Made by a program: the position numbers and the translations under genes
The notes under the pieces: model-generated
Databases searched by the model: none
What the model was told of the DNA's origin: nothing
The model's input: only the letters and a program-made list of their open reading frames with translations
Source: Hymenobacter edaphi
GTDB lineage: Bacteria; Bacteroidota; Bacteroidia; Cytophagales; Hymenobacteraceae
Direction: 5' to 3'
Length of the DNA stretch: 64,000 nt
Assembly: GCF_003258365.1 (NCBI RefSeq)
Contig: NZ_QHKM01000001.1
Span: 124,001 to 188,000 of the forward strand
In this document: positions 1-64,000 of the stretch, piece after piece
How the letters are laid out: every line of letters starts with the position of its first letter
How positions within the stretch are numbered: position 1 is the first letter of the stretch

Positions 1-897
1 GGCAACGAATTCGCCGGCTTCTTCGCCGACGAGCCCATTCCCGGCGGCCTGCGCCCCCTGGTGCGCGGCCGGCTGGCCGACCTGAAGGACTACTGCCAGC
101 GCAGCCAGGTCGACGAAATCTACTTCTCGCTGCCCCTGGACCGGCGCGACCTGATCGAGGACTTCTCGCAGTTTGCCGACCAGCACTTCCTCTCGTTCCG
201 CATCGTGCCCGATTTCAGCGGCACCGTGCGCAAGGACGTGAACGTGTACTTCTACGACCACCTACCCATTCTCACCATCCGGCACGCGCCGCTGGGCATC
301 CGCACCAACCAGGTCCTGAAGCGCCTGTTCGACATCGGCTTCTCGCTGACGGTCATCCTCACCGTCTTTCCCTTCCTGCTGCCCGTCCTGGCCCTGATCA
401 TCAAGCTGGACTCGCCGGGGCCGGTGTTTTTCAAGCAGATGCGGCCGGGCAAGCGCAACCAGCTGTTCCCGTGCTTCAAGCTGCGCACCATGCGCACCGA
501 CCACGGCCGCGCCGAGCTGCAGGCTACCAAGAACGACGTGCGCATCACCCGCGTGGGGGCCTACCTGCGCAAGTACAACCTCGACGAGCTGCCGCAGTTC
601 TTCAACGTGCTGCTGGGCCATATGTCGGTGGTGGGGCCGCGGCCCAACATGATTTCGCAGCTGGAAGAGTACTCCAAGCACATCAGCCAGTACCAGCTGC
701 GCCACGCCGTGCCGCCCGGCATCACCGGCTACGCCCAGGTCAACGGCTACCGCGGCGAAACCCGCGAGGCCGGCACCATGGAAAAGCGCGTGGAATACGA
801 CCTGAAATACATGGAAAACTGGTCGTTCGGCCTCGATATGAAAATCATCGGCCAGACCGTGTGGAACATGGTCCGCGGCGAGAAAAATGCCTACTAA
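1..897 (+). CDS. Undecaprenyl-phosphate sugar-1-phosphate transferase, 5' end outside window
   Basis: Initiating membrane transferase that moves a hexose-1-phosphate onto undecaprenyl phosphate to start repeat-unit assembly at the inner membrane. The frame is open from base 1, so the gene begins upstream; 298 residues are visible. Visible residues 1-100 look like the end of the CoA-binding-like N-terminal region of WcaJ-type enzymes. A hydrophobic segment lies near 112-132, followed by the catalytic bacterial sugar transferase domain with SPGPVFFKQ, KLRTM, LDELPQFFNVL, VGPRP and PPGITGYAQV. It ends in a short AY tail at a TAA. It is followed by a 227-bp gap with an inverted-repeat element. 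The donor sugar (glucose, galactose or other) cannot be told from motifs. Confidence 0.93.
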   Translation, partial: GNEFAGFFADEPIPGGLRPLVRGRLADLKDYCQRSQVDEIYFSLPLDRRDLIEDFSQFADQHFLSFRIVPDFSGTVRKDVNVYFYDHLPILTIRHAPLGIRTNQVLKRLFDIGFSLTVILTVFPFLLPVLALIIKLDSPGPVFFKQMRPGKRNQLFPCFKLRTMRTDHGRAELQATKNDVRITRVGAYLRKYNLDELPQFFNVLLGHMSVVGPRPNMISQLEEYSKHISQYQLRHAVPPGITGYAQVNGYRGETREAGTMEKRVEYDLKYMENWSFGLDMKIIGQTVWNMVRGEKNAY

Positions 898-899
898 GC

Positions 900-1001
900 G
901 GTGAGTTGGTGAGATAGTGAAATAGTGAGTTTTACGTTCAAAAAGCTGACGCTGCGCAGTCAGAACGACACTCGCCATTTCACCACCTCACCACCTCACC
1001 G
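900..1001 (+). repeat. Intercistronic inverted-repeat element, copy a
   Basis: The left arm is built of GGTGAGNT-like units (900-930) and the right arm of CTCACC/TTTCACC units (970-1000). The arms pair imperfectly: 18 of 22 positions in the core, more if G-U pairs count. The loop differs from the other copies and lacks their AACATCAAACTCACC tail. It starts three bases after the stop codon of the sugar transferase. See the other copies at 2977, 4205, 21920 and 42123. Confidence 0.7.
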
Positions 1002-1124
1002 AAACGAAACCCCGGAGGTGGACCGGGGTACCAACGTTCTGGCTGATGGCGCTTTCGGGCGTACTGACGTCAGGACGCTGGTCCCCGGCCGCTCCGTTTT
1101 CTTGCCTCCCTTCCCGTCCGAGCC

Positions 1125-1898
1125 GTGCTACCGCGCTACCCCGTTCTCTCGTCCTGGATTTCAACTGGCCCGGCCCCGGCGTTTGTGGATGCCGTGCTGC
1201 GCCTGGGAGCGGCCCGCTCCTCTTCGTACGTCTGTTTTGCCAACGTGCACATGGTGGTGGAAGCCCACCGCCAGCCCGCGTTCGGGCAGGTGGTCAACCG
1301 CGCGGCCCTGGTAGCCCCCGATGGCAGCCCGGTGGCGGCGGCGGTGCGCTGGTTTGGCGGCCCCTCCCAGCCCCGCGTGGCCGGCATGGATGCGCTGCCC
1401 CTGCTGCTGGCCGAAGCCGCGCGGCGCGGGCAGTCGGTGTATTTCTACGGCACCACGCCCGAGGTGCTGGGAGCCATCGAAGCCCGCATCCGGCAGGAGC
1501 TGCCCACGCTGCGCCTGGCCGGCCTGCACGCGCCGCCCTTTCGCCCGCTCACAGCCGAAGAAGATGCCGAGGACGTGGCCCGCATCAACGCCGCCGACCC
1601 CGATTTGCTGTTTGTGGCCCTAGGCTGCCCGCGGCAGGAGCAGTGGATGGCTGCCCACCAGGGCCGCGTGCGGGCCTGCATGCTGGGCGTGGGCCAGGCC
1701 TTTATGACCTACGCCGGGCTGGAAAAGCGCCTGCCCGCCTGGGCCCGCCGCCTGTGGCTGGAATGGGCCTACCGCCTGTGGCTGGAGCCCCGGCGCCTGT
1801 GGCGGCGCTACCTCGTCACCAATTCGCGCTTCGTGTGGCTGCTGCTGGGCCACGCCGCCTCCCAGCTAGGGCGCAAGGAGCCGGATCCGGTGGCTTAG
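1125..1898 (+). CDS. WecG/TagA/CpsF-family glycosyltransferase (GT26)
   Basis: Transfers a sugar from a nucleotide donor to a lipid-linked monosaccharide, the second assembly step after the priming transferase upstream. At 257 residues it has the usual family size. Seen: FANVHMVVEA near residue 38, PDGSPV near 65, YFYGTTPEV near 119, GCPRQEQW near 167, GVGQAF near 188, and the WLEWAYRLWLEP-RR-RRYL end typical of the family. In most relatives the GVG-AF motif is followed by D; here it reads AFMTYAG. The start used is GTG at 1125; no better ATG is evident in the same frame, so the N-terminus is uncertain. Acceptor and donor are unknown. Confidence 0.88.
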   Translation: MLPRYPVLSSWISTGPAPAFVDAVLRLGAARSSSYVCFANVHMVVEAHRQPAFGQVVNRAALVAPDGSPVAAAVRWFGGPSQPRVAGMDALPLLLAEAARRGQSVYFYGTTPEVLGAIEARIRQELPTLRLAGLHAPPFRPLTAEEDAEDVARINAADPDLLFVALGCPRQEQWMAAHQGRVRACMLGVGQAFMTYAGLEKRLPAWARRLWLEWAYRLWLEPRRLWRRYLVTNSRFVWLLLGHAASQLGRKEPDPVA

Positions 1899-2084
1899 CA
1901 GGGGTGTATATAACTATATGTAGCATAATTATACTTTTGAAAATATTTAATGGTATTGATTGTTGATAAATTATAATTAAAAATACCTTTAGTTATAATG
2001 ATCCTGGTAGCCGAAACCTCGCTCCCTGCGTGAAAAGGTTTTCTCAATGCCTTGGCTTTTTCCACCCTTATTTCCTACTGCCCG
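1899..2084. promoter_or_regulatory. AT-rich gap with possible promoter before the CDP-sugar module
   Basis: About 110 bases (1905-2015) are strikingly AT-rich between GC-rich genes. TACTTTTG at 1932-1939 fits the Bacteroidota -7 consensus TAnnTTTG, but I see no TTG at the expected -33 distance. If used, it would give a leader of about 140 nt for the cytidylyltransferase gene at 2085 and start a separate transcript. Confidence in the exact promoter is low; the composition break itself is plain. Confidence 0.4.
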
Positions 2085-2975
2085 ATGAAAGCAGTTCTAC
2101 TCGCCGGGGGCTACGGCACCCGCATCAGCGAAGAAAGCGGCATCCGACCCAAGCCCATGGTCGAAGTGGGTGGCAAGCCCATCCTGTGGCACATCATGAA
2201 GATCTACGCCCACCACGGCATCCGCGACTTCGTGGTGTGCTGCGGCTACAAGGGCCACCTGATCAAGCAGTACTTCGCCGATTACTTTCTGCACAGCGCC
2301 GACGTGACGTTCCGCATGGACCGCAACGAGATGCAGGTGCATCGCCACCACGCCGAGCCCTGGACGGTGACGCTGGTAGATACCGGTCAGGAAACCATGA
2401 CCGGCGGCCGCCTGCGCCGCGTCCGGGAGTACGTGGGCGACGAAACCTTCTGCCTGACCTACGGCGACGGCGTGGGCGACGTGAACATCCGCGAAGCCAT
2501 TCGCTACCACCGGCAGCAGGGCGTGCTGGCCACGCTCACGGCCGTGCGCCAGCCGGGCCGCTTCGGGGTGTTCAACCTCGCGGAAGGCTCCGGCACCGTC
2601 AATTCCTTCACCGAAAAGCCCGAGGGCGGCGAAACGCCCTGGATCAATGGCGGCTTCTTCGTGCTGGAGCCCGGCGTGTTCGATTACCTCGACGGCGACG
2701 ACACGGTGTGGGAAAAAGCCCCGCTGGAGCACCTGGCCACCGCCGGGCAGCTGGCCGCCTACCGCCACCAGGGCTTCTGGCAGCCCATGGATACGCTGCG
2801 CGACCGAAACCTGCTGGAAGAGCTGTGGCAGAGCGGCCAAGCCCGCTGGAAGGTGTGGAGCGACCAGCCCGAACCCGCCCACGAGGACCCCGTGCTGGCC
2901 GAAATTCTGACCTCGCCGGTGCAGGCCCCGAAGGGGCAGCGCGTGGCCGGGCCCACGGTACTACCGATTGACTAG
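2085..2975 (+). CDS. rfbF: Glucose-1-phosphate cytidylyltransferase
   Basis: Makes CDP-glucose from CTP and glucose-1-phosphate in the cytoplasm, the entry to CDP-deoxysugars. The 296-residue protein opens with the nucleotide-binding [18 protein letters not shown], then [43 protein letters not shown] and [14 protein letters not shown], all characteristic of RfbF. RfbF proteins are usually about 257 residues; the extra 35-40 residues form a C-terminal tail of no recognised domain. ATG 2085 is chosen because the conserved N-terminus starts there; the frame is open further upstream. A second, more divergent copy lies at 6331. No obvious rfbG (CDP-glucose 4,6-dehydratase) is adjacent, though the next gene is an SDR that could act on the product. 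Confidence 0.92.
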
Positions 2976-2976
2976 C

Positions 2977-3085
2977 GGTGAACTGGTGAGATGGTGAATT
3001 GGTGAGTGTCGTTTTGCCTGCGCACCATGCGCGGTTCGCGCCTCCCAAACATCAAACTCACCATCTCACCATTCCACTATCTCAC
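2977..3085 (+). repeat. Intercistronic inverted-repeat element, copy b
   Basis: Begins one base after the TAG stop of the cytidylyltransferase and ends 15 bases before the next ATG. The left arm is made of GGTGAACT / GGTGAGAT / GGTGAATT units. The right arm is CTCACCATCTCACCATTCCAC, pairing with the left at about 23 of 30 positions. The loop carries the 15-mer AACATCAAACTCACC at 3048-3062, shared exactly with copies at 4276 and 42204. Confidence 0.8.
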
Positions 3086-3100
3086 TTCTTTCTCCACCAC

Positions 3101-4201
3101 ATGAAACGCATCCTGATTACCGGCAACATGGGCTATGTGGGGCCGGGCGTTGTGCGGCGTCTGCGCCAGGCCTTCCCCGGCGCCGAGCTGATCGGTTACG
3201 ACCTGGGCTTCTTTGCCCACTGCCTCACCGGGGCCGACTGCCTGCCCGAAATCCGTCTGGACCGCCAAGTGTTCGGCGACGTGCGCCACCTGCCGCTCGA
3301 TCTGCTTTCGGGCGTCGACGTGGTGGTGAACCTGGCGGCCATCAGCAACGACCCGATGAGCCACGCCTTCGAGGACGTGACGCTGGCCGTAAACCACCGC
3401 GCCGGCATTGAGCTGGCCCGGCGGGCCAAAACGGCGGGCGTGCGCAGCTTCGTGTTTGCCTCCTCGTGCAGCATGTACGGCGCCGGCGCCGACGCCCCGC
3501 GCACCGAATCGGCCGTGCTGAACCCGCTCACGGCCTACGCCCGCAGCAAGGTGCTCAGCGAGCAGGACCTGGCCCCGCTGGCCGACGAGCAGTTCCGCGT
3601 GACCTGCCTGCGCTTTGCCACGGCCTGCGGCTGGAGCGAGCGGCTGCGGCTGGATCTGGTCGTCAACGACTTCGTGGCCGGGGCCGTGGCTACGGGCCAC
3701 ATCAACATCCTCAGCGACGGCACGCCCTGGCGCCCGCTCATCCACGTGCAGGACATGGCCCGCGCCATCGAATGGGCCGTGGAGCGGCCGGCGGCCAACG
3801 GCGGGGCCTTTCTGGCCGTGAACGTGGGCTCCGACAGCTGGAACTACCAGGTGCACGAGCTGGCCGCCGCCGTGGCCGCCGGCGTGCCCGGCACCGAGGT
3901 GACGCTCAACCACGAAGCCCCGCCCGACAAACGCTCGTACCGCGTCGATTTCAGCCTGTTTCGCCGCCTGGCCCCTTTCCACCAGCCCCAGCGCACCCTG
4001 GCCGATACCATCACCGAGCTGCGCGAACAGCTGCTGGACATGGGTTTCCACGACGCCGAGTTCCGGGCCTCCCAGCTTATGCGCCTGCGGGTGCTGACGG
4101 CCCTGCGCGAGGCCGGCCGCCTCAACGACCAGCTGGAGTGGCAGCGCAGCACCGCCGTGGTGCGCCCGCTCGTCACCGCCGACCCGGAGCTCGTGGCCTA
4201 A
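3101..4201 (+). CDS. NAD-dependent epimerase/dehydratase (extended SDR)
   Basis: Short-chain dehydrogenase acting on a nucleotide sugar, probably the CDP-sugar made by the gene before it. The 366-residue protein has the Rossmann motif ITGNMGYVGPGVV (residues 5-17), NLAAISNDP, the serine region FASSCSMYG and the catalytic YARSK pair (YxxxK). It also carries RLDLVVNDFVAGAV and the SDGTPWRPLIHVQDMARAI block common in SDRs of methylated-deoxysugar clusters. ATG 3101 is chosen because MKRILITG is the usual start; the upstream open frame is only the repeat element. The reaction (4,6-dehydration, epimerisation or 4-reduction) is not resolved. Confidence 0.88.
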   Translation: MKRILITGNMGYVGPGVVRRLRQAFPGAELIGYDLGFFAHCLTGADCLPEIRLDRQVFGDVRHLPLDLLSGVDVVVNLAAISNDPMSHAFEDVTLAVNHRAGIELARRAKTAGVRSFVFASSCSMYGAGADAPRTESAVLNPLTAYARSKVLSEQDLAPLADEQFRVTCLRFATACGWSERLRLDLVVNDFVAGAVATGHINILSDGTPWRPLIHVQDMARAIEWAVERPAANGGAFLAVNVGSDSWNYQVHELAAAVAAGVPGTEVTLNHEAPPDKRSYRVDFSLFRRLAPFHQPQRTLADTITELREQLLDMGFHDAEFRASQLMRLRVLTALREAGRLNDQLEWQRSTAVVRPLVTADPELVA

Positions 4202-4204
4202 AGC

Positions 4205-4314
4205 GGCGAACTGGTGAGATAGTGAAATGGTGAGTGCCCTTCTGCCTGCGCCACCCGCGAGGTCCGCGCCACCACAACATCAAACTCACCATCTCACCAT
4301 TTCACTATCTCACC
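4205..4314 (+). repeat. Intercistronic inverted-repeat element, copy c (best-paired copy)
   Basis: Positions 4213-4234 and 4293-4314 form a perfect 22-bp inverted repeat of GGTGAG-type units, so the RNA between the two cistrons should fold into one long hairpin. The 15-mer AACATCAAACTCACC is at 4276-4290. It starts three bases after the preceding stop and ends 12 bases before the next ATG (4327). Confidence 0.85.
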
Positions 4315-4326
4315 ACTTCCACCGCC

Positions 4327-4875
4327 ATGATTTTCACCGAAACCGAACTCGCCGGCGCCTTTATCATCGACGTGGACCGCATGTCCGACGAGCGGGGCTT
4401 CTTTGCCCGCTCCTGGTGCGAAGACGAGTTTGCCGCCCACGGCATCCTCACCCCGCCGGTGCAGGCCAACCTTTCCTCGAACCCCCGGCGCGGCACGCTG
4501 CGCGGCATGCACTACCAGCTGGAGCCCTACGGCGAAACCAAGCTGGTGCGCTGCACCCGCGGCGCCATTTACGACGTCATCGTGGATTTGCGCGAGGAGT
4601 CGCCCACCTACAGCCAGTGGCTGGGCGTGGAGCTGACGGCTGATTCCTTCCGCATGCTGTTCGTGCCGGCGCGCTTCGCCCACGGCTTTATCACGCTGCA
4701 GGACAATACCGACGTGTGCTACCAGGTGTCGGCCAAGTACGCGCCGGGCTACGAGCGGGGCCTGCGCTGGAACGACCCGGCCATCGGCATCGAGTGGCCC
4801 GCCGTGCCCACGCTCATGTCCGATAAAGACCGGCGGCACCCCGATTTCCGGCAGTTGGTGACCCAGTCCTCCTAA
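4327..4875 (+). CDS. dTDP-4-dehydrorhamnose 3,5-epimerase-like protein (RfbC family)
   Basis: Cupin-fold epimerase of 182 residues, the family norm, acting on a 4-keto-6-deoxy nucleotide sugar. Seen: DERGFFARSWCEDEF near residue 22, QANLSSNPRRGTLRGMHYQ (catalytic His in RGMHYQ), KLVRCTRGAIYDVIVDLR, and FVPARFAHGF. The context of CDP-sugar enzymes and no rmlA, rmlB or rmlD nearby suggests that the substrate is a CDP- rather than dTDP-sugar, so I do not assign rfbC. The start is at the conserved MIFTETELAGAFIID; the open frame before it is repeat sequence. Confidence 0.87.
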   Translation: MIFTETELAGAFIIDVDRMSDERGFFARSWCEDEFAAHGILTPPVQANLSSNPRRGTLRGMHYQLEPYGETKLVRCTRGAIYDVIVDLREESPTYSQWLGVELTADSFRMLFVPARFAHGFITLQDNTDVCYQVSAKYAPGYERGLRWNDPAIGIEWPAVPTLMSDKDRRHPDFRQLVTQSS

Positions 4876-4916
4876 ACGGCTTCGCCAGCCAATCCTCCCC
4901 GCAACCAGCGCCTGCC

Positions 4917-6251
4917 ATGTCCGTTTCGCTCCCGTCTGCTTCCGCTGCCCCGGCCCGCCCGGCGCTCCTGGGCAAGGCCCGCCGTCGGCTGACGAGCCCG
5001 GCGCCGGCAGCGGCCACCGAGCCCAGCTGCCGCTTCTGCGGGGCCGCCCTGCACACGACTTTCGTCGACCTGGGCACCTCGCCGCTGTGCGAAGACCTGG
5101 TGCGGCCCGAGCACTTCAACCGCGCCGAGCCGGTGTACCCGCTGCACGCCCGCGTCTGCGGGCAGTGCTTTCTGGTGCAGGTGGGCGACTTCGTGCGGCC
5201 CGAAGACATTTTCCGCGCCGAGTACCCGTACTTCTCCTCGTACTCCACTTCCTGGCTGCAGCACGCCCGCCGCTACACCGACGAGGTGACGGCACGCTTC
5301 GGCATCGGGCCGGCGCAGCGGGTGGTGGAAGTGGCCAGCAACGACGGCTACCTGCTGCAATACTTCCACCAGCGCGGCGTGCCGGTGCTCGGCATCGAGC
5401 CGGCCGGCAACGTGGCCGACGCGGCCCGGGCCCGGGGCATCGAAACCCTCGGCAAGTTTTTCGGGCGCAAGACGGCGCGGCAGGTGGCCCTCAGCCACGG
5501 CCAGGCCGATTTGCTGATCGGCAACAACGTGCTGGCCCACGTGCCCGACATCAACGACTTCGTGGGCGGCCTCCAGATTATGCTCAAGGCCGGGGGCGTC
5601 ATCACCATGGAGTTTCCGCACCTGCTGCGCCTGATCGAGGGCCGGCAGTTCGATACCATCTACCACGAGCACTTCAGCTACCTCTCGCTCCACACCGTGG
5701 AGCGCATCTTCGCCCACCACGGCCTCACCCTCTTCGACGTGCAGGAACTGCCCACCCACGGCGGCTCGCTGCGCATCTTCGCCCGCCACGCGGCCGACGC
5801 CAGCCAGCCGGTGGGCGAGCGGGTAGGGGAGCTGCGCCGCCGCGAAATCGAGGCCGGCGTGTGCACCGAGGCCTTTTACACCGGGTTTGCCGAAACGGTG
5901 AAGCAGGCCAAGCGCGAGCTGCTGCAGTTTCTTATCGGGGCCAAAAACGCGGGCCAGACGGTGGTGGGCTACGGCGCCCCCGGCAAGGGCAACACCCTGC
6001 TCAACTACTGCGGCATCCGCACCGATTTCCTCGACTATACCGTCGACGCCAACCCCCACAAGCACGGGCTGTACCTGCCCGGCACGCGCATCCCGATCTA
6101 CCCGCCCGAGCGCATCCGCCAGACGCGGCCCGATTTCGTGCTCATTCTGCCCTGGAACCTGAGCACCGAAATCCGGCAGCAGATGGCCGATATCCGCGAC
6201 TGGGGCGGCCGCTTCGTGGTGCCCATTCCCGCGGTAACCGTTTTCGACTGA
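4917..6251 (+). CDS. Class I SAM-dependent sugar C-methyltransferase, first paralog
   Basis: Member of the three-part family exemplified by TylC3-type NDP-hexose 3-C-methyltransferases. There is an N-terminal zinc-binding domain (Cys38, Cys41, Cys81, Cys84 in CRFC...CGQC), a central SAM-binding Rossmann domain (VVEVASNDGYLLQYF, NNVLAHVPDI, EFPHLLRL, YHEHFSYLSL) and a C-terminal domain with VVGYGAPGKGNTLLNYCGI. The 444-residue length fits, with a low-complexity N-terminal extension of about 35 residues. It is very similar to the gene at 7908, and the two probably act on related keto-sugars. C-methylation is inferred from the family; the position and sugar are unknown. Confidence 0.88.
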   Translation: MSVSLPSASAAPARPALLGKARRRLTSPAPAAATEPSCRFCGAALHTTFVDLGTSPLCEDLVRPEHFNRAEPVYPLHARVCGQCFLVQVGDFVRPEDIFRAEYPYFSSYSTSWLQHARRYTDEVTARFGIGPAQRVVEVASNDGYLLQYFHQRGVPVLGIEPAGNVADAARARGIETLGKFFGRKTARQVALSHGQADLLIGNNVLAHVPDINDFVGGLQIMLKAGGVITMEFPHLLRLIEGRQFDTIYHEHFSYLSLHTVERIFAHHGLTLFDVQELPTHGGSLRIFARHAADASQPVGERVGELRRREIEAGVCTEAFYTGFAETVKQAKRELLQFLIGAKNAGQTVVGYGAPGKGNTLLNYCGIRTDFLDYTVDANPHKHGLYLPGTRIPIYPPERIRQTRPDFVLILPWNLSTEIRQQMADIRDWGGRFVVPIPAVTVFD

Positions 6252-6330
6252 CCCTCCAGCTACGCTCCGAACACCACCGCCCGAGCTACTGTCCACCGAC
6301 ATTGAGCTTCATCCTCCAACCCCCTTCGTC

Positions 6331-7158
6331 ATGAAAGTTGTGTTGTTCTGCGGCGGTTTTGGAATGCGCCTGCGCGAATACTCTGAATCGACCCCCAAGC
6401 CCATGGTGCCCCTGGGCTACCGGCCCATCCTCTGGCACATCATGCGCTACTACGCTCACTTCGGCCACACCGATTTCATCCTCTGCCTGGGCTACAAGGC
6501 CGACACCATCAAGCAGTACTTCATGAACTACAACGAGTGCCTCTCGAACGACTTCGTGTTTTCGAAGGGCGGTAAGGACGTGAAGCCCCTCAGCACCGAC
6601 ATCGACGACTGGAACATCACCTTTGTGGATACCGGCCTGACGACTTCCATCGGGCAGCGCCTGCTGGCCGTGCGCCACCTGCTGGCCGGGGAGGACATGT
6701 TCCTGGCCAACTACGCCGACGGCCTCTCCGACCTGAACGTGAACGACATGGTGGCCGACATGGCGCGTTCCAACGCCGTGGCCAGCTTCATGGCTTACCA
6801 GCCCACGCAGAGCTTCCACGTCGTTTCGCTGGGCGAAGACTCGCGCGTGGACTACATCAGCCCCATTGCCAAATCCGGGCTGTGGATCAACGCGGGCTAC
6901 TTCGTGCTGCGCTCCGGCATCTTCGACTACATGCGGCCCGGCGAGGAGCTGGTGGAGCAGCCCTTTCAGCGGCTCATTGCCAAGGACCGCCTGCTGGCCC
7001 ACCGGCACCGCGGCTTCTGGGCCGCCATGGATACCTTCAAGGACAAACAAACGCTCGACGAGCTCCACGCCAACGGACCGGCGCCCTGGGAAGTGTGGCG
7101 GCAGCCGGAGGCCCGGGCGAAGCTGCGCAAAGTACCCCCCAAGCTGGCCGTATGCTGA
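6331..7158 (+). CDS. Second glucose-1-phosphate cytidylyltransferase-like protein
   Basis: Sugar nucleotidyltransferase of 275 residues, paralogous to the gene at 2085 but divergent. It has FCGGFGMRLREYSESTPKP in place of the first copy's AGGYGTR, then PILWHIMRYYAHFG, LCLGYKADTIKQYF, NYADGLSDL, LWINAGYFVLRSGIFDYM and FWAAMDTFKD. It keeps the fold and metal-binding aspartates but differs in the glycine loop, so it may prefer another sugar-1-phosphate or nucleotide. The following deacetylase overlaps its stop by 7 bp, indicating translational coupling. Confidence 0.8.
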   Translation: MKVVLFCGGFGMRLREYSESTPKPMVPLGYRPILWHIMRYYAHFGHTDFILCLGYKADTIKQYFMNYNECLSNDFVFSKGGKDVKPLSTDIDDWNITFVDTGLTTSIGQRLLAVRHLLAGEDMFLANYADGLSDLNVNDMVADMARSNAVASFMAYQPTQSFHVVSLGEDSRVDYISPIAKSGLWINAGYFVLRSGIFDYMRPGEELVEQPFQRLIAKDRLLAHRHRGFWAAMDTFKDKQTLDELHANGPAPWEVWRQPEARAKLRKVPPKLAVC

Positions 7159-7814
7159 AGCTGCGCCTCGCCGCGCCCGCCGGAGCCGCCGGCCTGCGCG
7201 TGCTCTGCCTCGGCGCCCACGCCGACGACATCGAGATTGGGGCCGGCGGCACGCTGCTGCGGCTGCTGGCCGAGCAGCAGGTGGCGGCCGTGGCCTGGGT
7301 GGTGTTCAGCAGCACCGCCGAGCGGGCCCGCGAGGCCCACGCCAGCGCCGAGGCCTTCCTGGCCGCCGCCCCGGCCGGCCTGACCCGCGACATCCGCATC
7401 CTGGCCTTTACCGACGGGCTGCTGCCCCAGCTGGTGCCCGATATCAAAGCCGCTTTCGAGCAGCTCAAAGCCTTCACCCCCGACCTGATTTTGACCCACT
7501 ACCGCCACGACCTGCACCAGGACCACCGCCTGCTCTCGGAGCTGACCTGGAACACGTTTCGCAGCCACCTGGTGCTCGAATACGAAATTCCGAAGTACGA
7601 CGGCGACCTGGGCAACCCCGGCTGCTTTGTGGAGCTGCCCGCCGCGGTGCTCGACCGCAAAGTGGAGCTGCTGCTCACGCACTTCCCCTCGCAGGCCGGC
7701 AAGCACTGGTTCGACGCCGAAACGTTTCGGGCCCTGCCCCGGCTGCGGGGCCTGCAGGCCGCCTGCCCGGGCCGGTACGCCGAGGCCTTCTACACCCGCA
7801 AAGTGCTGCTATAA
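7152..7814 (+). CDS. PIG-L family deacetylase
   Basis: Zinc-dependent LmbE/PIG-L-type N-deacetylase of 220 residues, expected to remove an acetyl group from an N-acetylated sugar or sugar nucleotide. Metal-site motifs: LCLGAHADDIEIG near residue 21 (family AHPDDE, here with Ala for Pro) and THYRHDLHQDH near residue 115 (family HxxH). It overlaps the cytidylyltransferase stop (ATG at 7152, TGA at 7156-7158), so coupled translation and a shared substrate are likely. If it works with the aminotransferase at 11863, the pathway handles an amino group; that is inference. Confidence 0.83.
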   Translation: MLKLRLAAPAGAAGLRVLCLGAHADDIEIGAGGTLLRLLAEQQVAAVAWVVFSSTAERAREAHASAEAFLAAAPAGLTRDIRILAFTDGLLPQLVPDIKAAFEQLKAFTPDLILTHYRHDLHQDHRLLSELTWNTFRSHLVLEYEIPKYDGDLGNPGCFVELPAAVLDRKVELLLTHFPSQAGKHWFDAETFRALPRLRGLQAACPGRYAEAFYTRKVLL

Positions 7815-7907
7815 GCTTGACAACCCGCTTAAAACCCTCCTGCTGGCCGCCCTTCGTACGCGGTTGCTTTCCTTCCGACCTCTCCGCCTTTTAACATTAC
7901 CTGAGCC

Positions 7908-9179
7908 ATGAACTGCCGTCACTGCGGAACCGAGCTGACCCACGTGTTTGCTGACCTCGGCCACTGCCCGCCGTCCAACTCCATGCTGAGCGCCGCGCAG
8001 CTGGAGGAGCCCGAACAACACTACCCGCTGAAAACCTACGTCTGCGACAACTGCTGGCTGGTGCAGATCGGGGAAGTGAAAAAAGCCGTCGAGATTTTCG
8101 GCGAGGAGTATACCTATTTCTCGTCGTACTCGACCTCCTGGCTGGACCACGCCCGCCGCTACGTGGAGATGATGATGGCGCGCTTCGACTACTCGGAAGA
8201 CTCCCTGGTGATGGAAGCCGCCAGCAACGACGGTTACCTGCTGCAGTACTTCCACCAGCGCGGCGTGCCGGTGCTCGGCATCGACCCCACGGCCAACACG
8301 GCGCGCATGGCCGCCGGCCGCGGCGTGCGCACCCTGGTCGACTTCTTCACCACCCGCCTGGCCCGCGAGCTGGTGGCCGACGGGCAGAAGGCCGACCTGC
8401 TGATCTGCAACAACGTGCTGGCCCACGTGCCCGACATGAACGACTTCGTGGGCGGCATGCAGCTGGTGCTCAAGCCCGACGGCGTGGCCACCCTGGAGTT
8501 TCCGCACCTGCTGAACCTGGTCGACGACTGCCAGTTCGATACCATCTACCACGAGCACTTCAGCTACCTCTCGCTGAGCACCGTGGCCCGCGTCTTCGCC
8601 GCCCAGGGCCTCACCGTGTTCGACGTGCAGGAGCTGCCCACCCACGGCGGCTCGCTGCGCGTGTTTGCCCGCCATTCGGCCGACCGTAGCAAGCCCGTGA
8701 CCGATGCCGTGCGCGAGCTGCTGGCCCGCGAGCGGGCCGCCGGCATGCTCACCCTGGAGTACTACCAGGACTTCCAGCCGCGCGTCGAGACGGTGCGGGC
8801 CGAGTTCCTGGAGTTCCTGCTGGAGCAGCGCCGCGCCGGCAAGAAAGTGGTGGGCTACGGCGCCGCCGCCAAGGGCAACACCCTGCTCAACTACTGCGGC
8901 ATTCAGGGCACGGATCTGCTGCCCGTCGTGGTCGATGCCTCGCCCTACAAGCAGGGCAAGTACCTGCCCGGCAGCCACATTCCGGTGCTGTCGCCGGAGG
9001 CTATTCGCGAAGAGAAGCCCGATTTCGTGGTCATTCTGCCCTGGAACATCAGCGCCGAGGTGGCCGACAACCTGAGCTACATCCGCACCTGGGGCGGACA
9101 ATTCGTAACGGCCATTCCGAGCCTGCACATCTTCAGCGAAGCCCATGCAAGCCGCGCCCGCACCGCCCCCGTTTGCTGA
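7908..9179 (+). CDS. Class I SAM-dependent sugar C-methyltransferase, second paralog
   Basis: Close relative of the 4917 gene with the same three domains: zinc cysteines Cys3, Cys6, Cys46 and Cys49, SAM motif VMEAASNDGYLLQYF, NNVLAHVPDMNDFVGG, FPHLLNLVDD, YHEHFSYLSL and VVGYGAAAKGNTLLNYCGI. At 423 residues it lacks the extension of the first copy. Long identical stretches (for example FHQRGVPVLGI and QELPTHGGSLR) point to duplication within the locus. Its 3' end overlaps the next gene by 35 bp. The likely role is methylating a keto-sugar nucleotide, presumably at a different carbon or on a different intermediate. Confidence 0.88.
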   Translation: MNCRHCGTELTHVFADLGHCPPSNSMLSAAQLEEPEQHYPLKTYVCDNCWLVQIGEVKKAVEIFGEEYTYFSSYSTSWLDHARRYVEMMMARFDYSEDSLVMEAASNDGYLLQYFHQRGVPVLGIDPTANTARMAAGRGVRTLVDFFTTRLARELVADGQKADLLICNNVLAHVPDMNDFVGGMQLVLKPDGVATLEFPHLLNLVDDCQFDTIYHEHFSYLSLSTVARVFAAQGLTVFDVQELPTHGGSLRVFARHSADRSKPVTDAVRELLARERAAGMLTLEYYQDFQPRVETVRAEFLEFLLEQRRAGKKVVGYGAAAKGNTLLNYCGIQGTDLLPVVVDASPYKQGKYLPGSHIPVLSPEAIREEKPDFVVILPWNISAEVADNLSYIRTWGGQFVTAIPSLHIFSEAHASRARTAPVC

Positions 9180-10503
9180 GCCGGCGGTGGCCGCGGCTAC
9201 CGCGCCGGACCGGGGCGAAACCCTGCACGCGCTGCTGCGCGAGCTGTACCCCGTGCCGCGCAGCCTCACCGGCGACGGCGTGCGCCAGACGCTGCGCCTG
9301 CTGCAGCAGCGCCTGCTGCCCGGCCTCCGCATCCACGAAGTGCCCAGCGGCACCCCGGTGCTCGACTGGACCGTGCCCGCTGAGTGGCGCATCCGCGACG
9401 CGTACGTGGCCACGCCCGAAGGGGAGCGGGTTGTCGACTGGCACGCGCACAACCTGCACGTGCTCGGCTACAGCCAGCCGGTGCACAGCTGGGTGACGCT
9501 GGACGAGCTGCGCCCGCACCTGTACGCGCTGCCCGCCCAGCCCGACCTGATTCCCTACCGCACCTCGTATTACCACGCGGGCTGGGGCTTCTGCCTCTCG
9601 CAGCGCCAGCTCGACGCCCTCGACGAGCCGCTCTACGAGGTCTGCATCGACACGGAGCTGGACCCGCACGGCAGCCTCACCTACGGCGAGCTGCTGCTGC
9701 CCGGCGACGTGGAGGACGAAGTGCTGATTTCCTGCCACATCTGCCACCCCGCGCTGGCCAACGACAACCTTTCCGGCCTCGTGGTGGCGGCGCACCTGGC
9801 CCAGGCCCTGAGCCAGCGCCCGCACCGGCTGTCGTACCGCTTCGTGTTCAGCCCCGGCACCATCGGGCCGATTACCTGGCTAAGCCGGCAGACGCCCGCC
9901 AGCCTGGCGCGCATCCGGTACGGGCTGGTGGCCACGCTGCTCGGTGGCCCCGGCGCCTTCTGCTACAAGCGCACCCGCCTGGGCCAGGCCGACATCGATC
10001 GGGTAGTGGCCCACGTGCTGCGGCGCGAAGGCTACCCCCACGAGCTGCGCGACTTCGTGCCCTACGGCTACGACGAGCGGCAGTATTGCTCCCCGGGCTT
10101 CGATTTGCCGGTGGGCTGCCTTTCGCGCACCCCGCACGGTGAGTTCCCGGAGTACCACACCTCGGCCGACAACTGCGCGTTTGTGCGGCCCGAGCAGCTG
10201 GACGAGTCGCTGGCGCTGTACGAGCAGGTGGTGCAGGTACTCGAAGGCAACCAGCGCTACCAGAACCAACAGCCGTACGGCGAGCCGCAGCTGGGCCGCC
10301 GCGGCCTCTACGGCGCCGTGAAAGGCCAAGGCAACCCTCGGGAGGCCGAAATGGCCCTGCTCTGGGTGCTCAGCTTCACCGACGGCCAGCACGATTTGCT
10401 GGCCATTGCCGAGCGCAGCGGACTGCCCTTCGCCGTCGTCCGCCGCGCCGCCGACCAGCTGCTCGGCGCCGACCTGCTTGCGCCCCTTCCGGCCGCCGTC
10501 TGA
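9145..10503 (+). CDS. DUF4910 aminopeptidase-like protein
   Basis: Family found in polysaccharide and O-antigen loci, with an M28 aminopeptidase-like fold and a C-terminal winged-helix region; its biochemical role is not established as far as I know. The 452-residue protein shows LYPVPRSLTGDGVRQTL near residue 32, the metal-site-like SCHICHPALANDNLSG near 195, FVFSPGTIGPITWLSR near 233, ERQYCSPGFDLPVG near 310 and EYHTSADN near 336. It overlaps the methyltransferase before it by 35 bp. The His/Cys/Asp/Glu positions suggest a metal site, so an amidase or deacylase step on an amino-sugar is possible. That is only a suggestion. Confidence 0.8.
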   Translation: MQAAPAPPPFAEPAVAAATAPDRGETLHALLRELYPVPRSLTGDGVRQTLRLLQQRLLPGLRIHEVPSGTPVLDWTVPAEWRIRDAYVATPEGERVVDWHAHNLHVLGYSQPVHSWVTLDELRPHLYALPAQPDLIPYRTSYYHAGWGFCLSQRQLDALDEPLYEVCIDTELDPHGSLTYGELLLPGDVEDEVLISCHICHPALANDNLSGLVVAAHLAQALSQRPHRLSYRFVFSPGTIGPITWLSRQTPASLARIRYGLVATLLGGPGAFCYKRTRLGQADIDRVVAHVLRREGYPHELRDFVPYGYDERQYCSPGFDLPVGCLSRTPHGEFPEYHTSADNCAFVRPEQLDESLALYEQVVQVLEGNQRYQNQQPYGEPQLGRRGLYGAVKGQGNPREAEMALLWVLSFTDGQHDLLAIAERSGLPFAVVRRAADQLLGADLLAPLPAAV

Positions 10504-10550
10504 GCCGCCGCTGTCATAATCCTCCACCGCCATTAGCGTCCACCAGCCTT

Positions 10551-11780
10551 ATGGAAACCGAACTGCTTACCACTGCCCCGGCCACCACTGCGGCCACCCA
10601 GCCCTGCCCGGTGTGCGGCTCCGCCGCCGGCGAAGTGTTTTTCGAAACCCACGGCGTGCCCACGCAGTCGGGCATCCTCTGGCCCACCGTCGAGCAGGCC
10701 CGGCACGCGCCGACCACCGACATCCGGCTGGCTTTCTGCCCGCACTGCCACTACATCCACAACGAGGCCTACGAGGCCAGCAAAATCACCCACACCCGCA
10801 ACGACTTCTCCCTGGAGTTTTCGCCCTCGTTCCGGGCCTTCACGCTGGGGCTGGCCACCGACCTGGTGGAGCGCTACAACCTGCGCCACGGCCGCATCGT
10901 GGACATCGGCTGCGGCGACGGGGACTTCCTGCGTACGCTCTGCCGGTTGGGCGGCAATACCGGCCTGGGCATCGACCCGGGCTACGCCTCGCCGTTCGGC
11001 CTGCCCGCGGGGTCCAACGAGGCGCTGGGCGTCACGTTTGTGAAGGACTACTTCGGGCCGGCCACCGCGCACGTGCTCGAAGGGGCTACCTTCATCAGCT
11101 GCCGCCACATGCTCAATGTGCTGGCCGGCCACGTCACGCAGTTTGTGCGCGACCTGCGGGCCGCCATTCCGGCCGGCACCGCGCCCATCGTGTACGTGGA
11201 AGTGCCCAACGCGCTCTACGACATCGGCCAGCAGGTGGTGTGGAACATCGTCAACGAGCACGCGTCCTGGTTTACGCCCGCCTCGCTCGCGTACCTGTTC
11301 CGCAGCGCCGGCTTCGAGGTGCTCGATGTGCAGCCTTGCTGGCACGGCGAGTACCTGGGCCTGACGGCCCGCCCCGCCGCCGTGCCCGCCCCGGCCACCC
11401 TCGCGCCCACCGACGACCCGGCCACGCCCGCCGCCGTGCGCGCCTTCGGCCGCTCGGCCCGCGCCGTGATGGAGCAGTGGCAGGACCGCGTGGACGAACT
11501 GCGCCGCAGCGGCCAGCGCGTCATCGGCTGGGGCGCCGGCTCGCGCGCCATCACCTTCCTGAACACCTTCGACCTGGCCGATACCGTGCCGGCCGTGGTC
11601 GACATCTACCCGCGCCGGCAGGGCCAGTTTCTGCCCCTCACGGCGCACCCGGTCATTGCGCCGGAGCAGCTGCTGGACTACCAGCCCGACCTGCTGCTGA
11701 TAACCAACCCGACGTACGCCGCCGAAATTATGGCCCAGGCCCGGCAGCTCGGCTTTACCGGGGACAGCCTCGTGCTCTGA
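10551..11780 (+). CDS. Class I SAM-dependent methyltransferase, third paralog
   Basis: Third member of the Cys-cluster sugar methyltransferase family, more distant from the other two. Zinc cysteines are Cys19, Cys22, Cys63 and Cys66 (CPVC...CPHC). The SAM motif is IVDIGCGDGDFLRTL near residue 114, with ISCRHMLNVL, VYVEVPNALYD and C-terminal VIGWGAGSRAITFLNTF. The 409-residue length is normal. Unlike the two paralogs upstream it has the classic GCGDG loop rather than ASNDG. Two TCCACC motifs lie just before the start. The substrate is unknown; by position it belongs to the same modification module. Confidence 0.83.
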   Translation: METELLTTAPATTAATQPCPVCGSAAGEVFFETHGVPTQSGILWPTVEQARHAPTTDIRLAFCPHCHYIHNEAYEASKITHTRNDFSLEFSPSFRAFTLGLATDLVERYNLRHGRIVDIGCGDGDFLRTLCRLGGNTGLGIDPGYASPFGLPAGSNEALGVTFVKDYFGPATAHVLEGATFISCRHMLNVLAGHVTQFVRDLRAAIPAGTAPIVYVEVPNALYDIGQQVVWNIVNEHASWFTPASLAYLFRSAGFEVLDVQPCWHGEYLGLTARPAAVPAPATLAPTDDPATPAAVRAFGRSARAVMEQWQDRVDELRRSGQRVIGWGAGSRAITFLNTFDLADTVPAVVDIYPRRQGQFLPLTAHPVIAPEQLLDYQPDLLLITNPTYAAEIMAQARQLGFTGDSLVL

Positions 11781-11862
11781 GGCGCCCGCCACTTCGCCGG
11801 CGCCCGGGCTGCCGCCCGCACCGGCTCGTCGCCGTCCCGAACTCTCCACCTTGTTTCCGCCG

Positions 11863-13242
11863 ATGATGCTTACCGCCTCCGCTTCGCCCCCCGTCTGCCC
11901 GCCCGTAGCGGCCCCCGATCAGCTGCTGCCCCGCCGCTTGCCGGCTTCGCAGGCGCTGCAGTCCCGCTTTCACGCCGCCATTCCGGGCGGCAGCCACACC
12001 TACGCCAAGGGCGACGACCAGTTTCCCGAGGGCCTGGCGCCGTACCTGGTGCGCGGCCGCGGCTGCCGCGTGTGGGATGCCGACGGCCACGCTTTCGTGG
12101 AATACGGCATGGGGCTGCGCGCCGTCACGCTGGGCCACGCCTTTGCCCCGGTGGTGCGAGCCGCCCAGCGCGAAATCAGCCGGGGCACCACCAACGTGGG
12201 CCGGCCCACCGTGCTGGAGCTGCGCGCGGCCGAGGACTTTCTGGCCACCACCGGCGCCGGCGACATGGTGAAATTCGCCAAAAACGGCTCCGACGTGACG
12301 TCGGCCGCCGTGAAGCTGGCCCGCGCCGCCACCGGGCGCGACCTGGTGGCCCTGTGCCAGGACCACCCCTTCTTCTCCTGCGACGACTGGTTTATCGGTA
12401 CCACCGCGGTGCGGGCGGGCATTCCGGCGGCCGTGCGCGAGCTGACGCTGACCTTTCGCTACAACGACCTGGCCTCGGTGGAGCAGCTGTTTCGGGCGCA
12501 TCCGGGCCAGGTGGCCTGCCTGATCCTCGAAGTGGAAAAGGACGTGCCCCCGGCCCCCGGTTTCCTGCCCGGGCTGCGCCGCCTCTGCGACGAGCACGGC
12601 GCCGTGCTCATCTTCGATGAAATCATCACCGGGCTGCGCTGGCACGTGGGCGGGGCCCAGGCCGTGCACGGCGTGCGCCCCGACCTGAGCACCTGGGCCA
12701 AGGGCCTGGGCAACGGCTTCAGCGTGGCCGCCCTCACCGGCCGGCGCGAGCTGATGGCGCTGGGCGGCCTGCACCACAACCAGGACCGCGTGTTCCTGCT
12801 CTCAACCACCTACGGCGCCGAAAGCCACGCGCTGGCCGCCATGCGCGAAGTGCTGGCCACCTACCGCCGCGAGCCGGTCATCGAGCACCTGCGCGAGGCC
12901 GGGAGCTACCTGCGCCGCCTGCTGGAGCAGTCCATTGCCGCGCACGGCCTGGCCGACTACTTCCGCCTGCAGGGGCCGCCGCAGTGCCTGGTGTACGCCA
13001 CCCGCGACGCGGCCGGGCTGCCTTCGCAGGGCTTCCGCACGCTGTTTTTGCAGGAAACGCTGCGCCGCGGCCTGCTGCTGCCCTCGCTCATCGTGAGCTA
13101 TGCCCACCAGCCCGCCGATATTGAACTCACCGCCGAACGAATCCACGAGGCCCTGGCCGTGTACCGCCGCGCCCTCAACGAGGGCCTCGACCAATACCTG
13201 CACGGCCGCGCCGTGCAACCCGTGTACCGAGTGCGAAACTGA
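11863..13242 (+). CDS. Class III aminotransferase, glutamate-1-semialdehyde aminomutase-like
   Basis: PLP enzyme of about 459 residues. Relatives in polysaccharide loci aminate or transaminate sugar-linked carbonyls rather than make haem precursors. Motifs: AIPGGSHTYAKGDDQ, FVEYGMGLRAVTLGH, FAKNGSDVTSAAVKLAR, HGAVLIFDEIITGLRW (PLP-binding Asp) and the Schiff-base lysine in STWAKGLGNGFSVAA, about Lys280. HemL instead has a longer TTLGKIIGGG motif, so I do not call it hemL. The start is ATG 11863 (another ATG follows at 11866); TTG at 11851 is also open. It is the last gene of the + arm, followed by a terminator-like hairpin. Confidence 0.83.
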   Translation: MMLTASASPPVCPPVAAPDQLLPRRLPASQALQSRFHAAIPGGSHTYAKGDDQFPEGLAPYLVRGRGCRVWDADGHAFVEYGMGLRAVTLGHAFAPVVRAAQREISRGTTNVGRPTVLELRAAEDFLATTGAGDMVKFAKNGSDVTSAAVKLARAATGRDLVALCQDHPFFSCDDWFIGTTAVRAGIPAAVRELTLTFRYNDLASVEQLFRAHPGQVACLILEVEKDVPPAPGFLPGLRRLCDEHGAVLIFDEIITGLRWHVGGAQAVHGVRPDLSTWAKGLGNGFSVAALTGRRELMALGGLHHNQDRVFLLSTTYGAESHALAAMREVLATYRREPVIEHLREAGSYLRRLLEQSIAAHGLADYFRLQGPPQCLVYATRDAAGLPSQGFRTLFLQETLRRGLLLPSLIVSYAHQPADIELTAERIHEALAVYRRALNEGLDQYLHGRAVQPVYRVRN

Positions 13243-13273
13243 AAGGTGGAGCAGTTTCGATGCTTAGGTGCCG

Positions 13274-13303
13274 CGCCGTCGGTCTCGCAAGAGGCCGGCG
13301 GCG
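13274..13303 (+). terminator. Hairpin after the + strand arm
   Basis: A 13-bp stem (13274-13286 with 13291-13303, two G-U pairs) with a GCAA tetraloop, followed by TTGTTATT. It lies 31 bp past the aminotransferase stop and is a likely intrinsic terminator of the + arm. Confidence 0.65.
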
Positions 13304-13544
13304 TTGTTATTCAGGGGGCCGCCGGCGCCGTGTCCATCGGCTGCCGGCAGCCGCCGCACCGTCCTGTCGGGGCCCGGCAAGGGCGGTCTGGCGGCAGCGT
13401 TAGCCTGCAGTGGCCGCCCAGGCCGCGCCCGGTGGTGAAGCCGGATGTGGGGCGGCACAATGCTCTGCGAGGCGGTAGGTTACGCGCTGATTGGGTGCCT
13501 GGTGCTGGGCGCGCCCGCGGCGCCCGGGCCCGCGCCAACGCCAA

Positions 13545-13576
13545 AAGCGCCGCTTCCCCGGCGGAAAGCGGCGCTT
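13545..13576 (-). terminator. Terminator of the minus-strand arm
   Basis: An 11-bp perfect stem (13545-13555 with 13566-13576). Read on the minus strand, the stem runs into four T residues. It lies about 20 bp past the UDP-glucose dehydrogenase stop. Confidence 0.7.
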
Positions 13577-13595
13577 GAAAGTCGGCGGGCGGGGC

Positions 13596-14885
13596 TCAGC
13601 GCCCCGCGGGCACCGGCACGCTGTGCGCCTGGGGCTCCGCGAGGGCGTAGCGGAAGTCAAACAGCGGCTTGCTGGCCAGCAGCTCGCGCTGCTGCCGGAA
13701 CTCGGGCCAGCTGGTGAGCAGCACCAGCGCGTCGGACTGCTCCACCAACTCAGGCAGGGAGCTGGCGTAGGCAATGGGCAGCTGGGTTTCGCGGGCAAAG
13801 GCCTCGTTGGCCATCGGGTCGTAGGCCATGATGCGGGTGTAGCCGCGGGCGCGCAGCTTCTCGATGATGGCCCGGCTCGGGCTCAGGCGCACGTCGTCGG
13901 AGCCGCTTTTGAAGGAGAGGCCCAGGATGCCCAGGTGCTGGTGCGGCCCGAGCCGGGCGGCAATCTGCGCCACCACGAAGTCCTTGATGTCCTCGTTGAT
14001 CTGCAGGTTGGCCGGCAGCATGCGGGGCTGGTAGCCGTGGGTCTGGGCAATGCTGTTGAGCGCGGCCGTGTCCTTGGGCAGGCAGTAGCCGCCGTAGCCG
14101 CAGCCCGGAAATACGTAGCTGGCCATGGCCGCCGGCGCGCCCGACCAGCGCCGGTCCTGGTGCAGCAGCTGGAAAGCGGCCGGCACGTCGATGCCGCCGA
14201 TGTGGTGCGCAATCATGGCCATTTCGTTGGCGAAGCTCACCAGCGTCGAGAGCAGCGTGTTGGAGAGGTACTTCACGAACTCGGCCGTGCTGAAATCCAC
14301 GAAGTGCACCGGCGCATTGAAGGGCAGGTACAGTTCCGTGAGCACCTCCTTGGCCGCCTCGTCCTGCACGCCCACTACCACCCGGTCGGGGTGCATGAAG
14401 TCGTTCCAGGCGTGGCCCTCGCGCAGAAACTCCGGGTTCGAGGCCAGGCCCAGCTGCTTGCCGTACTGCTGGCACAGCTCGGCCACGTAGGGCTGCACCG
14501 CGCGCACCACCGTGGAGGGCGGCACCGTCGACTTCACCACCAGCACCCGGTAGTCGGCGTCGCTGGCGGCGAAAACCTGGCGCACCGCGTCGAGCAGGTA
14601 GGTGAGGTTGGCCTGGCCGTCGGGCAGGCCCGGCGTGCCCACGCAGATGATGACGGCGCGGCTGTCGTTGACGGCGTCGGCCAGCGACGCGTCCACCACA
14701 AAGTTGTGGCCCAGCTCCTCGCGCAGCGCCTCCTCCAGGTGCGGCTCGTAGAAGGGCACCGCGTAGCGGCGGATGCTCTCCACCCGCGCCGCGTCCACGT
14801 CGATGCCGTAAACCTTGAAGCCTTTCTTGCTGAAGCCCAGGGCGGTGGTCAGCCCCACGAAGCCCAATCCGAGTACGGTAATCAT
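13596..14885 (-). CDS. UDP-glucose/GDP-mannose dehydrogenase family protein, probable UDP-glucose 6-dehydrogenase
   Basis: Oxidises UDP-glucose to UDP-glucuronate with two NAD+. The 429-residue protein has the NAD-binding start ITVLGLGFVGLTTALGFSK, KSTVPPSTV, SNPEFLREGHAWNDF, HPDRVVVG, KYLSNTLL and the catalytic cysteine in GCGYGGYCLPKD (about Cys268). The ATG overlaps the stop of the upstream gene (ATGA at 14882-14885), coupling it to a UDP-glucuronate decarboxylase-like enzyme; together they would run UDP-Glc to UDP-GlcA to UDP-Xyl. Other nucleotide-sugar dehydrogenases share these motifs, so the exact substrate is inferred from that neighbour. Confidence 0.87.
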   Translation of the reverse strand: MITVLGLGFVGLTTALGFSKKGFKVYGIDVDAARVESIRRYAVPFYEPHLEEALREELGHNFVVDASLADAVNDSRAVIICVGTPGLPDGQANLTYLLDAVRQVFAASDADYRVLVVKSTVPPSTVVRAVQPYVAELCQQYGKQLGLASNPEFLREGHAWNDFMHPDRVVVGVQDEAAKEVLTELYLPFNAPVHFVDFSTAEFVKYLSNTLLSTLVSFANEMAMIAHHIGGIDVPAAFQLLHQDRRWSGAPAAMASYVFPGCGYGGYCLPKDTAALNSIAQTHGYQPRMLPANLQINEDIKDFVVAQIAARLGPHQHLGILGLSFKSGSDDVRLSPSRAIIEKLRARGYTRIMAYDPMANEAFARETQLPIAYASSLPELVEQSDALVLLTSWPEFRQQRELLASKPLFDFRYALAEPQAHSVPVPAGR

Positions 14886-16000
14886 GAGACGCTGCGGGTA
14901 AGGGAGTGGTGGAGAAACTGCAGGTAGCGGCGGATGCCCGCGGCCACGTCGACGGCGGGCCGGTACCCGAGCACCGCGCGGGCCTTGGCCAGGTCGGGGC
15001 AGCGCCGGTTGGGGTTGTCCGTCAGGTATTCCCGGTCCGCTGAGGTCTGGAACGTGATGCGGCCCGGGTAACCGAAAATGTCGCGCCCGGCGGCCGTAAA
15101 CAGCTCCGCGAACTGCCGCACCGACAGCTCGGGCTGGTCCTGGCCGATGTTGAACACGTCGAACCGGCCGTGCAGCAGCACCTTCAGGTAGCCGCTGATG
15201 GCGTCGGAGATGTAGCAGAACGTGCGCGTGGGCGAGCCGTCGGAGAGGATTTCCAGGTCGCGGCCTTCCACTACGGCCTGGGCAAAGTCGGCCGGCAGGC
15301 GCCGGTCGCCGAGGCTCATGCCCGGCCCGTAGTTGTTGAAGGGCCGCGCAATGGCTACGGGCATGCCGTACTTCTGCGCAAACAGGTAGCACAGCGTTTC
15401 GCCGAAGCGCTTGGCCTCGTCGTAGCAGGCCCTGGGGCCGATGCTGGCCACGTTGCCGCGGTAGTCCTCGGGCGTGGGAATGAACTCGGGCTGCGGGTCG
15501 CCGTAAATCTCGCTGCTCGAGAAGAACAGAAACCCGCGCAGGGGCCGCTCGGCGTAATAATCGAGCAGGCGGCGCAGCCCGGTCACGTTCGCATCCACGG
15601 TTTCGAGCGGGTAGATGCGGTAGAAGGTGGGCGAGGCAATGGAGGCCAGGTGAATGACGAGGTCGGCCTCGGCCGCGCCGGGCACGGCGGCCACGTCGTC
15701 GGTGATGACGTTGAACTCGTGCAGCTCCAGCAGCTCGGGGTGGCGGGCCGTCAGCTCCTGCAGCCAGTCCTTGGTGCCGGTCAGGAAATTTTCCAGGGCC
15801 ACCACCCGCCGCAGGCCCAGCTCGGGGGCGTACTCGGCGAAGAAGTGCATGAAAAAATACCCCAGAAACCCCCCGCAGCCGGTGATGAGCACGGTGGCGT
15901 CCTGAAATTTAGCCCGCTCGGCGGCGGTGAGCGTGGCGTATACCGCCGCCAGGTCTTCGCGGAGGATGCGGTTATCGGTTGTGGTGGCTACGGCTTCCAT
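14882..16000 (-). CDS. NAD-dependent epimerase/dehydratase, UDP-glucuronate decarboxylase-like
   Basis: Extended SDR of 372 residues. Motifs: VLITGCGGFLGYFFMHFF near residue 40, LIHLASIASP, FFSSSEIYGDP, RACYDEAKRFGETL (catalytic YxxxK) and ARPFNNYGPGM, then FCYISDAISGYL. The CYDEAKR and PFNNYGP blocks resemble UDP-xylose synthases. About 35 extra residues precede the Rossmann fold. I start at ATG 16000: the next upstream ATG (16015) lies inside a dispersed repeat arm (16007-16032) and would add only repeat-encoded residues. Its 3' end overlaps the dehydrogenase by 4 bp. Confidence 0.83.
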   Translation of the reverse strand: MEAVATTTDNRILREDLAAVYATLTAAERAKFQDATVLITGCGGFLGYFFMHFFAEYAPELGLRRVVALENFLTGTKDWLQELTARHPELLELHEFNVITDDVAAVPGAAEADLVIHLASIASPTFYRIYPLETVDANVTGLRRLLDYYAERPLRGFLFFSSSEIYGDPQPEFIPTPEDYRGNVASIGPRACYDEAKRFGETLCYLFAQKYGMPVAIARPFNNYGPGMSLGDRRLPADFAQAVVEGRDLEILSDGSPTRTFCYISDAISGYLKVLLHGRFDVFNIGQDQPELSVRQFAELFTAAGRDIFGYPGRITFQTSADREYLTDNPNRRCPDLAKARAVLGYRPAVDVAAGIRRYLQFLHHSLTRSVS

Positions 16001-16006
16001 TGGAAG

Positions 16007-16203
16007 GGGCCTCACCCCCCGGCCCCCTCTCCAAGGGGAGAGGGGGAGCCGCGGCGGCGCGGACGTTACTGGTGGAGAAGAGAATTGATAGAACAGGCGG
16101 GGCCGCGCAGCGCGAGCGGAGCGGCCCCGCGTCGTCAGAACGATGCCGTTGCTGACGGCCGGCTCCCCCTCTCTTTTGGAGAGGGGGCCGGGGGGTGAGG
16201 CCC
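16007..16203. repeat. 197-bp element bounded by 26-bp perfect inverted repeats
   Basis: 16007-16032 and 16178-16203 are exact reverse complements (26 nt, CT-rich, ending in CCCCCTCTCC). Just inside is a second complementary pair (about 16037-16050 with 16160-16175) containing GAGAGGGGGAGCC. The centre holds an AT-richer stretch and a small GC-rich hairpin near 16099-16132. One end touches the stop codon of the oxidoreductase gene and the other lies next to the start of the decarboxylase-like gene. No ORF or transposase is inside; it looks like a miniature repeat of REP/MITE type. Confidence 0.75.
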
Positions 16204-17531
16204 TACGCCAGCGCCGTCGCGGCCGGCAGCGCCTGGGCCTGCAGGTGCGGGAAGAAGCGGGCCTGCTGCTCGCGCCAGAGGCGTTGCACCAGGTTTTCTG
16301 CGGGCAGAATCACGTCGTCGAAGGTCAGGGCCGCGTCGCGGGGCACCTCGCGGCGCAGCACGCAGCCTTCGGCCAGGCCCACGGGCAGCAGGTTCTGCTG
16401 GCGGGCGGTGCCGGCGTTTTCGCACTGCCCGTAGGTGTCGTAGCCGCCGAGGCCGTCGAGGCAGTGGCCGGCCGCCAGGGGGGTCTTGGCCAGCGTGATG
16501 ACCTCCACCACCGGGGCACCGAGCGGGGCCATGGTCACGTCTTCGAGCAGCACGAGGCGGGCAATGGAGTGCGGAATTTCGGCGTAAATCAGGTGGTAGG
16601 GCTGGTAGAACGAGTACAGCGGCCCGGGCCCCAGCTTGCCGTAAGCCAGGTAGTGCCGGGATTTGGGGTCGTCGGTGGTGGCGTACACGAACACGCCCGG
16701 CCCGGGCTTGGGGCCCACCACGTAATCTACGATGCCGCCCAGGCGCTTCAGCTCGTCGATATCATACCAGGAGGTCATGTCGTCCACGTGGCCGTCGTGG
16801 CGGTAGCCGTACATGCCGCGCCGCGCCACCTGCATGCCGGTAGCGTTGGCCACGGTGGCCTGCTCGATGCTGATTTTGGTGCCGTCGGCAAAGCTGGTCA
16901 CCATCTCGGGCGTCAGGTGCCACTGCGCGGCGAAGCCGGCCTGGGTGGTGGGGTTGCGGTAGTAGTCCTGCAGCCCTTTGATATTGCCGCACAGCAGCGG
17001 TGTGAGGCCCATGCCCTGCACGAAGCGGTACAGATCGATGATGCAGCCGGGCTGGTCGCCGGAGCAGCCGCTGAGCAGCACCCCGGCCTGGTCGGCGTAC
17101 ACCTTCAGGATGGGGCCGAGCAGCGCGTCTACTTCGGGGTTGAACAGCAGTACGTTACGCCCGTGGGCAATGGCCTTCATCACCAGCCCGGCGGCGTAGT
17201 GGATGGTGCCGGTGCACTCCACCAGCAAATCCAGCCCCTCGACCTCGCAGAGCAGTTCCCCGTCGTCGACCACGGCCAGCTGGCCCGCATCGAGGCAGGC
17301 CTGCAGCGCGGCGCGGCTGCTGCACTCGCGGGCCACGTGGCCGGTGTAGGCGTAGGCCTGGTGGGCCTTGGCGAGGGTGCGGTTGGCAATGACGCTGACT
17401 TCCATGCCCGGCGTGTAGCGCATCACCTGGTTGACCATGCCCTGGGCCATTTCGCCCGCGCCCCACAGGCCTACTCGGATGGGCCGGCCGGCGCGCTGCC
17501 GGGCGGCCAGCAGTTTGTCGATAATAATCAT
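16203..17531 (-). CDS. NAD(P)-binding oxidoreductase with homoserine-dehydrogenase-like and SAF domains
   Basis: 442 residues. N-terminal Rossmann fold: IRVGLWGAGEMAQGMVNQV near residue 18, NRTLAKAH, LLVECTGTIHYAAGLVMKAI. A middle region has GCSGDQPGCIIDLYRF and NPTTQAGFAAQWHLTPEMV. The C-terminal SAF-like part has MAPLGAPVVEVITLAKTPL, LDGLGGYDTYGQCENA, LLPVGLAEGC and a final VLRREVPRDAALTFDDV. Relatives occur in polysaccharide and N-acetylneuraminate-like loci, but I cannot name a substrate. It probably shares a transcript with the glycosyltransferases upstream and the UDP-sugar genes downstream. The inverted-repeat element begins exactly at its stop. Confidence 0.75.
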   Translation of the reverse strand: MIIIDKLLAARQRAGRPIRVGLWGAGEMAQGMVNQVMRYTPGMEVSVIANRTLAKAHQAYAYTGHVARECSSRAALQACLDAGQLAVVDDGELLCEVEGLDLLVECTGTIHYAAGLVMKAIAHGRNVLLFNPEVDALLGPILKVYADQAGVLLSGCSGDQPGCIIDLYRFVQGMGLTPLLCGNIKGLQDYYRNPTTQAGFAAQWHLTPEMVTSFADGTKISIEQATVANATGMQVARRGMYGYRHDGHVDDMTSWYDIDELKRLGGIVDYVVGPKPGPGVFVYATTDDPKSRHYLAYGKLGPGPLYSFYQPYHLIYAEIPHSIARLVLLEDVTMAPLGAPVVEVITLAKTPLAAGHCLDGLGGYDTYGQCENAGTARQQNLLPVGLAEGCVLRREVPRDAALTFDDVILPAENLVQRLWREQQARFFPHLQAQALPAATALA

Positions 17532-17594
17532 GACGAAAGCGGTTGTTGGTGGAGAAGTAGGCCGCGGCGGGCCGGTAAAGCGTGGGCCCGCCGG

Positions 17595-19601
17595 TCAGTG
17601 AGCCGGGGCGGGTGCCGACGCCGGGGCGGGCGTGCGGGCGCTGGCCGGACCGGCCGTGGTGCCCGCGTTTGGAAAGCGCGGCGCGCTCAGCAGCAGGGCC
17701 GCCAGGCCCAGACGGGCCGGGGCCCAGCGGGCCGGAACGGGGAGCTGGCGCAGGGCGGGCAACTCAAAGAGCTCCAGCACCTGGCGCGCGGCGTCGGCGT
17801 CGTGCTGCTGCAGGCTGCGGTAGGCCCCGGCCAGGATGAACTGGTGAAAGAAGTGGGCCTGGGCGCGGCGCAGCCGGGGCTCGGGCAGCAGGCCGGTGGC
17901 GCGCACCTTCTCGAAGATGCGCAGCAGGTTGTCGATGGTGGGCGGCGTGAACATGCGGGCCGTGATGGCCGCGGCATGCACGGTGTAGGCCGCCACGCGG
18001 GCGGGCGTCCGCAGCACGCCGTGCCGGGCAAATACGCGGGCCCAGAGGTCGGTGTCGCCGGTGCTGCCCAGGCTTTCGTCGAGGCCGCCCGCTTCGGCGT
18101 AGGCCGCGCGGCTCACCACGATGGCCGGAATGCGCACAAACGAGGAGTTGGTCAGCAGCTGTTCCACGGCTTCGGCGGGCGGCAGGTAGGTTTCCTGGCT
18201 TACCTGCTGGTGGCGCAGCAGGCGGCGCTCCATGTCCACCACTTCCACCCCGAAGAGCACGGCTTGGTGGCTGGTCTGCACCCGGCGCAGGGTGCCGAGC
18301 AGCAGCGCCAGGCCCCCGGCCAGCAGGTAGTCGTCGTCGTGCAGGTGCAGCACGTAGCGGCCGCGGGCGCGCTGCAGGCACAGCCGGAAGTTGTCGACGG
18401 CGGTGCTGCCGGCGGGGTTGCGGTAGTAGCGCCACTGGCCGGCGGGCTGGGGCGTGAGCAGGCGGTGGGCGGCTTCCTCGCAGGCGTCGTCGGCCACCGA
18501 GTTGTCGGATACCAGCACTTCCACCTCGGCCGGCAGCGGACCAATGGAGGCCAGGGCGCGGCTCAGCAGCTCGGGCCGGTGGTAGCAGGGCACGCAGATG
18601 CTCAGCAGCGGGGCCACCGGCAGCGGCCGCTCGGCCGGGGGCTGCCAGCCGCGCCGGGCCCGGGCCTGCACGCGCTGCCGGGCGCCCCACAGGGCCCGGC
18701 GGTGCCGCCACACGTAGCGGTAGGCCGTCAGGGAGCGGGGCTCGCGCAGCACCAGAAACAGCAGGATGGCCAGCTGCCGGGGCAGGGCCCGCAGCCAGGT
18801 GCGCAGCGCCTGGCCCGCCGGCGCGTTCTTGATAAGCAGCAGCAGCTGGTTTTTCACCGCGTCGGCCTTGATGGCCCCGTTCAGGCGCTGGCGCAGGGCC
18901 CAGTTGCCGGGCCGGAACACGCGCGGGTGCACGGCCCGGCAGCCCGGCTCCAGCCAGGTGCGCCAGCCGTACAGCTCGCCGCGCCAGGCCACGTCCCAGT
19001 CTTCCTTGTGGGCGAAGAACCGCTCGTCGAAGAACTGGCCTTCCACCCGCAAATCGTCGATGAAGCGGCGGCGGTAGAGGGGCAGGGCCCCGTCGGCGCC
19101 GGCCACCCAGCCGGGCTGCACGGTGGTCTGGCTGAGCAGCTCGTTGTGGTGGCGCAGGCCGTAGCGCCCGCCCGGCAGGGCCAGCAGCCCGGCCGAGTCG
19201 ATGCGCGGGTCCGCGTCGTGGCTTTGCACCAGCAGCCCGCACACGGCCCCGATGCGGGCGTCGCGCTGCATGGCCGAGAGGGCCCGGGCCAGGTAGTCGG
19301 GGGCCATGTCCACGTCGGGATTCACCAGCAGCACGTAGTCGGTGCGGGTGCGGTCGAGGGCGTAGTTGTGGCCGCCGCAGAAGCCGGTGTTTTGGGGCAG
19401 GCGGTGCAGGCGCACGCGGGCATCGGTGGCGGCCAGGGCGGCCACGCGGGCGCAGGTGTCGTCGGCCGAGGCGTTGTCGACCACCCACACCACGAAGTCG
19501 CGGTAGCTCTGCCGCAGCACCGAGCGCAGGCAGGCTTCGATGGTGGCGGCGCTGTTCCAACTCACGATGGACAGCAAAACGGAAGGAGTACTAGCACCCA
19601 T
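17595..19601 (-). CDS. Double-domain family 2 glycosyltransferase
   Basis: 668 residues with two GT-A glycosyltransferase domains. The first (residues 7-220) resembles rhamnosyltransferase-like GT2: LLSIVSWNSAATIEACLRS, VVWVVDNASADDTC, LVNPDVDMAPDYL and a WDVAWRGELYGW acceptor region. The second starts near residue 332 with LLSICVPCYHRPELLSRAL, then VEVLVSDNSVADD and YVLHLHDDDYLL (the DxD). A C-terminal helical part follows, ending in an Ala/Pro-rich tail. Two active sites in one chain suggest that it adds two residues in succession. Linkages and donors are unknown. Confidence 0.85.
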   Translation of the reverse strand: MGASTPSVLLSIVSWNSAATIEACLRSVLRQSYRDFVVWVVDNASADDTCARVAALAATDARVRLHRLPQNTGFCGGHNYALDRTRTDYVLLVNPDVDMAPDYLARALSAMQRDARIGAVCGLLVQSHDADPRIDSAGLLALPGGRYGLRHHNELLSQTTVQPGWVAGADGALPLYRRRFIDDLRVEGQFFDERFFAHKEDWDVAWRGELYGWRTWLEPGCRAVHPRVFRPGNWALRQRLNGAIKADAVKNQLLLLIKNAPAGQALRTWLRALPRQLAILLFLVLREPRSLTAYRYVWRHRRALWGARQRVQARARRGWQPPAERPLPVAPLLSICVPCYHRPELLSRALASIGPLPAEVEVLVSDNSVADDACEEAAHRLLTPQPAGQWRYYRNPAGSTAVDNFRLCLQRARGRYVLHLHDDDYLLAGGLALLLGTLRRVQTSHQAVLFGVEVVDMERRLLRHQQVSQETYLPPAEAVEQLLTNSSFVRIPAIVVSRAAYAEAGGLDESLGSTGDTDLWARVFARHGVLRTPARVAAYTVHAAAITARMFTPPTIDNLLRIFEKVRATGLLPEPRLRRAQAHFFHQFILAGAYRSLQQHDADAARQVLELFELPALRQLPVPARWAPARLGLAALLLSAPRFPNAGTTAGPASARTPAPASAPAPAH

Positions 19602-19661
19602 GACTGGCGGAAGTCAGAAGAAGAAACGGGCCCGGGGGGTGGCGCCCCGCGGCCGCGGGCG

Positions 19662-20909
19662 TCAGGGAGCCACCGCTGCGGCCGGCTGGCCGAGCAGGTG
19701 GGTAAGGGAGGGGCGCAAGGCGTCCAGGTCGACGGTCAGATGCTCCCGGCGGGCGTCGCCGAGGTTGGTGGCGGCCTGCGCATTCGGGCACACCAGCCAC
19801 CGGTAATTCAGGCCGAGGCGGTAGCTCAGCTCCATGAAATCGGGCACCACGAAGCCCTGGGGCAGCAGCTCCAGCACCGGCGTGCCGGGAGCGGTAAACG
19901 CCAGGTTGCTCAGCCCGGCGCCCACCGGGGCCACAATGGCCTTGGCTCCGCCAAACAGCGCTACCTTTTCGGCAAAGCTGAGCTGACTGAGCACGTAGGT
20001 GCGGAAGCCGTAGGGGCGCAGCAGTTCCTCCACGGCGGTTTCGTTGAGCACGTGGCGGGCGTCGGCGTCGCGGCGGCTGATGTACACGTAGGGCGAGAAC
20101 TTGCGGGCCTCCACCAGCGCCGGGTCGGGCGGCAGGTAGCGGCGGCGCAGAAAGTCGCAGGCCCACTCCGGCGTGTGCGCCCCGGTGCCGCGCACCGGCG
20201 AAGTTACCAGCAGGCGGTCGGCGCGCAGGTGGCGGTGGGTGCGCACGTCGATGATCTGCTCGGGCCGGATGCCCAGCGGCGCCAGCGTCTGCTGCACGAA
20301 GCGCCAGTCGCGGTTGTACACCAGGAAGTAGTCCACCTCCGGCAGCAGCCCGGCGGCCTGCAGCAGGTGCAGGCGCGGCAGCGAGTCGATCAGCCAGTGG
20401 TAGTAGTTGCCGATGGCTGCCCCGCCGCCCGAGAGCAGGCTGCACACGGTACCGGTCACGGGCACGGGCTCCAGGAAGTAAGCCTGCCGGAAGATGTTGT
20501 TGTCCGCGGGCCGGATGGTTTCCCAGGTTTTGTTGGTGTACTGAAACGAGGCGTCGCCCACCAGCCGGTCGTCGGCGGCTATGACGGCCACCGAGTCGTT
20601 GTTGTCGGCATAGAGGCGGCCGCCGCGCAGCTCCAGCACGAAAGCCGCGGGCACGTCCTCGGTGCGCGGGGGCTTGCTGTGCAGGTGCCCGCCGTAGGCC
20701 GAAGCAGCCTCGTAGAACGCCGCCGGAATGTCGGTGTGCGAGGTGTGGGCCGCCACCACTTCGTAGTAGGCGGCGGCGGCTCCGGGTACCTCGGGCAGCT
20801 CCCGGCTGCGGGCATGAATGCCCACCGGGCGGTAGTGCAGATTCAGGGGCAGCCACTCGCGTAGCAGGCGGCCGGCGCGGCGTTGGGCTCTTTCCAGTAG
20901 CTGATGCAT
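19662..20909 (-). CDS. Glycosyltransferase family 61 protein (DUF563)
   Basis: 415 residues. Family signatures: GNYYHWLIDSLPRLHLLQ near residue 160, YISRRDADARHVLNE near 270, and the conserved C-terminal GGAKAIVAPVGAGLSNLAF near 315 followed by GTPVLELLPQGF. Related bacterial and plant GT61 proteins transfer xylose, arabinose or GlcNAc; with a UDP-xylose pathway downstream in the same operon, a xylosyl donor is possible but unproven. ATG 20909 is preferred over the upstream open frame, which overlaps the GDP-fucose synthase gene. It is 37 bp after fcl. Confidence 0.82.
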   Translation of the reverse strand: MHQLLERAQRRAGRLLREWLPLNLHYRPVGIHARSRELPEVPGAAAAYYEVVAAHTSHTDIPAAFYEAASAYGGHLHSKPPRTEDVPAAFVLELRGGRLYADNNDSVAVIAADDRLVGDASFQYTNKTWETIRPADNNIFRQAYFLEPVPVTGTVCSLLSGGGAAIGNYYHWLIDSLPRLHLLQAAGLLPEVDYFLVYNRDWRFVQQTLAPLGIRPEQIIDVRTHRHLRADRLLVTSPVRGTGAHTPEWACDFLRRRYLPPDPALVEARKFSPYVYISRRDADARHVLNETAVEELLRPYGFRTYVLSQLSFAEKVALFGGAKAIVAPVGAGLSNLAFTAPGTPVLELLPQGFVVPDFMELSYRLGLNYRWLVCPNAQAATNLGDARREHLTVDLDALRPSLTHLLGQPAAAVAP

Positions 20910-20946
20910 GGCGGAAGCGGGGTCAGAGGGTGGAGACTCGCCCGGC

Positions 20947-21909
20947 TCAGGCTGCCAGCATCGGCGCGGCTTGCGGGGCCAGCAGGCGGCGCCACTCGGC
21001 GTCGGCAATGGTGCGGGCCAGCCCCTCGCGCAGGCTGATCTGGTGGTGCCAGCCCAGGCCGTGCAGGCGGCTCACGTCGAGCAGCTTGCGCATGGTGCCG
21101 TCGGGCTTGCTGCTGTCGAACACGACCTCGCCGCGGAAGCCCGTCAGCTCGGCCAGCAGGCCCGACAGCTCGCGGATGGTCAAATCTTCGCCGGTGCCCA
21201 CGTTCACCGGCTCGCGGCCGTCGTAGTGCAGCATCAGGTGCAGGCAGGCGTCGGCCAGATCGTCCACGTGCAAGAACTCGCGGCAGGGCGCGCCGGTGCC
21301 CCACACGGTCACCTCGGGCAGGTTCAGGTCGGCCGCTTCGCTGAATTTGCGCAGCAGCGCCGCCATCACGTGCGAGTTCTGCAGGTCGTAGTTGTCGTGC
21401 GGGCCGTAGAGGTTGGTGGGCATCACCGTGATGAAGTTGCAGCCGTGCTGGTCGCGGTAGGCCTCGCACATCTTCAGGCCGGCAATCTTGGATATGGCGT
21501 AGGGCTCGTTGGTGGGCTCCAGCTGCCCGGTCAGCAGGTACTCCTCGCGGATGGGCTGCGGGGCCAGCTTGGGGTAGATGCACGACGAGCCCAGGTACAG
21601 CAGCTTTTTCACCCCGTGGCGGTAGGCTTGGTCGAGCACGTTGCCCTCAATCATGAGGTTGTCGTACAGAAAGTCGGCGCGGTAGGTGTTGTTGGCGTAG
21701 ATGCCGCCCACCTTGGCGGCGGCCAGCATCACGTACTCGGGCTGCTCCTCGGTGAAGAAAGCGGCCACGGCGGCCTGGTCGCGCAGGTCCAGTTCCTTGG
21801 ACGTGCGGGTGATGATGTTGGTGTAGCCGGCGCGGCGCAGGCGCCGCACGAAAGCCGAGCCCACCATGCCACGGTGGCCCGCCACGTAGATTTTGGCGTT
21901 CAGGTCCAT
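20947..21909 (-). CDS. fcl: GDP-L-fucose synthase
   Basis: Bifunctional epimerase-reductase that turns GDP-4-keto-6-deoxy-D-mannose into GDP-L-fucose with NADPH. The 320-residue protein has the family landmarks: [18 protein letters not shown] near residue 6, [27 protein letters not shown] near 108 and the catalytic YAISKIAG (YxxxK). It also has [38 protein letters not shown] and [13 protein letters not shown]. The start is at ATG 21909; the open frame upstream is repeat copy d. It directly follows gmd and feeds the fucosyltransferase at 28507. Confidence 0.95.
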
Positions 21910-21919
21910 GTTGAGAAAA

Positions 21920-22036
21920 GGTGAAGGGGTGAAATTGTGAGTGGTGAACTGGTGAGTTGATGTTTGAGCGACGCGGAGCTGCGCACCATGCGCAGCCAGT
22001 GCGGCACTCACGATTTCACCAGCTCACCACTTCACA
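21920..22036 (-). repeat. Intercistronic inverted-repeat element, copy d (minus orientation)
   Basis: Fills the gap between gmd and fcl. On the plus strand the left arm is GGTGAAGG / GGTGAAATTGTGAG and the right arm CACTCACGATTTCACCAGCTCACC. Read on the minus strand, the loop ends in AAACATCAACTCACC (21951-21965), a near match to the 15-mer of copies b, c and e. Orientation therefore follows transcription here too. Confidence 0.75.
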
Positions 22037-22037
22037 G

Positions 22038-23150
22038 CTATTCATAGTAATTGAGCACGCGGTGGCCGGCTTCGAGCAGCACGGCGTCGCGGCGGAACAC
22101 TTCCAGGTCGGCCTGCATCATGTCCTGCACCAGCGCGGGCAGGTCGTAGCGGGGCGTCCAGCCCAGCTTCTGCTGCGCCTTGGTCGGGTCGCCGATGAGC
22201 AGCTCCACCTCGGTGGGGCGGTAGTAGGTGGGGTCCACGGCCACCACTTCCTTGCCCAGCGGCAGCTGGTAGTCGGGGTGGTGGCAGGCCACCACGTGGC
22301 CGGTTTCGTCGGCGCCCTCGCCGAAGAAGGTTAGCTCCACGCCCAGCTCGGCAAAGGCCATGCGCACGAAGTCGCGCACGGTGGTCGTCACGCCGGTGGC
22401 AATGACGAAGTCCTCGGGCGTGTCCTGCTGCAGAATGCGCCACATGGCTTCCACGTAATCTTTGGCGTGGCCCCAGTCGCGGCGCGCGTCCAGGTTACCC
22501 AGGTAGATTTTGTCCTGCAGCCCCAGCCCGATGCGGCTCACCCCGCGGGTGATTTTGCGGGTCACGAAGGTTTCGCCGCGCAGCGGGCTTTCGTGGTTGA
22601 ACAGGATGCCGTTGCAGGCGTACATGCCGTAGGCCTCGCGGTAGTTCACCGTAATCCAGAAGCCGTAGAGCTTGGCCACGGCGTAGGGCGAGCGAGGGTA
22701 AAACGGCGTCGTCTCGCGCTGCGGCACTTCCTGCACCAGCCCGTACAGCTCCGAGGTCGAAGCCTGGTAGATGCGCGTCTTGCGCGTCAGGCCCAGAATA
22801 CGCACGGCCTCCAGCAGCCGCAGCGTGCCGATGCCGTCGACGTCGGCCACGTACTCGGGCGTGTCGAAGGACACCTTCACGTGCGACATGGCGCCGAGGT
22901 TGTAAATCTCGTCGGGCTGCACCTCCTGAATGATGCGGATCAGGTTTGTCGAGTCCGTCAGGTCGCCGTAGTGCAGCTTGAAGCGCACTTCCGCTTCGTG
23001 CGGGTCCTGGTAGAGGTGGTCGATGCGGTCGGTGTTGAACAGCGAGGAGCGGCGCTTGATGCCGTGAACCTCGTAGCCTTTGCTGAGGAGCAATTCAGCC
23101 AGATAAGCTCCGTCCTGGCCGGTAATGCCGGTAATGAGGGCACGCTTCAT
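22038..23150 (-). CDS. gmd: GDP-mannose 4,6-dehydratase
   Basis: Makes GDP-4-keto-6-deoxy-D-mannose, first step of GDP-fucose synthesis. The 370-residue protein shows [19 protein letters not shown] at the N-terminus, [53 protein letters not shown] with the catalytic Thr/Ser region, [15 protein letters not shown] (YxxxK), [17 protein letters not shown] and [18 protein letters not shown]. All are diagnostic for Gmd. ATG 23150 is the family start; the open frame before it is unrelated. It is followed by fcl across repeat copy d. The AT-rich gap upstream is a likely promoter region. Confidence 0.96.
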
Positions 23151-23308
23151 GGGCAGAGAAGGTGAAGTGGTGGAGAGTTCGTAAAAGCAGAAATGTAGAA
23201 CTTTGCCAGCAAATAATTGCATTAGAATTGGTAATTGCAATGGTTGTTGTAGGAAAAATTATTTAATTGACCGGAATAATTATATAGCCAAGGGCTAAGC
23301 ACAAAAAA

Positions 23309-23330
23309 GCCCGACGCTTGGGCGTCGGGC
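23309..23330 (-). terminator. Second intrinsic terminator after the beta-helix/malectin gene
   Basis: A 9-bp perfect stem (23309-23317 with 23322-23330), TTGG loop, followed on the minus strand by six T residues: a textbook rho-independent terminator. Confidence 0.85.
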
Positions 23331-23437
23331 AAGGAAAATCGGACCCCGGAAAACCGCCGCAGCCCCGGTAGCGCGCTTGGGCACGGCCTTGGGGCGCGCG
23401 TTGGCCGGCGGGTGCTCCGGCTGCCCCCAAAACGCAA

Positions 23438-23466
23438 CAGCGCCCGGCCTTGGGGGCCGGGCGCTG
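23438..23466 (-). terminator. First terminator after the beta-helix/malectin gene
   Basis: A 12-bp perfect GC-rich stem (23438-23449 with 23455-23466) lying 22 bp past the stop codon. On the minus strand it is followed by TTGCGTTTTGGGGG, a weak T tract. It works in tandem with the hairpin at 23309. Confidence 0.75.
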
Positions 23467-23487
23467 TACCGAGGAGCTGGTGGAAAA

Positions 23488-26400
23488 TTACTGGACCTTG
23501 AAGATTTCCACGCCCGAGACGTTGGCGTAGCCGCCGCTGGTCTGGAGCAGGATCTGGCCGTTGGTCACCGTCACCCGCAGCGGGGTGGTCTTGCGCCAGG
23601 TGCCGGCTGCGCCGCTGTTGTAGTTGGTCAGCAGCGTCTGGCCGTTCACCGTCGCGCTGAAGGTTTCGGCGGCGTTGTCCTCGAAGAGGTAGTAAGCCAC
23701 TTCGTAGGTGCCGTTGGGCACGTTGGTCACGGCGTAGCGCAGGTTCTGGCCGTACACGAAGGAGCGGATCATGCCCGCGCGGGCGGCGTCGGTGGCCGGG
23801 TTCAGCGTCACGTTGGGCGTAGCCAGGCGGGTGCCGTTGGTGCTAACGCTGGCGGCCGTGTTGCCGGCTTCGAAGTTCAGCCCGTCGATGGTCGTGGCGC
23901 TGCCGTTCACGTTGATGGCGCGGAAGAGGGTGCGCGTCGTCGGGGTGGTCGTCGGAGGCGTGGTCGGGGTGGTGGTGGTCGTGCCCTGCTTCCAGATTTC
24001 GATGCCCGAGAGGTTGGCCGCGCCGCCCTGCAGGTCCACCGAGATGTTGCCGTCCGTTACGTTGGCCGTGAAGGGGCCCACGCGCTGCCAGCTGCCGGCC
24101 GAGCCGCTGTTGAAGCCGGCGCGTACTTTCTGGCCTTCCACCGTGATGTCGTAGGTTTCGGGGTTGTTATCCTCGAATACGTAGAGGTACACGGCGTAGG
24201 TCCCGTTGGTCACGTTGCCCACCGAGGCCGTCACGTGGTAGCCCCAGATGAAGGAGCGGATCAGGTCGGTGCGCGAGGCGTCGGTGCTCGGGTTCAGGGC
24301 CACCGTGCTGTTGGTCAGGGGCGAGCCGCCGCTGTAGCTCACGCCGGCCGCGTTGCCGGCTTCCCAGGCGTTGCCGTCCAGGGTCAGGGCCGAGCCGTTT
24401 ACGTTCAGGCCCCGGAAGAAGGTGTAGCCGGTCGGGCCTGCGGTGGTGCCGCCGCCCGTGGCGGGAGGGGTCGTGGTGGGAGCGGCAGCTACCGTTACGT
24501 TGACGGCCGTGGAGGTGGCCGTGCCGCCGGCGTTGTCCGTCGCCTTAGCCGTCAGCGCGAGGGTGCCGGTGGCCGTGGGGGTGTAGTTCAGCGAGTACGG
24601 GGCCGAGGTGTCTTCGCCGAGCTTGGTCGTGCCGTTGAAGAACTCCACCTTGGCGATGGTGCCGTCGGGGTCGGTGGCCGAAGCCGCGAGGCCCAGGGCC
24701 GTGTTCACCGTCACCGAGCTGGCGGCCGTCAGGGTCACGGTCGGGTTCTGGTTGGCGGCGGCCGTGCTCTGCTTCCAGATTTCGATGCCCGAGAGGTTGG
24801 CGTCGCCGCCCGAAGTAGCCACCGAGATGGTGCCGTTGGTTACGTTGGCCGTGAAGGGGCCCACGCGCTGCCAGCTGCCGGCCGCGCCGCTGTTGAAGCC
24901 GGCGCGCACCGTCTGGCCCTGCACCGAGATGTCGTAGGTTTCAGCGTTGTTGTCTTCCCACAGGTAGAGGTATACCCCGTAGGTGCCGTTGGCCACGTTG
25001 CCGACCGAGGCCGTCACGTTGCGGCCGTACACGAAGTTGCGAATCATGTCGGCGCGGGCCGCGTCGGTGTTCGGGGTCAGGGCCACCGTGGGGGCCGAGT
25101 AAGGCGTTGCGCTGACGCTCACGCCGGCGGCGCCGCTGGCGGCTTCCCAGGCGTTGCCGTCCAGGGTCACGGCCGGGCCGTTCAGGTTCAGGCCGCGGAA
25201 GAAGGTGTAGCCGCTCGGGCCGGTCATCGGGGTGCTGCCGGTGTTGCCGCTGCCCGTCGAGGGCGTGGTGGTGCCGGTGCCGGTCGAGGGGGCGGTCGGC
25301 GTGGTGGTGCCGGTGCCGGTCGAGGGCGTGGTGCCCGGGCCTGCGCCGTTAGCGCCCACAGTGATGCCGTTCTGCTGCAGCTTCTGCTGCCACAGGGTGA
25401 ACTCGTTGTCCTCCGTGGCCAGCGTGATGGGGTTCGGCAGGTGGGTGGTGCCGGTGCACGGGGTGCAGTTGCCGTAGCTCAGGTCGTGGCGGTCGGGGTA
25501 GGGAATGTTGTAGTTCACGCTCCGGAAGCCGATGATGTTGTTTTCCACGCGGTTGCCGAAGAACACGTTGCTCGGCATCTGGTAGGAGTTGAAGATCGAG
25601 GTAGCGGCGTACACGGCGCGCATCGGCGTGCCATCGGGGAAGTACGAGCTGGTAATCAGGCGGTTGTGGTGGTAGTAGTTGTCGTGGCCGGCGGCAATGT
25701 TCATCGACGCGTTCGAGGTGGCCAGAAACTGGTTGTTGTAGGCTTCCACGTAGGCCGTGGTCGTGCTCGGGGTCGAGCCGTCACCGTCGGTGGTCATGCC
25801 CGTGCCCGAGTAGCTGGTGCTGGTGGCCGGGTAGGGGTAGGCCCCCTTGATGAAGTTGTCGTGCACCCGCACCGGGCTCGACGCCGTGCCCGAGGCGTTG
25901 TAGAAGTTGATGATGTCGCCCGTCGAGCATTCGTTGGGCGTGTTGATGACCTGGTTGAAGGCCACCTCCATGTTGGCCACGCCCTGCACGGTGTTGAAGC
26001 CGATGAAGCTGCCGTTGTACTCCTGCGCGGTGCCCGAAATCTGGTTCCGGAAGCGGCCGTCGATGTTCGTGGCCTTGTTGTAGCGCACGCGCACCGTCTC
26101 CGAAGTCGAGCCGTTGCCCGTCCAGCGGTACACCACGATGCCGCAAGTGTGGTCCATGTAGTTGTTTTCCACCACCAGGTTGCGCCCGTCGCTGATGACG
26201 ATAAAGCGGCCGCGGGGCACGTTGTCCATCGTGGGCGTCAGGCCGTAGCCCTGGGTGTTGCGGATGGTTACGTTGCTGCCGCCCCCAGCGCGAATCAGGT
26301 CGCTGGCGCTGGCGATGATGCAGCCCTCCAGAATCACCGGCTGCGACGTGTTGATGGTCACGGCCGGGGTGCTGGAGTCATTGCTGCGGTAGTTACCGGT

Positions 26401-26586
26401 GTAAGTACCGCCTTGGGTAATGTTGATGGGCCCTTGAAACGTTACATTCGGAACGTTCTGGGCCGAGAGCGGCAGCGCCAGAAAATTCATTACCAACAGC
26501 ACGAGCGCCACCAACGGCAGAAAGCGTGCACCAGAGGACATTTCACGGTCAAACCGCGGCCGGATGTTTCCAGAGGTTTTTTGCAT
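23488..26586 (-). CDS. Secreted beta-helix protein with three malectin-like domains and an Ig-like domain
   Basis: 1032 residues. A signal peptide ends near SAQNVPN (residues 40-46). Residues 45-400 form a right-handed parallel beta-helix region rich in N/D/G turns (VTIRNTQGYGLTP, LVVENNYMDHTCG, NITLATEDNEF-like end). A Thr/Pro/Gly-rich tandem linker spans about 418-455. Malectin-like carbohydrate-binding domains (each starting with FRGLN/FRAIN and ending GIEIW/GVEIF) lie near 462-605, 720-865 and 885-1032. A bacterial Ig-like domain (LAASATDPDGTIAKVEFF) sits between the first and second. It probably binds or processes the polysaccharide outside the cell; a lyase or epimerase activity is possible but no catalytic triad is obvious. 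It is paralogous to the protein at 27275 over the beta-helix. Confidence 0.8.
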   Translation of the reverse strand: MQKTSGNIRPRFDREMSSGARFLPLVALVLLVMNFLALPLSAQNVPNVTFQGPINITQGGTYTGNYRSNDSSTPAVTINTSQPVILEGCIIASASDLIRAGGGSNVTIRNTQGYGLTPTMDNVPRGRFIVISDGRNLVVENNYMDHTCGIVVYRWTGNGSTSETVRVRYNKATNIDGRFRNQISGTAQEYNGSFIGFNTVQGVANMEVAFNQVINTPNECSTGDIINFYNASGTASSPVRVHDNFIKGAYPYPATSTSYSGTGMTTDGDGSTPSTTTAYVEAYNNQFLATSNASMNIAAGHDNYYHHNRLITSSYFPDGTPMRAVYAATSIFNSYQMPSNVFFGNRVENNIIGFRSVNYNIPYPDRHDLSYGNCTPCTGTTHLPNPITLATEDNEFTLWQQKLQQNGITVGANGAGPGTTPSTGTGTTTPTAPSTGTGTTTPSTGSGNTGSTPMTGPSGYTFFRGLNLNGPAVTLDGNAWEAASGAAGVSVSATPYSAPTVALTPNTDAARADMIRNFVYGRNVTASVGNVANGTYGVYLYLWEDNNAETYDISVQGQTVRAGFNSGAAGSWQRVGPFTANVTNGTISVATSGGDANLSGIEIWKQSTAAANQNPTVTLTAASSVTVNTALGLAASATDPDGTIAKVEFFNGTTKLGEDTSAPYSLNYTPTATGTLALTAKATDNAGGTATSTAVNVTVAAAPTTTPPATGGGTTAGPTGYTFFRGLNVNGSALTLDGNAWEAGNAAGVSYSGGSPLTNSTVALNPSTDASRTDLIRSFIWGYHVTASVGNVTNGTYAVYLYVFEDNNPETYDITVEGQKVRAGFNSGSAGSWQRVGPFTANVTDGNISVDLQGGAANLSGIEIWKQGTTTTTPTTPPTTTPTTRTLFRAINVNGSATTIDGLNFEAGNTAASVSTNGTRLATPNVTLNPATDAARAGMIRSFVYGQNLRYAVTNVPNGTYEVAYYLFEDNAAETFSATVNGQTLLTNYNSGAAGTWRKTTPLRVTVTNGQILLQTSGGYANVSGVEIFKVQ
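25243..25340 (-). repeat. Tandem repeat encoding a Thr/Pro/Ser/Gly linker
   Basis: Two to three near-identical units of about 36-39 bp (GTCGAGGG...GGTGGTGCCGGTGCCG on the plus strand) encode PSTGTGTTTP-type repeats joining the beta-helix to the first malectin-like domain. Copy number could vary by slippage. Confidence 0.7.
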
Positions 26587-26604
26587 TCTGTTTTTGTTTA
26601 TGAG

Positions 26605-26622
26605 AAACCCTATATAGGGTTT
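26605..26622. promoter_or_regulatory. 18-nt perfect palindrome upstream of the beta-helix/malectin gene
   Basis: AAACCCTATATAGGGTTT reads identically on both strands and lies 19 bp before the ATG at 26586. It may be an operator for a dimeric regulator or a leader hairpin near the ribosome entry site. No regulator for it can be named. Confidence 0.55.
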
Positions 26623-27017
26623 GTTGAGTGCTTAACCGAGCAAGGAGTCAATCCGTTCCGGCGAGCTAATTTTTTTTGTGCAATTGTTCTCAAGTCGTTT
26701 TGAGGCTCCCGATTTACGCCTGAGGTGGCAGACTGGCGGGCTTGGCTGATCAGAATCAGCGCAGGATCGGCGGGTGGGCGCACGGGCGGAGCTAGGGCGG
26801 TGCGGCCTGAAAAAACCGGGTGTATGCAGTAAATGAAGTCATTGTCCTTCTGCGCTGTTCCAACATCACTGACTTTCCAACTACTAAGGCCGCCAGGGCC
26901 TTCCCATTCTCAGAGTCCAACTGCAAAAGCCGTTACGAGGCTCGCAGGTAAATATCTGAGTTCCGTATTGCTGAGTGTGGATTGAAATAATTCAATTTCA
27001 TCAGCTCCGGCGTATTG

Positions 27018-27046
27018 CAAATGTATAAAAAAATGGCAGAAGGCAA
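27018..27046 (-). promoter_or_regulatory. Bacteroidota-type promoter candidate for the beta-helix/malectin gene
   Basis: On the minus strand TTG (27046-27044) is followed after 18 bases by TACATTTG (27025-27018), matching the TTG-N(about 19)-TAnnTTTG consensus. Use of this promoter would give a leader of about 425 nt before the ATG at 26586. Confidence 0.5.
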
Positions 27047-27166
27047 TACTTCGTGAAAATATATTGATTTGAACTTTTATAATATATAATTGGCAAAATG
27101 TGCGCCCAAACGGGTAGAGGATATCGGCAGGGTCGATTTGCCAACCCGCCGCTCGGGCCATAAAAA

Positions 27167-27186
27167 AAGCCTCCCGCAGGAGGCTT
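27167..27186 (-). terminator. Intrinsic terminator of the assembly/export operon
   Basis: An 8-bp perfect stem (27167-27174 with 27179-27186), CGCA loop, followed on the minus strand by seven T residues. It lies about 90 bp after the beta-helix gene at 27275, the last gene of the wza-to-beta-helix run. Confidence 0.85.
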
Positions 27187-27274
27187 GACGGCGCATAGGC
27201 AGCTAACAAAACACCGGGCCAGCCGGATGGGGACTCGAAAAAAAACGCTATCGGCGCGCCTCGGCTGGCGCTGG

Positions 27275-28480
27275 TTAGCGGCGGGCCAGGGGCGTCGGCG
27301 GGGCCGGCTGCGTTCCGGCGTCCAGCCGGATGCCCCGGCGGCGCAGCTTCTGCTGCCAGAGCTGCCACTCCCGTTGCTCGGTGGCCAGCGTGATGGGGTT
27401 GGGCAGGTGTTCGTTCTGCTCGCAAGCGGGGCAGTTGCCGCTGCTCAGGTCGTGGCGGCCGGCCAGGGGCACGGCGTACCCCGCCTTGGCGTAGCCGATA
27501 ACGTTGTGGTCGACGCGGTTGCCGAAAAACACCGTGGCCGGCTGGTGATAGGCATTGAAGATGGAGGTGGCCGCGTAGGTGGCTTTCAGGGCCTGGCCAT
27601 CGGGCAGCAGCCCGCTGGTCACCATGCGGTTGTGGTGAAAGCGGATGTGGTGGCCGGCGGCAATGTTCATGGCCGCGTTGCAGGTGCTCACAATCTGGTT
27701 GTGGGCCGCATCCACGTAGGCCGTGGTGGTGAGGGCCGATACCCCGTCGCCGTCGGTGGTGAGGCCGGTGCCGGTGTAGTGCGGGGCCGTGGCGGGGTAG
27801 GGATAAGCGCCCTGGATGTAGTTGTGGTGGAAGCGGATGGGGCTGCGCGCGGTGCCCGAGGAGTTGTAGAAGTTCACCACGTCGCCGGTGGCGCACTGGT
27901 TGGGCTCGTTCACCACCTCGTTGTAGCTAATGTCCACATTGGCCACGCCGCGCACCTGGTTCAGCCCCAGGAAGCTGGCCGTGGCGTCGGCGTCGCCGTT
28001 GCGGTAGCGCCCGTCGATGTTGCGCACGCGGTTGTAGCGCACGGTGAGCGTCTCGGCGGGGCTGCCGTCGCCCACCCACTGATACACCAGGATGCCGATG
28101 GTGTGGTCGAGGTAGTTGTGCTCGACGCGCAGGCTACGGGCGCCGGCGGCCGTCAGAAACCGGCCCCGGCTGACGTTGTCCAGGCTCGGCGTGAGGCCGT
28201 AGCCGCGGCAGTAGCGCACCACCAGCCGGGCGCCCGGCTCGGCCACTATCAGGTCGCCCGCGCCGCGCAGCTCGCAGTTTTCCAGCACCACCGGCTCGTC
28301 GGTTTTGATGCGCACGCAGGGAATGGCGGAGTTGGGACTGGTAAAGCGCCCGGTGTAGCGGCCGCCGTGGCGCACCACCAGCACGTCGGCGCCCAGCAAG
28401 GCCCCCGACTGGGACGAGGGCAGCAGCAGGCAGGTGCCCGGCAGCAGCAGCGAGAAGAAGTGGGCGAAGCGTAAAATCAT
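27275..28480 (-). CDS. Secreted right-handed beta-helix protein
   Basis: 401 residues with a signal peptide (ILRFAHFFSLLLPGTCLLL). The rest is a single beta-helix domain that aligns along its whole length with residues 45-400 of the 23488 protein. Shared blocks include GYGLTP-LDNV-RGRF, NYLDHTIGILVYQW, RVRNIDGRYRN, CATGDVVNFYNSSGTA, IQGAYPYPAT and LPNPITLATE. It lacks the malectin-like and Ig domains. It is last in the export/assembly operon, which suggests a periplasmic or surface role on the finished glycan. Enzyme activity is not proven by motifs. Confidence 0.8.
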   Translation of the reverse strand: MILRFAHFFSLLLPGTCLLLPSSQSGALLGADVLVVRHGGRYTGRFTSPNSAIPCVRIKTDEPVVLENCELRGAGDLIVAEPGARLVVRYCRGYGLTPSLDNVSRGRFLTAAGARSLRVEHNYLDHTIGILVYQWVGDGSPAETLTVRYNRVRNIDGRYRNGDADATASFLGLNQVRGVANVDISYNEVVNEPNQCATGDVVNFYNSSGTARSPIRFHHNYIQGAYPYPATAPHYTGTGLTTDGDGVSALTTTAYVDAAHNQIVSTCNAAMNIAAGHHIRFHHNRMVTSGLLPDGQALKATYAATSIFNAYHQPATVFFGNRVDHNVIGYAKAGYAVPLAGRHDLSSGNCPACEQNEHLPNPITLATEQREWQLWQQKLRRRGIRLDAGTQPAPPTPLARR

Positions 28481-28506
28481 CGGCAGCGGGAATGCGGGAA
28501 AGGGCG

Positions 28507-29406
28507 CTAGTCGTCGGTGTAGACCTGGAACTCGGCCAGCGGCACGGGCTGATCAGGCGTTTCCAGGTGCAGCAGCGGGACTTCGCCGTAGAACGAGGCC
28601 CACATGGAGTAGGAGCTGGGCGGCCCCAGCAGGTAGTCGCAGCCGGCCAGGGCGTACATGTCCTCCACGAAGTGGCCGGAGGCAAAATGCACCTGCAGGC
28701 CCGGAAAGGCGGCCGCGGGCGGCGGCTCCTCGGAGCAAGCTACCAGGAAGGCCACGCGCTGCCCGGCCGGCAACTGGGCTGCCACGGCCTGCATGAAGCG
28801 GGCGTAGGTGGCGTCGTCGTAGTAGTAGCGGCCGTCGAGGTAGGTGGCGTAGTCGCTGCGGCGGATGTGCACGCCCACCAGCACGTCGGCCGTGCGGCGG
28901 GCGGCGGCCAGCACCGCAGCCACGGCCGTGCGGTGCGGCTCGATGAGCTGAAACAGCTCGCGGATCAGCCGGGCGTGCTTGCGCAGGTTGGGCCGGTCGC
29001 GGAAGCACCAGCCGTGCAGCAGCACCGGCCGCTGCCCGCGGGCCAGCGAAAGGTAGTCGGGCTGGTTGAGGTCGTAGCCGTGGTCGTCGTCGAGGTAGAG
29101 CAGCTCGGGCAGGGCCGGGGCGGGCAGCTGGCGCCGCAGCCGCTGCAGCGCCCCGAACACGGCCGGGCGCTGCACCATATTAAAGAGGCGCTCCAGCCAA
29201 CGCTCGGAGCGGCTGCCCAGCAGCACGTTGACGCGTACGGGCAGGCCGCCGAAGTCGCCGGTAGCCGGGGCCTGGAAGTAGCGGGCGTAGCCGTTGAAGC
29301 TGGGGTTGGCCAGGGCGTAGCCGTGCTCGGCGGCGTTGGCCACCAGGTGGGCGAAGAGGAATAAGCGGTTGCCCAACTGGCCGAAGCGCTTGATCAGGAT
29401 AACCAT
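28507..29406 (-). CDS. Alpha-1,2-fucosyltransferase (GT11)
   Basis: 299 residues. Transfers fucose from GDP-L-fucose onto the growing repeat unit. Seen: KRFGQLGNRLFLFAHLVANA at the N-terminus, the GT11 signature GVHIRRSDYATY near residue 200, and the C-terminal CDYLLGPPSSYSMWASFYGE near 265. ATG 29406 is the conserved start (MVILIKRFGQLGNRLF); bases further upstream are a decayed copy of the intercistronic repeat. The GDP-fucose it needs would come from gmd and fcl at 20.9-23.2 kb. Confidence 0.9.
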   Translation of the reverse strand: MVILIKRFGQLGNRLFLFAHLVANAAEHGYALANPSFNGYARYFQAPATGDFGGLPVRVNVLLGSRSERWLERLFNMVQRPAVFGALQRLRRQLPAPALPELLYLDDDHGYDLNQPDYLSLARGQRPVLLHGWCFRDRPNLRKHARLIRELFQLIEPHRTAVAAVLAAARRTADVLVGVHIRRSDYATYLDGRYYYDDATYARFMQAVAAQLPAGQRVAFLVACSEEPPPAAAFPGLQVHFASGHFVEDMYALAGCDYLLGPPSSYSMWASFYGEVPLLHLETPDQPVPLAEFQVYTDD

Positions 29407-29747
29407 CGGTGGCGAGATGGTGAAGTGAGTAAATAGGACGTTTGGGTCGTTGTGTCGGGCGGAAATGGCCGCCACAAGGGGCGAATTAGCCCGTCATGTC
29501 GAGCGAAGTCGAGACATCTCGGCGGATAGCAATGTCAATCGTCAGGCTGGCTACTGCCTCGCGTCAGCACGCGAGATTGGCAACGCCTTCCTTCGGGTCC
29601 TCAACAAGCTCGGAATGACGTTCTGTTATTGAGGTGCTGGTTGCATCGTTCACCGCCGCACGCGAGATGTCTCGACTTCGCTCGACATGACGGCCTGTTG
29701 TTGACGCGCTGGTTTGCTCGACATGACGTTCTTGTTTTTGCTGCCGA
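29407..29747. other. 341-bp gap occupied by repeats
   Basis: It contains a right-arm remnant of the intercistronic repeat next to the fucosyltransferase start (29407-29427), then the 31-bp inverted-repeat element (29491-29693) and a third partial copy of its arm at 29716-29728. No gene is seen. Confidence 0.7.
29491..29693. repeat. 203-bp repeat element with 31-bp perfect inverted ends
   Basis: 29491-29521 (CCGTCATGTCGAGCGAAGTC...) is the exact reverse complement of 29663-29693. Between them, 29550-29635 carries a different repeat-like block (CGCGTCAGCACGCGAGATTG ... CAAGCTCGGAATGACGTTC). A 13-nt partial arm recurs at 29716-29728. There is no ORF. It resembles dispersed intergenic repeats that I recall from Hymenobacter-like genomes; that recollection needs a search to confirm. 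Confidence 0.8.
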
Positions 29748-30587
29748 TCAGTGCAGGAAGTAGCCCCCGAGGCGGCGCACGTAGCCGTTGAGCAGGAAGG
29801 AGGGAAGCAGCAGCGGCGGGCAGTTTTTCAGGGCAAAATGCGTGAAATTGACCAGGTTGCCGCCGCCGCGGATGCCGAACAGGTGCTGGTAGTAGCCGCG
29901 CAGGCTGCGCTGCCTGCGGGTTTGTTCCTGCCCGCTTTCCTCGGGGTAGGTGAGCAGGTGCGCGTCGTAGTTCAGGTACACCGGGAAGCCGTGGCGGCGG
30001 GCCACGCTGGTGTAGTCGTAGTCGGCCAGGTAGTGGGGCAGGCGCTTCTCGTCGAAGAGGCCGATGGCGGCCACCACCTGCGCCGGAATGAGCAGGCCGC
30101 GGCCCGGCAGGTAGGTGACGGGGTGCAGGCCGCGTCGCTGGGGCGGGGTGAGCTTGCTCAGCAAATCCTCGCTGCGGTGGGTGAGCCAGCTGAACTGCTC
30201 GCCGCCGTACACCGGCTGGCCCGAGTGCACGTCGAGTTCTAGGGCGCCGAGCAGGGCGTCAGGGTAGCGCTCGGCCCAGTGCAGCATGCGGGCCACGAAG
30301 TCGGGCGCGGCCACCACGTCGTTGTTCATGGTCATCAGGCGGTCGGCGCCTTCGGCCAGGGCGCGGCGCAGCCCGGCGTTGACGCCGGCCGTCCAGAACA
30401 GCTGCCCGGTGCCGGGCACCACGATTACCTCGGAGTACTCGCGGGCCAGCACTTCGGCGGTGCCGTCGGTGGAGCCGTCGTCGACGACCACCGTGCGGAA
30501 CTGCTGGGTGGTCTGACGGCGCAGGGCGTCGAGGCAGGCCCGGGTGTACGCCAGGCGGTTGAACACCGGAATGACGATATAGAGCAT
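29748..30587 (-). CDS. Family 2 glycosyltransferase
   Basis: 279-residue GT-A enzyme. It starts directly with LYIVIPVFNRLAYTRACLDAL, then FRTVVVDDGSTDGTAEV, PGTGQLFWTAGVNAGLR and the metal-binding DxD-like MTMNNDVVAAPDF. YLADYDYTSVARRHGF lies in the acceptor half. It resembles rhamnosyltransferase-type GT2 proteins. It is followed by the repeat-filled gap and the fucosyltransferase and preceded by a GT4 gene 45 bp upstream. Donor and linkage are unknown. Confidence 0.86.
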   Translation of the reverse strand: MLYIVIPVFNRLAYTRACLDALRRQTTQQFRTVVVDDGSTDGTAEVLAREYSEVIVVPGTGQLFWTAGVNAGLRRALAEGADRLMTMNNDVVAAPDFVARMLHWAERYPDALLGALELDVHSGQPVYGGEQFSWLTHRSEDLLSKLTPPQRRGLHPVTYLPGRGLLIPAQVVAAIGLFDEKRLPHYLADYDYTSVARRHGFPVYLNYDAHLLTYPEESGQEQTRRQRSLRGYYQHLFGIRGGGNLVNFTHFALKNCPPLLLPSFLLNGYVRRLGGYFLH

Positions 30588-30632
30588 CGGTGAGATGGTG
30601 AAGTGGAGAACTGGAGAGGGACGGAAGGCGCG

Positions 30633-31943
30633 TCAGCTGGCGGCCAGCATGGCCGGGTCGGGAGCGGGCGTGGGGGCCGGGGTGCGGGCGGGAAGCGGGG
30701 CGGGCTGCGGCAGGCGCAGGGGCAGCGCGGCCAGCAGGGCCCGGAAGCGGGCGGCCCGGGCGGGCCAGGTTTGGGTGAGGGCGTATTCGTAGCCGGCCCG
30801 GCCCATGGCGGCGCGGCGCAGCGGCGCGGCGGCCAGCTGCTCCACGGCCCGCGCCAGGGCCGCCGAAGTGACTTCGGGTGTGGTCACCGGCACTTTGATG
30901 GCGGCTGAGTCGGGAATAAAGTCGCGGGCGCCCTGGTGGTTCAGCGTGATGATGGGCAGGCCGCAGGCCATGGCTTCGAGAAACTGCGAGGCAAACGAGT
31001 CGCGCAGGCTGCCAAAGAGGAACACGTCGTGGGCCAGCATTTCGCCCTGAATCAGCGGCCAGGGCACCTCGCCGCGCCAGGTCACGCGCTCGGTCAGGCC
31101 GTACTGCGCCAGCCAGCCGGGCACCAGCGGGCCCATCGGTCCGTCGCCGATGACGGTGAGGTGAAAGCGCACCGCCGGGGCCACCTGGGCCAGGGCTTCG
31201 AGCACCAGCGGCAGGGCCTTGCGCGGGTAGAGGCGGGCCAGCCAGAGCAGGCGCAGCTCGGGGCCGGGGCGCCGCTCCACGTACTGCCGGCCGTAGAACG
31301 ACTCGGGCAGGCCGGTATCGAGGAACAGCTCCACGCGCCGGGCGCCGAGGCGGCGGGCCAGGGCGGCCGTTTCGCGGTTGCCGGCCAGCACCAGCGCCGC
31401 GTGGCGCACCGTCTGGCGGGCGTTGGGGCGCAGCGTCATCAGCAGCCCGCCGATGGCGTCGCGCATGGTTTCGGTCTTGAACCAGCCGGGCATGTAGCGA
31501 CGGAAGGCCTTGGGGGCCTGCTGCCCGCCGCCTACCGGCCCGAAAATCAGGGGTTTGCCGAGGCGCCACAGCTCGGAGCCCATCTGCAGACTGCCGTAGG
31601 TGGCATGGTGCACCAGGTCGAAGTCGACGGCGCGGTCGAGCTGCCGGGCGCGGCGCCAGGCCATGTGCTGCCACACGAGGTAGTGCACGTACACGCCGAA
31701 CTGCCAGCGGTACAGGAACTGCACCCAGGCCGCCACCGCCACATACACGATGTGCAGGCGCTGGGCTATCGGGTCGTGGGCGTGCTCGGCCAGGTAGGAA
31801 TCGAGGTCGTTGCGCTCAAACTCGGTGGTCAGGCACCACACGTCGTGGCCCTGCTGGGCGTGTTCCCAGGCCCAGTGGAAGCCGTTGCCCCCTTCGCCGC
31901 CGTGGCGCGGGTTGCAGGCGTAAGCCGAAAGCAGCACGTTCAT
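30633..31943 (-). CDS. Family 4 glycosyltransferase
   Basis: 436-residue GT-B enzyme. N-terminal half: VLLSAYACNPRHGGEGGNGFHW, DLVHHATYGSLQM, LIFGPVGGGQQAP. C-terminal half: LLWLARLYPRKALPLVLEAL, LTVIGDGPMGPLV, VTWRGEVPW and the nucleotide-sugar-binding block VFLFGSLRDSFASQFLEAMA-CGLPIITL (E of the ExE motif). It ends in a 30-residue Pro/Ala-rich tail. Its ATG overlaps the stop of the gene before it (31940-31943), so the two are coupled. It adds an unknown sugar to the repeat unit. Confidence 0.87.
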   Translation of the reverse strand: MNVLLSAYACNPRHGGEGGNGFHWAWEHAQQGHDVWCLTTEFERNDLDSYLAEHAHDPIAQRLHIVYVAVAAWVQFLYRWQFGVYVHYLVWQHMAWRRARQLDRAVDFDLVHHATYGSLQMGSELWRLGKPLIFGPVGGGQQAPKAFRRYMPGWFKTETMRDAIGGLLMTLRPNARQTVRHAALVLAGNRETAALARRLGARRVELFLDTGLPESFYGRQYVERRPGPELRLLWLARLYPRKALPLVLEALAQVAPAVRFHLTVIGDGPMGPLVPGWLAQYGLTERVTWRGEVPWPLIQGEMLAHDVFLFGSLRDSFASQFLEAMACGLPIITLNHQGARDFIPDSAAIKVPVTTPEVTSAALARAVEQLAAAPLRRAAMGRAGYEYALTQTWPARAARFRALLAALPLRLPQPAPLPARTPAPTPAPDPAMLAAS

Positions 31944-32998
31944 GAGCGGGCCAGCTGAATGGTGGAGGAAGCAAGCTCGGGCGCCGGAGCCGGAGCGGGC
32001 TGCGGCAGGGCCACGGCGGCCGGAGCCGCAGGCAGCGCTGGTTTGGCGGCGCCGGGCACCAGGTGGCGCAGCAGGCGCTGCAGCTGGGCCACCACGCGCT
32101 CCAGCACGAAGCGGCGGAAGCGGCGTTGGTCGCGGGCCCGGTCGCAGAGCACGGCTGGCGGGTGTTGCAGCGGCCACTGGAGCGCGGCCGTGGGCACGTC
32201 GGCGTGGGCGTCGCCGGCGTCGAAGGTGTGGGTGGCGCCCGGGCCGAAGCCAATGTTGCGCACCAGGTTCACGGCCGGCACGATGGTCAGTCCGGAGTGG
32301 GCTGCCACGGCGAAGTGCCACTGGTAGTCCCAGATATCGGGCGGGGTGGGGGCGGCGTGCAGGGCGGCAAACTTGGGCAGCCAGTAGCGCCGCTCCAGGG
32401 CCGAAGGGTAGAGTCGCCCCAGTAGGCCGCGCTGTTGCAGCTCGGGCCAGAGGCGCAGGTTGAAATCGAACAGGTGCCAGGCGCGGCGCCAGGTGGCCCA
32501 GCCCCAGCTGTTCACCTGCCCCGAGAAGTAGTAAGAGTCGGCGCCGGCGGGCAGGGGGCGCAGGGCTTCGGCGGCGAAGTTGTTGCCGCCGATGTGCATC
32601 ACGCGGCTGTCGTGGCGGTAGCGGGCCAGCAGCTCCTGGCAGAAGGGGAAAAACTCGGGCGCGGGCACGCAGTCGTCTTCCAGGATGATGCCCTCCGATT
32701 CGTGGCCGAAAAACCAGCTGATGGCCGTGGCCGGGGCCACCCCGCAGTTCAGGTTGGTGTCGTGGTAGAGGGTGTGCAGCTCGCAGGGCCAGTCGACGGC
32801 CGTGCGCACCAGCTCGCGCACCTGCTGGCACAGAGCGGCATCGGTGGGGCGGTGGGCGCGGGGGCCGTCGGCGGCTACGTAAAGGCGGGCCGGCCGCACT
32901 TCCCGCAGCGCGTCGAGCACGTGCTGGGTGGGCTCGGGCCGGTTGAAGACCAGCAGCAGCACCGAAGTCGGAAACGCGGCAGTAGGTGTCGTGGTCAT
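31940..32998 (-). CDS. GT-A type glycosyltransferase-like protein
   Basis: 352 residues. SVLLLVFNRPEPTQHVLDALREV at the N-terminus, LYVAADGPR, NLNCGVAPATAISWFF and the likely metal-binding GIILEDDCVPAPEFF fit GT2-related enzymes. A W-rich acceptor region has YFSGQVNSWGWATWRRAW. The last 40 residues are Ala/Pro-rich low complexity. It is translationally coupled to the GT4 gene by ATGA. Donor and acceptor are unknown. Confidence 0.8.
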   Translation of the reverse strand: MTTTPTAAFPTSVLLLVFNRPEPTQHVLDALREVRPARLYVAADGPRAHRPTDAALCQQVRELVRTAVDWPCELHTLYHDTNLNCGVAPATAISWFFGHESEGIILEDDCVPAPEFFPFCQELLARYRHDSRVMHIGGNNFAAEALRPLPAGADSYYFSGQVNSWGWATWRRAWHLFDFNLRLWPELQQRGLLGRLYPSALERRYWLPKFAALHAAPTPPDIWDYQWHFAVAAHSGLTIVPAVNLVRNIGFGPGATHTFDAGDAHADVPTAALQWPLQHPPAVLCDRARDQRRFRRFVLERVVAQLQRLLRHLVPGAAKPALPAAPAAVALPQPAPAPAPELASSTIQLARS

Positions 32999-33031
32999 AG
33001 TAAGGAGTAGGCAGTCAGTGGCAGAGAAAGA

Positions 33032-33700
33032 CTAGGCGGCGGGCACAGCCGTCAGCGCAGCCGGTACCGCGGGCGGCGCGGCGGCCGGGGCTGCGGGGCG
33101 GGGCTCGTCGGCCACGAGGCGGCGCACGAACCGGGCCGGGTTGCCCGACCAGATTTCGTTGGCCGGCACGTCGCGCGTGACCACGCTGCCCGCGCCGATG
33201 ACGGCGTTCTGGCCGATGGTGACGCCCTTGAGGATGATGCTGTTCATGCCGATGAACACGTTGTCCTCAATGACCACCGGCCGGCTGCGGATATTGTCGA
33301 AGTTGAAGCGGCGGCTGTCGGTGCCCAGCGGGTGAAAGTCGGTGTCGGCCACGAAGGCGTTGGCGCCCATCATCACCCCGTTGCCGATGCGCACCTCCGT
33401 CTGCACGCAGATGCCTCCCCCGCTGATGCCGAAGTCGTCGCCGATGGTCAGCTTGGCTTCGGGGCTCATCAGCCGGATCATCACCGGGTGGTTGACGCCG
33501 GGCTGGCTGAAAAACGAGTCGGAAATCAGCCAGGCGCCGCGCCCGATACGGATGTTCTGCCAGTTTTCGACTTCGAGCAGCGGCAGGCCGAACACCTGCA
33601 CCGCGTGGCCCAGGCGCCGGGCGTAGCGGGCGTTAAACCAGGCATTGAGCAGCAAGTGCACGGCCTTGCGGATGCCCCAGATGCGAAACAGTGGATTCAT
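33032..33700 (-). CDS. Hexapeptide-repeat acyltransferase
   Basis: 222 residues with a left-handed beta-helix: isoleucine-patch hexapeptides in residues 70-185 (IRIGRGAWLIS, AKLTIGDDFGISGGG, VRIGNGVMMGANAFV, VVIEDNVFIGMNSIIL, VTIGQNAVIGAGSVV) and a catalytic-type histidine in DTDFHPLG. It probably O-acetylates a sugar of the repeat unit, using acetyl-CoA. The C-terminus is an Ala/Pro-rich tail (about 30 residues) like those of neighbouring enzymes. It lies between glycosyltransferases of the same operon. Confidence 0.87.
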   Translation of the reverse strand: MNPLFRIWGIRKAVHLLLNAWFNARYARRLGHAVQVFGLPLLEVENWQNIRIGRGAWLISDSFFSQPGVNHPVMIRLMSPEAKLTIGDDFGISGGGICVQTEVRIGNGVMMGANAFVADTDFHPLGTDSRRFNFDNIRSRPVVIEDNVFIGMNSIILKGVTIGQNAVIGAGSVVTRDVPANEIWSGNPARFVRRLVADEPRPAAPAAAPPAVPAALTAVPAA

Positions 33701-33715
33701 GGCGGAGAGGGGGGG

Positions 33716-34921
33716 TTAAGCGTAAGCGAGGGGGCGGGGCGTCGTCAGGTCTATTGGCCCGGCGTGGGCCTGCTGCACCGTGCGGTAAATGGCCAGGGTG
33801 CGCTCCAGAATGATGGCCGGGTCGTGGCGGCGGCGAGCCACGGTTTGGGCTTCGGCAGCCAGGCGCTCGGCCAGGCCGGGCTCCTGCAGCAGGCGCAGCA
33901 CCTGGGCGGCCAGATGTTCCGGGTTGAGGTCGGAGAGCAGGCCGGTGTGCTCGTGCTCGATCAGCGAACTGACGCCGCCCACGTCGGAGGCCACCACCGG
34001 CAGGCCGGCCACCTGGGCCTCGCACACGCTGTTGGGGCTGTTGTCGATGTAGGAGGGGTGCAGCAGGCAGCACGACTGCCCGAACAGCTTCAGCAGCTCG
34101 GCCGTGCTCTGGTAACCCCGGCATTCCACGTCGGCGGGGTGCACGTGGCGCAGCCCGGCCTGCCGGATGTACTGGGTTACTTCCTCGGCATGACTGTCGC
34201 CTACCAGCACCAGGCGGGCGGGCCGCTGCCGGCGCACCAGGTCGAAGGCCTGCATGGCCTCGCGGAAGCCCTTCATGCGCTGGGTGCCGCCCATAAACAG
34301 AATCTGGGGCACGGCGGGTGGCAGGGCCGGGCGCTCGGCCCGGAAAAACTCCGGCCGCAGCATTTCCCAGTTGTGGTGAATGCGAGCCCCCGGGCTCAGG
34401 CGCGTGATGCAGGCCTTGTCCCAGTGCGTGCGGCAGGAAAAGTCGTGGATGTGGGGCAGGTGCTGCCGCTCGTAGTAGCTGGCCAGCGTCCAGAGGGCCC
34501 GGCGCATGGTCAGCCACTCCGGCAGTAGCTTCAGGCACTCCGATACCAGCCCCTGCACCGACAGCAGCACTGGCACCGGCAGCCCGGCCACGGCGGCCTG
34601 GTACTGCAGCTCGGAGCCGTGCACGTGGATCAGGTCGTAGCGGTGGGCGTGGCGGCGCAGGTAGGCGGCCGTGCGGGCAATGCGCTGGGTGTAGAGCGTG
34701 AGGATGTCGGCCCGGTTGCGGGGCGTGCGCAGGAAGATGAAGCGCAGGCCCTGGTGCTCAAACGCTTCCACCAGCGCGGTCTGCTGCTCATCCCAGTTCA
34801 GGATGGTCAGCTCGACGTCGGGCTGGGTGCCGAGGGCGCGGGCCAGGGAGGTGAGCCAGGGGGCGGGGTGCGTGGTGCTCCGGTGCGGATGGGGGAACGG
34901 GGCCAGCCAGAGGATGCGCAT
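33716..34921 (-). CDS. Family 4 glycosyltransferase
   Basis: 401-residue GT-B enzyme. ILWLAPFPHPHRSTTHPAPW at the N-terminus, DLIHVHGSELQYQAAVAGLP, LLSVQGLVSECLK, ITRLSPGARIHHNWEML; C-terminal QILFMGGTQRMKGFREAMQA, RLVLVGDSHAEEV and CCLLHPSYIDNSPNSVCEAQ-VAGLPVVASDVGG (nucleotide-sugar-binding block). It follows the Wzy-like gene by 36 bp and precedes the acyltransferase. The sugar donor is unknown. Confidence 0.87.
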   Translation of the reverse strand: MRILWLAPFPHPHRSTTHPAPWLTSLARALGTQPDVELTILNWDEQQTALVEAFEHQGLRFIFLRTPRNRADILTLYTQRIARTAAYLRRHAHRYDLIHVHGSELQYQAAVAGLPVPVLLSVQGLVSECLKLLPEWLTMRRALWTLASYYERQHLPHIHDFSCRTHWDKACITRLSPGARIHHNWEMLRPEFFRAERPALPPAVPQILFMGGTQRMKGFREAMQAFDLVRRQRPARLVLVGDSHAEEVTQYIRQAGLRHVHPADVECRGYQSTAELLKLFGQSCCLLHPSYIDNSPNSVCEAQVAGLPVVASDVGGVSSLIEHEHTGLLSDLNPEHLAAQVLRLLQEPGLAERLAAEAQTVARRRHDPAIILERTLAIYRTVQQAHAGPIDLTTPRPLAYA

Positions 34922-34957
34922 ACAATAGGGGAGAGAAGTGGAGCAGGCGGGGCAGCA

Positions 34958-36250
34958 TCAGTAAGTAAGCGCCGACGGGGCCGGCTCCGGGGAAGTCAGG
35001 GTATGCGCCAGGGGCCGCCGGGCCGGCGCGGCCACCGGAACCGGCGCCGAGGCCTGCACGCCGGCCAGCATCAGGCCCACCAGGGCGTAGTAGTAGGCCG
35101 GCCAGTCGTAGGAAATGGCGTACACCACCAGCGTGGCGCAGCAGGCCATCAGCGCGGCCGTGGCGGCCGGAATGGGGCCCGGCTGCAGCAGACGCTTCGC
35201 CACCACATAAATCGGCATCAGCAGCACCAGCAGCACGCCCACGATGCCGAAGTAGAACAGGCGGTCGAGGTAAAAGCTGTGGAAGTGGTGGCCGGTGAAG
35301 TTTTCCCAGATGGGCGCGTCGGTGTCGTCGCTGTAGAACTGCACCGGCAGCTCGAAGCCGTCGAGGCGCCAGCCCAGCACGGGCCGCTCGCGCAGCACGG
35401 GCTCGTAGGCTTCGTACTGCTTCATGCGCCAGCTGCCGGTGCCCTGCTTGTCGGGGTTCTGAATGTCCTCGATGCTGGCTTCCAGGCGCTTGATAACGTT
35501 GGGGTTGTCGAGGATGGCCGCCACGCCGCCCACGCCGCCCACCAGCACCGGCAGCAGGCCCAGCACCAGCAGGCGCTGCGGCGAAAACCGCACGCCCGGC
35601 ACCCGGCGCAGCAGCAGCAGGTTCAGGGGCAGGGCCACGGCCGTGCTCACCCACACCGTGCGGTGCTGCAAGAACACAATCATGGCCATGCAGCCGAAAA
35701 ACAGGCAGACGTGCAGCAGGTGGCCGCGCTGCAAAAACCAGTTCAGGTTCAGCAAACCCACCACCAGAAACAGGTAGGCCGAGGTGGTGACGAAACCCCG
35801 CTCGTTGTTCAGAAACGCGTTGAGCGAGAGGGAGTCGCTGTTGAAGAAGGCCAGGTTGATGCCCAGGCCCAGCAAGATCAGGAACACCAGCGGGCCGAAG
35901 GGCGGCTGGCCCACGCGCCGGTAGTAGGCGTAGGCCCCGAAGATGTGCAGCAGCACCGTGAGCTTGCTGAACACGTGCGGGTACACCATCCACGAGCCCC
36001 AGCCCTGGTACGACTCCAGCGCCAGCAGCCCCAGGGCCGTCAGCACCGCGAAAAACCAGCGGCGCATGCCCACCGACATGTAGCGCAGGTTCAGCAGGCT
36101 CAGGGCCAGCGAAAAGCCCACCAGCAGGTAGTAGTACTTGCCGAGCAGCGCGTCGTCCTCGCGCTCGAAGAAGAGCTGGTTGAAGCCCCGGTCGGTGATA
36201 AGGATGGCCACGAACACGCCGAGCACCAGGAAGCGGAGGTTGATTTTCAT
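34958..36250 (-). CDS. O-antigen ligase/polymerase family membrane protein (Wzy-like)
   Basis: 430 residues with about ten predicted membrane segments (for example RFLVLGVFVAILI, YLLVGFSLALSLL, LVFLILLGLGINLAFF, LFFGCMAMIVFL) and a large outer loop around residues 270-315 containing KQYEAYEPVLRERPVLGWRL and the HHFHSFYLDRLFYFG block. That pattern is typical of the Wzy_C domain. It probably polymerises repeat units in the periplasm. The ATG overlaps the flippase stop by 4 bp (36247-36250). The C-terminus ends in an Ala/Pro-rich cytoplasmic tail. Confidence 0.8.
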   Translation of the reverse strand: MKINLRFLVLGVFVAILITDRGFNQLFFEREDDALLGKYYYLLVGFSLALSLLNLRYMSVGMRRWFFAVLTALGLLALESYQGWGSWMVYPHVFSKLTVLLHIFGAYAYYRRVGQPPFGPLVFLILLGLGINLAFFNSDSLSLNAFLNNERGFVTTSAYLFLVVGLLNLNWFLQRGHLLHVCLFFGCMAMIVFLQHRTVWVSTAVALPLNLLLLRRVPGVRFSPQRLLVLGLLPVLVGGVGGVAAILDNPNVIKRLEASIEDIQNPDKQGTGSWRMKQYEAYEPVLRERPVLGWRLDGFELPVQFYSDDTDAPIWENFTGHHFHSFYLDRLFYFGIVGVLLVLLMPIYVVAKRLLQPGPIPAATAALMACCATLVVYAISYDWPAYYYALVGLMLAGVQASAPVPVAAPARRPLAHTLTSPEPAPSALTY

Positions 36251-37833
36251 GGCACCAGCACGCTAGCGGTGGAATCGGACGACACGCGAACCTCGGCCCT
36301 CAGCTCGTGGCGGCGCAGCCAGCTTTGCAGGCCGGCCGTGCCCGGTACTTCCAGGTGGCCCAGGTGCCGGGCCACTTCGGTGTGCAGCTCGCGCAGCGGC
36401 AGCAGCAGGGCCAGCCCGCCCAGGCTCACTGCCCCGGCCGCCAGCTCAGCCGCGAAGCGCAGCGCCAGCGGCCACTGCGCCTGCTGCCCCAGCCAGCCCA
36501 CCGCCCCGATGCTCAGGCCCACGCCCGCGCTCAGCACCAGGGCCGGTCCGTAGCAGGCCAGCACCCGCAGCGGGGCCACGTCGAGCACGCGGCGCATCAG
36601 CAGCACGTAGAAGACGGTGCGCAGCACCTCGCCCAGCAGCACGCCCACCGCCACGCCCAGCAGCCCGAAGCCGCGCAGCAGCCAGAACAGCCCCAGCAGG
36701 GCCCCGGCGTGGGCCAGCGTCAGCCAGAATTTGCGGCTGAGCGTGGCCGTAGCGTCGGCCACGGTGGCGGCAAACATGTTCATCATGCTCAGGGCAAACA
36801 CCCCGCACACCAGCCGAAAAACCGGCACCGCCTCCAGCCACTTCGCGCCCAGCATCACGCGCACCACCTCGGGCGCGGCGGCGGCGGCCCCCAGGCAAAT
36901 TGGCGGAATCACGCTGCCGATGAGCACCAGGCTGCGCAGGTAGGCCGCCCGCAGCCGGGGCCGGTCGTGCTGCACCTGGCTGAAGGAGGGCAGCGCCACC
37001 CGCGCCACGCTCGACGACAGCGTGTAGATGGGCAGGCCGATGAGCATCCAGGCGCGGGAGTACAGGCCCACGGCGGCGGCGCCCCACAGCCGGCTGATGC
37101 TGAGTTTGTCCAGCTCGCCGGTCATGTACTCGCAGAAGCTGATAACCGACGACCAGCCGCCGTAGTGCACCAGCGGCCGGTAAGTGGACCAGTCGAACAG
37201 CGGCCGGATGCTGTGCCGCGTGGCGGCGTAGGCCAGCACCAGCAGCACGGCGGCCTGGGCCAGCTGCGCCCCCACCAGGCTCCACACGCCGTAGCCGCGC
37301 CAGGCCAGCACGATGCCCACGCCCGCGTAGCCGATCAGGAAGGCCGTCACCTCCACCGTGGCCAGGGTGCGGAAGCGCATCTGCCGGCGCAGCAGGCTGA
37401 TGGCGGTGGAGTACAGCCCCACCAGCACCAGGCCGCCCGACAGGGCCCGCACCACCGGCACCACGGCCGGCTGCTCCAGCAGGTGCCCGCCCACCGGGGC
37501 CAGCAGCAGCAGCAGCCCGCCAAACACCACGCTCAGCCCCACCGAGGAGGTGAAGGCAGCGCGCACGTCGCGCGGGGTCAGCTCGGCTTTCTGAATGATG
37601 GCCTGCTCCATGCCCATCTGGGCGAAGTAGGAGCCGAAGCGCAGCAGAATGCCGGCCAGCGCCACCAGCCCAAAGGCCTCGGGCGAGAGCAGCCGCGCCA
37701 TCACGGCGGTATAGCCCACCTGCAGCACGGAGGTCGTCAGGGTGGCCGCGGTGGTCCACTTCACGCCGTGGACGGCGGCCCGGGTCAGGCTTTGGGGTTC
37801 TTCGGCAGGGGCTGTGGTAGGGGAGGGAGCCAT
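36247..37833 (-). CDS. Polysaccharide flippase, MOP superfamily (Wzx-like)
   Basis: 528 residues with 12-14 hydrophobic segments. GVKWTTAATLTTSVLQVGYT and ARLLSPEAFGLVALAGILLRF at the N-terminus are typical of the lipopolysaccharide-biosynthesis/RfbX-like branch, as are QAAVLLVLAYAATRHSI and GWSSVISFCEYMTGELDKL. It moves lipid-linked repeat units across the inner membrane. It sits between the Wzc-like kinase and the Wzy-like polymerase and overlaps the latter, as expected for a Wzx/Wzy pathway. Confidence 0.87.
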   Translation of the reverse strand: MAPSPTTAPAEEPQSLTRAAVHGVKWTTAATLTTSVLQVGYTAVMARLLSPEAFGLVALAGILLRFGSYFAQMGMEQAIIQKAELTPRDVRAAFTSSVGLSVVFGGLLLLLAPVGGHLLEQPAVVPVVRALSGGLVLVGLYSTAISLLRRQMRFRTLATVEVTAFLIGYAGVGIVLAWRGYGVWSLVGAQLAQAAVLLVLAYAATRHSIRPLFDWSTYRPLVHYGGWSSVISFCEYMTGELDKLSISRLWGAAAVGLYSRAWMLIGLPIYTLSSSVARVALPSFSQVQHDRPRLRAAYLRSLVLIGSVIPPICLGAAAAAPEVVRVMLGAKWLEAVPVFRLVCGVFALSMMNMFAATVADATATLSRKFWLTLAHAGALLGLFWLLRGFGLLGVAVGVLLGEVLRTVFYVLLMRRVLDVAPLRVLACYGPALVLSAGVGLSIGAVGWLGQQAQWPLALRFAAELAAGAVSLGGLALLLPLRELHTEVARHLGHLEVPGTAGLQSWLRRHELRAEVRVSSDSTASVLVP

Positions 37834-37909
37834 ACGCGCGGGGGACGAGGTGGAAAGAAGGCGCGGCGGTGGGCGGCAGGGGCGGAGCGGCTCCGAGCGG
37901 AGCCGGCGC

Positions 37910-40288
37910 CTAGCTGTAGCCGTAGGCGTAGGCGTTTTTCTTGTAGCGGTACTCGTAGGTCTTGCTGAAGTGCATGTCGTTGATAATCATGTACACGTGC
38001 TTGATCTTGCCCTCCGCGTACAGCTCGTTGATCTGCGCAATGAGCGAGCGGTCGGTGTAGTTCTGGCGCACCACGTAGATGTTCGCGTCGAGGTAGCGCA
38101 GCAGCACGAAGTACTCCGACACGTAGCCCACCGGCGGGGTGTCGAGCAGCACGTAGTCGTACTCGGCGCGCAGCTGCTCCAGCAGGCCGGCCATGCGCGG
38201 GCTTTCCAGCAGCTCCGTCGGGTTGGGCGGAATGGCCCCGCAGATCAGCACGTCGAGGTTGGGAATGCCCGAGGCGCGCAGGCAGCGGCCCAGCGGCTCC
38301 AGGTTGGCCAGGTAAGCGGCCAGGCCCGGCGCGTCGCGGTCCAGGTCGAAGTAGCTGGCCACGGTGGGGCGGCGCAGGTCGGTTTCCACCAGGGCCACGC
38401 GGCGGCCCGAGTGGGCCAGCTCAGCGGCCAAGTTCACCGCGCAGAAGCTCTTGCCCTCGCCCGGCACCGAGGACGTGACGCCCAATACTTTCTTATCCAG
38501 CCCCGCCGAGAGGTACTGCAGGTTCACGCGGATGGAGCGGAACGACTCGGCAATCGGGCCCTTGGGGTTGCGCAGCATGTCGGTGCGCTCCTGCTTGTTG
38601 CCGTGGGCCACCACGCCCAGCATCGGAATGTCCGTCACGCGCACCAGGTCTTCCTTGCTCTGAATGCGGCGGTTGGCCTTGTCCAGCAGCAGGGCCAGGC
38701 CCAGCGGCCCCAGCAGCCCCACCAGCAGGGCCACCAGGCCCACAAACATCGGCCGCGGGGCCGAGGCACCCGCGCTGCTCATGGCCGCCGCGTCGATGAC
38801 TTTCTTGTCCGTCGAGTTGGTGGCCAGCGTGATGGCGGCTTCGGCCCGCTTCTCCACCAGGAAGTTGTAGTTCTTGTCGTTGAAGTCCGACTTGCCCTTG
38901 AGCACGGCCAGCTCCCGCTCGTTTTCGGGCATGCGGCTCATGTCGGCCCGCACCCGGCCCAGCTGCCCGCCCATGTCGGCCAGCTGAATGTCCATGTTGT
39001 GAATCATGCTGGCCAGGTTCTGCTCCAACGACGACTTGGTGGTGCGGATGCGCTCATCGAGCACCGTCACCAGCGGGTTGTTCACGCTGGCATTCACCAC
39101 CAGGCCGGCTTTCTGGTTGGAGAGGTCGGCCAGCTGCAGGATCAGGCTGCTGAGCACCCCGTCGGGCACGCCCGCGGCGGCGGCGGCCGTCACGGTACGG
39201 TCGGCGCGCAGCTGCCCGAGCAGGTTCTGGTAGTAGCTGCGCTGCGAGGTGAGGCGGCTGCGCTCCAGCTCCAGCCCGGCGGCCTGCTGAATGCCCGCCG
39301 TCGACTGCGCATTCACGTCGACCACGCCGCGGGTGGCCCGGAACGTGCTCAGCGCCGCCGCCGACTGCTGCCGGGCCTGGCTGAGCTTGCGGATTTCGGA
39401 GTCGAGGAAGGCCACGGTTTTCTGGCCCGTCAGGTTTTTCTCGCGCAGGTCCTCGGCGATGAACACGCTCATCAGGGTGTCCAGAAACTGCTTTTCCTTG
39501 GCCGGCACCGTGCCCTTGGTGGTCAGCTCGATGATGCGCGACTCGTGGTCGACGGAGCGCACCTGCAGGCGGCCCTGGTAGTCGCCGGCCACGCTGCCCA
39601 GGTCGTTGAGGGTGAAGTAGTACCGCTCGTGCGGGTCGGGCGTCACGCCGGGCTCGGGCTCGATGGTGAGGCTGAGCAGCGGGTGCTGCAGCGGCTCGCC
39701 GGCCGCCACGGTCTGGTCCACGTTCACATCGAGCACCTGGCGCACCAGCTCGCCGGTGGGCAGGCTGGTGAGCTGGCCCTGCTTGGCCCGGGCCGTGAGG
39801 CGGTACTTGCCGCCGGGCAGGGGCTGCACCTGCACGCGCAGGCCGCTGAGCTGGGCCGCCGCCGGATCGGGCACCACCCGGAAGGGCACCGAGCCCGGCG
39901 CCCGCTCCCGCACCTGCAGCAGGCGCACCTTGTTCAGCCAGTTGTTGGGGGCGGCGAAGTAGCTCACCTGGAAGCCGGGCAGGCGCTGCACCACCTGGCG
40001 CACCATGCCGGCCGAGCTGATAAGCCCGATTTCGTCTTCCATCTTGATGCCCCGGTCCTTGACTTCCAGCAGGTTCAGCAGCTCCTGGGCCCGCTTCGAG
40101 CCCGAGCTCTGGTTGCCCAGCAGCATGGTGGCCCGGAAGTCGTACACCGGCGCCTTGGTCTGCAGGTACAGCCAGGCACAGGCGCCGGCCAGCAGCAGCC
40201 CGGCCAGAAACAGGGGCCAGCGGGCCCGCAGCTTGAAAAACAGCAGGTGAAGATCAAGCTCGTCGGAGGCAGCGGTGCGTGGTTCCAT
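37910..40288 (-). CDS. Polysaccharide co-polymerase with tyrosine autokinase domain (Wzc-like)
   Basis: 792 residues. Wzz-type N-terminus with a first membrane segment near 26-43, a long periplasmic coiled-coil region (about 60-500) and a second membrane segment near 514-536. The BY-kinase domain has Walker A VTSSVPGEGKSFCAVNLAAE (about 600-615), Walker A' ALVETDLRRP and Walker B YVLLDTPPVGY (about 709). The C-terminal tail is tyrosine-rich (YEYRYKKNAYAYGYS), as in autophosphorylating Wzc proteins. It controls chain length and export with the Wza-like protein 55 bp upstream. Confidence 0.93.
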   Translation of the reverse strand: MEPRTAASDELDLHLLFFKLRARWPLFLAGLLLAGACAWLYLQTKAPVYDFRATMLLGNQSSGSKRAQELLNLLEVKDRGIKMEDEIGLISSAGMVRQVVQRLPGFQVSYFAAPNNWLNKVRLLQVRERAPGSVPFRVVPDPAAAQLSGLRVQVQPLPGGKYRLTARAKQGQLTSLPTGELVRQVLDVNVDQTVAAGEPLQHPLLSLTIEPEPGVTPDPHERYYFTLNDLGSVAGDYQGRLQVRSVDHESRIIELTTKGTVPAKEKQFLDTLMSVFIAEDLREKNLTGQKTVAFLDSEIRKLSQARQQSAAALSTFRATRGVVDVNAQSTAGIQQAAGLELERSRLTSQRSYYQNLLGQLRADRTVTAAAAAGVPDGVLSSLILQLADLSNQKAGLVVNASVNNPLVTVLDERIRTTKSSLEQNLASMIHNMDIQLADMGGQLGRVRADMSRMPENERELAVLKGKSDFNDKNYNFLVEKRAEAAITLATNSTDKKVIDAAAMSSAGASAPRPMFVGLVALLVGLLGPLGLALLLDKANRRIQSKEDLVRVTDIPMLGVVAHGNKQERTDMLRNPKGPIAESFRSIRVNLQYLSAGLDKKVLGVTSSVPGEGKSFCAVNLAAELAHSGRRVALVETDLRRPTVASYFDLDRDAPGLAAYLANLEPLGRCLRASGIPNLDVLICGAIPPNPTELLESPRMAGLLEQLRAEYDYVLLDTPPVGYVSEYFVLLRYLDANIYVVRQNYTDRSLIAQINELYAEGKIKHVYMIINDMHFSKTYEYRYKKNAYAYGYS

Positions 40289-40343
40289 AGCCGGGGCAGA
40301 TTTACGGGGGCGGCCGGGCGGCGCGGAGCGCGTCCGGCCGCCG

Positions 40344-41138
40344 CTAATTGGTTATCTTGATGTAGTTCAGAATCAGCACCAGCGCCGAGATGCCCGAGAA
40401 CAGCAGGGCCAGGTTGCCCGCGTTGGCGCGGCGGGTACGGGCCACCAGCGGCTCCACGTAGATGGCATCGTTGGGCAGCAGGTAGAAGTTGGGCGAGGCA
40501 AGCAGGGCCGGGTCAGTCAGATCCAGCAGCACCACCTCGTTGCCCTGGGGCGTGGGCCGGATCAGCTTCACATTCTGGCGGTTGCCGTACTCGGTCAGGT
40601 CGCCGGCCAGGCCCAGGGCCTCCAGCACGGTGGCCTGCCCGTTGTACACGAAGTAGCGGCCGGGCGTGCGCACCTCCCCGAGCACCGTTATCTTAAAGGA
40701 GAGCAGCTTCACCAGCACGTTGGCGTCGCGCACGTAGCGGCTCACCTGCTGCTGCACCAGCGCCTGCGCCTCGTCGACGGTGAGGCCCTGCACCTTGATC
40801 TTGCCCACCGTGGGCAGGTTGATGGTGCCGTTGGCGTCCACGTTGTAGCCGGCGAGAAACATGTTGCCCGGGTCGCCGGCCATCACGCTGCGCGTGTCCG
40901 TCACGTTGAACATCTCGTTCAGGGCCGGCTGCACGCTCTGCACGCGCACCGACAGCACGTCGTTGGGCTGCAGGCGGTAGGGCTGGGGGGCATTGGCCAC
41001 GGCCACGGGGGCGCGGGTGGAGTAAGTCGGGCTTTGCAGGTAGGGCAGCTTGCGCTGCGAAATGCAGCCTCCGAGCCATAACAGCAAGAGGCACAGCACC
41101 GCCAGGGGCAGGCGGTTGATCCGGGAAGGGTAAGCCAT
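40344..41138 (-). CDS. Polysaccharide export lipoprotein (Wza-like)
   Basis: 264 residues. Lipoprotein signal with lipobox LGGC near residue 25, then the export-protein domain (PYRLQPNDVLSVRVQSVQPA) and an SLBB domain (KITVLGEVRTPGRYFVYNG). The C-terminal hydrophobic helix LALLFSGISALVLILNYIKI is typical of shorter Bacteroidota Wza proteins. It forms the outer-membrane export channel and is first in the minus-strand run wza-wzc-wzx-wzy. The start at 41138 is preceded by TCCACCACCACC on the minus strand. Confidence 0.9.
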   Translation of the reverse strand: MAYPSRINRLPLAVLCLLLLWLGGCISQRKLPYLQSPTYSTRAPVAVANAPQPYRLQPNDVLSVRVQSVQPALNEMFNVTDTRSVMAGDPGNMFLAGYNVDANGTINLPTVGKIKVQGLTVDEAQALVQQQVSRYVRDANVLVKLLSFKITVLGEVRTPGRYFVYNGQATVLEALGLAGDLTEYGNRQNVKLIRPTPQGNEVVLLDLTDPALLASPNFYLLPNDAIYVEPLVARTRRANAGNLALLFSGISALVLILNYIKITN

Positions 41139-41444
41139 GGTGGTGGTGGAGTTGGCTTAACTACTGACAGGTTTCCGGTAAGCGGGCCGCCCGTGGCGGG
41201 GAAGCCGGCTTGGAGAAGCCTGTCAGCGCAAGAAGGGTTGGTGAATCATGATGATGTAATTTTTCCTTAAACATATAGGACTTAAATCTAAGAGTCAAGT
41301 TATTTTTTACTTATTCCATTAATTATTTGTAATAGTTTTTGTTCAAAATACCCTTGCAGGTAGTATTAAAGGGGCATTAATGTGGACCGATACGTCCGGA
41401 AGCGCAGGCAACCGCCTACCTTCGGCCGCGTATTCTTTGCGCGT
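41139..41444. promoter_or_regulatory. Divergent regulatory gap between the export operon and the two-component system
   Basis: 306 bp, AT-rich at 41250-41380 against GC-rich flanks. It should hold the promoters of both the wza-like operon (-) and the response-regulator gene (+). The best + candidate is given separately; no equally good minus-strand motif was found. No gene is seen. Confidence 0.6.
41326..41356 (+). promoter_or_regulatory. Promoter candidate for the response regulator
   Basis: TTTG (41326-41329), a 19-base spacer, then TACCCTTG (41349-41356), a 7-of-8 match to TAnnTTTG with correct Bacteroidota spacing. It lies about 90 bp before the ATG at 41445. Confidence 0.5.
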
Positions 41445-42122
41445 ATGAAGATTCTCCTGGTTGAAGACGAGCCCAAAGTGGCGGCCTTTCTGCAAAAAGG
41501 CCTGAGCGAACAAACCCACGCCGTCGACGTGGCGGCCGATGGGGTGCTGGGCCTGCGCCAAGCCCTTTCCACCTCCTACGACCTGATCATTCTCGACCAG
41601 CTGCTGCCGGGCCTGAGCGGGCTAGAAGTGTGCCGGCAGGTGCGCGCCCACAATCCGGCCGTGCCCATCCTGATGCTCACGGCCCTGGGCGAGACGGACG
41701 ACAAAATCCGCGGCCTCGACGCCGGCGCCGACGACTACCTCGTCAAGCCGTTTGCTTTTCAGGAGCTGCTGGCCCGCATCCGGGCGCTGGCCCGGCGGCG
41801 GCAGGACCAACCCGCCCAGCCCCAGCTGCGCCTCGCCGACCTCACCCTCGACCCCGTCAGCAAGGTGGTGACGCGCGCGGGCCAGCCGGTGCAGCTTACC
41901 GCCCGCGAGTTTGCCCTGCTGCACTACCTGCTGCGCAACCAGGGCCGCGTCGTGTCGCGCGTCGACATCCTGGAGCACGTGTGGGAAACCTCGTTCGATA
42001 CCGGCTCCAACGTTATCGACGTGTACATCAACTTCCTGCGCAAAAAAATCGACAAAGACTTCACCCCCAAGCTCATTCATACCCTGGTGGGCATGGGCTA
42101 CGTGGCCAAGGTCAATGAATAA
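41445..42122 (+). CDS. OmpR-family response regulator
   Basis: 225-residue transcription regulator. The receiver domain has acidic residues ED at 8-9, phospho-acceptor Asp51 in LIILDQLLPG and a conserved lysine in DDYLVKPF. The winged-helix DNA-binding domain has LTAREFALLHYLLRNQGRVV, DILEHVWE and NVIDVYINFLRKKID, ending HTLVGMGYV. It resembles the CusR/CopR branch. It precedes the sensor kinase across repeat copy e and diverges from the export operon, which it may control. Confidence 0.92.
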   Translation: MKILLVEDEPKVAAFLQKGLSEQTHAVDVAADGVLGLRQALSTSYDLIILDQLLPGLSGLEVCRQVRAHNPAVPILMLTALGETDDKIRGLDAGADDYLVKPFAFQELLARIRALARRRQDQPAQPQLRLADLTLDPVSKVVTRAGQPVQLTAREFALLHYLLRNQGRVVSRVDILEHVWETSFDTGSNVIDVYINFLRKKIDKDFTPKLIHTLVGMGYVAKVNE

Positions 42123-42241
42123 GGTGAAATGGTGAACTGGTGAGTGCCGTTCTGCTTGCGTAAGCCGCGTGGTCTGCGCCAGCTGCGCAGGACTGACCTC
42201 TCCAACATCAAACTCACCACCTCACCACCTCACCATCTCAC
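42123..42241 (+). repeat. Intercistronic inverted-repeat element, copy e
   Basis: It begins right after the TAA of the response regulator and ends 5 bp before the kinase ATG. Left arm GGTGAAATGGTGAACTGGTGAG; right arm CTCACCACCTCACCACCTCACC. The 15-mer AACATCAAACTCACC is at 42204-42218, and the loop text resembles copies b and c (TTCTGCTTGCG, GGTCTGCGCC). Confidence 0.8.
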
Positions 42242-42246
42242 TGCTC

Positions 42247-43632
42247 ATGTCCATTCGTCTGCGGCTGGCGCTGCAGTACGCGGCCATCGTGGCCGTCACG
42301 CTGCTGCTGTTTTCGGGGCTGGTGTACGGCTTCACGTACTATTCGCGCAGCCAGTTTTTTGCCGAGGCGCTGCGCAGCCGCGCCCGGGTGGTGGGCCACG
42401 TGTACTTCGACGGGCAGCAGCTGCAAACCAACGAGCGGCACCGCGCGGCCTACACCCGCTACCTGCGCCAGCTCTACCGCACCCTGCCCGATGAAGAAGT
42501 GCGCATCTACGACGCCAGCGGACGGGTGGTATTCCGCGAGGGCCAGGCCACGCAGCGCCAGATGCCGGCTAAATGGCTGAGCACCAATGTTCAGCCGCTG
42601 CTGCGACGCGACGCGGGCTGGCACTACACCCTGGGCCTGCACTACCGCGCCCCGAACGGCAGCCGTTACCTGGTGGTGGCCTGGTCCGTCGACACCGACA
42701 GCCAGCGGCAGCTGCGCACCCTGCGCGGGGTGCTGGGGCTGGGCCTGCTGGTGGCCATGGTGATGACCGGCATCGGCGGCTGGGTGTTTGCCGGGCAGGC
42801 GCTGAGCCCCATGCGCCGGGCCGTGCAGGAAATGGGCAGCATCACGGCTTCGGACATGCACCGCCGCCTTTCCGGGGCCGAGGGCCAGGACGAAGTGTCG
42901 CAGCTGGCGCGCACCTTCAACAGCCTGCTCGACCGCCTCGAAACCGCCTTTGCGGGCCAGCGCACCTTCGTACGCGACGCTTCGCACGAACTGCGCACCC
43001 CGCTCACCGTGCTCATCGGCGAGCTGGAAGTGGCCCTGCTGCAGCCGCGCACCGCCGAGGGCTACCAGCAGGTGCTGCGCAACACCCTCGACGCGGCCCG
43101 GCTGCTCAAGGACCTCGCCAACGGGCTGCTGCAGATTGCCCGCGCCTCCGACGACCCCTCGCAGGTGCCGCTGAAGCCCCTGCACATGGACGAGCTGCTG
43201 CTGCAGGCCCACGAGGAGCTGCAGCGCCGCCACCCCACCTGCCGCATCGACCTGGATTTTCACCTGCCGCCCGAGGCCCCCGACGCGCTGGTGCGCGGCA
43301 ACGAGGCCCTGCTGCTCTCGGCCGTGCTCAACGTGCTCGAAAACGCCTGCAAATTCTCTCGGGGCGCCGACCAGCCCATCATGGCCACCCTGCACGCCCG
43401 CCCCGGCCGGGTGCTGCTGGAAGTGCATGACCGCGGCGTGGGCATGAGTGAAGCCGACCGGCAGCAGGTCTTCGTGCCGTTTTTCCGCGCCGACAACGCC
43501 CGGGGCGTGCCCGGCCACGGCATTGGCCTGCCGCTCACCCACAAAATTATGGAGCTGCACCACGGAGCTATTCACATCCAGAGCGAACTGGGCGCGGGTA
43601 CCCGGGTGCTGCTGGAGCTGCCGAGGGCCTGA
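42247..43632 (+). CDS. Sensor histidine kinase
   Basis: 461 residues. Membrane segments near 8-28 and 162-186 flank a periplasmic sensor region of about 130 residues. A HAMP linker is followed by the dimerisation/phosphorylation motif DASHELRTPLTVLI (His247), N box LNVLENACKFS, D/F box with LLEVHDRGVGMSE and G box GHGIGLPLTHKIM. It partners the regulator upstream. The start is ATG 42247; the open frame before it is repeat. The signal sensed is unknown. Confidence 0.92.
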   Translation: MSIRLRLALQYAAIVAVTLLLFSGLVYGFTYYSRSQFFAEALRSRARVVGHVYFDGQQLQTNERHRAAYTRYLRQLYRTLPDEEVRIYDASGRVVFREGQATQRQMPAKWLSTNVQPLLRRDAGWHYTLGLHYRAPNGSRYLVVAWSVDTDSQRQLRTLRGVLGLGLLVAMVMTGIGGWVFAGQALSPMRRAVQEMGSITASDMHRRLSGAEGQDEVSQLARTFNSLLDRLETAFAGQRTFVRDASHELRTPLTVLIGELEVALLQPRTAEGYQQVLRNTLDAARLLKDLANGLLQIARASDDPSQVPLKPLHMDELLLQAHEELQRRHPTCRIDLDFHLPPEAPDALVRGNEALLLSAVLNVLENACKFSRGADQPIMATLHARPGRVLLEVHDRGVGMSEADRQQVFVPFFRADNARGVPGHGIGLPLTHKIMELHHGAIHIQSELGAGTRVLLELPRA

Positions 43633-43893
43633 TATAACCGCGTAAATTCCCCGGGCGCGGCGCCGCAGGTGCCTCGGGAGCCTACCGGCATGCCTGGCCA
43701 TTGGGCGGCAAGGCGCTGAGCGGTTGGGGCTGCCCAGCAGCGGGCGGATGAGCAGGATGCTTTTAACCTCTTTTTAATACCCTTTTAACGGGAGATTAAG
43801 ACGGGGTACTAACCTTTAGGGCTATACTCGGGAAGTGTGCTTAGCCTGCAGCGTCGCAGGCAGCAGTGCTGACCGGCTCAGGATTCCCCTCCC

Positions 43894-45507
43894 ATGGAAG
43901 CATTCAAAACAGTTCCGGACCCGAAGCCGCACATGGCGGCCAACGTCCCGCAGCCGCGGGCTATGGGTTCTACCCTGAGCAAGGATTTGCCGGCCGGGCT
44001 AGTGGTGTTTCTGGTGGCGCTGCCGCTGTGTCTGGGCATTTCACTGGCCTCGGGCGCCCCGCTGCTCTCCGGCCTGATTGCCGGGGTCATCGGCGGCCTG
44101 GTGGTGAGCTGGATCAGCGGTTCGCAGCTGAGCGTGAGCGGGCCGGCCGCCGGCCTGACCACCATCGTGCTGGGCGGCATCCAGAAAATGGGGAGCTACG
44201 AAGCCTTCCTAGTGGCCGTGGTGCTGGCCGGGGTTATGCAGTTTGTCCTGGGCCTGCTCAAGGCCGGCGTTATCGGCATGTACTTCCCCACATCGGTTAT
44301 CCGCGGAATGCTGGCGGCCATTGGCGTCATTCTGCTAATGAAGCAGATACCGCACTTTCTGGGCGGCGACGAAGACTTCTTCAAAGACCTTGATCTGTTC
44401 GAATCCGAGTTCGTGGGGGCCCTGGACAAGATTCAGCGCGCCGCGTCCAGGCTGCAGCCCGGGGCCATGCTTATCGGCCTGATTTCCCTCTCGGTGCTGC
44501 TGCTCTGGGAGCAGTCGTACATGAAGCGCGTGCCCGTGCTCAAGCTGCTGCCCGGGGCGCTGGTGGTGGTGCTGGCGGCCATCGGTATGAACCAGCTGCT
44601 GGGCGCGCTGCGCCCCGAGTGGCAGGTGCAAACGGCCCACCTGGTGAATTTGCCGAGTATCAGCGGCCTCGACGACCTGAGCAAAGTGCTGCGCTTTCCC
44701 GACTGGTCGGTGCTGACCAAAGGCCCGGGCGTGTACCTGCTGGCGGCCACCATTGCGGCGGTAGCCTCCCTGGAGTCGCTGCTGAGCGTGGAAGCCGTCG
44801 ATAAGCTCGATCCGCAGAAGCGCCGCACCCCCACCAGCCGCGAGCTGCTGGCTCAGGGCACCGGCAACACCCTCTCGGGCCTGCTGGGCGGGCTGCCGCT
44901 GACGGCCGTTATCGTGCGCTCCTCGGCCAACCTCAATGCCGGCGCCCAGTCGCGCCTCTCGGCCTTTATCCACGGGGTGCTGCTGCTGCTGGCGGTGCTC
45001 TTCCTCGAAGACGTGCTCAACCTGATTCCGCTGTCGGCCCTGGCCGCGGTGCTGCTGCTGGTGGGCTACAAGCTCACCAAGCCGGCTCTCTACTCGGGCC
45101 AGTGGCGCCTGGGCTGGGCGCAGTTTGTGCCCTTCGTGGTGACGGTGGTGGCCATTCTGGCTTCCGACCTGCTCAAGGGCGTGGGCGTGGGCCTGGCGGT
45201 GGCGGCCTTCTTTATCCTGAAGGCCAACGCGGAGTCGGCGCTGTTTTTCCACTACGAGCCCGACCACCTGCCCGGTACCGTGCACGTGAAGCTGTCTGAG
45301 CACGTGACTTTCCTCAACAAAGCGGCCATTACCACCACCCTGGACCGCTTCCAGCCCGGTACGCGCGTAATTCTGGATGGCTCCGATTCCATCACCATTG
45401 ATTACGACGTACTCGAAGCCATCGAGAACTTCCGCCAGAGCGCTGCCGACCGCGGCGTGCAACTGGAGCTGCGCAGCATTCCGCAGGTGCAGGTCGGGGG
45501 CCACTAA
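43894..45507 (+). CDS. SulP-family inorganic anion transporter
   Basis: 537 residues. A membrane domain of 10-14 helices with SulP blocks (LPAGLVVFLVALPLCLGISL, SGPAAGLTTIVLGGI, YFPTSVIRGMLAAIGV, ASLESLLSVEAVDKLDP) and a short STAS-like C-terminal domain (about 460-535). Sulfate and bicarbonate are both family substrates. The carbonic anhydrase immediately downstream favours bicarbonate, as in BicA-type partners. The 260-bp leader has no strong promoter match that I can see. Confidence 0.9.
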   Translation: MEAFKTVPDPKPHMAANVPQPRAMGSTLSKDLPAGLVVFLVALPLCLGISLASGAPLLSGLIAGVIGGLVVSWISGSQLSVSGPAAGLTTIVLGGIQKMGSYEAFLVAVVLAGVMQFVLGLLKAGVIGMYFPTSVIRGMLAAIGVILLMKQIPHFLGGDEDFFKDLDLFESEFVGALDKIQRAASRLQPGAMLIGLISLSVLLLWEQSYMKRVPVLKLLPGALVVVLAAIGMNQLLGALRPEWQVQTAHLVNLPSISGLDDLSKVLRFPDWSVLTKGPGVYLLAATIAAVASLESLLSVEAVDKLDPQKRRTPTSRELLAQGTGNTLSGLLGGLPLTAVIVRSSANLNAGAQSRLSAFIHGVLLLLAVLFLEDVLNLIPLSALAAVLLLVGYKLTKPALYSGQWRLGWAQFVPFVVTVVAILASDLLKGVGVGLAVAAFFILKANAESALFFHYEPDHLPGTVHVKLSEHVTFLNKAAITTTLDRFQPGTRVILDGSDSITIDYDVLEAIENFRQSAADRGVQLELRSIPQVQVGGH

Positions 45508-45584
45508 GTCGGCCTGCCGGTGCCCGACTGCGTAGAAGCTCCACCGCTTTCCTTCCCATTTTTATCTGCCGTACGACTGCCGTC

Positions 45585-46421
45585 ATGGTCATTCCCAAGA
45601 ACACCCCTCCCCACATGCAACGAATATTCGAAGGCAACCGCCGCTGGGTAAAAGACCAACTGGCTAAAGACCCCGAATACTTCGAAAAACTTTCGCTGGG
45701 CCAGAAGCCCCGCTACCTCTTCATCGGCTGCTCCGACTCGCGCGTGCCCGGTTCGGGCATCACCGGCACCGGCCCGGGCGAAATGTTTACCCACCGCAAC
45801 ATCGCCAACCTGGTGGTGCACACCGACATGAACCTGCTCTCGGTGCTGCAGTACGCGGTGGAGGTGCTGGAGGTGGAGGTCATCATGGTGGTAGGTCACT
45901 ACGGCTGCGGCGGCGTGGCCGCGGCAGCCTCCAACAACCAGTACGGCCTGATCGACAACTGGCTGACCAACATCCGCGACGTCATCCGGCTGCACGAAAC
46001 CGAGTTGCTGCGCATCAAGGACGACGAGGAGCGTCTGCGCCGCCTGGTGGAGCTGAACGTCATCGAGCAGGTGCGCAACCTGGCCAAGACCACCATCATC
46101 CAGAACGCCCGCAAGCGCCAGAATCCGCCCAAGCTGCACGGCTTGGTGTACGACATCCGCGAGGGCCTGCTGAAAGACCTGGAGGTGAGCACCGAAGACC
46201 TGAACGAGTTCCAGCACATCTACCAGCGCGACAAAGCCGTGCTGACCGCCGGTACCCAGGTGCTGCTGGAAAAGCTGCAGCAGGAAGACAACGGCCACCC
46301 GGCGCCGGCCGCTCAGCCGGAGCAGAACCACCCGCTGGCGCCGGAAATGTCGGAAGAAGAACAGGCCGAAGAAGCCGTGAACCTCAACGCCTCGGCCAAA
46401 CAGGCCGGGCGGCGCGGTTAA
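45585..46421 (+). CDS. Beta-class carbonic anhydrase
   Basis: Interconverts CO2 and bicarbonate with zinc. Ligands are visible: Cys49-x-Asp51-x-Arg53 (CSDSRVPGSG) and His105-x-x-Cys108 (VGHYGCGGV). The core ends near residue 215. The remaining 60 residues (total 278) form a polar Glu/Ala/Pro-rich tail not needed by the family. It lies 77 bp after the SulP transporter and is followed by an intrinsic terminator, so the two form a small operon. Confidence 0.93.
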   Translation: MVIPKNTPPHMQRIFEGNRRWVKDQLAKDPEYFEKLSLGQKPRYLFIGCSDSRVPGSGITGTGPGEMFTHRNIANLVVHTDMNLLSVLQYAVEVLEVEVIMVVGHYGCGGVAAAASNNQYGLIDNWLTNIRDVIRLHETELLRIKDDEERLRRLVELNVIEQVRNLAKTTIIQNARKRQNPPKLHGLVYDIREGLLKDLEVSTEDLNEFQHIYQRDKAVLTAGTQVLLEKLQQEDNGHPAPAAQPEQNHPLAPEMSEEEQAEEAVNLNASAKQAGRRG

Positions 46422-46477
46422 TCTGCGGCCCGCCATTAGTGCAGGCGTGGGTTGATAGCTCACCCACCCAGCCCGAA

Positions 46478-46505
46478 AACCTCCGTCGCCCCTGGCACGG
46501 AGGTT
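46478..46505 (+). terminator. Intrinsic terminator after carbonic anhydrase
   Basis: A 9-bp stem AACCTCCGT (46478-46486) with ACGGAGGTT (46497-46505), running into a T tract (46504-46510). It closes the SulP-carbonic anhydrase unit. Confidence 0.9.
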
Positions 46506-46630
46506 TTTTTGTGGACGCGCGCAGCGGCCGGGCCGGGCGTCGTATGTTGCAGCCCGGCCGCGCCGGTGGCCGGGCTGCCATGCCCCCCGCCGATTGGCGC
46601 GTACGGCCAACGGCACTTCCCGCCCCGCCC

Positions 46631-47575
46631 ATGAAAGCCATTTACTACGCCGAATACGGTTCCGCCGACGTGCTGCAGTACGGCGAGCAGCCCACGCCCG
46701 AGCCCCGGGCCGACGAACTGCTCGTGCGCGTGCACGCCAGCAGCGTCAACCCCGTCGACTGGAAAATCCGGGGCGGCGACCTGAAGCTGGTGTCGGGGTT
46801 CCGCTTTCCGCAGATTCCGGGCCGCGATGTGGCCGGCGTGGTGGAGCGCGTGGGGGCGGCGGTCCGGGAGTTTCGGCCCGGCGACCGGGTATTCGGCATG
46901 GTCGACAGCCTGGGCGGGGCCAATGCCGAGTACGCCGTGCTGCCCGCCCGCGTGGCCGCCGCGCTGCCCGCCAGCCTGAGCTTCGAGCAGGCCGCCGCAG
47001 TGCCGCTGGCCGGCCTCACCGCCCTGCAGGCCCTGCGCGACCGGGGCGGCCTGCAGGCCGGCGAGCGGGTGCTCATCAACGGCGCCTCGGGCGGAGTGGG
47101 CACGCTGGCCGTGCAGCTGGCCCGCCTGCTGGGCGCCGGCCACGTGGTGGCCACCTGCGGCGCCCGCAACGCGGCTCTGGTGCGGGGCCTCGGGGCCGAC
47201 GAAGTCATCGACTACGCCGAGCACGACTTCACCCACGACCACGGCCGCTACGACCTCGTGTTCGACGCCGTGGCCCGCAGCAGCTACCAGCAGAGCCGGG
47301 CGGCCCTGCGCCCCGGCGGCCGCTACGTGACCACCGTGCCCGACCCCCGGGACCTGGCCCTGGGCCTGCCGCGCAGCGTGTTTTCCGACAAAAAGCTGCG
47401 CATCGTGGTGACCAAGGACCGCGGCCCCGATATGCGCCAGCTGGCCCAGTGGCTGGGCTCCGGCCGGCTCCGCCCCGTCATCGACGCCGCCTTTCCGCTG
47501 CCCGACACCGCGGCCGCGCACCGCTACAGCGAGCAGGGCCACGCGGCCGGCAAAATCGTGCTGACGGTGGCTTGA
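46631..47575 (+). CDS. NADP-dependent quinone oxidoreductase-like MDR protein
   Basis: 314 residues. Medium-chain dehydrogenase without the structural zinc lobe: MKAIYYAEYGSADVLQYGE, VHASSVNPVDWKIRGGD, PGRDVAGVVERVGAAV, PLAGLTALQALRDRGGL and the cofactor loop INGASGGVGTLAVQLAR. It probably reduces quinones or enones. ATG 46631 matches the family start; an open frame continues upstream through the terminator and is not used. It stands alone between hairpin and the next gene. Confidence 0.87.
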   Translation: MKAIYYAEYGSADVLQYGEQPTPEPRADELLVRVHASSVNPVDWKIRGGDLKLVSGFRFPQIPGRDVAGVVERVGAAVREFRPGDRVFGMVDSLGGANAEYAVLPARVAAALPASLSFEQAAAVPLAGLTALQALRDRGGLQAGERVLINGASGGVGTLAVQLARLLGAGHVVATCGARNAALVRGLGADEVIDYAEHDFTHDHGRYDLVFDAVARSSYQQSRAALRPGGRYVTTVPDPRDLALGLPRSVFSDKKLRIVVTKDRGPDMRQLAQWLGSGRLRPVIDAAFPLPDTAAAHRYSEQGHAAGKIVLTVA

Positions 47576-47701
47576 GCCGCCCGCCAAAAGTCAGGAGCGG
47601 CCGCCAGCTGTTCGGTTCGATGCGGCCTGGGTGGTTATCTTCAGGCTCGCGTCCGCCGCCTGGCGGCGTGGCCAGTGCCTTCGATTACTCGTCCTGATTT
47701 G

Positions 47702-48271
47702 ATGAACCGGCTCGTTGCCTTCCTGTTGCTGTTCGTTTCCACCGCGGGCTTCGGCCAAAGCCTGGCTGCCTCGCCTCCCGAAACCACCGGCTGGGCCCTG
47801 TTTCGCAGCTACGCCCCGCTGCTGGCGGTGCTCATTCCGCTGGTGACCTACCTCACGGCCCAGTACAAGGACTGGCGGTCGGCCCAGGGCACGCTGAACA
47901 AGGCCTTTCAGGGTGAAAACGACGCGGTGGTGTACATGACCCACAAGGTGCAGCACAACGAGTGGAAGCGCCGCATGAAGCGCGCCCCCGGCTTCCGCCG
48001 CGAGGTCATCACGGCCTTGTGCCTGGCCTGGTCGGTGCAGCGCTTGGACTACATCAAGGCACTGATCTTCGACGCGCTGCTGTGCGTGGGCCAGCAGGGC
48101 TACGCCGACGAAACCCAGTTCGTGCTCGACAAGCTGCTGCGCCAGTACCAGCAGTACCACGAGCGGTTCGAGGCGGCGCAGTTTGCGGGCGTCATCGGGA
48201 GCATGGAGCAGCTGAAAGTGGCGCTGGCGGCCGGGGAGGCGGCGCGCGTCGCCCAGGCCGGACGGGGGTAG
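47702..48271 (+). CDS. Uncharacterised membrane-anchored protein
   Basis: 189 residues of no recognised family. The N-terminal signal or anchor (MNRLVAFLLLFVSTAGFGQS) is followed by a second hydrophobic segment (YAPLLAVLIPLVTYLTAQY) near 35-53 and a charged helical domain rich in Lys/Arg/Gln. Together they suggest a small inner-membrane protein with a cytoplasmic tail. ATG 47702 is chosen because it begins the signal sequence; an ATG at 47675 in frame is possible. Confidence 0.65.
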   Translation: MNRLVAFLLLFVSTAGFGQSLAASPPETTGWALFRSYAPLLAVLIPLVTYLTAQYKDWRSAQGTLNKAFQGENDAVVYMTHKVQHNEWKRRMKRAPGFRREVITALCLAWSVQRLDYIKALIFDALLCVGQQGYADETQFVLDKLLRQYQQYHERFEAAQFAGVIGSMEQLKVALAAGEAARVAQAGRG

Positions 48272-48374
48272 CCGGGGCCGGGCGGTGGGGGCTATGCGCG
48301 CTTGTTCGTCCCGGTAAACCTCTGGGGCACTCGGAAGCCGTGTTGCTCGGCCGGCGGCGCGCCCCGCCGGCAAC

Positions 48375-48382
48375 TAAATTTG
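48375..48382 (+). promoter_or_regulatory. TAnnTTTG match (TAAATTTG)
   Basis: A perfect -7 consensus match 46 bp before the ATG at 48429, but no TTG at -33. Weak candidate. Confidence 0.3.
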
Positions 48383-48428
48383 GCCCAAATAGGTCCCCGG
48401 GCGTAGCTTAGAACCTTCTTCTGCGGCT

Positions 48429-49406
48429 ATGCTGGACGTTTTTATCTATTTCCTTCAACTTCTTGCCACGCTTATCACCACGCTGCTGGGCCTGGCGGGC
48501 ATGCTGTACGACTTTCACATTCCTGACACCAAGCGGCTCACGCCCGTGGGGCGCAAGGTGCTGACGGGTTTTGTCGTCTCGTCGGTGGTGTCGGTAGTAG
48601 CCTCGGGGCTCGATTTCTACAAAAAGCAGCAGGCCGACCAGGAAGCTTACGCCCAGACCGTGCGCAGCATCCGCAGTACCGACCGGCTGCTGCGCGACAT
48701 CAACCGCACCTTGCACCCCCTCGAAACGGTTGAGGGCCGGTTGAACGTAAATCTGCTGGACCGCCCGGGCCGCAGGGAAGTCCGGGACCTGAAGGCCCGG
48801 CTGCGTCAGTACGCGGCCAGACCCGGCTCCCCATCCGGCGAGGTGGCAAAGAATGTCTTCGTGGAGGCCACGCCCCGCGGGCGGCTGGTGCGGGTTAATC
48901 CCGGGGCGGCCGAGTACCCCACGGCCCGCACGGCCCCGGCCCTGCACCACGCCCTGACGGGCTATAGCATGGGCGTCAGCATATTCCGTCCCGATAACCT
49001 GAAAAGCCGGACGTTTCAGGTGTTGGCCGACTCCTCGATTATTGAATTCGGCGCGCCCGATCTGTCGCTGCTGCTGGAGCCGGAGTCGCGGGAGCAGCCC
49101 CTGCTGATGTACTGGCCGGAGACGGACGAACTGCAGGTGGAGCTGGACTTCAAGGTCAGCGAGAAAGCCGACTGGGGCACCAACGGCAAACTTGCTTCTA
49201 CCCTTGACCTGCCCGGCATGCACCTGCAGCTGAATCCGGACATCTATAACTCCCGGGCCCGCACGCTGGCTTATCAGCTGCAGGCGGTACAGCTTTCCTT
49301 TTCGGGCGAAACCTACTGGCTGAAACCCTCTCAGGTGCAGACCGGGCGGGTCGGTACCTTCACCTATCACCGCGCGGTGCTCAAGCCCATCGTAGTGAAA
49401 GAGTAG
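48429..49406 (+). CDS. Uncharacterised protein with two N-terminal membrane segments
   Basis: 325 residues. Hydrophobic segments at about 2-24 (MLDVFIYFLQLLATLITTLL) and 44-60 (FVVSSVVSVVASGLDFY), then a soluble domain of mixed beta content without known motifs. No family recognised. It stands by itself between the 189-residue protein and topoisomerase III. Confidence 0.65.
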   Translation: MLDVFIYFLQLLATLITTLLGLAGMLYDFHIPDTKRLTPVGRKVLTGFVVSSVVSVVASGLDFYKKQQADQEAYAQTVRSIRSTDRLLRDINRTLHPLETVEGRLNVNLLDRPGRREVRDLKARLRQYAARPGSPSGEVAKNVFVEATPRGRLVRVNPGAAEYPTARTAPALHHALTGYSMGVSIFRPDNLKSRTFQVLADSSIIEFGAPDLSLLLEPESREQPLLMYWPETDELQVELDFKVSEKADWGTNGKLASTLDLPGMHLQLNPDIYNSRARTLAYQLQAVQLSFSGETYWLKPSQVQTGRVGTFTYHRAVLKPIVVKE

Positions 49407-49759
49407 CGTCCGGCGGGGCCGGCTGATTCAGTGGGGTATTTCGCCGTCGGCCGGCGCCGCACCGAGCCGGCGGGGCTGCGCTTTCAGCAGGGGCAGAACA
49501 GAAGGCCGCCGAGTCAGGCCGGGGCCCTGGCCAGCGAGGCAGGGACGTTGGCGGCCCGGCGCAGCCCCGGCAACCTTGCTCGATAAGCTGCCGGCCAAAG
49601 GCAGGCCCGCAAACGGCTGGCCGGGCGTGCTGCAGGCCTCCCGGCCGCAACTTCCCCCGCCCGCCCCGACTTTTTCTCCGGTTATCTTTGTTGATTCAAC
49701 GCCGCTGAGCCCGCCGGAGTCAGCGCCATCACTGCATCATCAACGTTAATCAGCGGTCC
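49407..49759. other. 353-bp gap before topB
   Basis: GC-rich, no convincing gene or hairpin with T tract. Near its end TATCTTTG (49683-49690) fits the Bacteroidota -7 element, 70 bp before topB. Confidence 0.5.
49683..49690 (+). promoter_or_regulatory. Promoter -7 candidate of topB (TATCTTTG)
   Basis: Exact TAnnTTTG match, 70 bp before the GTG start; the -33 TTG is not evident. Confidence 0.4.
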
Positions 49760-52321
49760 GTGAAAGTCTGCATTGCCGAGAAGCCCAGCGTCGCCCGCGA
49801 AATTGCCAACGTGCTCGGCGCCCGCCTGCGCATGGACGGCTACTTCGAGGGCAACGGCTACCAGGTCACCTGGACGTTCGGGCACTTCTGCACCCTCAAG
49901 GAGCCCCAGGACTACCACCCCGAGTGGAAGCGCTGGAGCATCCACGACCTGCCCATGCTGCCCGACAACTTCGGCATCAAGCTGATGGAGGACGACGGGG
50001 TGCGCCGGCAGTTCGCCGTCATCAAGCGCCTGCTGGCCGACGCGGAGGAAGTCATCAACTGCGGCGACGCGGGGCAGGAGGGCGAGGTGATTCAGCGCTG
50101 GGTGCTGACCGAGGCCAAGTACCGCAAGCCCTTCAAGCGCCTCTGGATTTCGTCCCTGACCGAAGAGGCCATCCGCCAGGGCTTCGCCAACCTGCGCGAC
50201 GGGAAAGAGTTTGACCGGCTATACATGGCTGGCAAGAGCCGCGCCATCGGCGACTGGCTGCTGGGGCTGAATGCTACCCGCCTGTTTACCCTGAAATACG
50301 CCCAGGGCCGGGGGCAGGTGCTCAGCCTGGGCCGGGTGCAGACGCCCACGCTGGCCCTGCTGGTCGACCGTTACCACGAAATCCAGAACTTCAAGCCCGA
50401 GCCGTACTGGGTGCTGCGCACCGAGTACCGGGGCACCATGTTCAGCCACGTGGCCCCGCCCAAGAAGGGCAAGGCCGAGGACGACGAGCCCGACGAAAAG
50501 GCCCGCCTGAAGGCCCGCGGCTACTTCGTGAGCCAGGAAGAGGCCGATAAGGCGATGGAGGCAGTGAAGGATGTGCCGCTGGTCATTACCGGCGTCGAAA
50601 TCAAGAAGGCGCTGGAGTCGCCGCCCTCGTTGTTCGATTTGACCTCCCTGCAGGTGCAGTGCAACAACCAGCTGGGCCTCTCGGCCGAGGACACGCTCAA
50701 AACCGTGCAGGCGCTCTACGAGAAGAAGGTCGTGAGCTATCCGCGCGTCGACACCACCTTCCTGCCCGACGACCAGTACGCCAAGATTCCGGGTATTCTG
50801 CAGGGCATCAGCGGGCCCTACCACAGCCTGGTGCAGCCGCTGCTGGGGCAGAAAATCCGTAAGTCAACCAAGGTCTTCAACAACAACAAAGTCACCGACC
50901 ACCACGCCATCATCCCCACCGGCAACGCGCCCGGCGGGCTGAGCACCTGGGAGACGAACGTGTACGACATCATCGTGCGCCGCTTCCTGGCCGCGTTTTA
51001 CCCCGACTGCGAAGTCTCGAATACGACCGTGACGGCGGCGGCGGCTGGCTACCCCTTCCGGGTGCGCGGCCGACAGATTCTAAGCCCCGGCTGGCGCATC
51101 GTCTACGGCGACCCGACGCAGCAGCAGGCCCCCAGCACCGCCAAAGCCGGCGAGGGCGACGATGACGTGGTGAATACCGTGCTGCCCGCCTTCGTGAAGG
51201 ACGAATCGGGGCCGCACAAGCCGCGGCTGGACCAGAAAGTAACCCAGCCCCCGCGCGAGTACACCGAGGCCATGCTGCTGCGCGGCATGGAAACCGCCGG
51301 CCGCAACGTGGACGACGAGGAGCTGCGCCTGGCTATGAAGGAAAACGGCATCGGCCGGCCCAGCACCCGCGCCGCCATCATCGAGACGCTGTTCAAGCGC
51401 GGCTACATCCTGCGCGAGAAAAAGCGCATCGTGCCCACGCCCACCGGTGTCGAGCTGATTGGCCTGATTCGCAACCCCACCCTGAAATCGGCCGAGCTGA
51501 CTGGGCAGTGGGAGCGGAAGCTGCGCCAGATCGAGGCCGGCAACCTGGAATCGGACGTGTTCCTGGCCGAATTGAAGACGCTGGTGCAGGAAATGGTGCT
51601 GGAGGTGAAGCAGGACCGTGCCCGCATGGTGGCCCTGCCGCCCACCGCCACCGACGCGGCGGCTGCGGCGGCCAAGAACGGCGGCAGCAAGGCCCCAGCC
51701 AAACCCACCGCCCCCAAGCCCGCCGCCAGCGCCACGCCCGGCCCCGAGGGAGCTTTGGGCACCTGTCCGGCTTGCGGCAAGGGCCACGTGCTCAAGGGCA
51801 AAACGGCCTACGGCTGCTCGGGCTGGAAGGACGGCTGCAAGTTCCGCCTGCCGCTGGTGTTCGAGGGCAAGAAGTTCACCGATAAGCAGCTCTCGGCCCT
51901 GTTCACGAAGGGCCGCACGCCCGTCATCAAGGGCTTCGTCGACGATGTGGGCCAGAAGTTCGACGCGGCCATCGGCCTGAACGCCAAGCACGAGCCGGAG
52001 CTGCTGCGCGCCGCCGAAAGCAAGCCCGCCGCCGACGACAAGCCCCAGCAGATTCCCTGCCCGGTGTGCCGCCTGGGTACCATGCTCAAGGGCAAAACCG
52101 CCTGGGGCTGCTCCCGCTTCCGCGAAGACTGCCAGTTCCGGGTGCCCCTGGAGCTCTGCGGCCGCCTGCTCACCGACGCCCAGGTGGCCAAGCTGCTGCG
52201 CCGCGGCAAGTCCGACGTCATCCGCGGCTTCACCTCCCAGCGCACGGGCCAGAAGTTCGAAGCCGCGCTGGAAGTCACGGCCGAGGGCGAGGTGAAGTTC
52301 GTGTTTGAGAAGAAGGCGTGA
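49760..52321 (+). CDS. topB: DNA topoisomerase III
   Basis: 853-residue type IA topoisomerase that relaxes and decatenates DNA. The TOPRIM domain opens with VCIAEKPSVAREIANVLGA and has the acidic DAGQEGEVIQR (Asp103). The active-site tyrosine is in VVSYPRVDT (Tyr327), with GRVQTPTLALLVDRY and ENGIGRPSTRAAIIETL typical of the family. After a Pro/Ala/Lys-rich linker (about 630-660) come two C-terminal zinc-ribbon-like repeats (CPACGKG..GCSGWKDGCKF and CPVCRLG..GCSRFREDCQF). The start is GTG 49760. The next gene overlaps its stop. Confidence 0.95.
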   Translation: MKVCIAEKPSVAREIANVLGARLRMDGYFEGNGYQVTWTFGHFCTLKEPQDYHPEWKRWSIHDLPMLPDNFGIKLMEDDGVRRQFAVIKRLLADAEEVINCGDAGQEGEVIQRWVLTEAKYRKPFKRLWISSLTEEAIRQGFANLRDGKEFDRLYMAGKSRAIGDWLLGLNATRLFTLKYAQGRGQVLSLGRVQTPTLALLVDRYHEIQNFKPEPYWVLRTEYRGTMFSHVAPPKKGKAEDDEPDEKARLKARGYFVSQEEADKAMEAVKDVPLVITGVEIKKALESPPSLFDLTSLQVQCNNQLGLSAEDTLKTVQALYEKKVVSYPRVDTTFLPDDQYAKIPGILQGISGPYHSLVQPLLGQKIRKSTKVFNNNKVTDHHAIIPTGNAPGGLSTWETNVYDIIVRRFLAAFYPDCEVSNTTVTAAAAGYPFRVRGRQILSPGWRIVYGDPTQQQAPSTAKAGEGDDDVVNTVLPAFVKDESGPHKPRLDQKVTQPPREYTEAMLLRGMETAGRNVDDEELRLAMKENGIGRPSTRAAIIETLFKRGYILREKKRIVPTPTGVELIGLIRNPTLKSAELTGQWERKLRQIEAGNLESDVFLAELKTLVQEMVLEVKQDRARMVALPPTATDAAAAAAKNGGSKAPAKPTAPKPAASATPGPEGALGTCPACGKGHVLKGKTAYGCSGWKDGCKFRLPLVFEGKKFTDKQLSALFTKGRTPVIKGFVDDVGQKFDAAIGLNAKHEPELLRAAESKPAADDKPQQIPCPVCRLGTMLKGKTAWGCSRFREDCQFRVPLELCGRLLTDAQVAKLLRRGKSDVIRGFTSQRTGQKFEAALEVTAEGEVKFVFEKKA

Positions 52322-53235
52322 GGGGGCGGGCTACCTGGCTGGGCGCGCTGCTGGTGCAGTGCTTGGTGGCCCGCAGCAGCCCCGCGCAGCCGTCGGCAGG
52401 CAACCGGATAGACGGCATCAACACGGCGCAGGCGGTGGAAGAGCTGATTCACGCCGCCGACACGGCGGGCCATTTTTCCTACGTGACGGTTTCCGACACC
52501 TTGTCCATTCGCAATCGGGACTGTAAATGCCAGGCCCGCAAGCGGGGGGTGAAACCGTGGGTAAAGGCAGACTTCGACGGCAACGGCCGCACCGATCTGC
52601 TGGCAATCGGCGACGCCAACCGGCAGGAAGTACTGCTGGTTATGGCGTTTGACGGGGATAAATACACCGTTCGGAGGGTAAACTATGGCAGTAAGTACTG
52701 CTTTCTGCCCGTCGTTGCCGATAAAGGAGTTACCAAGTTGATAGAGGCCAAATCCTACGTGCGTCGGTTCGGCGGCCGGCTGGGGACGTCCAGGCGCTAC
52801 CGGTTGGTTTACAAACACGGCGGGCTGATAGAATACAATCCCCAGCCAGGCGCCCAGCGGGTCGAAAGTATCGCGCTGTCTTACTTCATGTCTTACCACA
52901 GGAAGGTAAAAGTGGACATGACCATCACCGATTCCGGGTTTGTCGTTTGCCGGGAAGAAACCGATGGCGTGGTAACGAACCGCGTGGCCGGGCTGGCGAA
53001 GGCGGAATTTGAAGCCTTAACCGACCTAATCAACTACGCGGGAATCGGGCGGCGGCGGGCGACGTACACCAGGAGCGGCAACCATCACCCGCATTACTAC
53101 TTAACAGTAGCCTACGAAGGAGGCTTCAAGCAGATTGATGACGACGGCGGCGAAGGCTCGATGGGGCTGGAGCTGCTTTATGAGAAAATGCTGGCTTTGC
53201 GTAATTCGCTGCGTTGGCAGGAGGTAGAGAAATAA
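52318..53235 (+). CDS. Uncharacterised secreted protein, first of a paralogous pair
   Basis: 305 residues. Signal-peptide-like N-terminus (LGALLVQCLVARSSPAQ) after a GTG start that overlaps the topB stop by 4 bp. Contains DFDGNGRTDLLAIGD near residue 82 (Ca-binding-type DxDxNG loop), then GGLIEYNPQPG near 166 and a C-terminal DDGGEGSMGLELLYEKML, all shared with the next gene. The C-terminal part might be a DUF6438-like domain; I am not sure. The function is unknown. Confidence 0.65.
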   Translation: MRGRATWLGALLVQCLVARSSPAQPSAGNRIDGINTAQAVEELIHAADTAGHFSYVTVSDTLSIRNRDCKCQARKRGVKPWVKADFDGNGRTDLLAIGDANRQEVLLVMAFDGDKYTVRRVNYGSKYCFLPVVADKGVTKLIEAKSYVRRFGGRLGTSRRYRLVYKHGGLIEYNPQPGAQRVESIALSYFMSYHRKVKVDMTITDSGFVVCREETDGVVTNRVAGLAKAEFEALTDLINYAGIGRRRATYTRSGNHHPHYYLTVAYEGGFKQIDDDGGEGSMGLELLYEKMLALRNSLRWQEVEK

Positions 53236-53238
53236 GTA

Positions 53239-54315
53239 GTGAGTAGCAGTGAAATCCTCTTGGCTGCGCGCACCAGCAACTCAGCTTGGTACAGCGGTGG
53301 CGGTTTGATACGGAGGCTTCTCTTTTCTTGCATGGTAGGCCTGCTGCTGAGCGCCTGCCGGCCTGACTCCACCCCGCAGGATACACCGTCGGCCGCTGCC
53401 CGTTCAGAACGGGCGCCGCAGAAGCGGGTGAAGCGGCCGGTTATAGCGGCTATCCGAACGGCCGCGCAGGTGCAGCAGCTACTGGCGTCGGTTGATGCGG
53501 TGTACGACCACTTTACCGTCGATACGACTTTGCGGGTACCTGATCCGCGAGTAGCGTGGCGCTACCGCCGGGCGGGCGTACGGGCTTGGGAACGAGTGGA
53601 CCTGGACGGCAACGGGCGGCCGGATCTGGTGGTAACCGGCCTGCTGGATTACGGCGCCCCGTATCCGCAAACCAGCGAGGTAGTCTGCCTGCTGGACATG
53701 GGCGACTCACTTGTAGTCGACGACTTGGGGCGCCGCCATACGCGCTACGGCCCGGTGGCCCAGGTGGTGTACCGGGGCGGAATACCGCTGTTACGCTACC
53801 AGGATTTTGCTCCGCCGATTTTGCAGGTCGATAGCCTGCGGGATGGGCAGACGTTCCTGCTGACTTATCGTTTCGGAGGCTTCACCGAATACAACCCGAA
53901 GCCCGGCCGGTACGGGCGGCTCGATAGCCTTTCCTACAAGCACGATTTCGCCTACAATGATTTTTTCGTGTCCAAGCTCGTACTGCAAGCGGGAGGGGCA
54001 GCGGCATACAGCGCGTGCCAAGGGCCGGTGCTTAAGCAAGATGGTCCTACCGTCTGCGAACAGCTCACCGCCACCGTGGCGGCTGCACCACTGGCCGAAA
54101 TTAACGAACTGGCAAACTACCTGGACGCCGGTCAGCTGCAGCCTCGCTACCGGGCCTTCATCAACCACGTTCCAGATGCTACCCTGACGCTTGCCTATCC
54201 CGGCCGGCGTGTCAGAGTCATTGATGAAGGGGAGAAGGCTACCTTCGGCTTGACCAGACTGTACGCGCTATTGTCGGAGCTACGAAAAACCCAGCAGTGG
54301 CAATCCGCAAAATAG
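53239..54315 (+). CDS. Uncharacterised lipoprotein, second of a paralogous pair
   Basis: 358 residues from GTG 53239. A lipoprotein signal (IRRLLFSCMVGLLLSAC) lies at residues 23-40, which would fit better if translation began at TTG 53305; the exact start is open. Contains DLDGNGRPDLVVTG, GGFTEYNPKPG and DEGEKATFGLTRLYALLSEL in the same order as the gene before it, 3 bp upstream. The two form a tandem duplicated unit of secreted proteins with a calcium-loop-like motif. No known function. Confidence 0.65.
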   Translation: MSSSEILLAARTSNSAWYSGGGLIRRLLFSCMVGLLLSACRPDSTPQDTPSAAARSERAPQKRVKRPVIAAIRTAAQVQQLLASVDAVYDHFTVDTTLRVPDPRVAWRYRRAGVRAWERVDLDGNGRPDLVVTGLLDYGAPYPQTSEVVCLLDMGDSLVVDDLGRRHTRYGPVAQVVYRGGIPLLRYQDFAPPILQVDSLRDGQTFLLTYRFGGFTEYNPKPGRYGRLDSLSYKHDFAYNDFFVSKLVLQAGGAAAYSACQGPVLKQDGPTVCEQLTATVAAAPLAEINELANYLDAGQLQPRYRAFINHVPDATLTLAYPGRRVRVIDEGEKATFGLTRLYALLSELRKTQQWQSAK

Positions 54316-54334
54316 CTTTTGGAACCACCTGAAA

Positions 54335-54667
54335 ATGCCCAAGAAGCCCGCCAAACGCCGACCAGCGTCTACCCCCGCCCCGCCGCCGCCCGTCCAGCGC
54401 GCCGCCCTGTTCCGCGCCCGGCTGCTGGGCTACCTGGTGGGCCTGGTGCCGCTACTGGCCCTGCTGCTGATGTTCCGGCAGGTGCTGCCCAGCCAGGTGG
54501 CGCTGGGCCTGGTGCTGGTTGGCTTCCTGGCCTCGGTGTGGGTGCAGCAGCGCATCCGGCAGCGCTTCCCGCACGATTTCAAGCAGCGGGCCGAGTGGCT
54601 GGCGCTGGGCGCGTACACGCTCATCGTGGTAGCCCTGACGGCGGTGTTTTTGTCGCTGGTGCGCTGA
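54335..54667 (+). CDS. Small predicted membrane protein
   Basis: 110 residues: a basic, Pro-rich N-terminus (KKPAKRRPASTPAPPPP), then three hydrophobic segments (LLGYLVGLVPLLALLLMF, VALGLVLVGFLASVWV, LALGAYTLIVVALTAVFL). It lies 19 bp downstream of the paralogous pair in the same direction. No family recognised. Confidence 0.6.
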   Translation: MPKKPAKRRPASTPAPPPPVQRAALFRARLLGYLVGLVPLLALLLMFRQVLPSQVALGLVLVGFLASVWVQQRIRQRFPHDFKQRAEWLALGAYTLIVVALTAVFLSLVR

Positions 54668-54789
54668 AAAAAGGGGCGGGGCGGGCCGCTGTGGCGGGAA
54701 GTGCGGGGGCGCAGAAAAAACGGCAGCCCGGGCAACGGTAGCCAGGGTGGGTACATCTATTCGGGCACACGAATATTTCTCCGCCCGCT

Positions 54790-55899
54790 ATGAAAACCCT
54801 GTTGCTGCCCTCGCTGCTGCTGGTCGGTGTCAGCGCCCTTGCCCAATCCGCCATTTACCAGGGCCTGCCCGTTATCAAGGCCCACGCGCTGCGGGCCGAC
54901 TACCGCCTGGGCCGGGAGTGGGTGAACGGCAACTGGCGCATTGCCCCCGAAGCCAGCCCCGACGTGCTGACCCTGAGCCTGCACGCGGCCAAGGAAACCG
55001 TGGTGTTTCGCACCGATCAGGACTCGGTGCGCTACACGCTGAAACCCGGCGACGTGCAGCGCTTTTACGTGCGCCTCGACGACGGCCGCTACGCCCTGAC
55101 GGAGCTGCGCGCTACCGCCTTTGCCGCCGAGCCGCTGCGCTTTGAGCGCCCCCGCCCGGCCACGCCCTACGCCTTCCGCTACGAAACCGGCCCGGGCAAC
55201 GCCTACCTCGCCCAGCTGCGCGAGCAGTACCACCTGGACGCCGTGGTGCAGGGCGCCGCCGACGACACCGAGCGCGCCCTGCGCCTGCTGCACTGGGTGC
55301 ACCAGCGCTGGCGCCACGACGGCAGCAATGAGCCCGCAAAAAAGGACGCCATTTCCATCCTGGAAGAAGCCCAAACCGGCAAGCAGTTTCGCTGCGTGGA
55401 GTACGGCATCGTGGCCACGGCCTGCCTGAACGCCTACGGGCTGAAGTCGCGGGTGCTGGGGCTGAAAACCCGGGACGTGGAAACCACCGAGAGCGGGGCC
55501 GGCCACGTATTGCTGGAAACCTGGCTGCCCGACCGGCAAAAATGGGCGATGCTCGACGGGCAGTGGGACGTGATGCCCGTGCTGCGGGGCACGCCGCTGA
55601 ACGCGGTGGAGTTTCAGCAGGCCATTGCCCGCAATTACCAGGACCTGGAAATCCGCAGCCTCTCGGGCGCCAGCAAAATGGGCTACGTGGGCTGGATAGC
55701 GCCTTACCTGTACTATATGGACGTGAAGTTCGACAACCGCGAAGGCCTGGGTCTGGAGCGTGCCAGGGTCGGCGACAAAGTCAGCCTGATGCTGGTGCCC
55801 GCCGGCGCCAAGGAGCCGACCATCTTTCAGGTGAAGAATCCCATCAACTATTGCCTCTACACCCGCTCACTGGCCGCCTTTTACGCCAAGCCCGAGTAA
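54790..55899 (+). CDS. Transglutaminase-like domain protein, secreted
   Basis: 369 residues with a signal peptide (LLLPSLLLVGVSALAQS). The central transglutaminase-like fold has CVEYGIVATACLNAYGLKSR (nucleophile Cys near residue 201), GHVLLETWLPD (His) and MLDGQWDV (Asp) in the order C-H-D. Relatives are putative periplasmic cysteine proteases or amidases. The last 90 residues are of unknown fold. It stands alone. Confidence 0.8.
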   Translation: MKTLLLPSLLLVGVSALAQSAIYQGLPVIKAHALRADYRLGREWVNGNWRIAPEASPDVLTLSLHAAKETVVFRTDQDSVRYTLKPGDVQRFYVRLDDGRYALTELRATAFAAEPLRFERPRPATPYAFRYETGPGNAYLAQLREQYHLDAVVQGAADDTERALRLLHWVHQRWRHDGSNEPAKKDAISILEEAQTGKQFRCVEYGIVATACLNAYGLKSRVLGLKTRDVETTESGAGHVLLETWLPDRQKWAMLDGQWDVMPVLRGTPLNAVEFQQAIARNYQDLEIRSLSGASKMGYVGWIAPYLYYMDVKFDNREGLGLERARVGDKVSLMLVPAGAKEPTIFQVKNPINYCLYTRSLAAFYAKPE

Positions 55900-55993
55900 G
55901 CCCGTCCCGTTGACGACGGCCGCGTAGGCGGTGGGGAGGCATCCGTTTGGCGCGCGGTGCGTACCCACGGGGTACCCCGCCTCGCAAGCGCCA

Positions 55994-56224
55994 ATGCCTC
56001 CCCAACTCGGTAAGCTTCTCGTCGTCCTGGGCCTCGGCCTGGCCCTGCTCGGCGCCGTCATCTGGCTGGGCGGCGGCAGCCTGCTCGGCTGGTTCGGCCG
56101 CCTGCCCGGCGACATCCGGGTGGAGCGGCCGGGCTTCCGCTTCTACGCGCCGCTGGCCTCGATGCTGCTGCTGAGCCTGCTGCTGAGCGCGGTGCTCTGG
56201 CTGATTCGGCGGCTGGGCGGCTAG
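55994..56224 (+). CDS. DUF2905 membrane protein
   Basis: 76 residues, two membrane segments (LLVVLGLGLALLGAVIWLGG and LASMLLLSLLLSAVLWLI) around the DUF2905 core LPGDIRVERPGFRFYAPL. The function of the family is unknown. ATG 55994 is the family-consistent start. It shares its TAG stop with the convergent gene through the palindrome CTAG (56221-56224). Confidence 0.85.
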   Translation: MPPQLGKLLVVLGLGLALLGAVIWLGGGSLLGWFGRLPGDIRVERPGFRFYAPLASMLLLSLLLSAVLWLIRRLGG

Positions 56225-58068
56225 CGGCGGCCTGCCAGCGGCAGGGCGTAGCGCAGCTGCCCGCTGAGCTGGTAGTGGCGGCCGAAGTCGGTGGCGGCGG
56301 ATGGCTCCAGCAGCAAACCGGTGCGGCCCAGCCGAAGCTGCCCGCTGACAAAGCCCATGACCGGCCGCGGGTAGTGGCTGGCCAGGGCAAAGCCCGCCAG
56401 CAGGTGGCCGCCGTCGGTGGCGCCCAGGCCCGAGCCCACTCCCAGGCGGTACACGTAGTTTCCCAGAGCCAGCGGCCCCGTCCCAAAATCCGCCTGCAGA
56501 TACGCCAGGCGGCGTACCCCGGTCCACAGCGACGCCTCGGGCAGCACCTGCATCGGGCGGGGCCTGCCCCCACTGGCCTCGCGCCGCAGCGCTTGATCAG
56601 CGTACCCGAGCTGCCCCAGGTGCAGCCCGGCCCGGAAGCCGAGTGACCAATTGCCGCCGTCGGGGTAGCGGTACTCGATGTACGGATTGATGTCCCAGAG
56701 CCGGCGGTGCAACACGTAGTCCGGATTGCCGGTGGCGAATGGCCCGTTGGGGGCCAGCTGCCTGATGCCGATGTCCTCGGCGCCGCGCCACACGCCCACG
56801 CCCAGCGCCCGGAAAGCCCGGCGAGGGTTCTGCACCGTGTATTCGACGGTGCCGCCCGCCACGCGGTAGCGGTGGTAATAGGCTGTGCGCGAGGAGCTGC
56901 CGCTGCAGCCCGATTCGATGTGCTGCTGGTCGTAAGCCCCCCCGGTGCCGCCCACGCCCAGCGTGAGGTAGCGGCGCACCGCCGCCGAATCGGTGGGGGC
57001 CGGTGCCTGGTTGGTAAACAGCAGCACCACCGACGCCAGGCCCAGCGGCAAGCTCAGGCGGTGCGGGCCGGCTTCGGCGCGGCGACGCAGCAGGGCCAGG
57101 GCTTCGGCCAGCAGTACCACCGTCAGCCCGGCTTTTAGCACCAGCACTTCGGGCAGCGTGAAGGCGGCCGGACCCAGCAGGGCGGTGAGGGCGAGCATGG
57201 CCGCCACGCCCAGCAGAATGCGCAGCGACTGATTGGCGGGCACCACCTCGGCCGCCGGGGCCGTGGCCCGGGTGCGCCGCCACCAGCCCCAGCCAAACAG
57301 CAGCAGCAGCGGCAGCAGGACCCATTGTACCTGCTTCAGCGCCAGCCCGCCCACGCTCAGCAGCCCGGCGCCCACCTGCTCGCCGGCCGGGTCGCGCCCG
57401 AACTCAAGCAGGAAACGGCCCAGCAGCAGCAACGCCACCTGCAGCAGCCGCCAGCTGCCGCCCGGCCAGGGCCGGCGGCGCAGCGCCCACAGCAGCCCGC
57501 CCACGCCCAGTACCAGCAGCCCCGCCAGCGCCTGCGTGGGCAGCACCGGCAGGGAGTGCGCGGCCGTGGCCGGAATCAGCCCGCGCTGCACCTGCACCAA
57601 GTAGGGCAGCGTGTCGGGGGCGTAAGTCACACCCCAGGCGGCCACGTGGCCGAAGCAGCAGCCGGTGAGCAGGCAGCCCACGCACTGCACGGCGTAGGCA
57701 GCGGCCGTGGGCAGGCAGAACGCATCCAGCGCGTGCCAGCCGTAGCCCAGCCAGCGCCGCAGCGCCAGCCCGGCCAGTGCCGCCCCGATGGCCCCGCCCA
57801 GCACCGAGCGCGCCGTGCCGGCCGGCCATTGCCCGGGCTGCCACAGCGCGGCCCAGTCGGGGCCCGGCACGGCTATGAGCTTGGTACCCACAATGAAGGC
57901 CAGCGTGACGCCGGTGGTCAGCAGCAGCCAGGAGCGCAGCGGGTAGCCGCGCCGATGGCCCACCCACAGCAGCAGGGCCTGGTTGAGCAAGACGGCCAGC
58001 ACGTAAAACGTGGTGTAGTACTGGTGGCCGACGGGGGAGGGCAGCAGCAGGGGGGAGAGGTGCGGCAT
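56221..58068 (-). CDS. Lgt-like membrane protein fused to a C-terminal beta-barrel-like domain
   Basis: 615 residues. Residues 1-250 resemble divergent prolipoprotein diacylglyceryl transferases: several membrane helices, ARSVLGGAIGAALAG, CVGCLLTGCCFGHVAAWGV, then HSLPVLPTQALAGLL. Compared with true Lgt, the arginine before the GC motif (GRxGCF) appears as Cys and the Glu of HPTQxYE is not seen, so activity is doubtful. More helices run to about 360. Residues 365-615 are unlike Lgt: alternating, aromatic-rich strands (IEYRYPDGGNWSLGFRAGLHLGQ, YLQADFGTGPLALGNYVYRLGVGSG) suggest an outer-membrane-type beta-barrel, an improbable partner. No frameshift is evident; a sequencing or gene-fusion event should be considered. 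Confidence 0.7.
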   Translation of the reverse strand: MPHLSPLLLPSPVGHQYYTTFYVLAVLLNQALLLWVGHRRGYPLRSWLLLTTGVTLAFIVGTKLIAVPGPDWAALWQPGQWPAGTARSVLGGAIGAALAGLALRRWLGYGWHALDAFCLPTAAAYAVQCVGCLLTGCCFGHVAAWGVTYAPDTLPYLVQVQRGLIPATAAHSLPVLPTQALAGLLVLGVGGLLWALRRRPWPGGSWRLLQVALLLLGRFLLEFGRDPAGEQVGAGLLSVGGLALKQVQWVLLPLLLLFGWGWWRRTRATAPAAEVVPANQSLRILLGVAAMLALTALLGPAAFTLPEVLVLKAGLTVVLLAEALALLRRRAEAGPHRLSLPLGLASVVLLFTNQAPAPTDSAAVRRYLTLGVGGTGGAYDQQHIESGCSGSSSRTAYYHRYRVAGGTVEYTVQNPRRAFRALGVGVWRGAEDIGIRQLAPNGPFATGNPDYVLHRRLWDINPYIEYRYPDGGNWSLGFRAGLHLGQLGYADQALRREASGGRPRPMQVLPEASLWTGVRRLAYLQADFGTGPLALGNYVYRLGVGSGLGATDGGHLLAGFALASHYPRPVMGFVSGQLRLGRTGLLLEPSAATDFGRHYQLSGQLRYALPLAGRR

Positions 58069-58233
58069 AGAGGCGGGAAATAGCGGAGCCGCCTACCCGG
58101 AAGCAGCCAGGGAAGGTACGACTGCGCCGCGCCGCCGGCCCCGCAATGTCGGCCGGCATCTGACGCGGCAGGAGCAGCCGGGCTGGTAGTAATTTACTGG
58201 TTTTTAGTGAATAAAATCCAGAATAAATAGACT

Positions 58234-59721
58234 TTATGCGCCGTCTGGTGCCACGCCGGGCGCCGCTCCGGCGGCCGGGTACTGCCCGATGTTTTCAATC
58301 ATGCCCCGGAAGATGACGAAGTGGAAGGGCACCAGCGCGTACCAGTACAGGCGCCCGGCCAGCCCCCGGGGCCGAAACGCGGCCAGCTGCTCCAAGGTGT
58401 GCGAGTCGTCGGCGTTGTCGAGGATGCGGAACTGCAGCCAGGCCTCGCCGGGCAGCTTCATTTCGGCGTAGAGCAGCAGGCGCCGCCCGGCGCGGTCGGC
58501 CACCAGCACCCGCCAGAAGTCCAGCGGGTCGCCGGGGCGCAGGTCGGTGGGGGAGCGGCGGCCCCGGCGCAGGCCCACGCCGCCCACCAGCTTATCGAGC
58601 ACCCCGCGCACTCGCCAGAGCCAGTCCACCTTGTACCAGCCGCGCTGCCCGCCGATGCGCCAGACGTTGTCGAGCACCTGCGCGGGCGGGCGGGTGAAGC
58701 GCAGCGTCTGCCGGTCGAAAAACATGCCCTGCTGCGGAATCTGCAGGTAATCCATGTAGTTGTCGGCGGCCACGCCGCTGCTGGCCGCGTCCTTCCAGCT
58801 GCTGACCACCTCGTTCTGCTCGATGCGCTGAAACGCCAGCGCCAAGGCTTCGGGGTAGCTCATGCAGCGGTGCGGCAGCACCCGCGCGATGCTGCACTGC
58901 GGGGCCACCACGGTGTCGTTGCGCAAGGAGTCAACCAAGCTCTGGGCCAGCGAAAACGAGGTGCGCGTGACCAGAAACAGCCACCACGACGACAGCCGCG
59001 GCGTGAGCACCGGCACGGTGAGGATGTAGCGCCGGAAGCCGCGCTGCCGCGCAAAGCCCTCCAGCATCTGCCGGTAGGTGAGCACGTCGGGCCCGCCGAT
59101 GTCGAAGGCCTGGCCCAGGCAGTCGGGATGGCCGAGCACCGCCGTGAGGTAGTGCATCACGTCGCGCACGCCGATGGGCTGGCAGCGCGAGTTCAGCCAG
59201 CGCGGACCCACCATCACCGGCAGCTTCTCCACCAGGTCGCGGATGATTTCAAACGAGGCCGAGCCCGAGCCGATGACGATGCTGGCCCGCAGCACCGTGA
59301 GCCGGGCCCGGGCCGCGCCGCGCAGTTCCTCTTCCACGCCCTGCCGGGAGCGAAGGTGCTCCGAGAGCTGCACGTCGTTGACGATGCCCGAGAGGTAAAT
59401 TACCTGCCGCACGGCCGTCTGGTCGAGGTACTGCACGAAGTTGCGCGCCGATTCCTGCTCCACCCGGGCAAAGTCGCGGCCGTTGGTGCTCATGCTGTGC
59501 ACCAGGTAGTACACCGCGTCGAAATTGGTGGGCAGCCGGCGCAGCGTATCGGGCTGGCGCAAGTCGGCGGCCACCACCTGCACCCGCTTCTGCAGCGGCG
59601 CCGGCAGCTCGAAGCGGCGCGGGTCGCGCACCAGGCAGGTCACGTCGTGGCCGGCCGTGACCAGCAGCGGCAGCAGGCGCTGGCCGATGTAGCCGGTGGC
59701 GCCGGTGAGCAGAATACGCAT
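58234..59721 (-). CDS. NAD(P)-binding epimerase-like protein with DUF2867
   Basis: 495 residues. N-terminal Rossmann domain RILLTGATGYIGQRLLPLL, then YYLVHSMSTNGRDF, VIYLSGIVNDVQLSEHLRSR. The C-terminal DUF2867 region has LDNVWRIGGQRGWYKVDWLW, DLRPGDPLDFWRVL and GRLYWYALVPFHFVIF. Such proteins (YbjT-like) are predicted oxidoreductases of unknown substrate. No paired gene downstream; the promoter is not clear. Confidence 0.82.
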   Translation of the reverse strand: MRILLTGATGYIGQRLLPLLVTAGHDVTCLVRDPRRFELPAPLQKRVQVVAADLRQPDTLRRLPTNFDAVYYLVHSMSTNGRDFARVEQESARNFVQYLDQTAVRQVIYLSGIVNDVQLSEHLRSRQGVEEELRGAARARLTVLRASIVIGSGSASFEIIRDLVEKLPVMVGPRWLNSRCQPIGVRDVMHYLTAVLGHPDCLGQAFDIGGPDVLTYRQMLEGFARQRGFRRYILTVPVLTPRLSSWWLFLVTRTSFSLAQSLVDSLRNDTVVAPQCSIARVLPHRCMSYPEALALAFQRIEQNEVVSSWKDAASSGVAADNYMDYLQIPQQGMFFDRQTLRFTRPPAQVLDNVWRIGGQRGWYKVDWLWRVRGVLDKLVGGVGLRRGRRSPTDLRPGDPLDFWRVLVADRAGRRLLLYAEMKLPGEAWLQFRILDNADDSHTLEQLAAFRPRGLAGRLYWYALVPFHFVIFRGMIENIGQYPAAGAAPGVAPDGA

Positions 59722-59909
59722 GGGAAAGGACGTTAGGAAGTATTAAAACCAATCAATCTGCATCAAATTGGTTGGGTGTAATACTTTGGTCTACGCAAAC
59801 GTGGCCGTCGAAGCCAGGATCAGCAGCCGGATTTATCTTTCTCCCCGGTACAACCTTTGCCGGCCCGAGCCGCTCAGCGTAGACGATATCACCGTTGGAT
59901 GAATAGACT

Positions 59910-60629
59910 ATGACACGATCTGCGCTAATTGGCAACGCTGGCCTGGTGCTGAGTACGTTACTGTTGGGTGGCTGCCAGAAAAACGCGCCGGACCCGCCTT
60001 ACTATCGGTTCAGCGCGGATGACCGGCGCTGGATGCAGCACCAGGTCGGCGACGAGTGGCGCTTCGAAAACGGCCGGGGCCAGCAGCGGGTATACCGGAT
60101 TGAGCGGGTGTTTGAGAAACTGAAACAGAATTACGACTGCTGCCCCATCTCCGGGCCGGCCCTGCCGTTTCCCGGCAGCGGCAGCCGGGTATTGTACCAA
60201 TACGACCAGTGGGCCATGGCCTTTCAGCGGGTCGACACGGTAGGAGGCGCCTCCGGCACCATTGGGTTTCAGCGGCCGGTGGCGCCCGAGGCCCCGCTGC
60301 CGGAAAAAGCACCCGCCAACGCCGTGCTGGGGGCGGCAGGCGGTTGGCAAGAGTACATCGGCAGCCCCGGCCAATCCGGCAGACTGGGATGCTTCGAGTT
60401 GGAATGGCAGGCGGATACTACCGACGTCAACCTGCGGCCCAGCACGCCGCTCGTCGTCAACGGACAGCGCTACGACCATGTGGTGACGTTTGCGGCCGCC
60501 GGCCAGCCCAATGATTGTGCTGCGACCGGCTTGCCCCGCCCGCGTATTCGCCGCCTGTACTACGACCGTCAGTACGGCATCGTGCGCATGGAGTCGGTGA
60601 CCGGCGAAGTCTGGGACCGGGTACGCTGA
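59910..60629 (+). CDS. Uncharacterised lipoprotein
   Basis: 239 residues. Lipobox LLLGGC at residue 22, then a mature part without recognised domains (HQVGDEWRFENGRGQQRVY). The pattern of an extracytoplasmic protein, with paired cysteines in DCCPISG and NDCAATG that may form disulfides. It is preceded by AT-rich sequence and divergent from the epimerase-like gene. The function is unknown. Confidence 0.7.
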   Translation: MTRSALIGNAGLVLSTLLLGGCQKNAPDPPYYRFSADDRRWMQHQVGDEWRFENGRGQQRVYRIERVFEKLKQNYDCCPISGPALPFPGSGSRVLYQYDQWAMAFQRVDTVGGASGTIGFQRPVAPEAPLPEKAPANAVLGAAGGWQEYIGSPGQSGRLGCFELEWQADTTDVNLRPSTPLVVNGQRYDHVVTFAAAGQPNDCAATGLPRPRIRRLYYDRQYGIVRMESVTGEVWDRVR

Positions 60630-60662
60630 AGCAGCCAGGCACCGAAACGGCCGGTTTTGGGC

Positions 60663-60670
60663 TATTTTTG
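60663..60670 (+). promoter_or_regulatory. TAnnTTTG match (TATTTTTG)
   Basis: Perfect -7 match 25 bp before the ATG at 60695 of the ArnT-like gene; no -33 TTG seen. Weak candidate. Confidence 0.35.
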
Positions 60671-60694
60671 CCCCGCTTCACCTGCCTTTCGCCT

Positions 60695-62365
60695 ATGCCT
60701 GCTTTGCCCCCGATGTCTTCGCGCCTGTGGTTGTGGCTGCTGCTGGCGGTGCTGTTCGGCGCGTTTCTGCTGAACCTGAACGCCTGGGGCGTGCTCGAAA
60801 GCAGCGAGGCGCGCTACGCCGAAATCGGGCGCGAGATGCTCACGGGCGGCGACTGGCTGCACCCGCGGCTGCTCGGCATTCAGCACTTCCACAAGCCCCC
60901 GCTCACCTACTGGCTCACGGCCGCGGGCCTCGGCCTGTTTGGCGGCACGGCCGGGGCGGTGCGCCTGCTGCCGGTGCTGGCCGTGCTGGCGCAGGTGGCC
61001 TTGGTGTACGCGCTGGGCTTGCTCATCTTCGCCCGCGACCGGCGCCGGGCCCTGGCCGCGGCCGTGGTGTACGGCACCTTGCCGGTGGTGCTGATTTCGG
61101 CCCTGAACGTGACCACCGATGCCTACCTGGCCACCCTGGAGCTGCTGGCGGCCTACGCCCTGCTGCGCTACCACCACACGCCGGCCGGGCGGCCCGCCGC
61201 GCGCTGGCTGTACCTGGGCTGGGTGGCGCTGGGGCTGGGCTTCCTCACCAAAGGCCCGGTGGCCGCGGTGCTGCCGGCCATGGTCGTCATCGGCCAGCAC
61301 CTCACCAAGGGCAGCCCGCGCCGCGCCTGGAGCTGGCACCACCTGACGGCCGGCCTGCTCTTCGCGCTGGTGGGCCTGAGCTGGTACCTGGTGCTGGTGG
61401 CCGACAACCCCGCCTTCGTGCGCTACTTTCTCTTCGAGCACACCGTGGAGCGCTTCGCCAACGCGGCCACCTTCAACCGCGCCAAGCCCTGGTGGTTTTA
61501 CCTGGTGCTGGCGCCGCTGGGGGCCCTGCCGTGGTCGGCGGCGCTGCTGACGGAGCTGGTGCGCACCGGCTGGCGCGGCCTGGGCCGCCGCTGGCAGCCG
61601 GTGCTGCTGTGGTGGGTGCTGGTGCCGCTGCTCTTCTTCTCGCTGTCCAAGTCCAAGCTGCTGCTTTACGTGCTGCCCATCTTCCCCGGCGTGGCCCTGC
61701 TCACGGTGGAGCTGCTCGGCCGCCGCACCGATGCCGTGCTGCTGCGCTGGTACGTGGGCTTCATGGCCCTGTTCGGGCTGGTGCTGGGCGGCCTGTGCCT
61801 GCTGCCGCTGCTGGGCGTGGGCTACGGGCTGAGCGTGGCGCCCTGGGTGGCGCTGTGGCCGGCGGCGGGCGTACTGGTACTGCTGTTCACCCACATGTTC
61901 TGGGATGAGGTGCGCGTGGCGCCGCGCCTGCTGGTGCTGACGGTGGTCTTTTCGCTGGGTTTGCTGGCCGCGGCCAAACCCATTCTGGGTCAGATCGAAG
62001 CGCGGGCCAACGGCAGCCGCCCGGTAGCGCAGCGGCTCAAGGAGCTGAATCTGCAGGACCGCCCGGTGCTCGTCTACAACGAGCTGCTGCCGTCCCTGGC
62101 CTTTGCCCAGCGCCGCCTGCCCGTCTCGCTCTACGACGGCAACCAGGCCCTGCAGCGCGAAACGCAGTTTGAGGCCGACGGCCGCTGGCACCAGCACCTG
62201 ATCAACCTGCAGGACGCGGCCGATACCACTGTGCTCGGCCCGCTGCTGCGCCGCCGGCCGGTGCTGCTGAGCAAGGGCGAGCTGCCGGCGGGGCGGCGCC
62301 ACCTGCTGCGCGGCCTGAACCGGCACGAGCACCTCGGGCGGTGGTGGATTTACTACGCCCGCTAG
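60695..62365 (+). CDS. Family 39 glycosyltransferase, ArnT-like
   Basis: 556 residues, about 10-12 membrane helices. The N-terminus after the first helix has ESSEARYAEIGREMLTGGDWL with the DE-like acidic residues of GT39 enzymes, QHFHKPPLTYWLTAAG, and LGFLTKGPVAAVLPAMV. It uses a lipid-phosphate sugar donor in the periplasm. Related ArnT enzymes add aminoarabinose to lipid A; the sugar and acceptor here are not known. The start is ATG 60695; ATG 60713 is an alternative. Confidence 0.85.
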   Translation: MPALPPMSSRLWLWLLLAVLFGAFLLNLNAWGVLESSEARYAEIGREMLTGGDWLHPRLLGIQHFHKPPLTYWLTAAGLGLFGGTAGAVRLLPVLAVLAQVALVYALGLLIFARDRRRALAAAVVYGTLPVVLISALNVTTDAYLATLELLAAYALLRYHHTPAGRPAARWLYLGWVALGLGFLTKGPVAAVLPAMVVIGQHLTKGSPRRAWSWHHLTAGLLFALVGLSWYLVLVADNPAFVRYFLFEHTVERFANAATFNRAKPWWFYLVLAPLGALPWSAALLTELVRTGWRGLGRRWQPVLLWWVLVPLLFFSLSKSKLLLYVLPIFPGVALLTVELLGRRTDAVLLRWYVGFMALFGLVLGGLCLLPLLGVGYGLSVAPWVALWPAAGVLVLLFTHMFWDEVRVAPRLLVLTVVFSLGLLAAAKPILGQIEARANGSRPVAQRLKELNLQDRPVLVYNELLPSLAFAQRRLPVSLYDGNQALQRETQFEADGRWHQHLINLQDAADTTVLGPLLRRRPVLLSKGELPAGRRHLLRGLNRHEHLGRWWIYYAR

Positions 62366-62452
62366 CGACGGGCGGCAGGGGAATGGCCTGAATTTTGTGC
62401 CGAGCTTATAGTTGATTGACTTTTCCCGATTCACTAAACCCCCTTTTGCTGA

Positions 62453-63403
62453 ATGAAACACCGCTTACTCTATCTGTTGCTGCTGCTGCTGGCTGCCGTC
62501 GGCGCCCGGGCCCAGGCCCCGGCTACCCCCGCCTGGACGCCCGGGGCACGGTGGAACTACATCGCGGGCCTGCCGTTTGTGGGCCCGGGTACCCTGCAGC
62601 TAACCTACGTGGGGGATACGACCATCAGCGGGCGGGCTTGCCAGAAGCTGCGCCGCGACGTGAAATGGGGCAGCGGCAGCCCCCTGCGCCAAATGCCCCT
62701 GTTCACCAGCGCCGACGCCAACCGCGTTTCGGTGTACGTCAACGGCCAGTTCCAGACGCTCTACGACTTCAGCATACCGCCCGGGGGCTCGTGGATGACG
62801 GTAGACGACGTGGGCGGCATTGCCTTCTGCCCGACGCTGGTCCGCGTCACCGTCGACAGCGTGGGGCAGAAGCTGATTGGCGGGCGCCTGCGCCGCTGGT
62901 TCCGGGCGCACTACACGCCCTATACCTTCCCCGGCGGCCCGGTGCGCACCTACTCCTGGGGCCGCGTGTACGAAGGCCTGGGGCCGATCAACAGCTTCAT
63001 GTTCCTGAACGGCGCCAACTACCCGGTCTGCGGGGGCACTGATCCGCCTTACGTCGGCGGGCTTATCTGCTACAGCATCAACGGGCAGGGCGAGTTTACG
63101 GACTCGCCCACGGCTTCCTGCTCGACCATCGTCACGGCGGGGCGGGATGCGGCCGCTGCCGCCGGCTTTGCGGTGTATCCCACCGTCGGCAGCGGCGAAG
63201 TGACGGTGACACGGCCCGCCGCCTACTCCCGCGCCACGGTGCGGGTATTCAGCGCCGCCGGCCAGCTGGTCGATGAGCAACGGCTGGCTTCGGCCACCGC
63301 TGAAACGGCGCTTCACCTGGGCCGCCTGCCGCGGGGCCTGTACCTGCTGCACTTACAGCAGCCCGGCCAGCCCTTGCTGACCCAGCGCCTCGTGCTCCAG
63401 TAA
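62453..63403 (+). CDS. Secreted protein with T9SS C-terminal sorting domain
   Basis: 316 residues. Signal peptide LLYLLLLLLAAVGARAQ, unknown mature domain, then a type A C-terminal domain of about 80 residues (FAVYPTVGSGEVTVTRP, VRVFSAAGQLVDEQ, LHLGRLPRGLYLLHLQQPG, end QRLVLQ) that directs export by the Bacteroidota type IX secretion system. The passenger is uncharacterised. The gene ends just before a perfect terminator hairpin. Confidence 0.82.
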   Translation: MKHRLLYLLLLLLAAVGARAQAPATPAWTPGARWNYIAGLPFVGPGTLQLTYVGDTTISGRACQKLRRDVKWGSGSPLRQMPLFTSADANRVSVYVNGQFQTLYDFSIPPGGSWMTVDDVGGIAFCPTLVRVTVDSVGQKLIGGRLRRWFRAHYTPYTFPGGPVRTYSWGRVYEGLGPINSFMFLNGANYPVCGGTDPPYVGGLICYSINGQGEFTDSPTASCSTIVTAGRDAAAAAGFAVYPTVGSGEVTVTRPAAYSRATVRVFSAAGQLVDEQRLASATAETALHLGRLPRGLYLLHLQQPGQPLLTQRLVLQ

Positions 63404-63416
63404 GCCTGCTTTTCCG

Positions 63417-63480
63417 CCGCCACAACGCCAACCGGCCCGGGGCTCTGCCAAGAGCCCCGGGCCGGTTGGCGTTGTGGCGG
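63417..63480. terminator. Bidirectional terminator, 30-bp perfect stem
   Basis: 63417-63446 and 63451-63480 are exact complements with a GCCA loop, between the convergent T9SS-cargo gene and lysA. The size suggests that it serves both strands. No T tract is needed or seen. Confidence 0.8.
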
Positions 63481-63481
63481 T

Positions 63482-64000
63482 TCAGGCTCCGCCGAGGTAC
63501 ACCGCCGCCGCCTTGTCGCGCAGGTTGTAGCCGGAGGACATCACCTCGCCGTAGGCCCCGGCCGTGCGCAGCACCACCACGTCGCCGCGGCGGGTTTCGG
63601 GCAGGGCCACCTGCCGCCCGAACGTGTCCGACGACTCGCAGATGGGGCCCACCACGTCGTACAGCCGCTCCGGGCCCGGGCTGGTGAGGTTTTCGATGCG
63701 GTGGTAGCTCTGGTAGAGCGCGGGCCGGATCAGCTCGGTCATGCCCGCGTCGAGAATGGCGAAGCGCGTCTGCTGGCTTTCCTTCACGTAGAGCACCCGG
63801 CTGACCAGCGTGCCGCACTGCGCCACCAGGGCCCGGCCCAGCTCCACGTGCACCTGCTGGCCCGGCCGCCGCTGCAGCAGCCGCCCGAAGATGCCGAAGT
63901 ACCGCGCGAAATCGGGCACCAGGTGCGCATCGGGCGCCTGGTAATCCACGCCCAGGCCGCCGCCCACGTTCAGGTGCGGCAGCCGGGTGCCGCGGTGCTC
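63482..64000 (-). CDS. lysA: Diaminopimelate decarboxylase, 5' part outside window
   Basis: The frame is open to the window edge, so only the C-terminal 172 residues are seen. Blocks: LNVGGGLGVDYQAPD (PLP phosphate-binding glycine run of alanine-racemase-fold decarboxylases), VELGRALVAQCGTLVSRVLY, AILDAGMTELIRPALYQSYH and CESSDTFGRQVALPET (catalytic CESxD), YGEVMSSGYNLRDKAA. It converts meso-diaminopimelate to lysine. The stop is 2 bp from the terminator stem. Confidence 0.93.
   Translation of the reverse strand, partial: EHRGTRLPHLNVGGGLGVDYQAPDAHLVPDFARYFGIFGRLLQRRPGQQVHVELGRALVAQCGTLVSRVLYVKESQQTRFAILDAGMTELIRPALYQSYHRIENLTSPGPERLYDVVGPICESSDTFGRQVALPETRRGDVVVLRTAGAYGEVMSSGYNLRDKAAAVYLGGA

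Follow-up and report, generated by a model that had tools for sequence, protein, structure and literature searches.

GGTGA elements, a dispersed family of stop-to-start palindromes with octamer-array arms in Hymenobacter edaphi

When a 64-kb stretch (G000:C11:124001-188000; the window) of the 6.04-Mb genome of Hymenobacter edaphi (the host) was analyzed, with the sister species G002 serving for comparison, five palindromic elements between genes were assigned to a dispersed family, here termed GGTGA. These five copies are probably non-coding DNA of the REP/MITE-like kind, in which the arms are two-sided stop arrays, the spacers are promoterless and turnover proceeds by replacement. The GGTGA family is a new form of intergenic REP/MITE-like palindrome, and it is one of many palindrome families that fill spacers from stop to start. 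The exchangeable-spacer setting is the surprising part: in such gaps other palindrome families replace one another, a finding beyond what the window sequence of the preliminary description could show. Genes were called by our own script and not taken from the annotation, about one fifth of the host genome was read, and the slot test covers one species pair; the results are bounded accordingly.

GGTGA elements in the window and in the genus

The features of the window are as follows.

900 to 1000, minus strand (by its core): GGTGA copy a, 2 bp past the stop of a sugar transferase gene (ends 897)
900 to 931, plus strand: left octamer arm of copy a, an example arm
2977 to 3086, plus strand: GGTGA copy b, filling the gap from a nucleotidyl transferase gene (ends 2975) to an epimerase gene (starts 3101)
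2977 to 3008, plus strand: left octamer arm of copy b
3055 to 3086, minus strand: right octamer arm of copy b
4205 to 4314, plus strand: GGTGA copy c, preceded by the epimerase gene (ends 4201) and followed by a dTDP-4-dehydrorhamnose 3,5-epimerase gene (starts 4327)
21920 to 22036, minus strand: GGTGA copy d, between the minus-strand genes 22038-23150 and 20947-21909
30589 to 30612, plus strand: arm-only sixth copy, GGTGAGAT GGTGAAGT GGAGAACT, 1 bp from the start of the minus-strand gene 29748-30587
42123 to 42242, plus strand: GGTGA copy e, preceded by a response regulator gene (ends 42122) and followed by a histidine kinase gene (starts 42247)

The five full elements had been listed in the preliminary description and were recovered to within one base; the arm-only copy at 30589-30612 was absent from that list. 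The reported nearness to gene ends was confirmed with our own gene calls: with the upstream gene setting the reading direction, each of the five copies begins 0-3 bp past a stop codon, and four of them (b-e) end 4-14 bp short of the next start, copy a lying 124 bp from it. The perfect 22-bp stem described for copy c is present, and AACATCAAACTCACC is, as had been noted, identical in copies b, c and e and almost so in d. The sequence GGTGANNTGGTGANNT, allowing up to two mismatches, was matched 37 times in the window (2.63 expected). By Pfam, the flanking genes encode a sugar transferase and a WecG-type glycosyltransferase (copy a), a nucleotidyl transferase, an epimerase and a dTDP-sugar epimerase (copies b and c), two sugar-nucleotide epimerase/dehydratases (copy d), and a response regulator and a histidine kinase (copy e). 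An Rfam search of the window gave no match at the gathering score. Intrinsic terminators were also considered; the stems of copies a-e are of mixed composition and no run of five T was seen past the right arm.

A GGTGA element is typically about 110 bp long. Its asymmetric core, which measures about 45-65 bp in the majority of copies, is flanked by inward-facing arrays of the octamer GGTGANNT. From 1.2 Mb of host and 0.8 Mb of G002 sequence, 38 of the 56 arrays found were kept because they had both arms and at least 70 bp; these copies measure 76-196 bp, the 70-bp minimum being set by the filter. Fifteen of the 38 were picked for the covariance alignment because their core could be oriented. 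When oriented alike they align well, mostly with two to five octamers per side, and have the inner ends GAGTGTCGTTCTG (left) and GAACATCAAACTCACC (right). Terminal inverted repeats are present in that the octamer arms and the inner core ends face each other. The relatives of copy b show 71-85 % identity over most of its length, the closest being the neighbouring copy c, and one 46-bp piece matches at 87 %. Very long octamer arrays, with more than 10 tandem units in one arm, were observed at G000:C11:1076412-1076607 and 1506284-1506376, so arm length varies widely.

The three-unit pattern GGTGANNTNGTGANNTNGTGA was matched 234 times in the host genome (overlaps in long arrays counted), with no match for the reversed control. 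In eight genomes of the genus the matches numbered 234, 0, 228, 0, 2, 54, 52 and 4, the reversed control giving 15 for G006 (52 matches). The pattern is patchy in the taxonomic family, where 35 of 120 genomes were matched with counts from 0 to 369; the positive genomes of this sample belong to the host's genus, to genus g2 (perhaps other Hymenobacter) and, with a single match, to one genome elsewhere. A genome-wide covariance-model search, proposed in the preliminary description, likewise revealed a dispersed family. With 150 candidates scored per genome and each strand counted apart, so that the figures are matches and not copy numbers, there were at least 148 in the host, at least 146 in G002, 82 in G005, 88 in G006, 4 each in G004 and G007, and 0 in G001 and G003. 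A replication-strand polarity of the family was rejected: the apparent signal was an artefact of forward matches being listed first, as became evident when G163 was taken by itself.

Gene ends, stop arrays and RNA pairing

The 38 GGTGA palindromes are found in codirectional (29), convergent (5) and divergent gaps (2) and inside called genes (2), against a background in which divergent gaps make up 208 of the 1095 gaps of 60-450 bp. Placement at gene 3' ends, in codirectional or convergent gaps, thus applies to 34 of the 38. A mobile repeat tolerated only between genes had been one of the two readings offered at the outset; the dispersed family, its recognisable core and its gaps agree better with this reading. 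Of the 39 stop codons that face an element, 38 fall between -21 and +8 bp; 17 of the 39 are inside the arm, and two more overlap the arm by 1-2 nt (together 19).

When the arms of 18 codirectional spacers were read inward over 45 nt, all three frames were closed in 97 % of cases, compared with 20 % for shuffled arms and 0 % for arms read outward. Almost all units contain TGA and their length of 8 is not divisible by 3, which makes the arms stop arrays from both sides. For the GGTGA family this gives a simple reason for the unit length, the inward arms and the siting on stop codons. With three-frame stops in both directions, a copy landing at or in a gene 3' end would be harmless, translation ending cleanly from either side, and copies would for this reason abut or supply stop codons. 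The elements probably spread as mobile DNA, their position reflecting tolerance rather than function. The two of 38 copies in divergent gaps speak against this account, as do the other families: closure is weaker in other tandem families (44 % vs 23 % shuffled; 36 of 50 "other" palindromes kept by a period-7/8 criterion) and is lacking in CGTC-like families (4 % vs 9 % shuffled).

Ten arrays of the host stretches were classed as one-armed by pattern, some of them having a weaker second arm; nine of the ten are at most 8 bp away from a start codon. This position would suit tandem units bound as operators by a protein that recognizes RNA or DNA, a role proposed for the TAACTGA repeats, which in the available part of their description are likewise found a few nt before start codons and close all three frames (PMC4679880). 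We regard binding sites as highly improbable, since many unit sequences occupy and swap at the same positions and the same arms are found between convergent genes.

The other reading offered at the outset was an element acting at the RNA level. Hairpins selected in polycistronic mRNA could bring stop and start together for re-initiation, or serve processing or stability. Consistent with this, stems in codirectional gaps mostly begin no more than about 25 bp from either gene end (outer 70 bp searched), and orthologous slots stay palindromic while their sequence changes. Three of five pair-count measures on the 15 aligned copies also exceeded their shuffled values (2, 1 and 2 of 500 shuffles, the other two giving 388 and 197 of 500); for example, cells changed on both sides numbered 12 vs 6.4 (1 of 500). 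If pairing in the transcript were under selection, however, sense-strand G.U should exceed A.C, and the two were equal (105 vs 106) in 68 codirectional palindromic spacers that are non-REP-like by our own motif labels, convergent and divergent gaps having been dropped. By group, the counts were 18 vs 21 in GGTGA spacers and 87 vs 85 in other non-REP-like spacers, while 27 REP-like spacers gave 34 vs 52. Left arms matched their own right arms no better than those of other copies, either in the host (18.6 vs 17.9, p 0.12, n 25) or in G002 (21.5 vs 20.8, p 0.24, n 13). The RNAalifold covariation term was unfavourable (+0.47), and the covariation score of 0.109, above the 0.081 of shuffles (2 of 500), was exceeded when one strand was slid by +3 columns (0.119). 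The covariation results were mixed, and arm covariation was rejected as proof of RNA structure.

Gap class and orientation bear on the same question. Palindromes occur in convergent gaps too. In the window, the cores of copies b-e lie along transcription and that of copy a is opposed, but this rule does not extend beyond the window. In the 29 codirectional copies of the two genomes (2.0 Mb), 10 cores lie along transcription, 7 against it and 12 are unclassifiable. This comes close to the random orientation that had been named beforehand as a refuting result. RNA-level selection on the GGTGA elements found no clear support in these tests, and we consider selected hairpins quite unlikely. Between the two readings of the preliminary description, the mobile or tolerated repeat is favoured.

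Palindrome families in orthologous spacers

A motif-free search was also performed, in which the start of each gap of 40-450 bp was compared with the reverse complement of its end; across the analysis, gap tests were confined to lengths of 40-450, 60-450 or 60-300 bp. At a score of at least 12, 94 of 683 host gaps were recovered, whereas mismatched gaps gave an expectation of 3.6. By gap class, 55 of 445 codirectional, 43 of 116 convergent and none of 122 divergent host gaps were palindromic. Thirteen of the 43 convergent gaps were flagged as terminator-like and more appear so by eye; many convergent palindromes are ordinary terminators that the flag missed. In the 41 strong codirectional cases arm autocorrelation was 0.38 at period 7 and 0.36 at period 8 (0.29 and 0.29 in other gaps), and the best period, most commonly 7, 8 or 14, reached at least 0.5 in 16 of them. 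The unit words, recognized by reading, include the 8-letter GGGTADGA, GAGTTNNT, GAATGTGN and GATTGCTN and the 7-letter GGAGNTA, GTTGTCA, GAATTAA and GAATTCT; the list also includes ordinary terminators, as well as palindromes that resemble CGTC and GTAG REPs. GTTCTG was tried as a core common to all families and rejected as too weak (9 of 50 vs 29 of 483). Of 149 genomes from the class, 7 contain the heptamer array GTTGTCAGTTGTCAGTTG.

Small scans of other genomes gave codirectional palindromic gaps in G001 (2 of 16), G003 (2 of 16), G004 (1 of 10), G005 (4 of 22), G006 (1 of 11), G007 (0 of 16) and G130 (0 of 6), some of which resemble terminators or CGTC-like repeats. In the E. coli K-12 control none of 15 codirectional gaps in 100 kb, a small sample, was palindromic.

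For comparison with G002, orthologous gaps were matched by their 200-bp gene flanks. This mapped 325 of 700 host gaps to 0.8 Mb of G002, of which 296 were kept (mean flank identity at least 85 %, both gaps at least 40 bp, G002 gap at most 600 bp). The 191 codirectional gaps were palindromic in both species in 27 cases (5.9 expected under independence), in the host alone in 5, in G002 alone in 8 and in neither in 151. Median identity was 0.63 for double-palindrome gaps, 0.80 for palindrome-free gaps and 0.40 for unrelated gaps, and mean flank identity was 95.1 around the first and 93.4 around the second. When shared 9-mers were counted in the 174 codirectional gaps of at least 60 bp in both species, 13 double cases shared at least 15 (same family or descent), 12 shared 0-3 and two were intermediate; unrelated gaps shared a median of 0, with a 95th percentile of 3. 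After removal of the 13 same-family cases, 14 gaps were still co-occupied against 2.5 expected (p 1.6e-11); with an expectation stratified by gap length (3.8), the maximum in 20,000 permutations was 10.

Because a bias towards long gaps could inflate the double cases, palindromic gaps were remapped with no minimum length set for the counterpart. For 27 of 32 host gaps the G002 counterpart was palindromic, and one counterpart was shorter than 60 bp (42 bp); of 40 G002 gaps, 29 were palindromic in the host and again one counterpart was shorter than 60 bp (21 bp). Empty counterpart sites are rare in this host/G002 sample, which is not what simple insertion predicts.

Individual slots illustrate the exchange. 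At slot 448330, between flanks of 99.5 % identity, GAGTT units occupy the host gap and AATTAATA units the G002 gap; at slot 282572 GGGTA units in the host correspond to a GGTGA element in G002. A tandem palindrome stands opposite a CGTC-like palindrome at slot 462239 and opposite a GTAG-like one at slot 348401. In this species pair, then, occupants have been replaced by other palindrome families, although the pairs at 700561 and 442001 may be fast-diverged relatives. Some orthologous spacers keep the palindrome and not the sequence, which hints that spacer DNA is exchanged and not merely acquired or deleted.

The gaps of the window copies vary in the same comparison. The orthologues of gap a hold a palindrome of other octamers in G002 and other GGTGA elements at loci L100 and L101. 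Spacer b (window 2976-3100) differs from its G002 counterpart at 1 of 125 bp, as compared by reading, and different units occupy this gap in some other species. Copy c and its counterpart have similar arms and different loops, and identity to the G002 gap is 0.90 for copy d and 0.83 for copy e. When named Hymenobacter records were scanned together with the host and G002, palindromes of several unit families were present in gap a in 13 of 29 cases (5.5 expected), in gap b in 10 of 32 (1.8 expected) and in gap c in 6 of 31 (1.6 expected); the scan of gap a was looser than the others.

Three further observations were made on single gaps. Spacer b, with its one change, is better conserved than the flanking coding ends (94-95 % identical). 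The G002 gap g2_589560 (contig C1) holds a CGTC-like palindrome with both arms altered in concert, which suggests copying between arms; its host orthologue is a 61-bp remnant. At G000:C11:318948-319125 and its G002 orthologue, similar short-unit arms enclose different contents (a terminator and a CGTC-like element), so that palindromes appear to be nested.

Co-occupancy by different families and the scarcity of empty counterparts would also follow if the whole stop-to-start spacer were swapped in one step at a fixed slot, by cruciform breakage, palindrome capture or inter-strain recombination. Of the 15 double pairs with an identity under 0.7, 10 have no base in common on the stop side and 7 have none in common on either side, and segment replacement is, as far as the consulted part of the source goes, common in the small variation of other bacteria (PMC2884548). 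This explanation draws on a single species pair, and the two possibly fast-diverged pairs weaken it. Saturation of a few tolerant spacers would equally yield co-occupancy, and slot replacement and saturation both fit the data. We consider slot-bound replacement unlikely. A broader proposal is offered tentatively, as possible but doubtful: Hymenobacter chromosomes would contain a set of spacer slots that are nearly always or even obligatorily palindromic from stop to start, and many unrelated families, mostly pairs of inward-facing arrays of 7- or 8-mers, would replace one another there in a single step, a genome-wide exchange with shape but not sequence conserved.

The reading as dispersed, tolerated REP/MITE-like DNA has its own difficulties, which concern mobility. 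No target-site duplication was detected, the mean flanking direct repeat being 1.21 vs 1.53 for shuffled partners (n 38). No convincing autonomous parent with the same ends was found in the 1.2 Mb of host and 0.8 Mb of G002 sequence; the search returned one 870-bp facing pair. A recent donor for slot 282572 was also sought: over its whole length the G002 GGTGA element is matched at no more than 80 % in G002 and 79 % in the host, and at E 0.001 the host GGGTA element is matched elsewhere in the host only in its arms, with one 80-bp match of 74 % under looser scoring. Fresh copying from a present-day donor is thus not visible at this slot.

A RAYT-driven REP was considered and rejected, since G005 and G006 hold the family without PF01797 (Y1 transposase, RAYT-type) and G001 and G003 have PF01797 without the family. 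The sole PF01797 match in the host genome is locus L071 (G000:C41:41082-41297), and no GGTGA array was found in the 3.2-kb locus around it.

Should the exchange of spacers hold, intergenic palindromes would act as exchangeable spacers, orthologous gaps retaining the palindrome and losing the sequence. The old question of whether the genome tolerates REP-like repeats as parasites or requires them as spacers would then become testable by following slots across strains.

Comparison with known systems

In full-text literature that covered few subscription papers, no title or abstract among the matches listed dealt with such Hymenobacter elements or with tandem-armed stop-to-start palindromes. Integron attC sites are imperfect palindromes between consecutive genes, close to stop and start, with RYYYAAC/GTTRRRY core sites and an integrase. 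The palindromes reported here lie between chromosomal genes of conserved order.

Porphyromonas gingivalis belongs to the same phylum as the host. Its BrickBuilt MITE is described as having an internal tandem 23-mer and lying 49-591 nt from genes (PMC4596501). The GGTGA element is similarly a small intergenic inverted-repeat element with tandem repeats. Unlike those of BrickBuilt as described there, its tandem units make up the arms and directly adjoin genes, and a target-site duplication or parent was not found in the stretches searched.

REPs tagged GTAG or CGTC are dispersed intergenic palindromes located mainly in codirectional and convergent gaps near gene 3' ends, and the termini of GTAG REPs often provide the stop codon, according to the available sections of Di Nocera 2013 (PMC3733652). 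GGTGA elements resemble the REPs of that account in lying at gene 3' ends and supplying stop codons (PMC3733652), and look-alikes of the GTAG and CGTC tags, by our own motif labels, occur in the same gap class (12 of 95 and 7 of 95). In contrast to REPs, the GGTGA consensus (15 copies) starts with GGTGA and ends with TCACC, with no GTAG or CGTC tag at either end; the element is typically about 110 bp with octamer-array arms and not a unit of 20-40 bp; and the family does not track Y1-transposase genes as RAYT-mobilised REPs would.

"Dimorph" loci are short variable segments that are mostly replaced and not inserted or deleted (Touzain 2010, PMC2884548, consulted in part). Exchange of palindromes between repeat families is not part of their description in that portion of the source (PMC2884548).

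Tandem heptamers were also compared; the host has period-7 palindromic spacers, the GGTGA element itself being built of octamers. Cyanobacterial STRR are tandem heptamer repeats. TAACTGA heptamer repeats, described from Beggiatoaceae, Cyanobacteria and five Bacteroidetes, are often located a few nt upstream of starts and provide stops in every frame, as given in the accessible part of MacGregor 2015 (PMC4679880). The arrays described here share with them the short tandem units, the all-frame stops and the nearness to starts (PMC4679880). The TAACTGA repeats of that text are direct repeats with one indirect set, whereas here opposed units make up both arms of a palindrome as long as the spacer, and 8-mers are common. 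The cyanobacterial and Beggiatoaceae heptamer arrays may be single arms of the same architecture.
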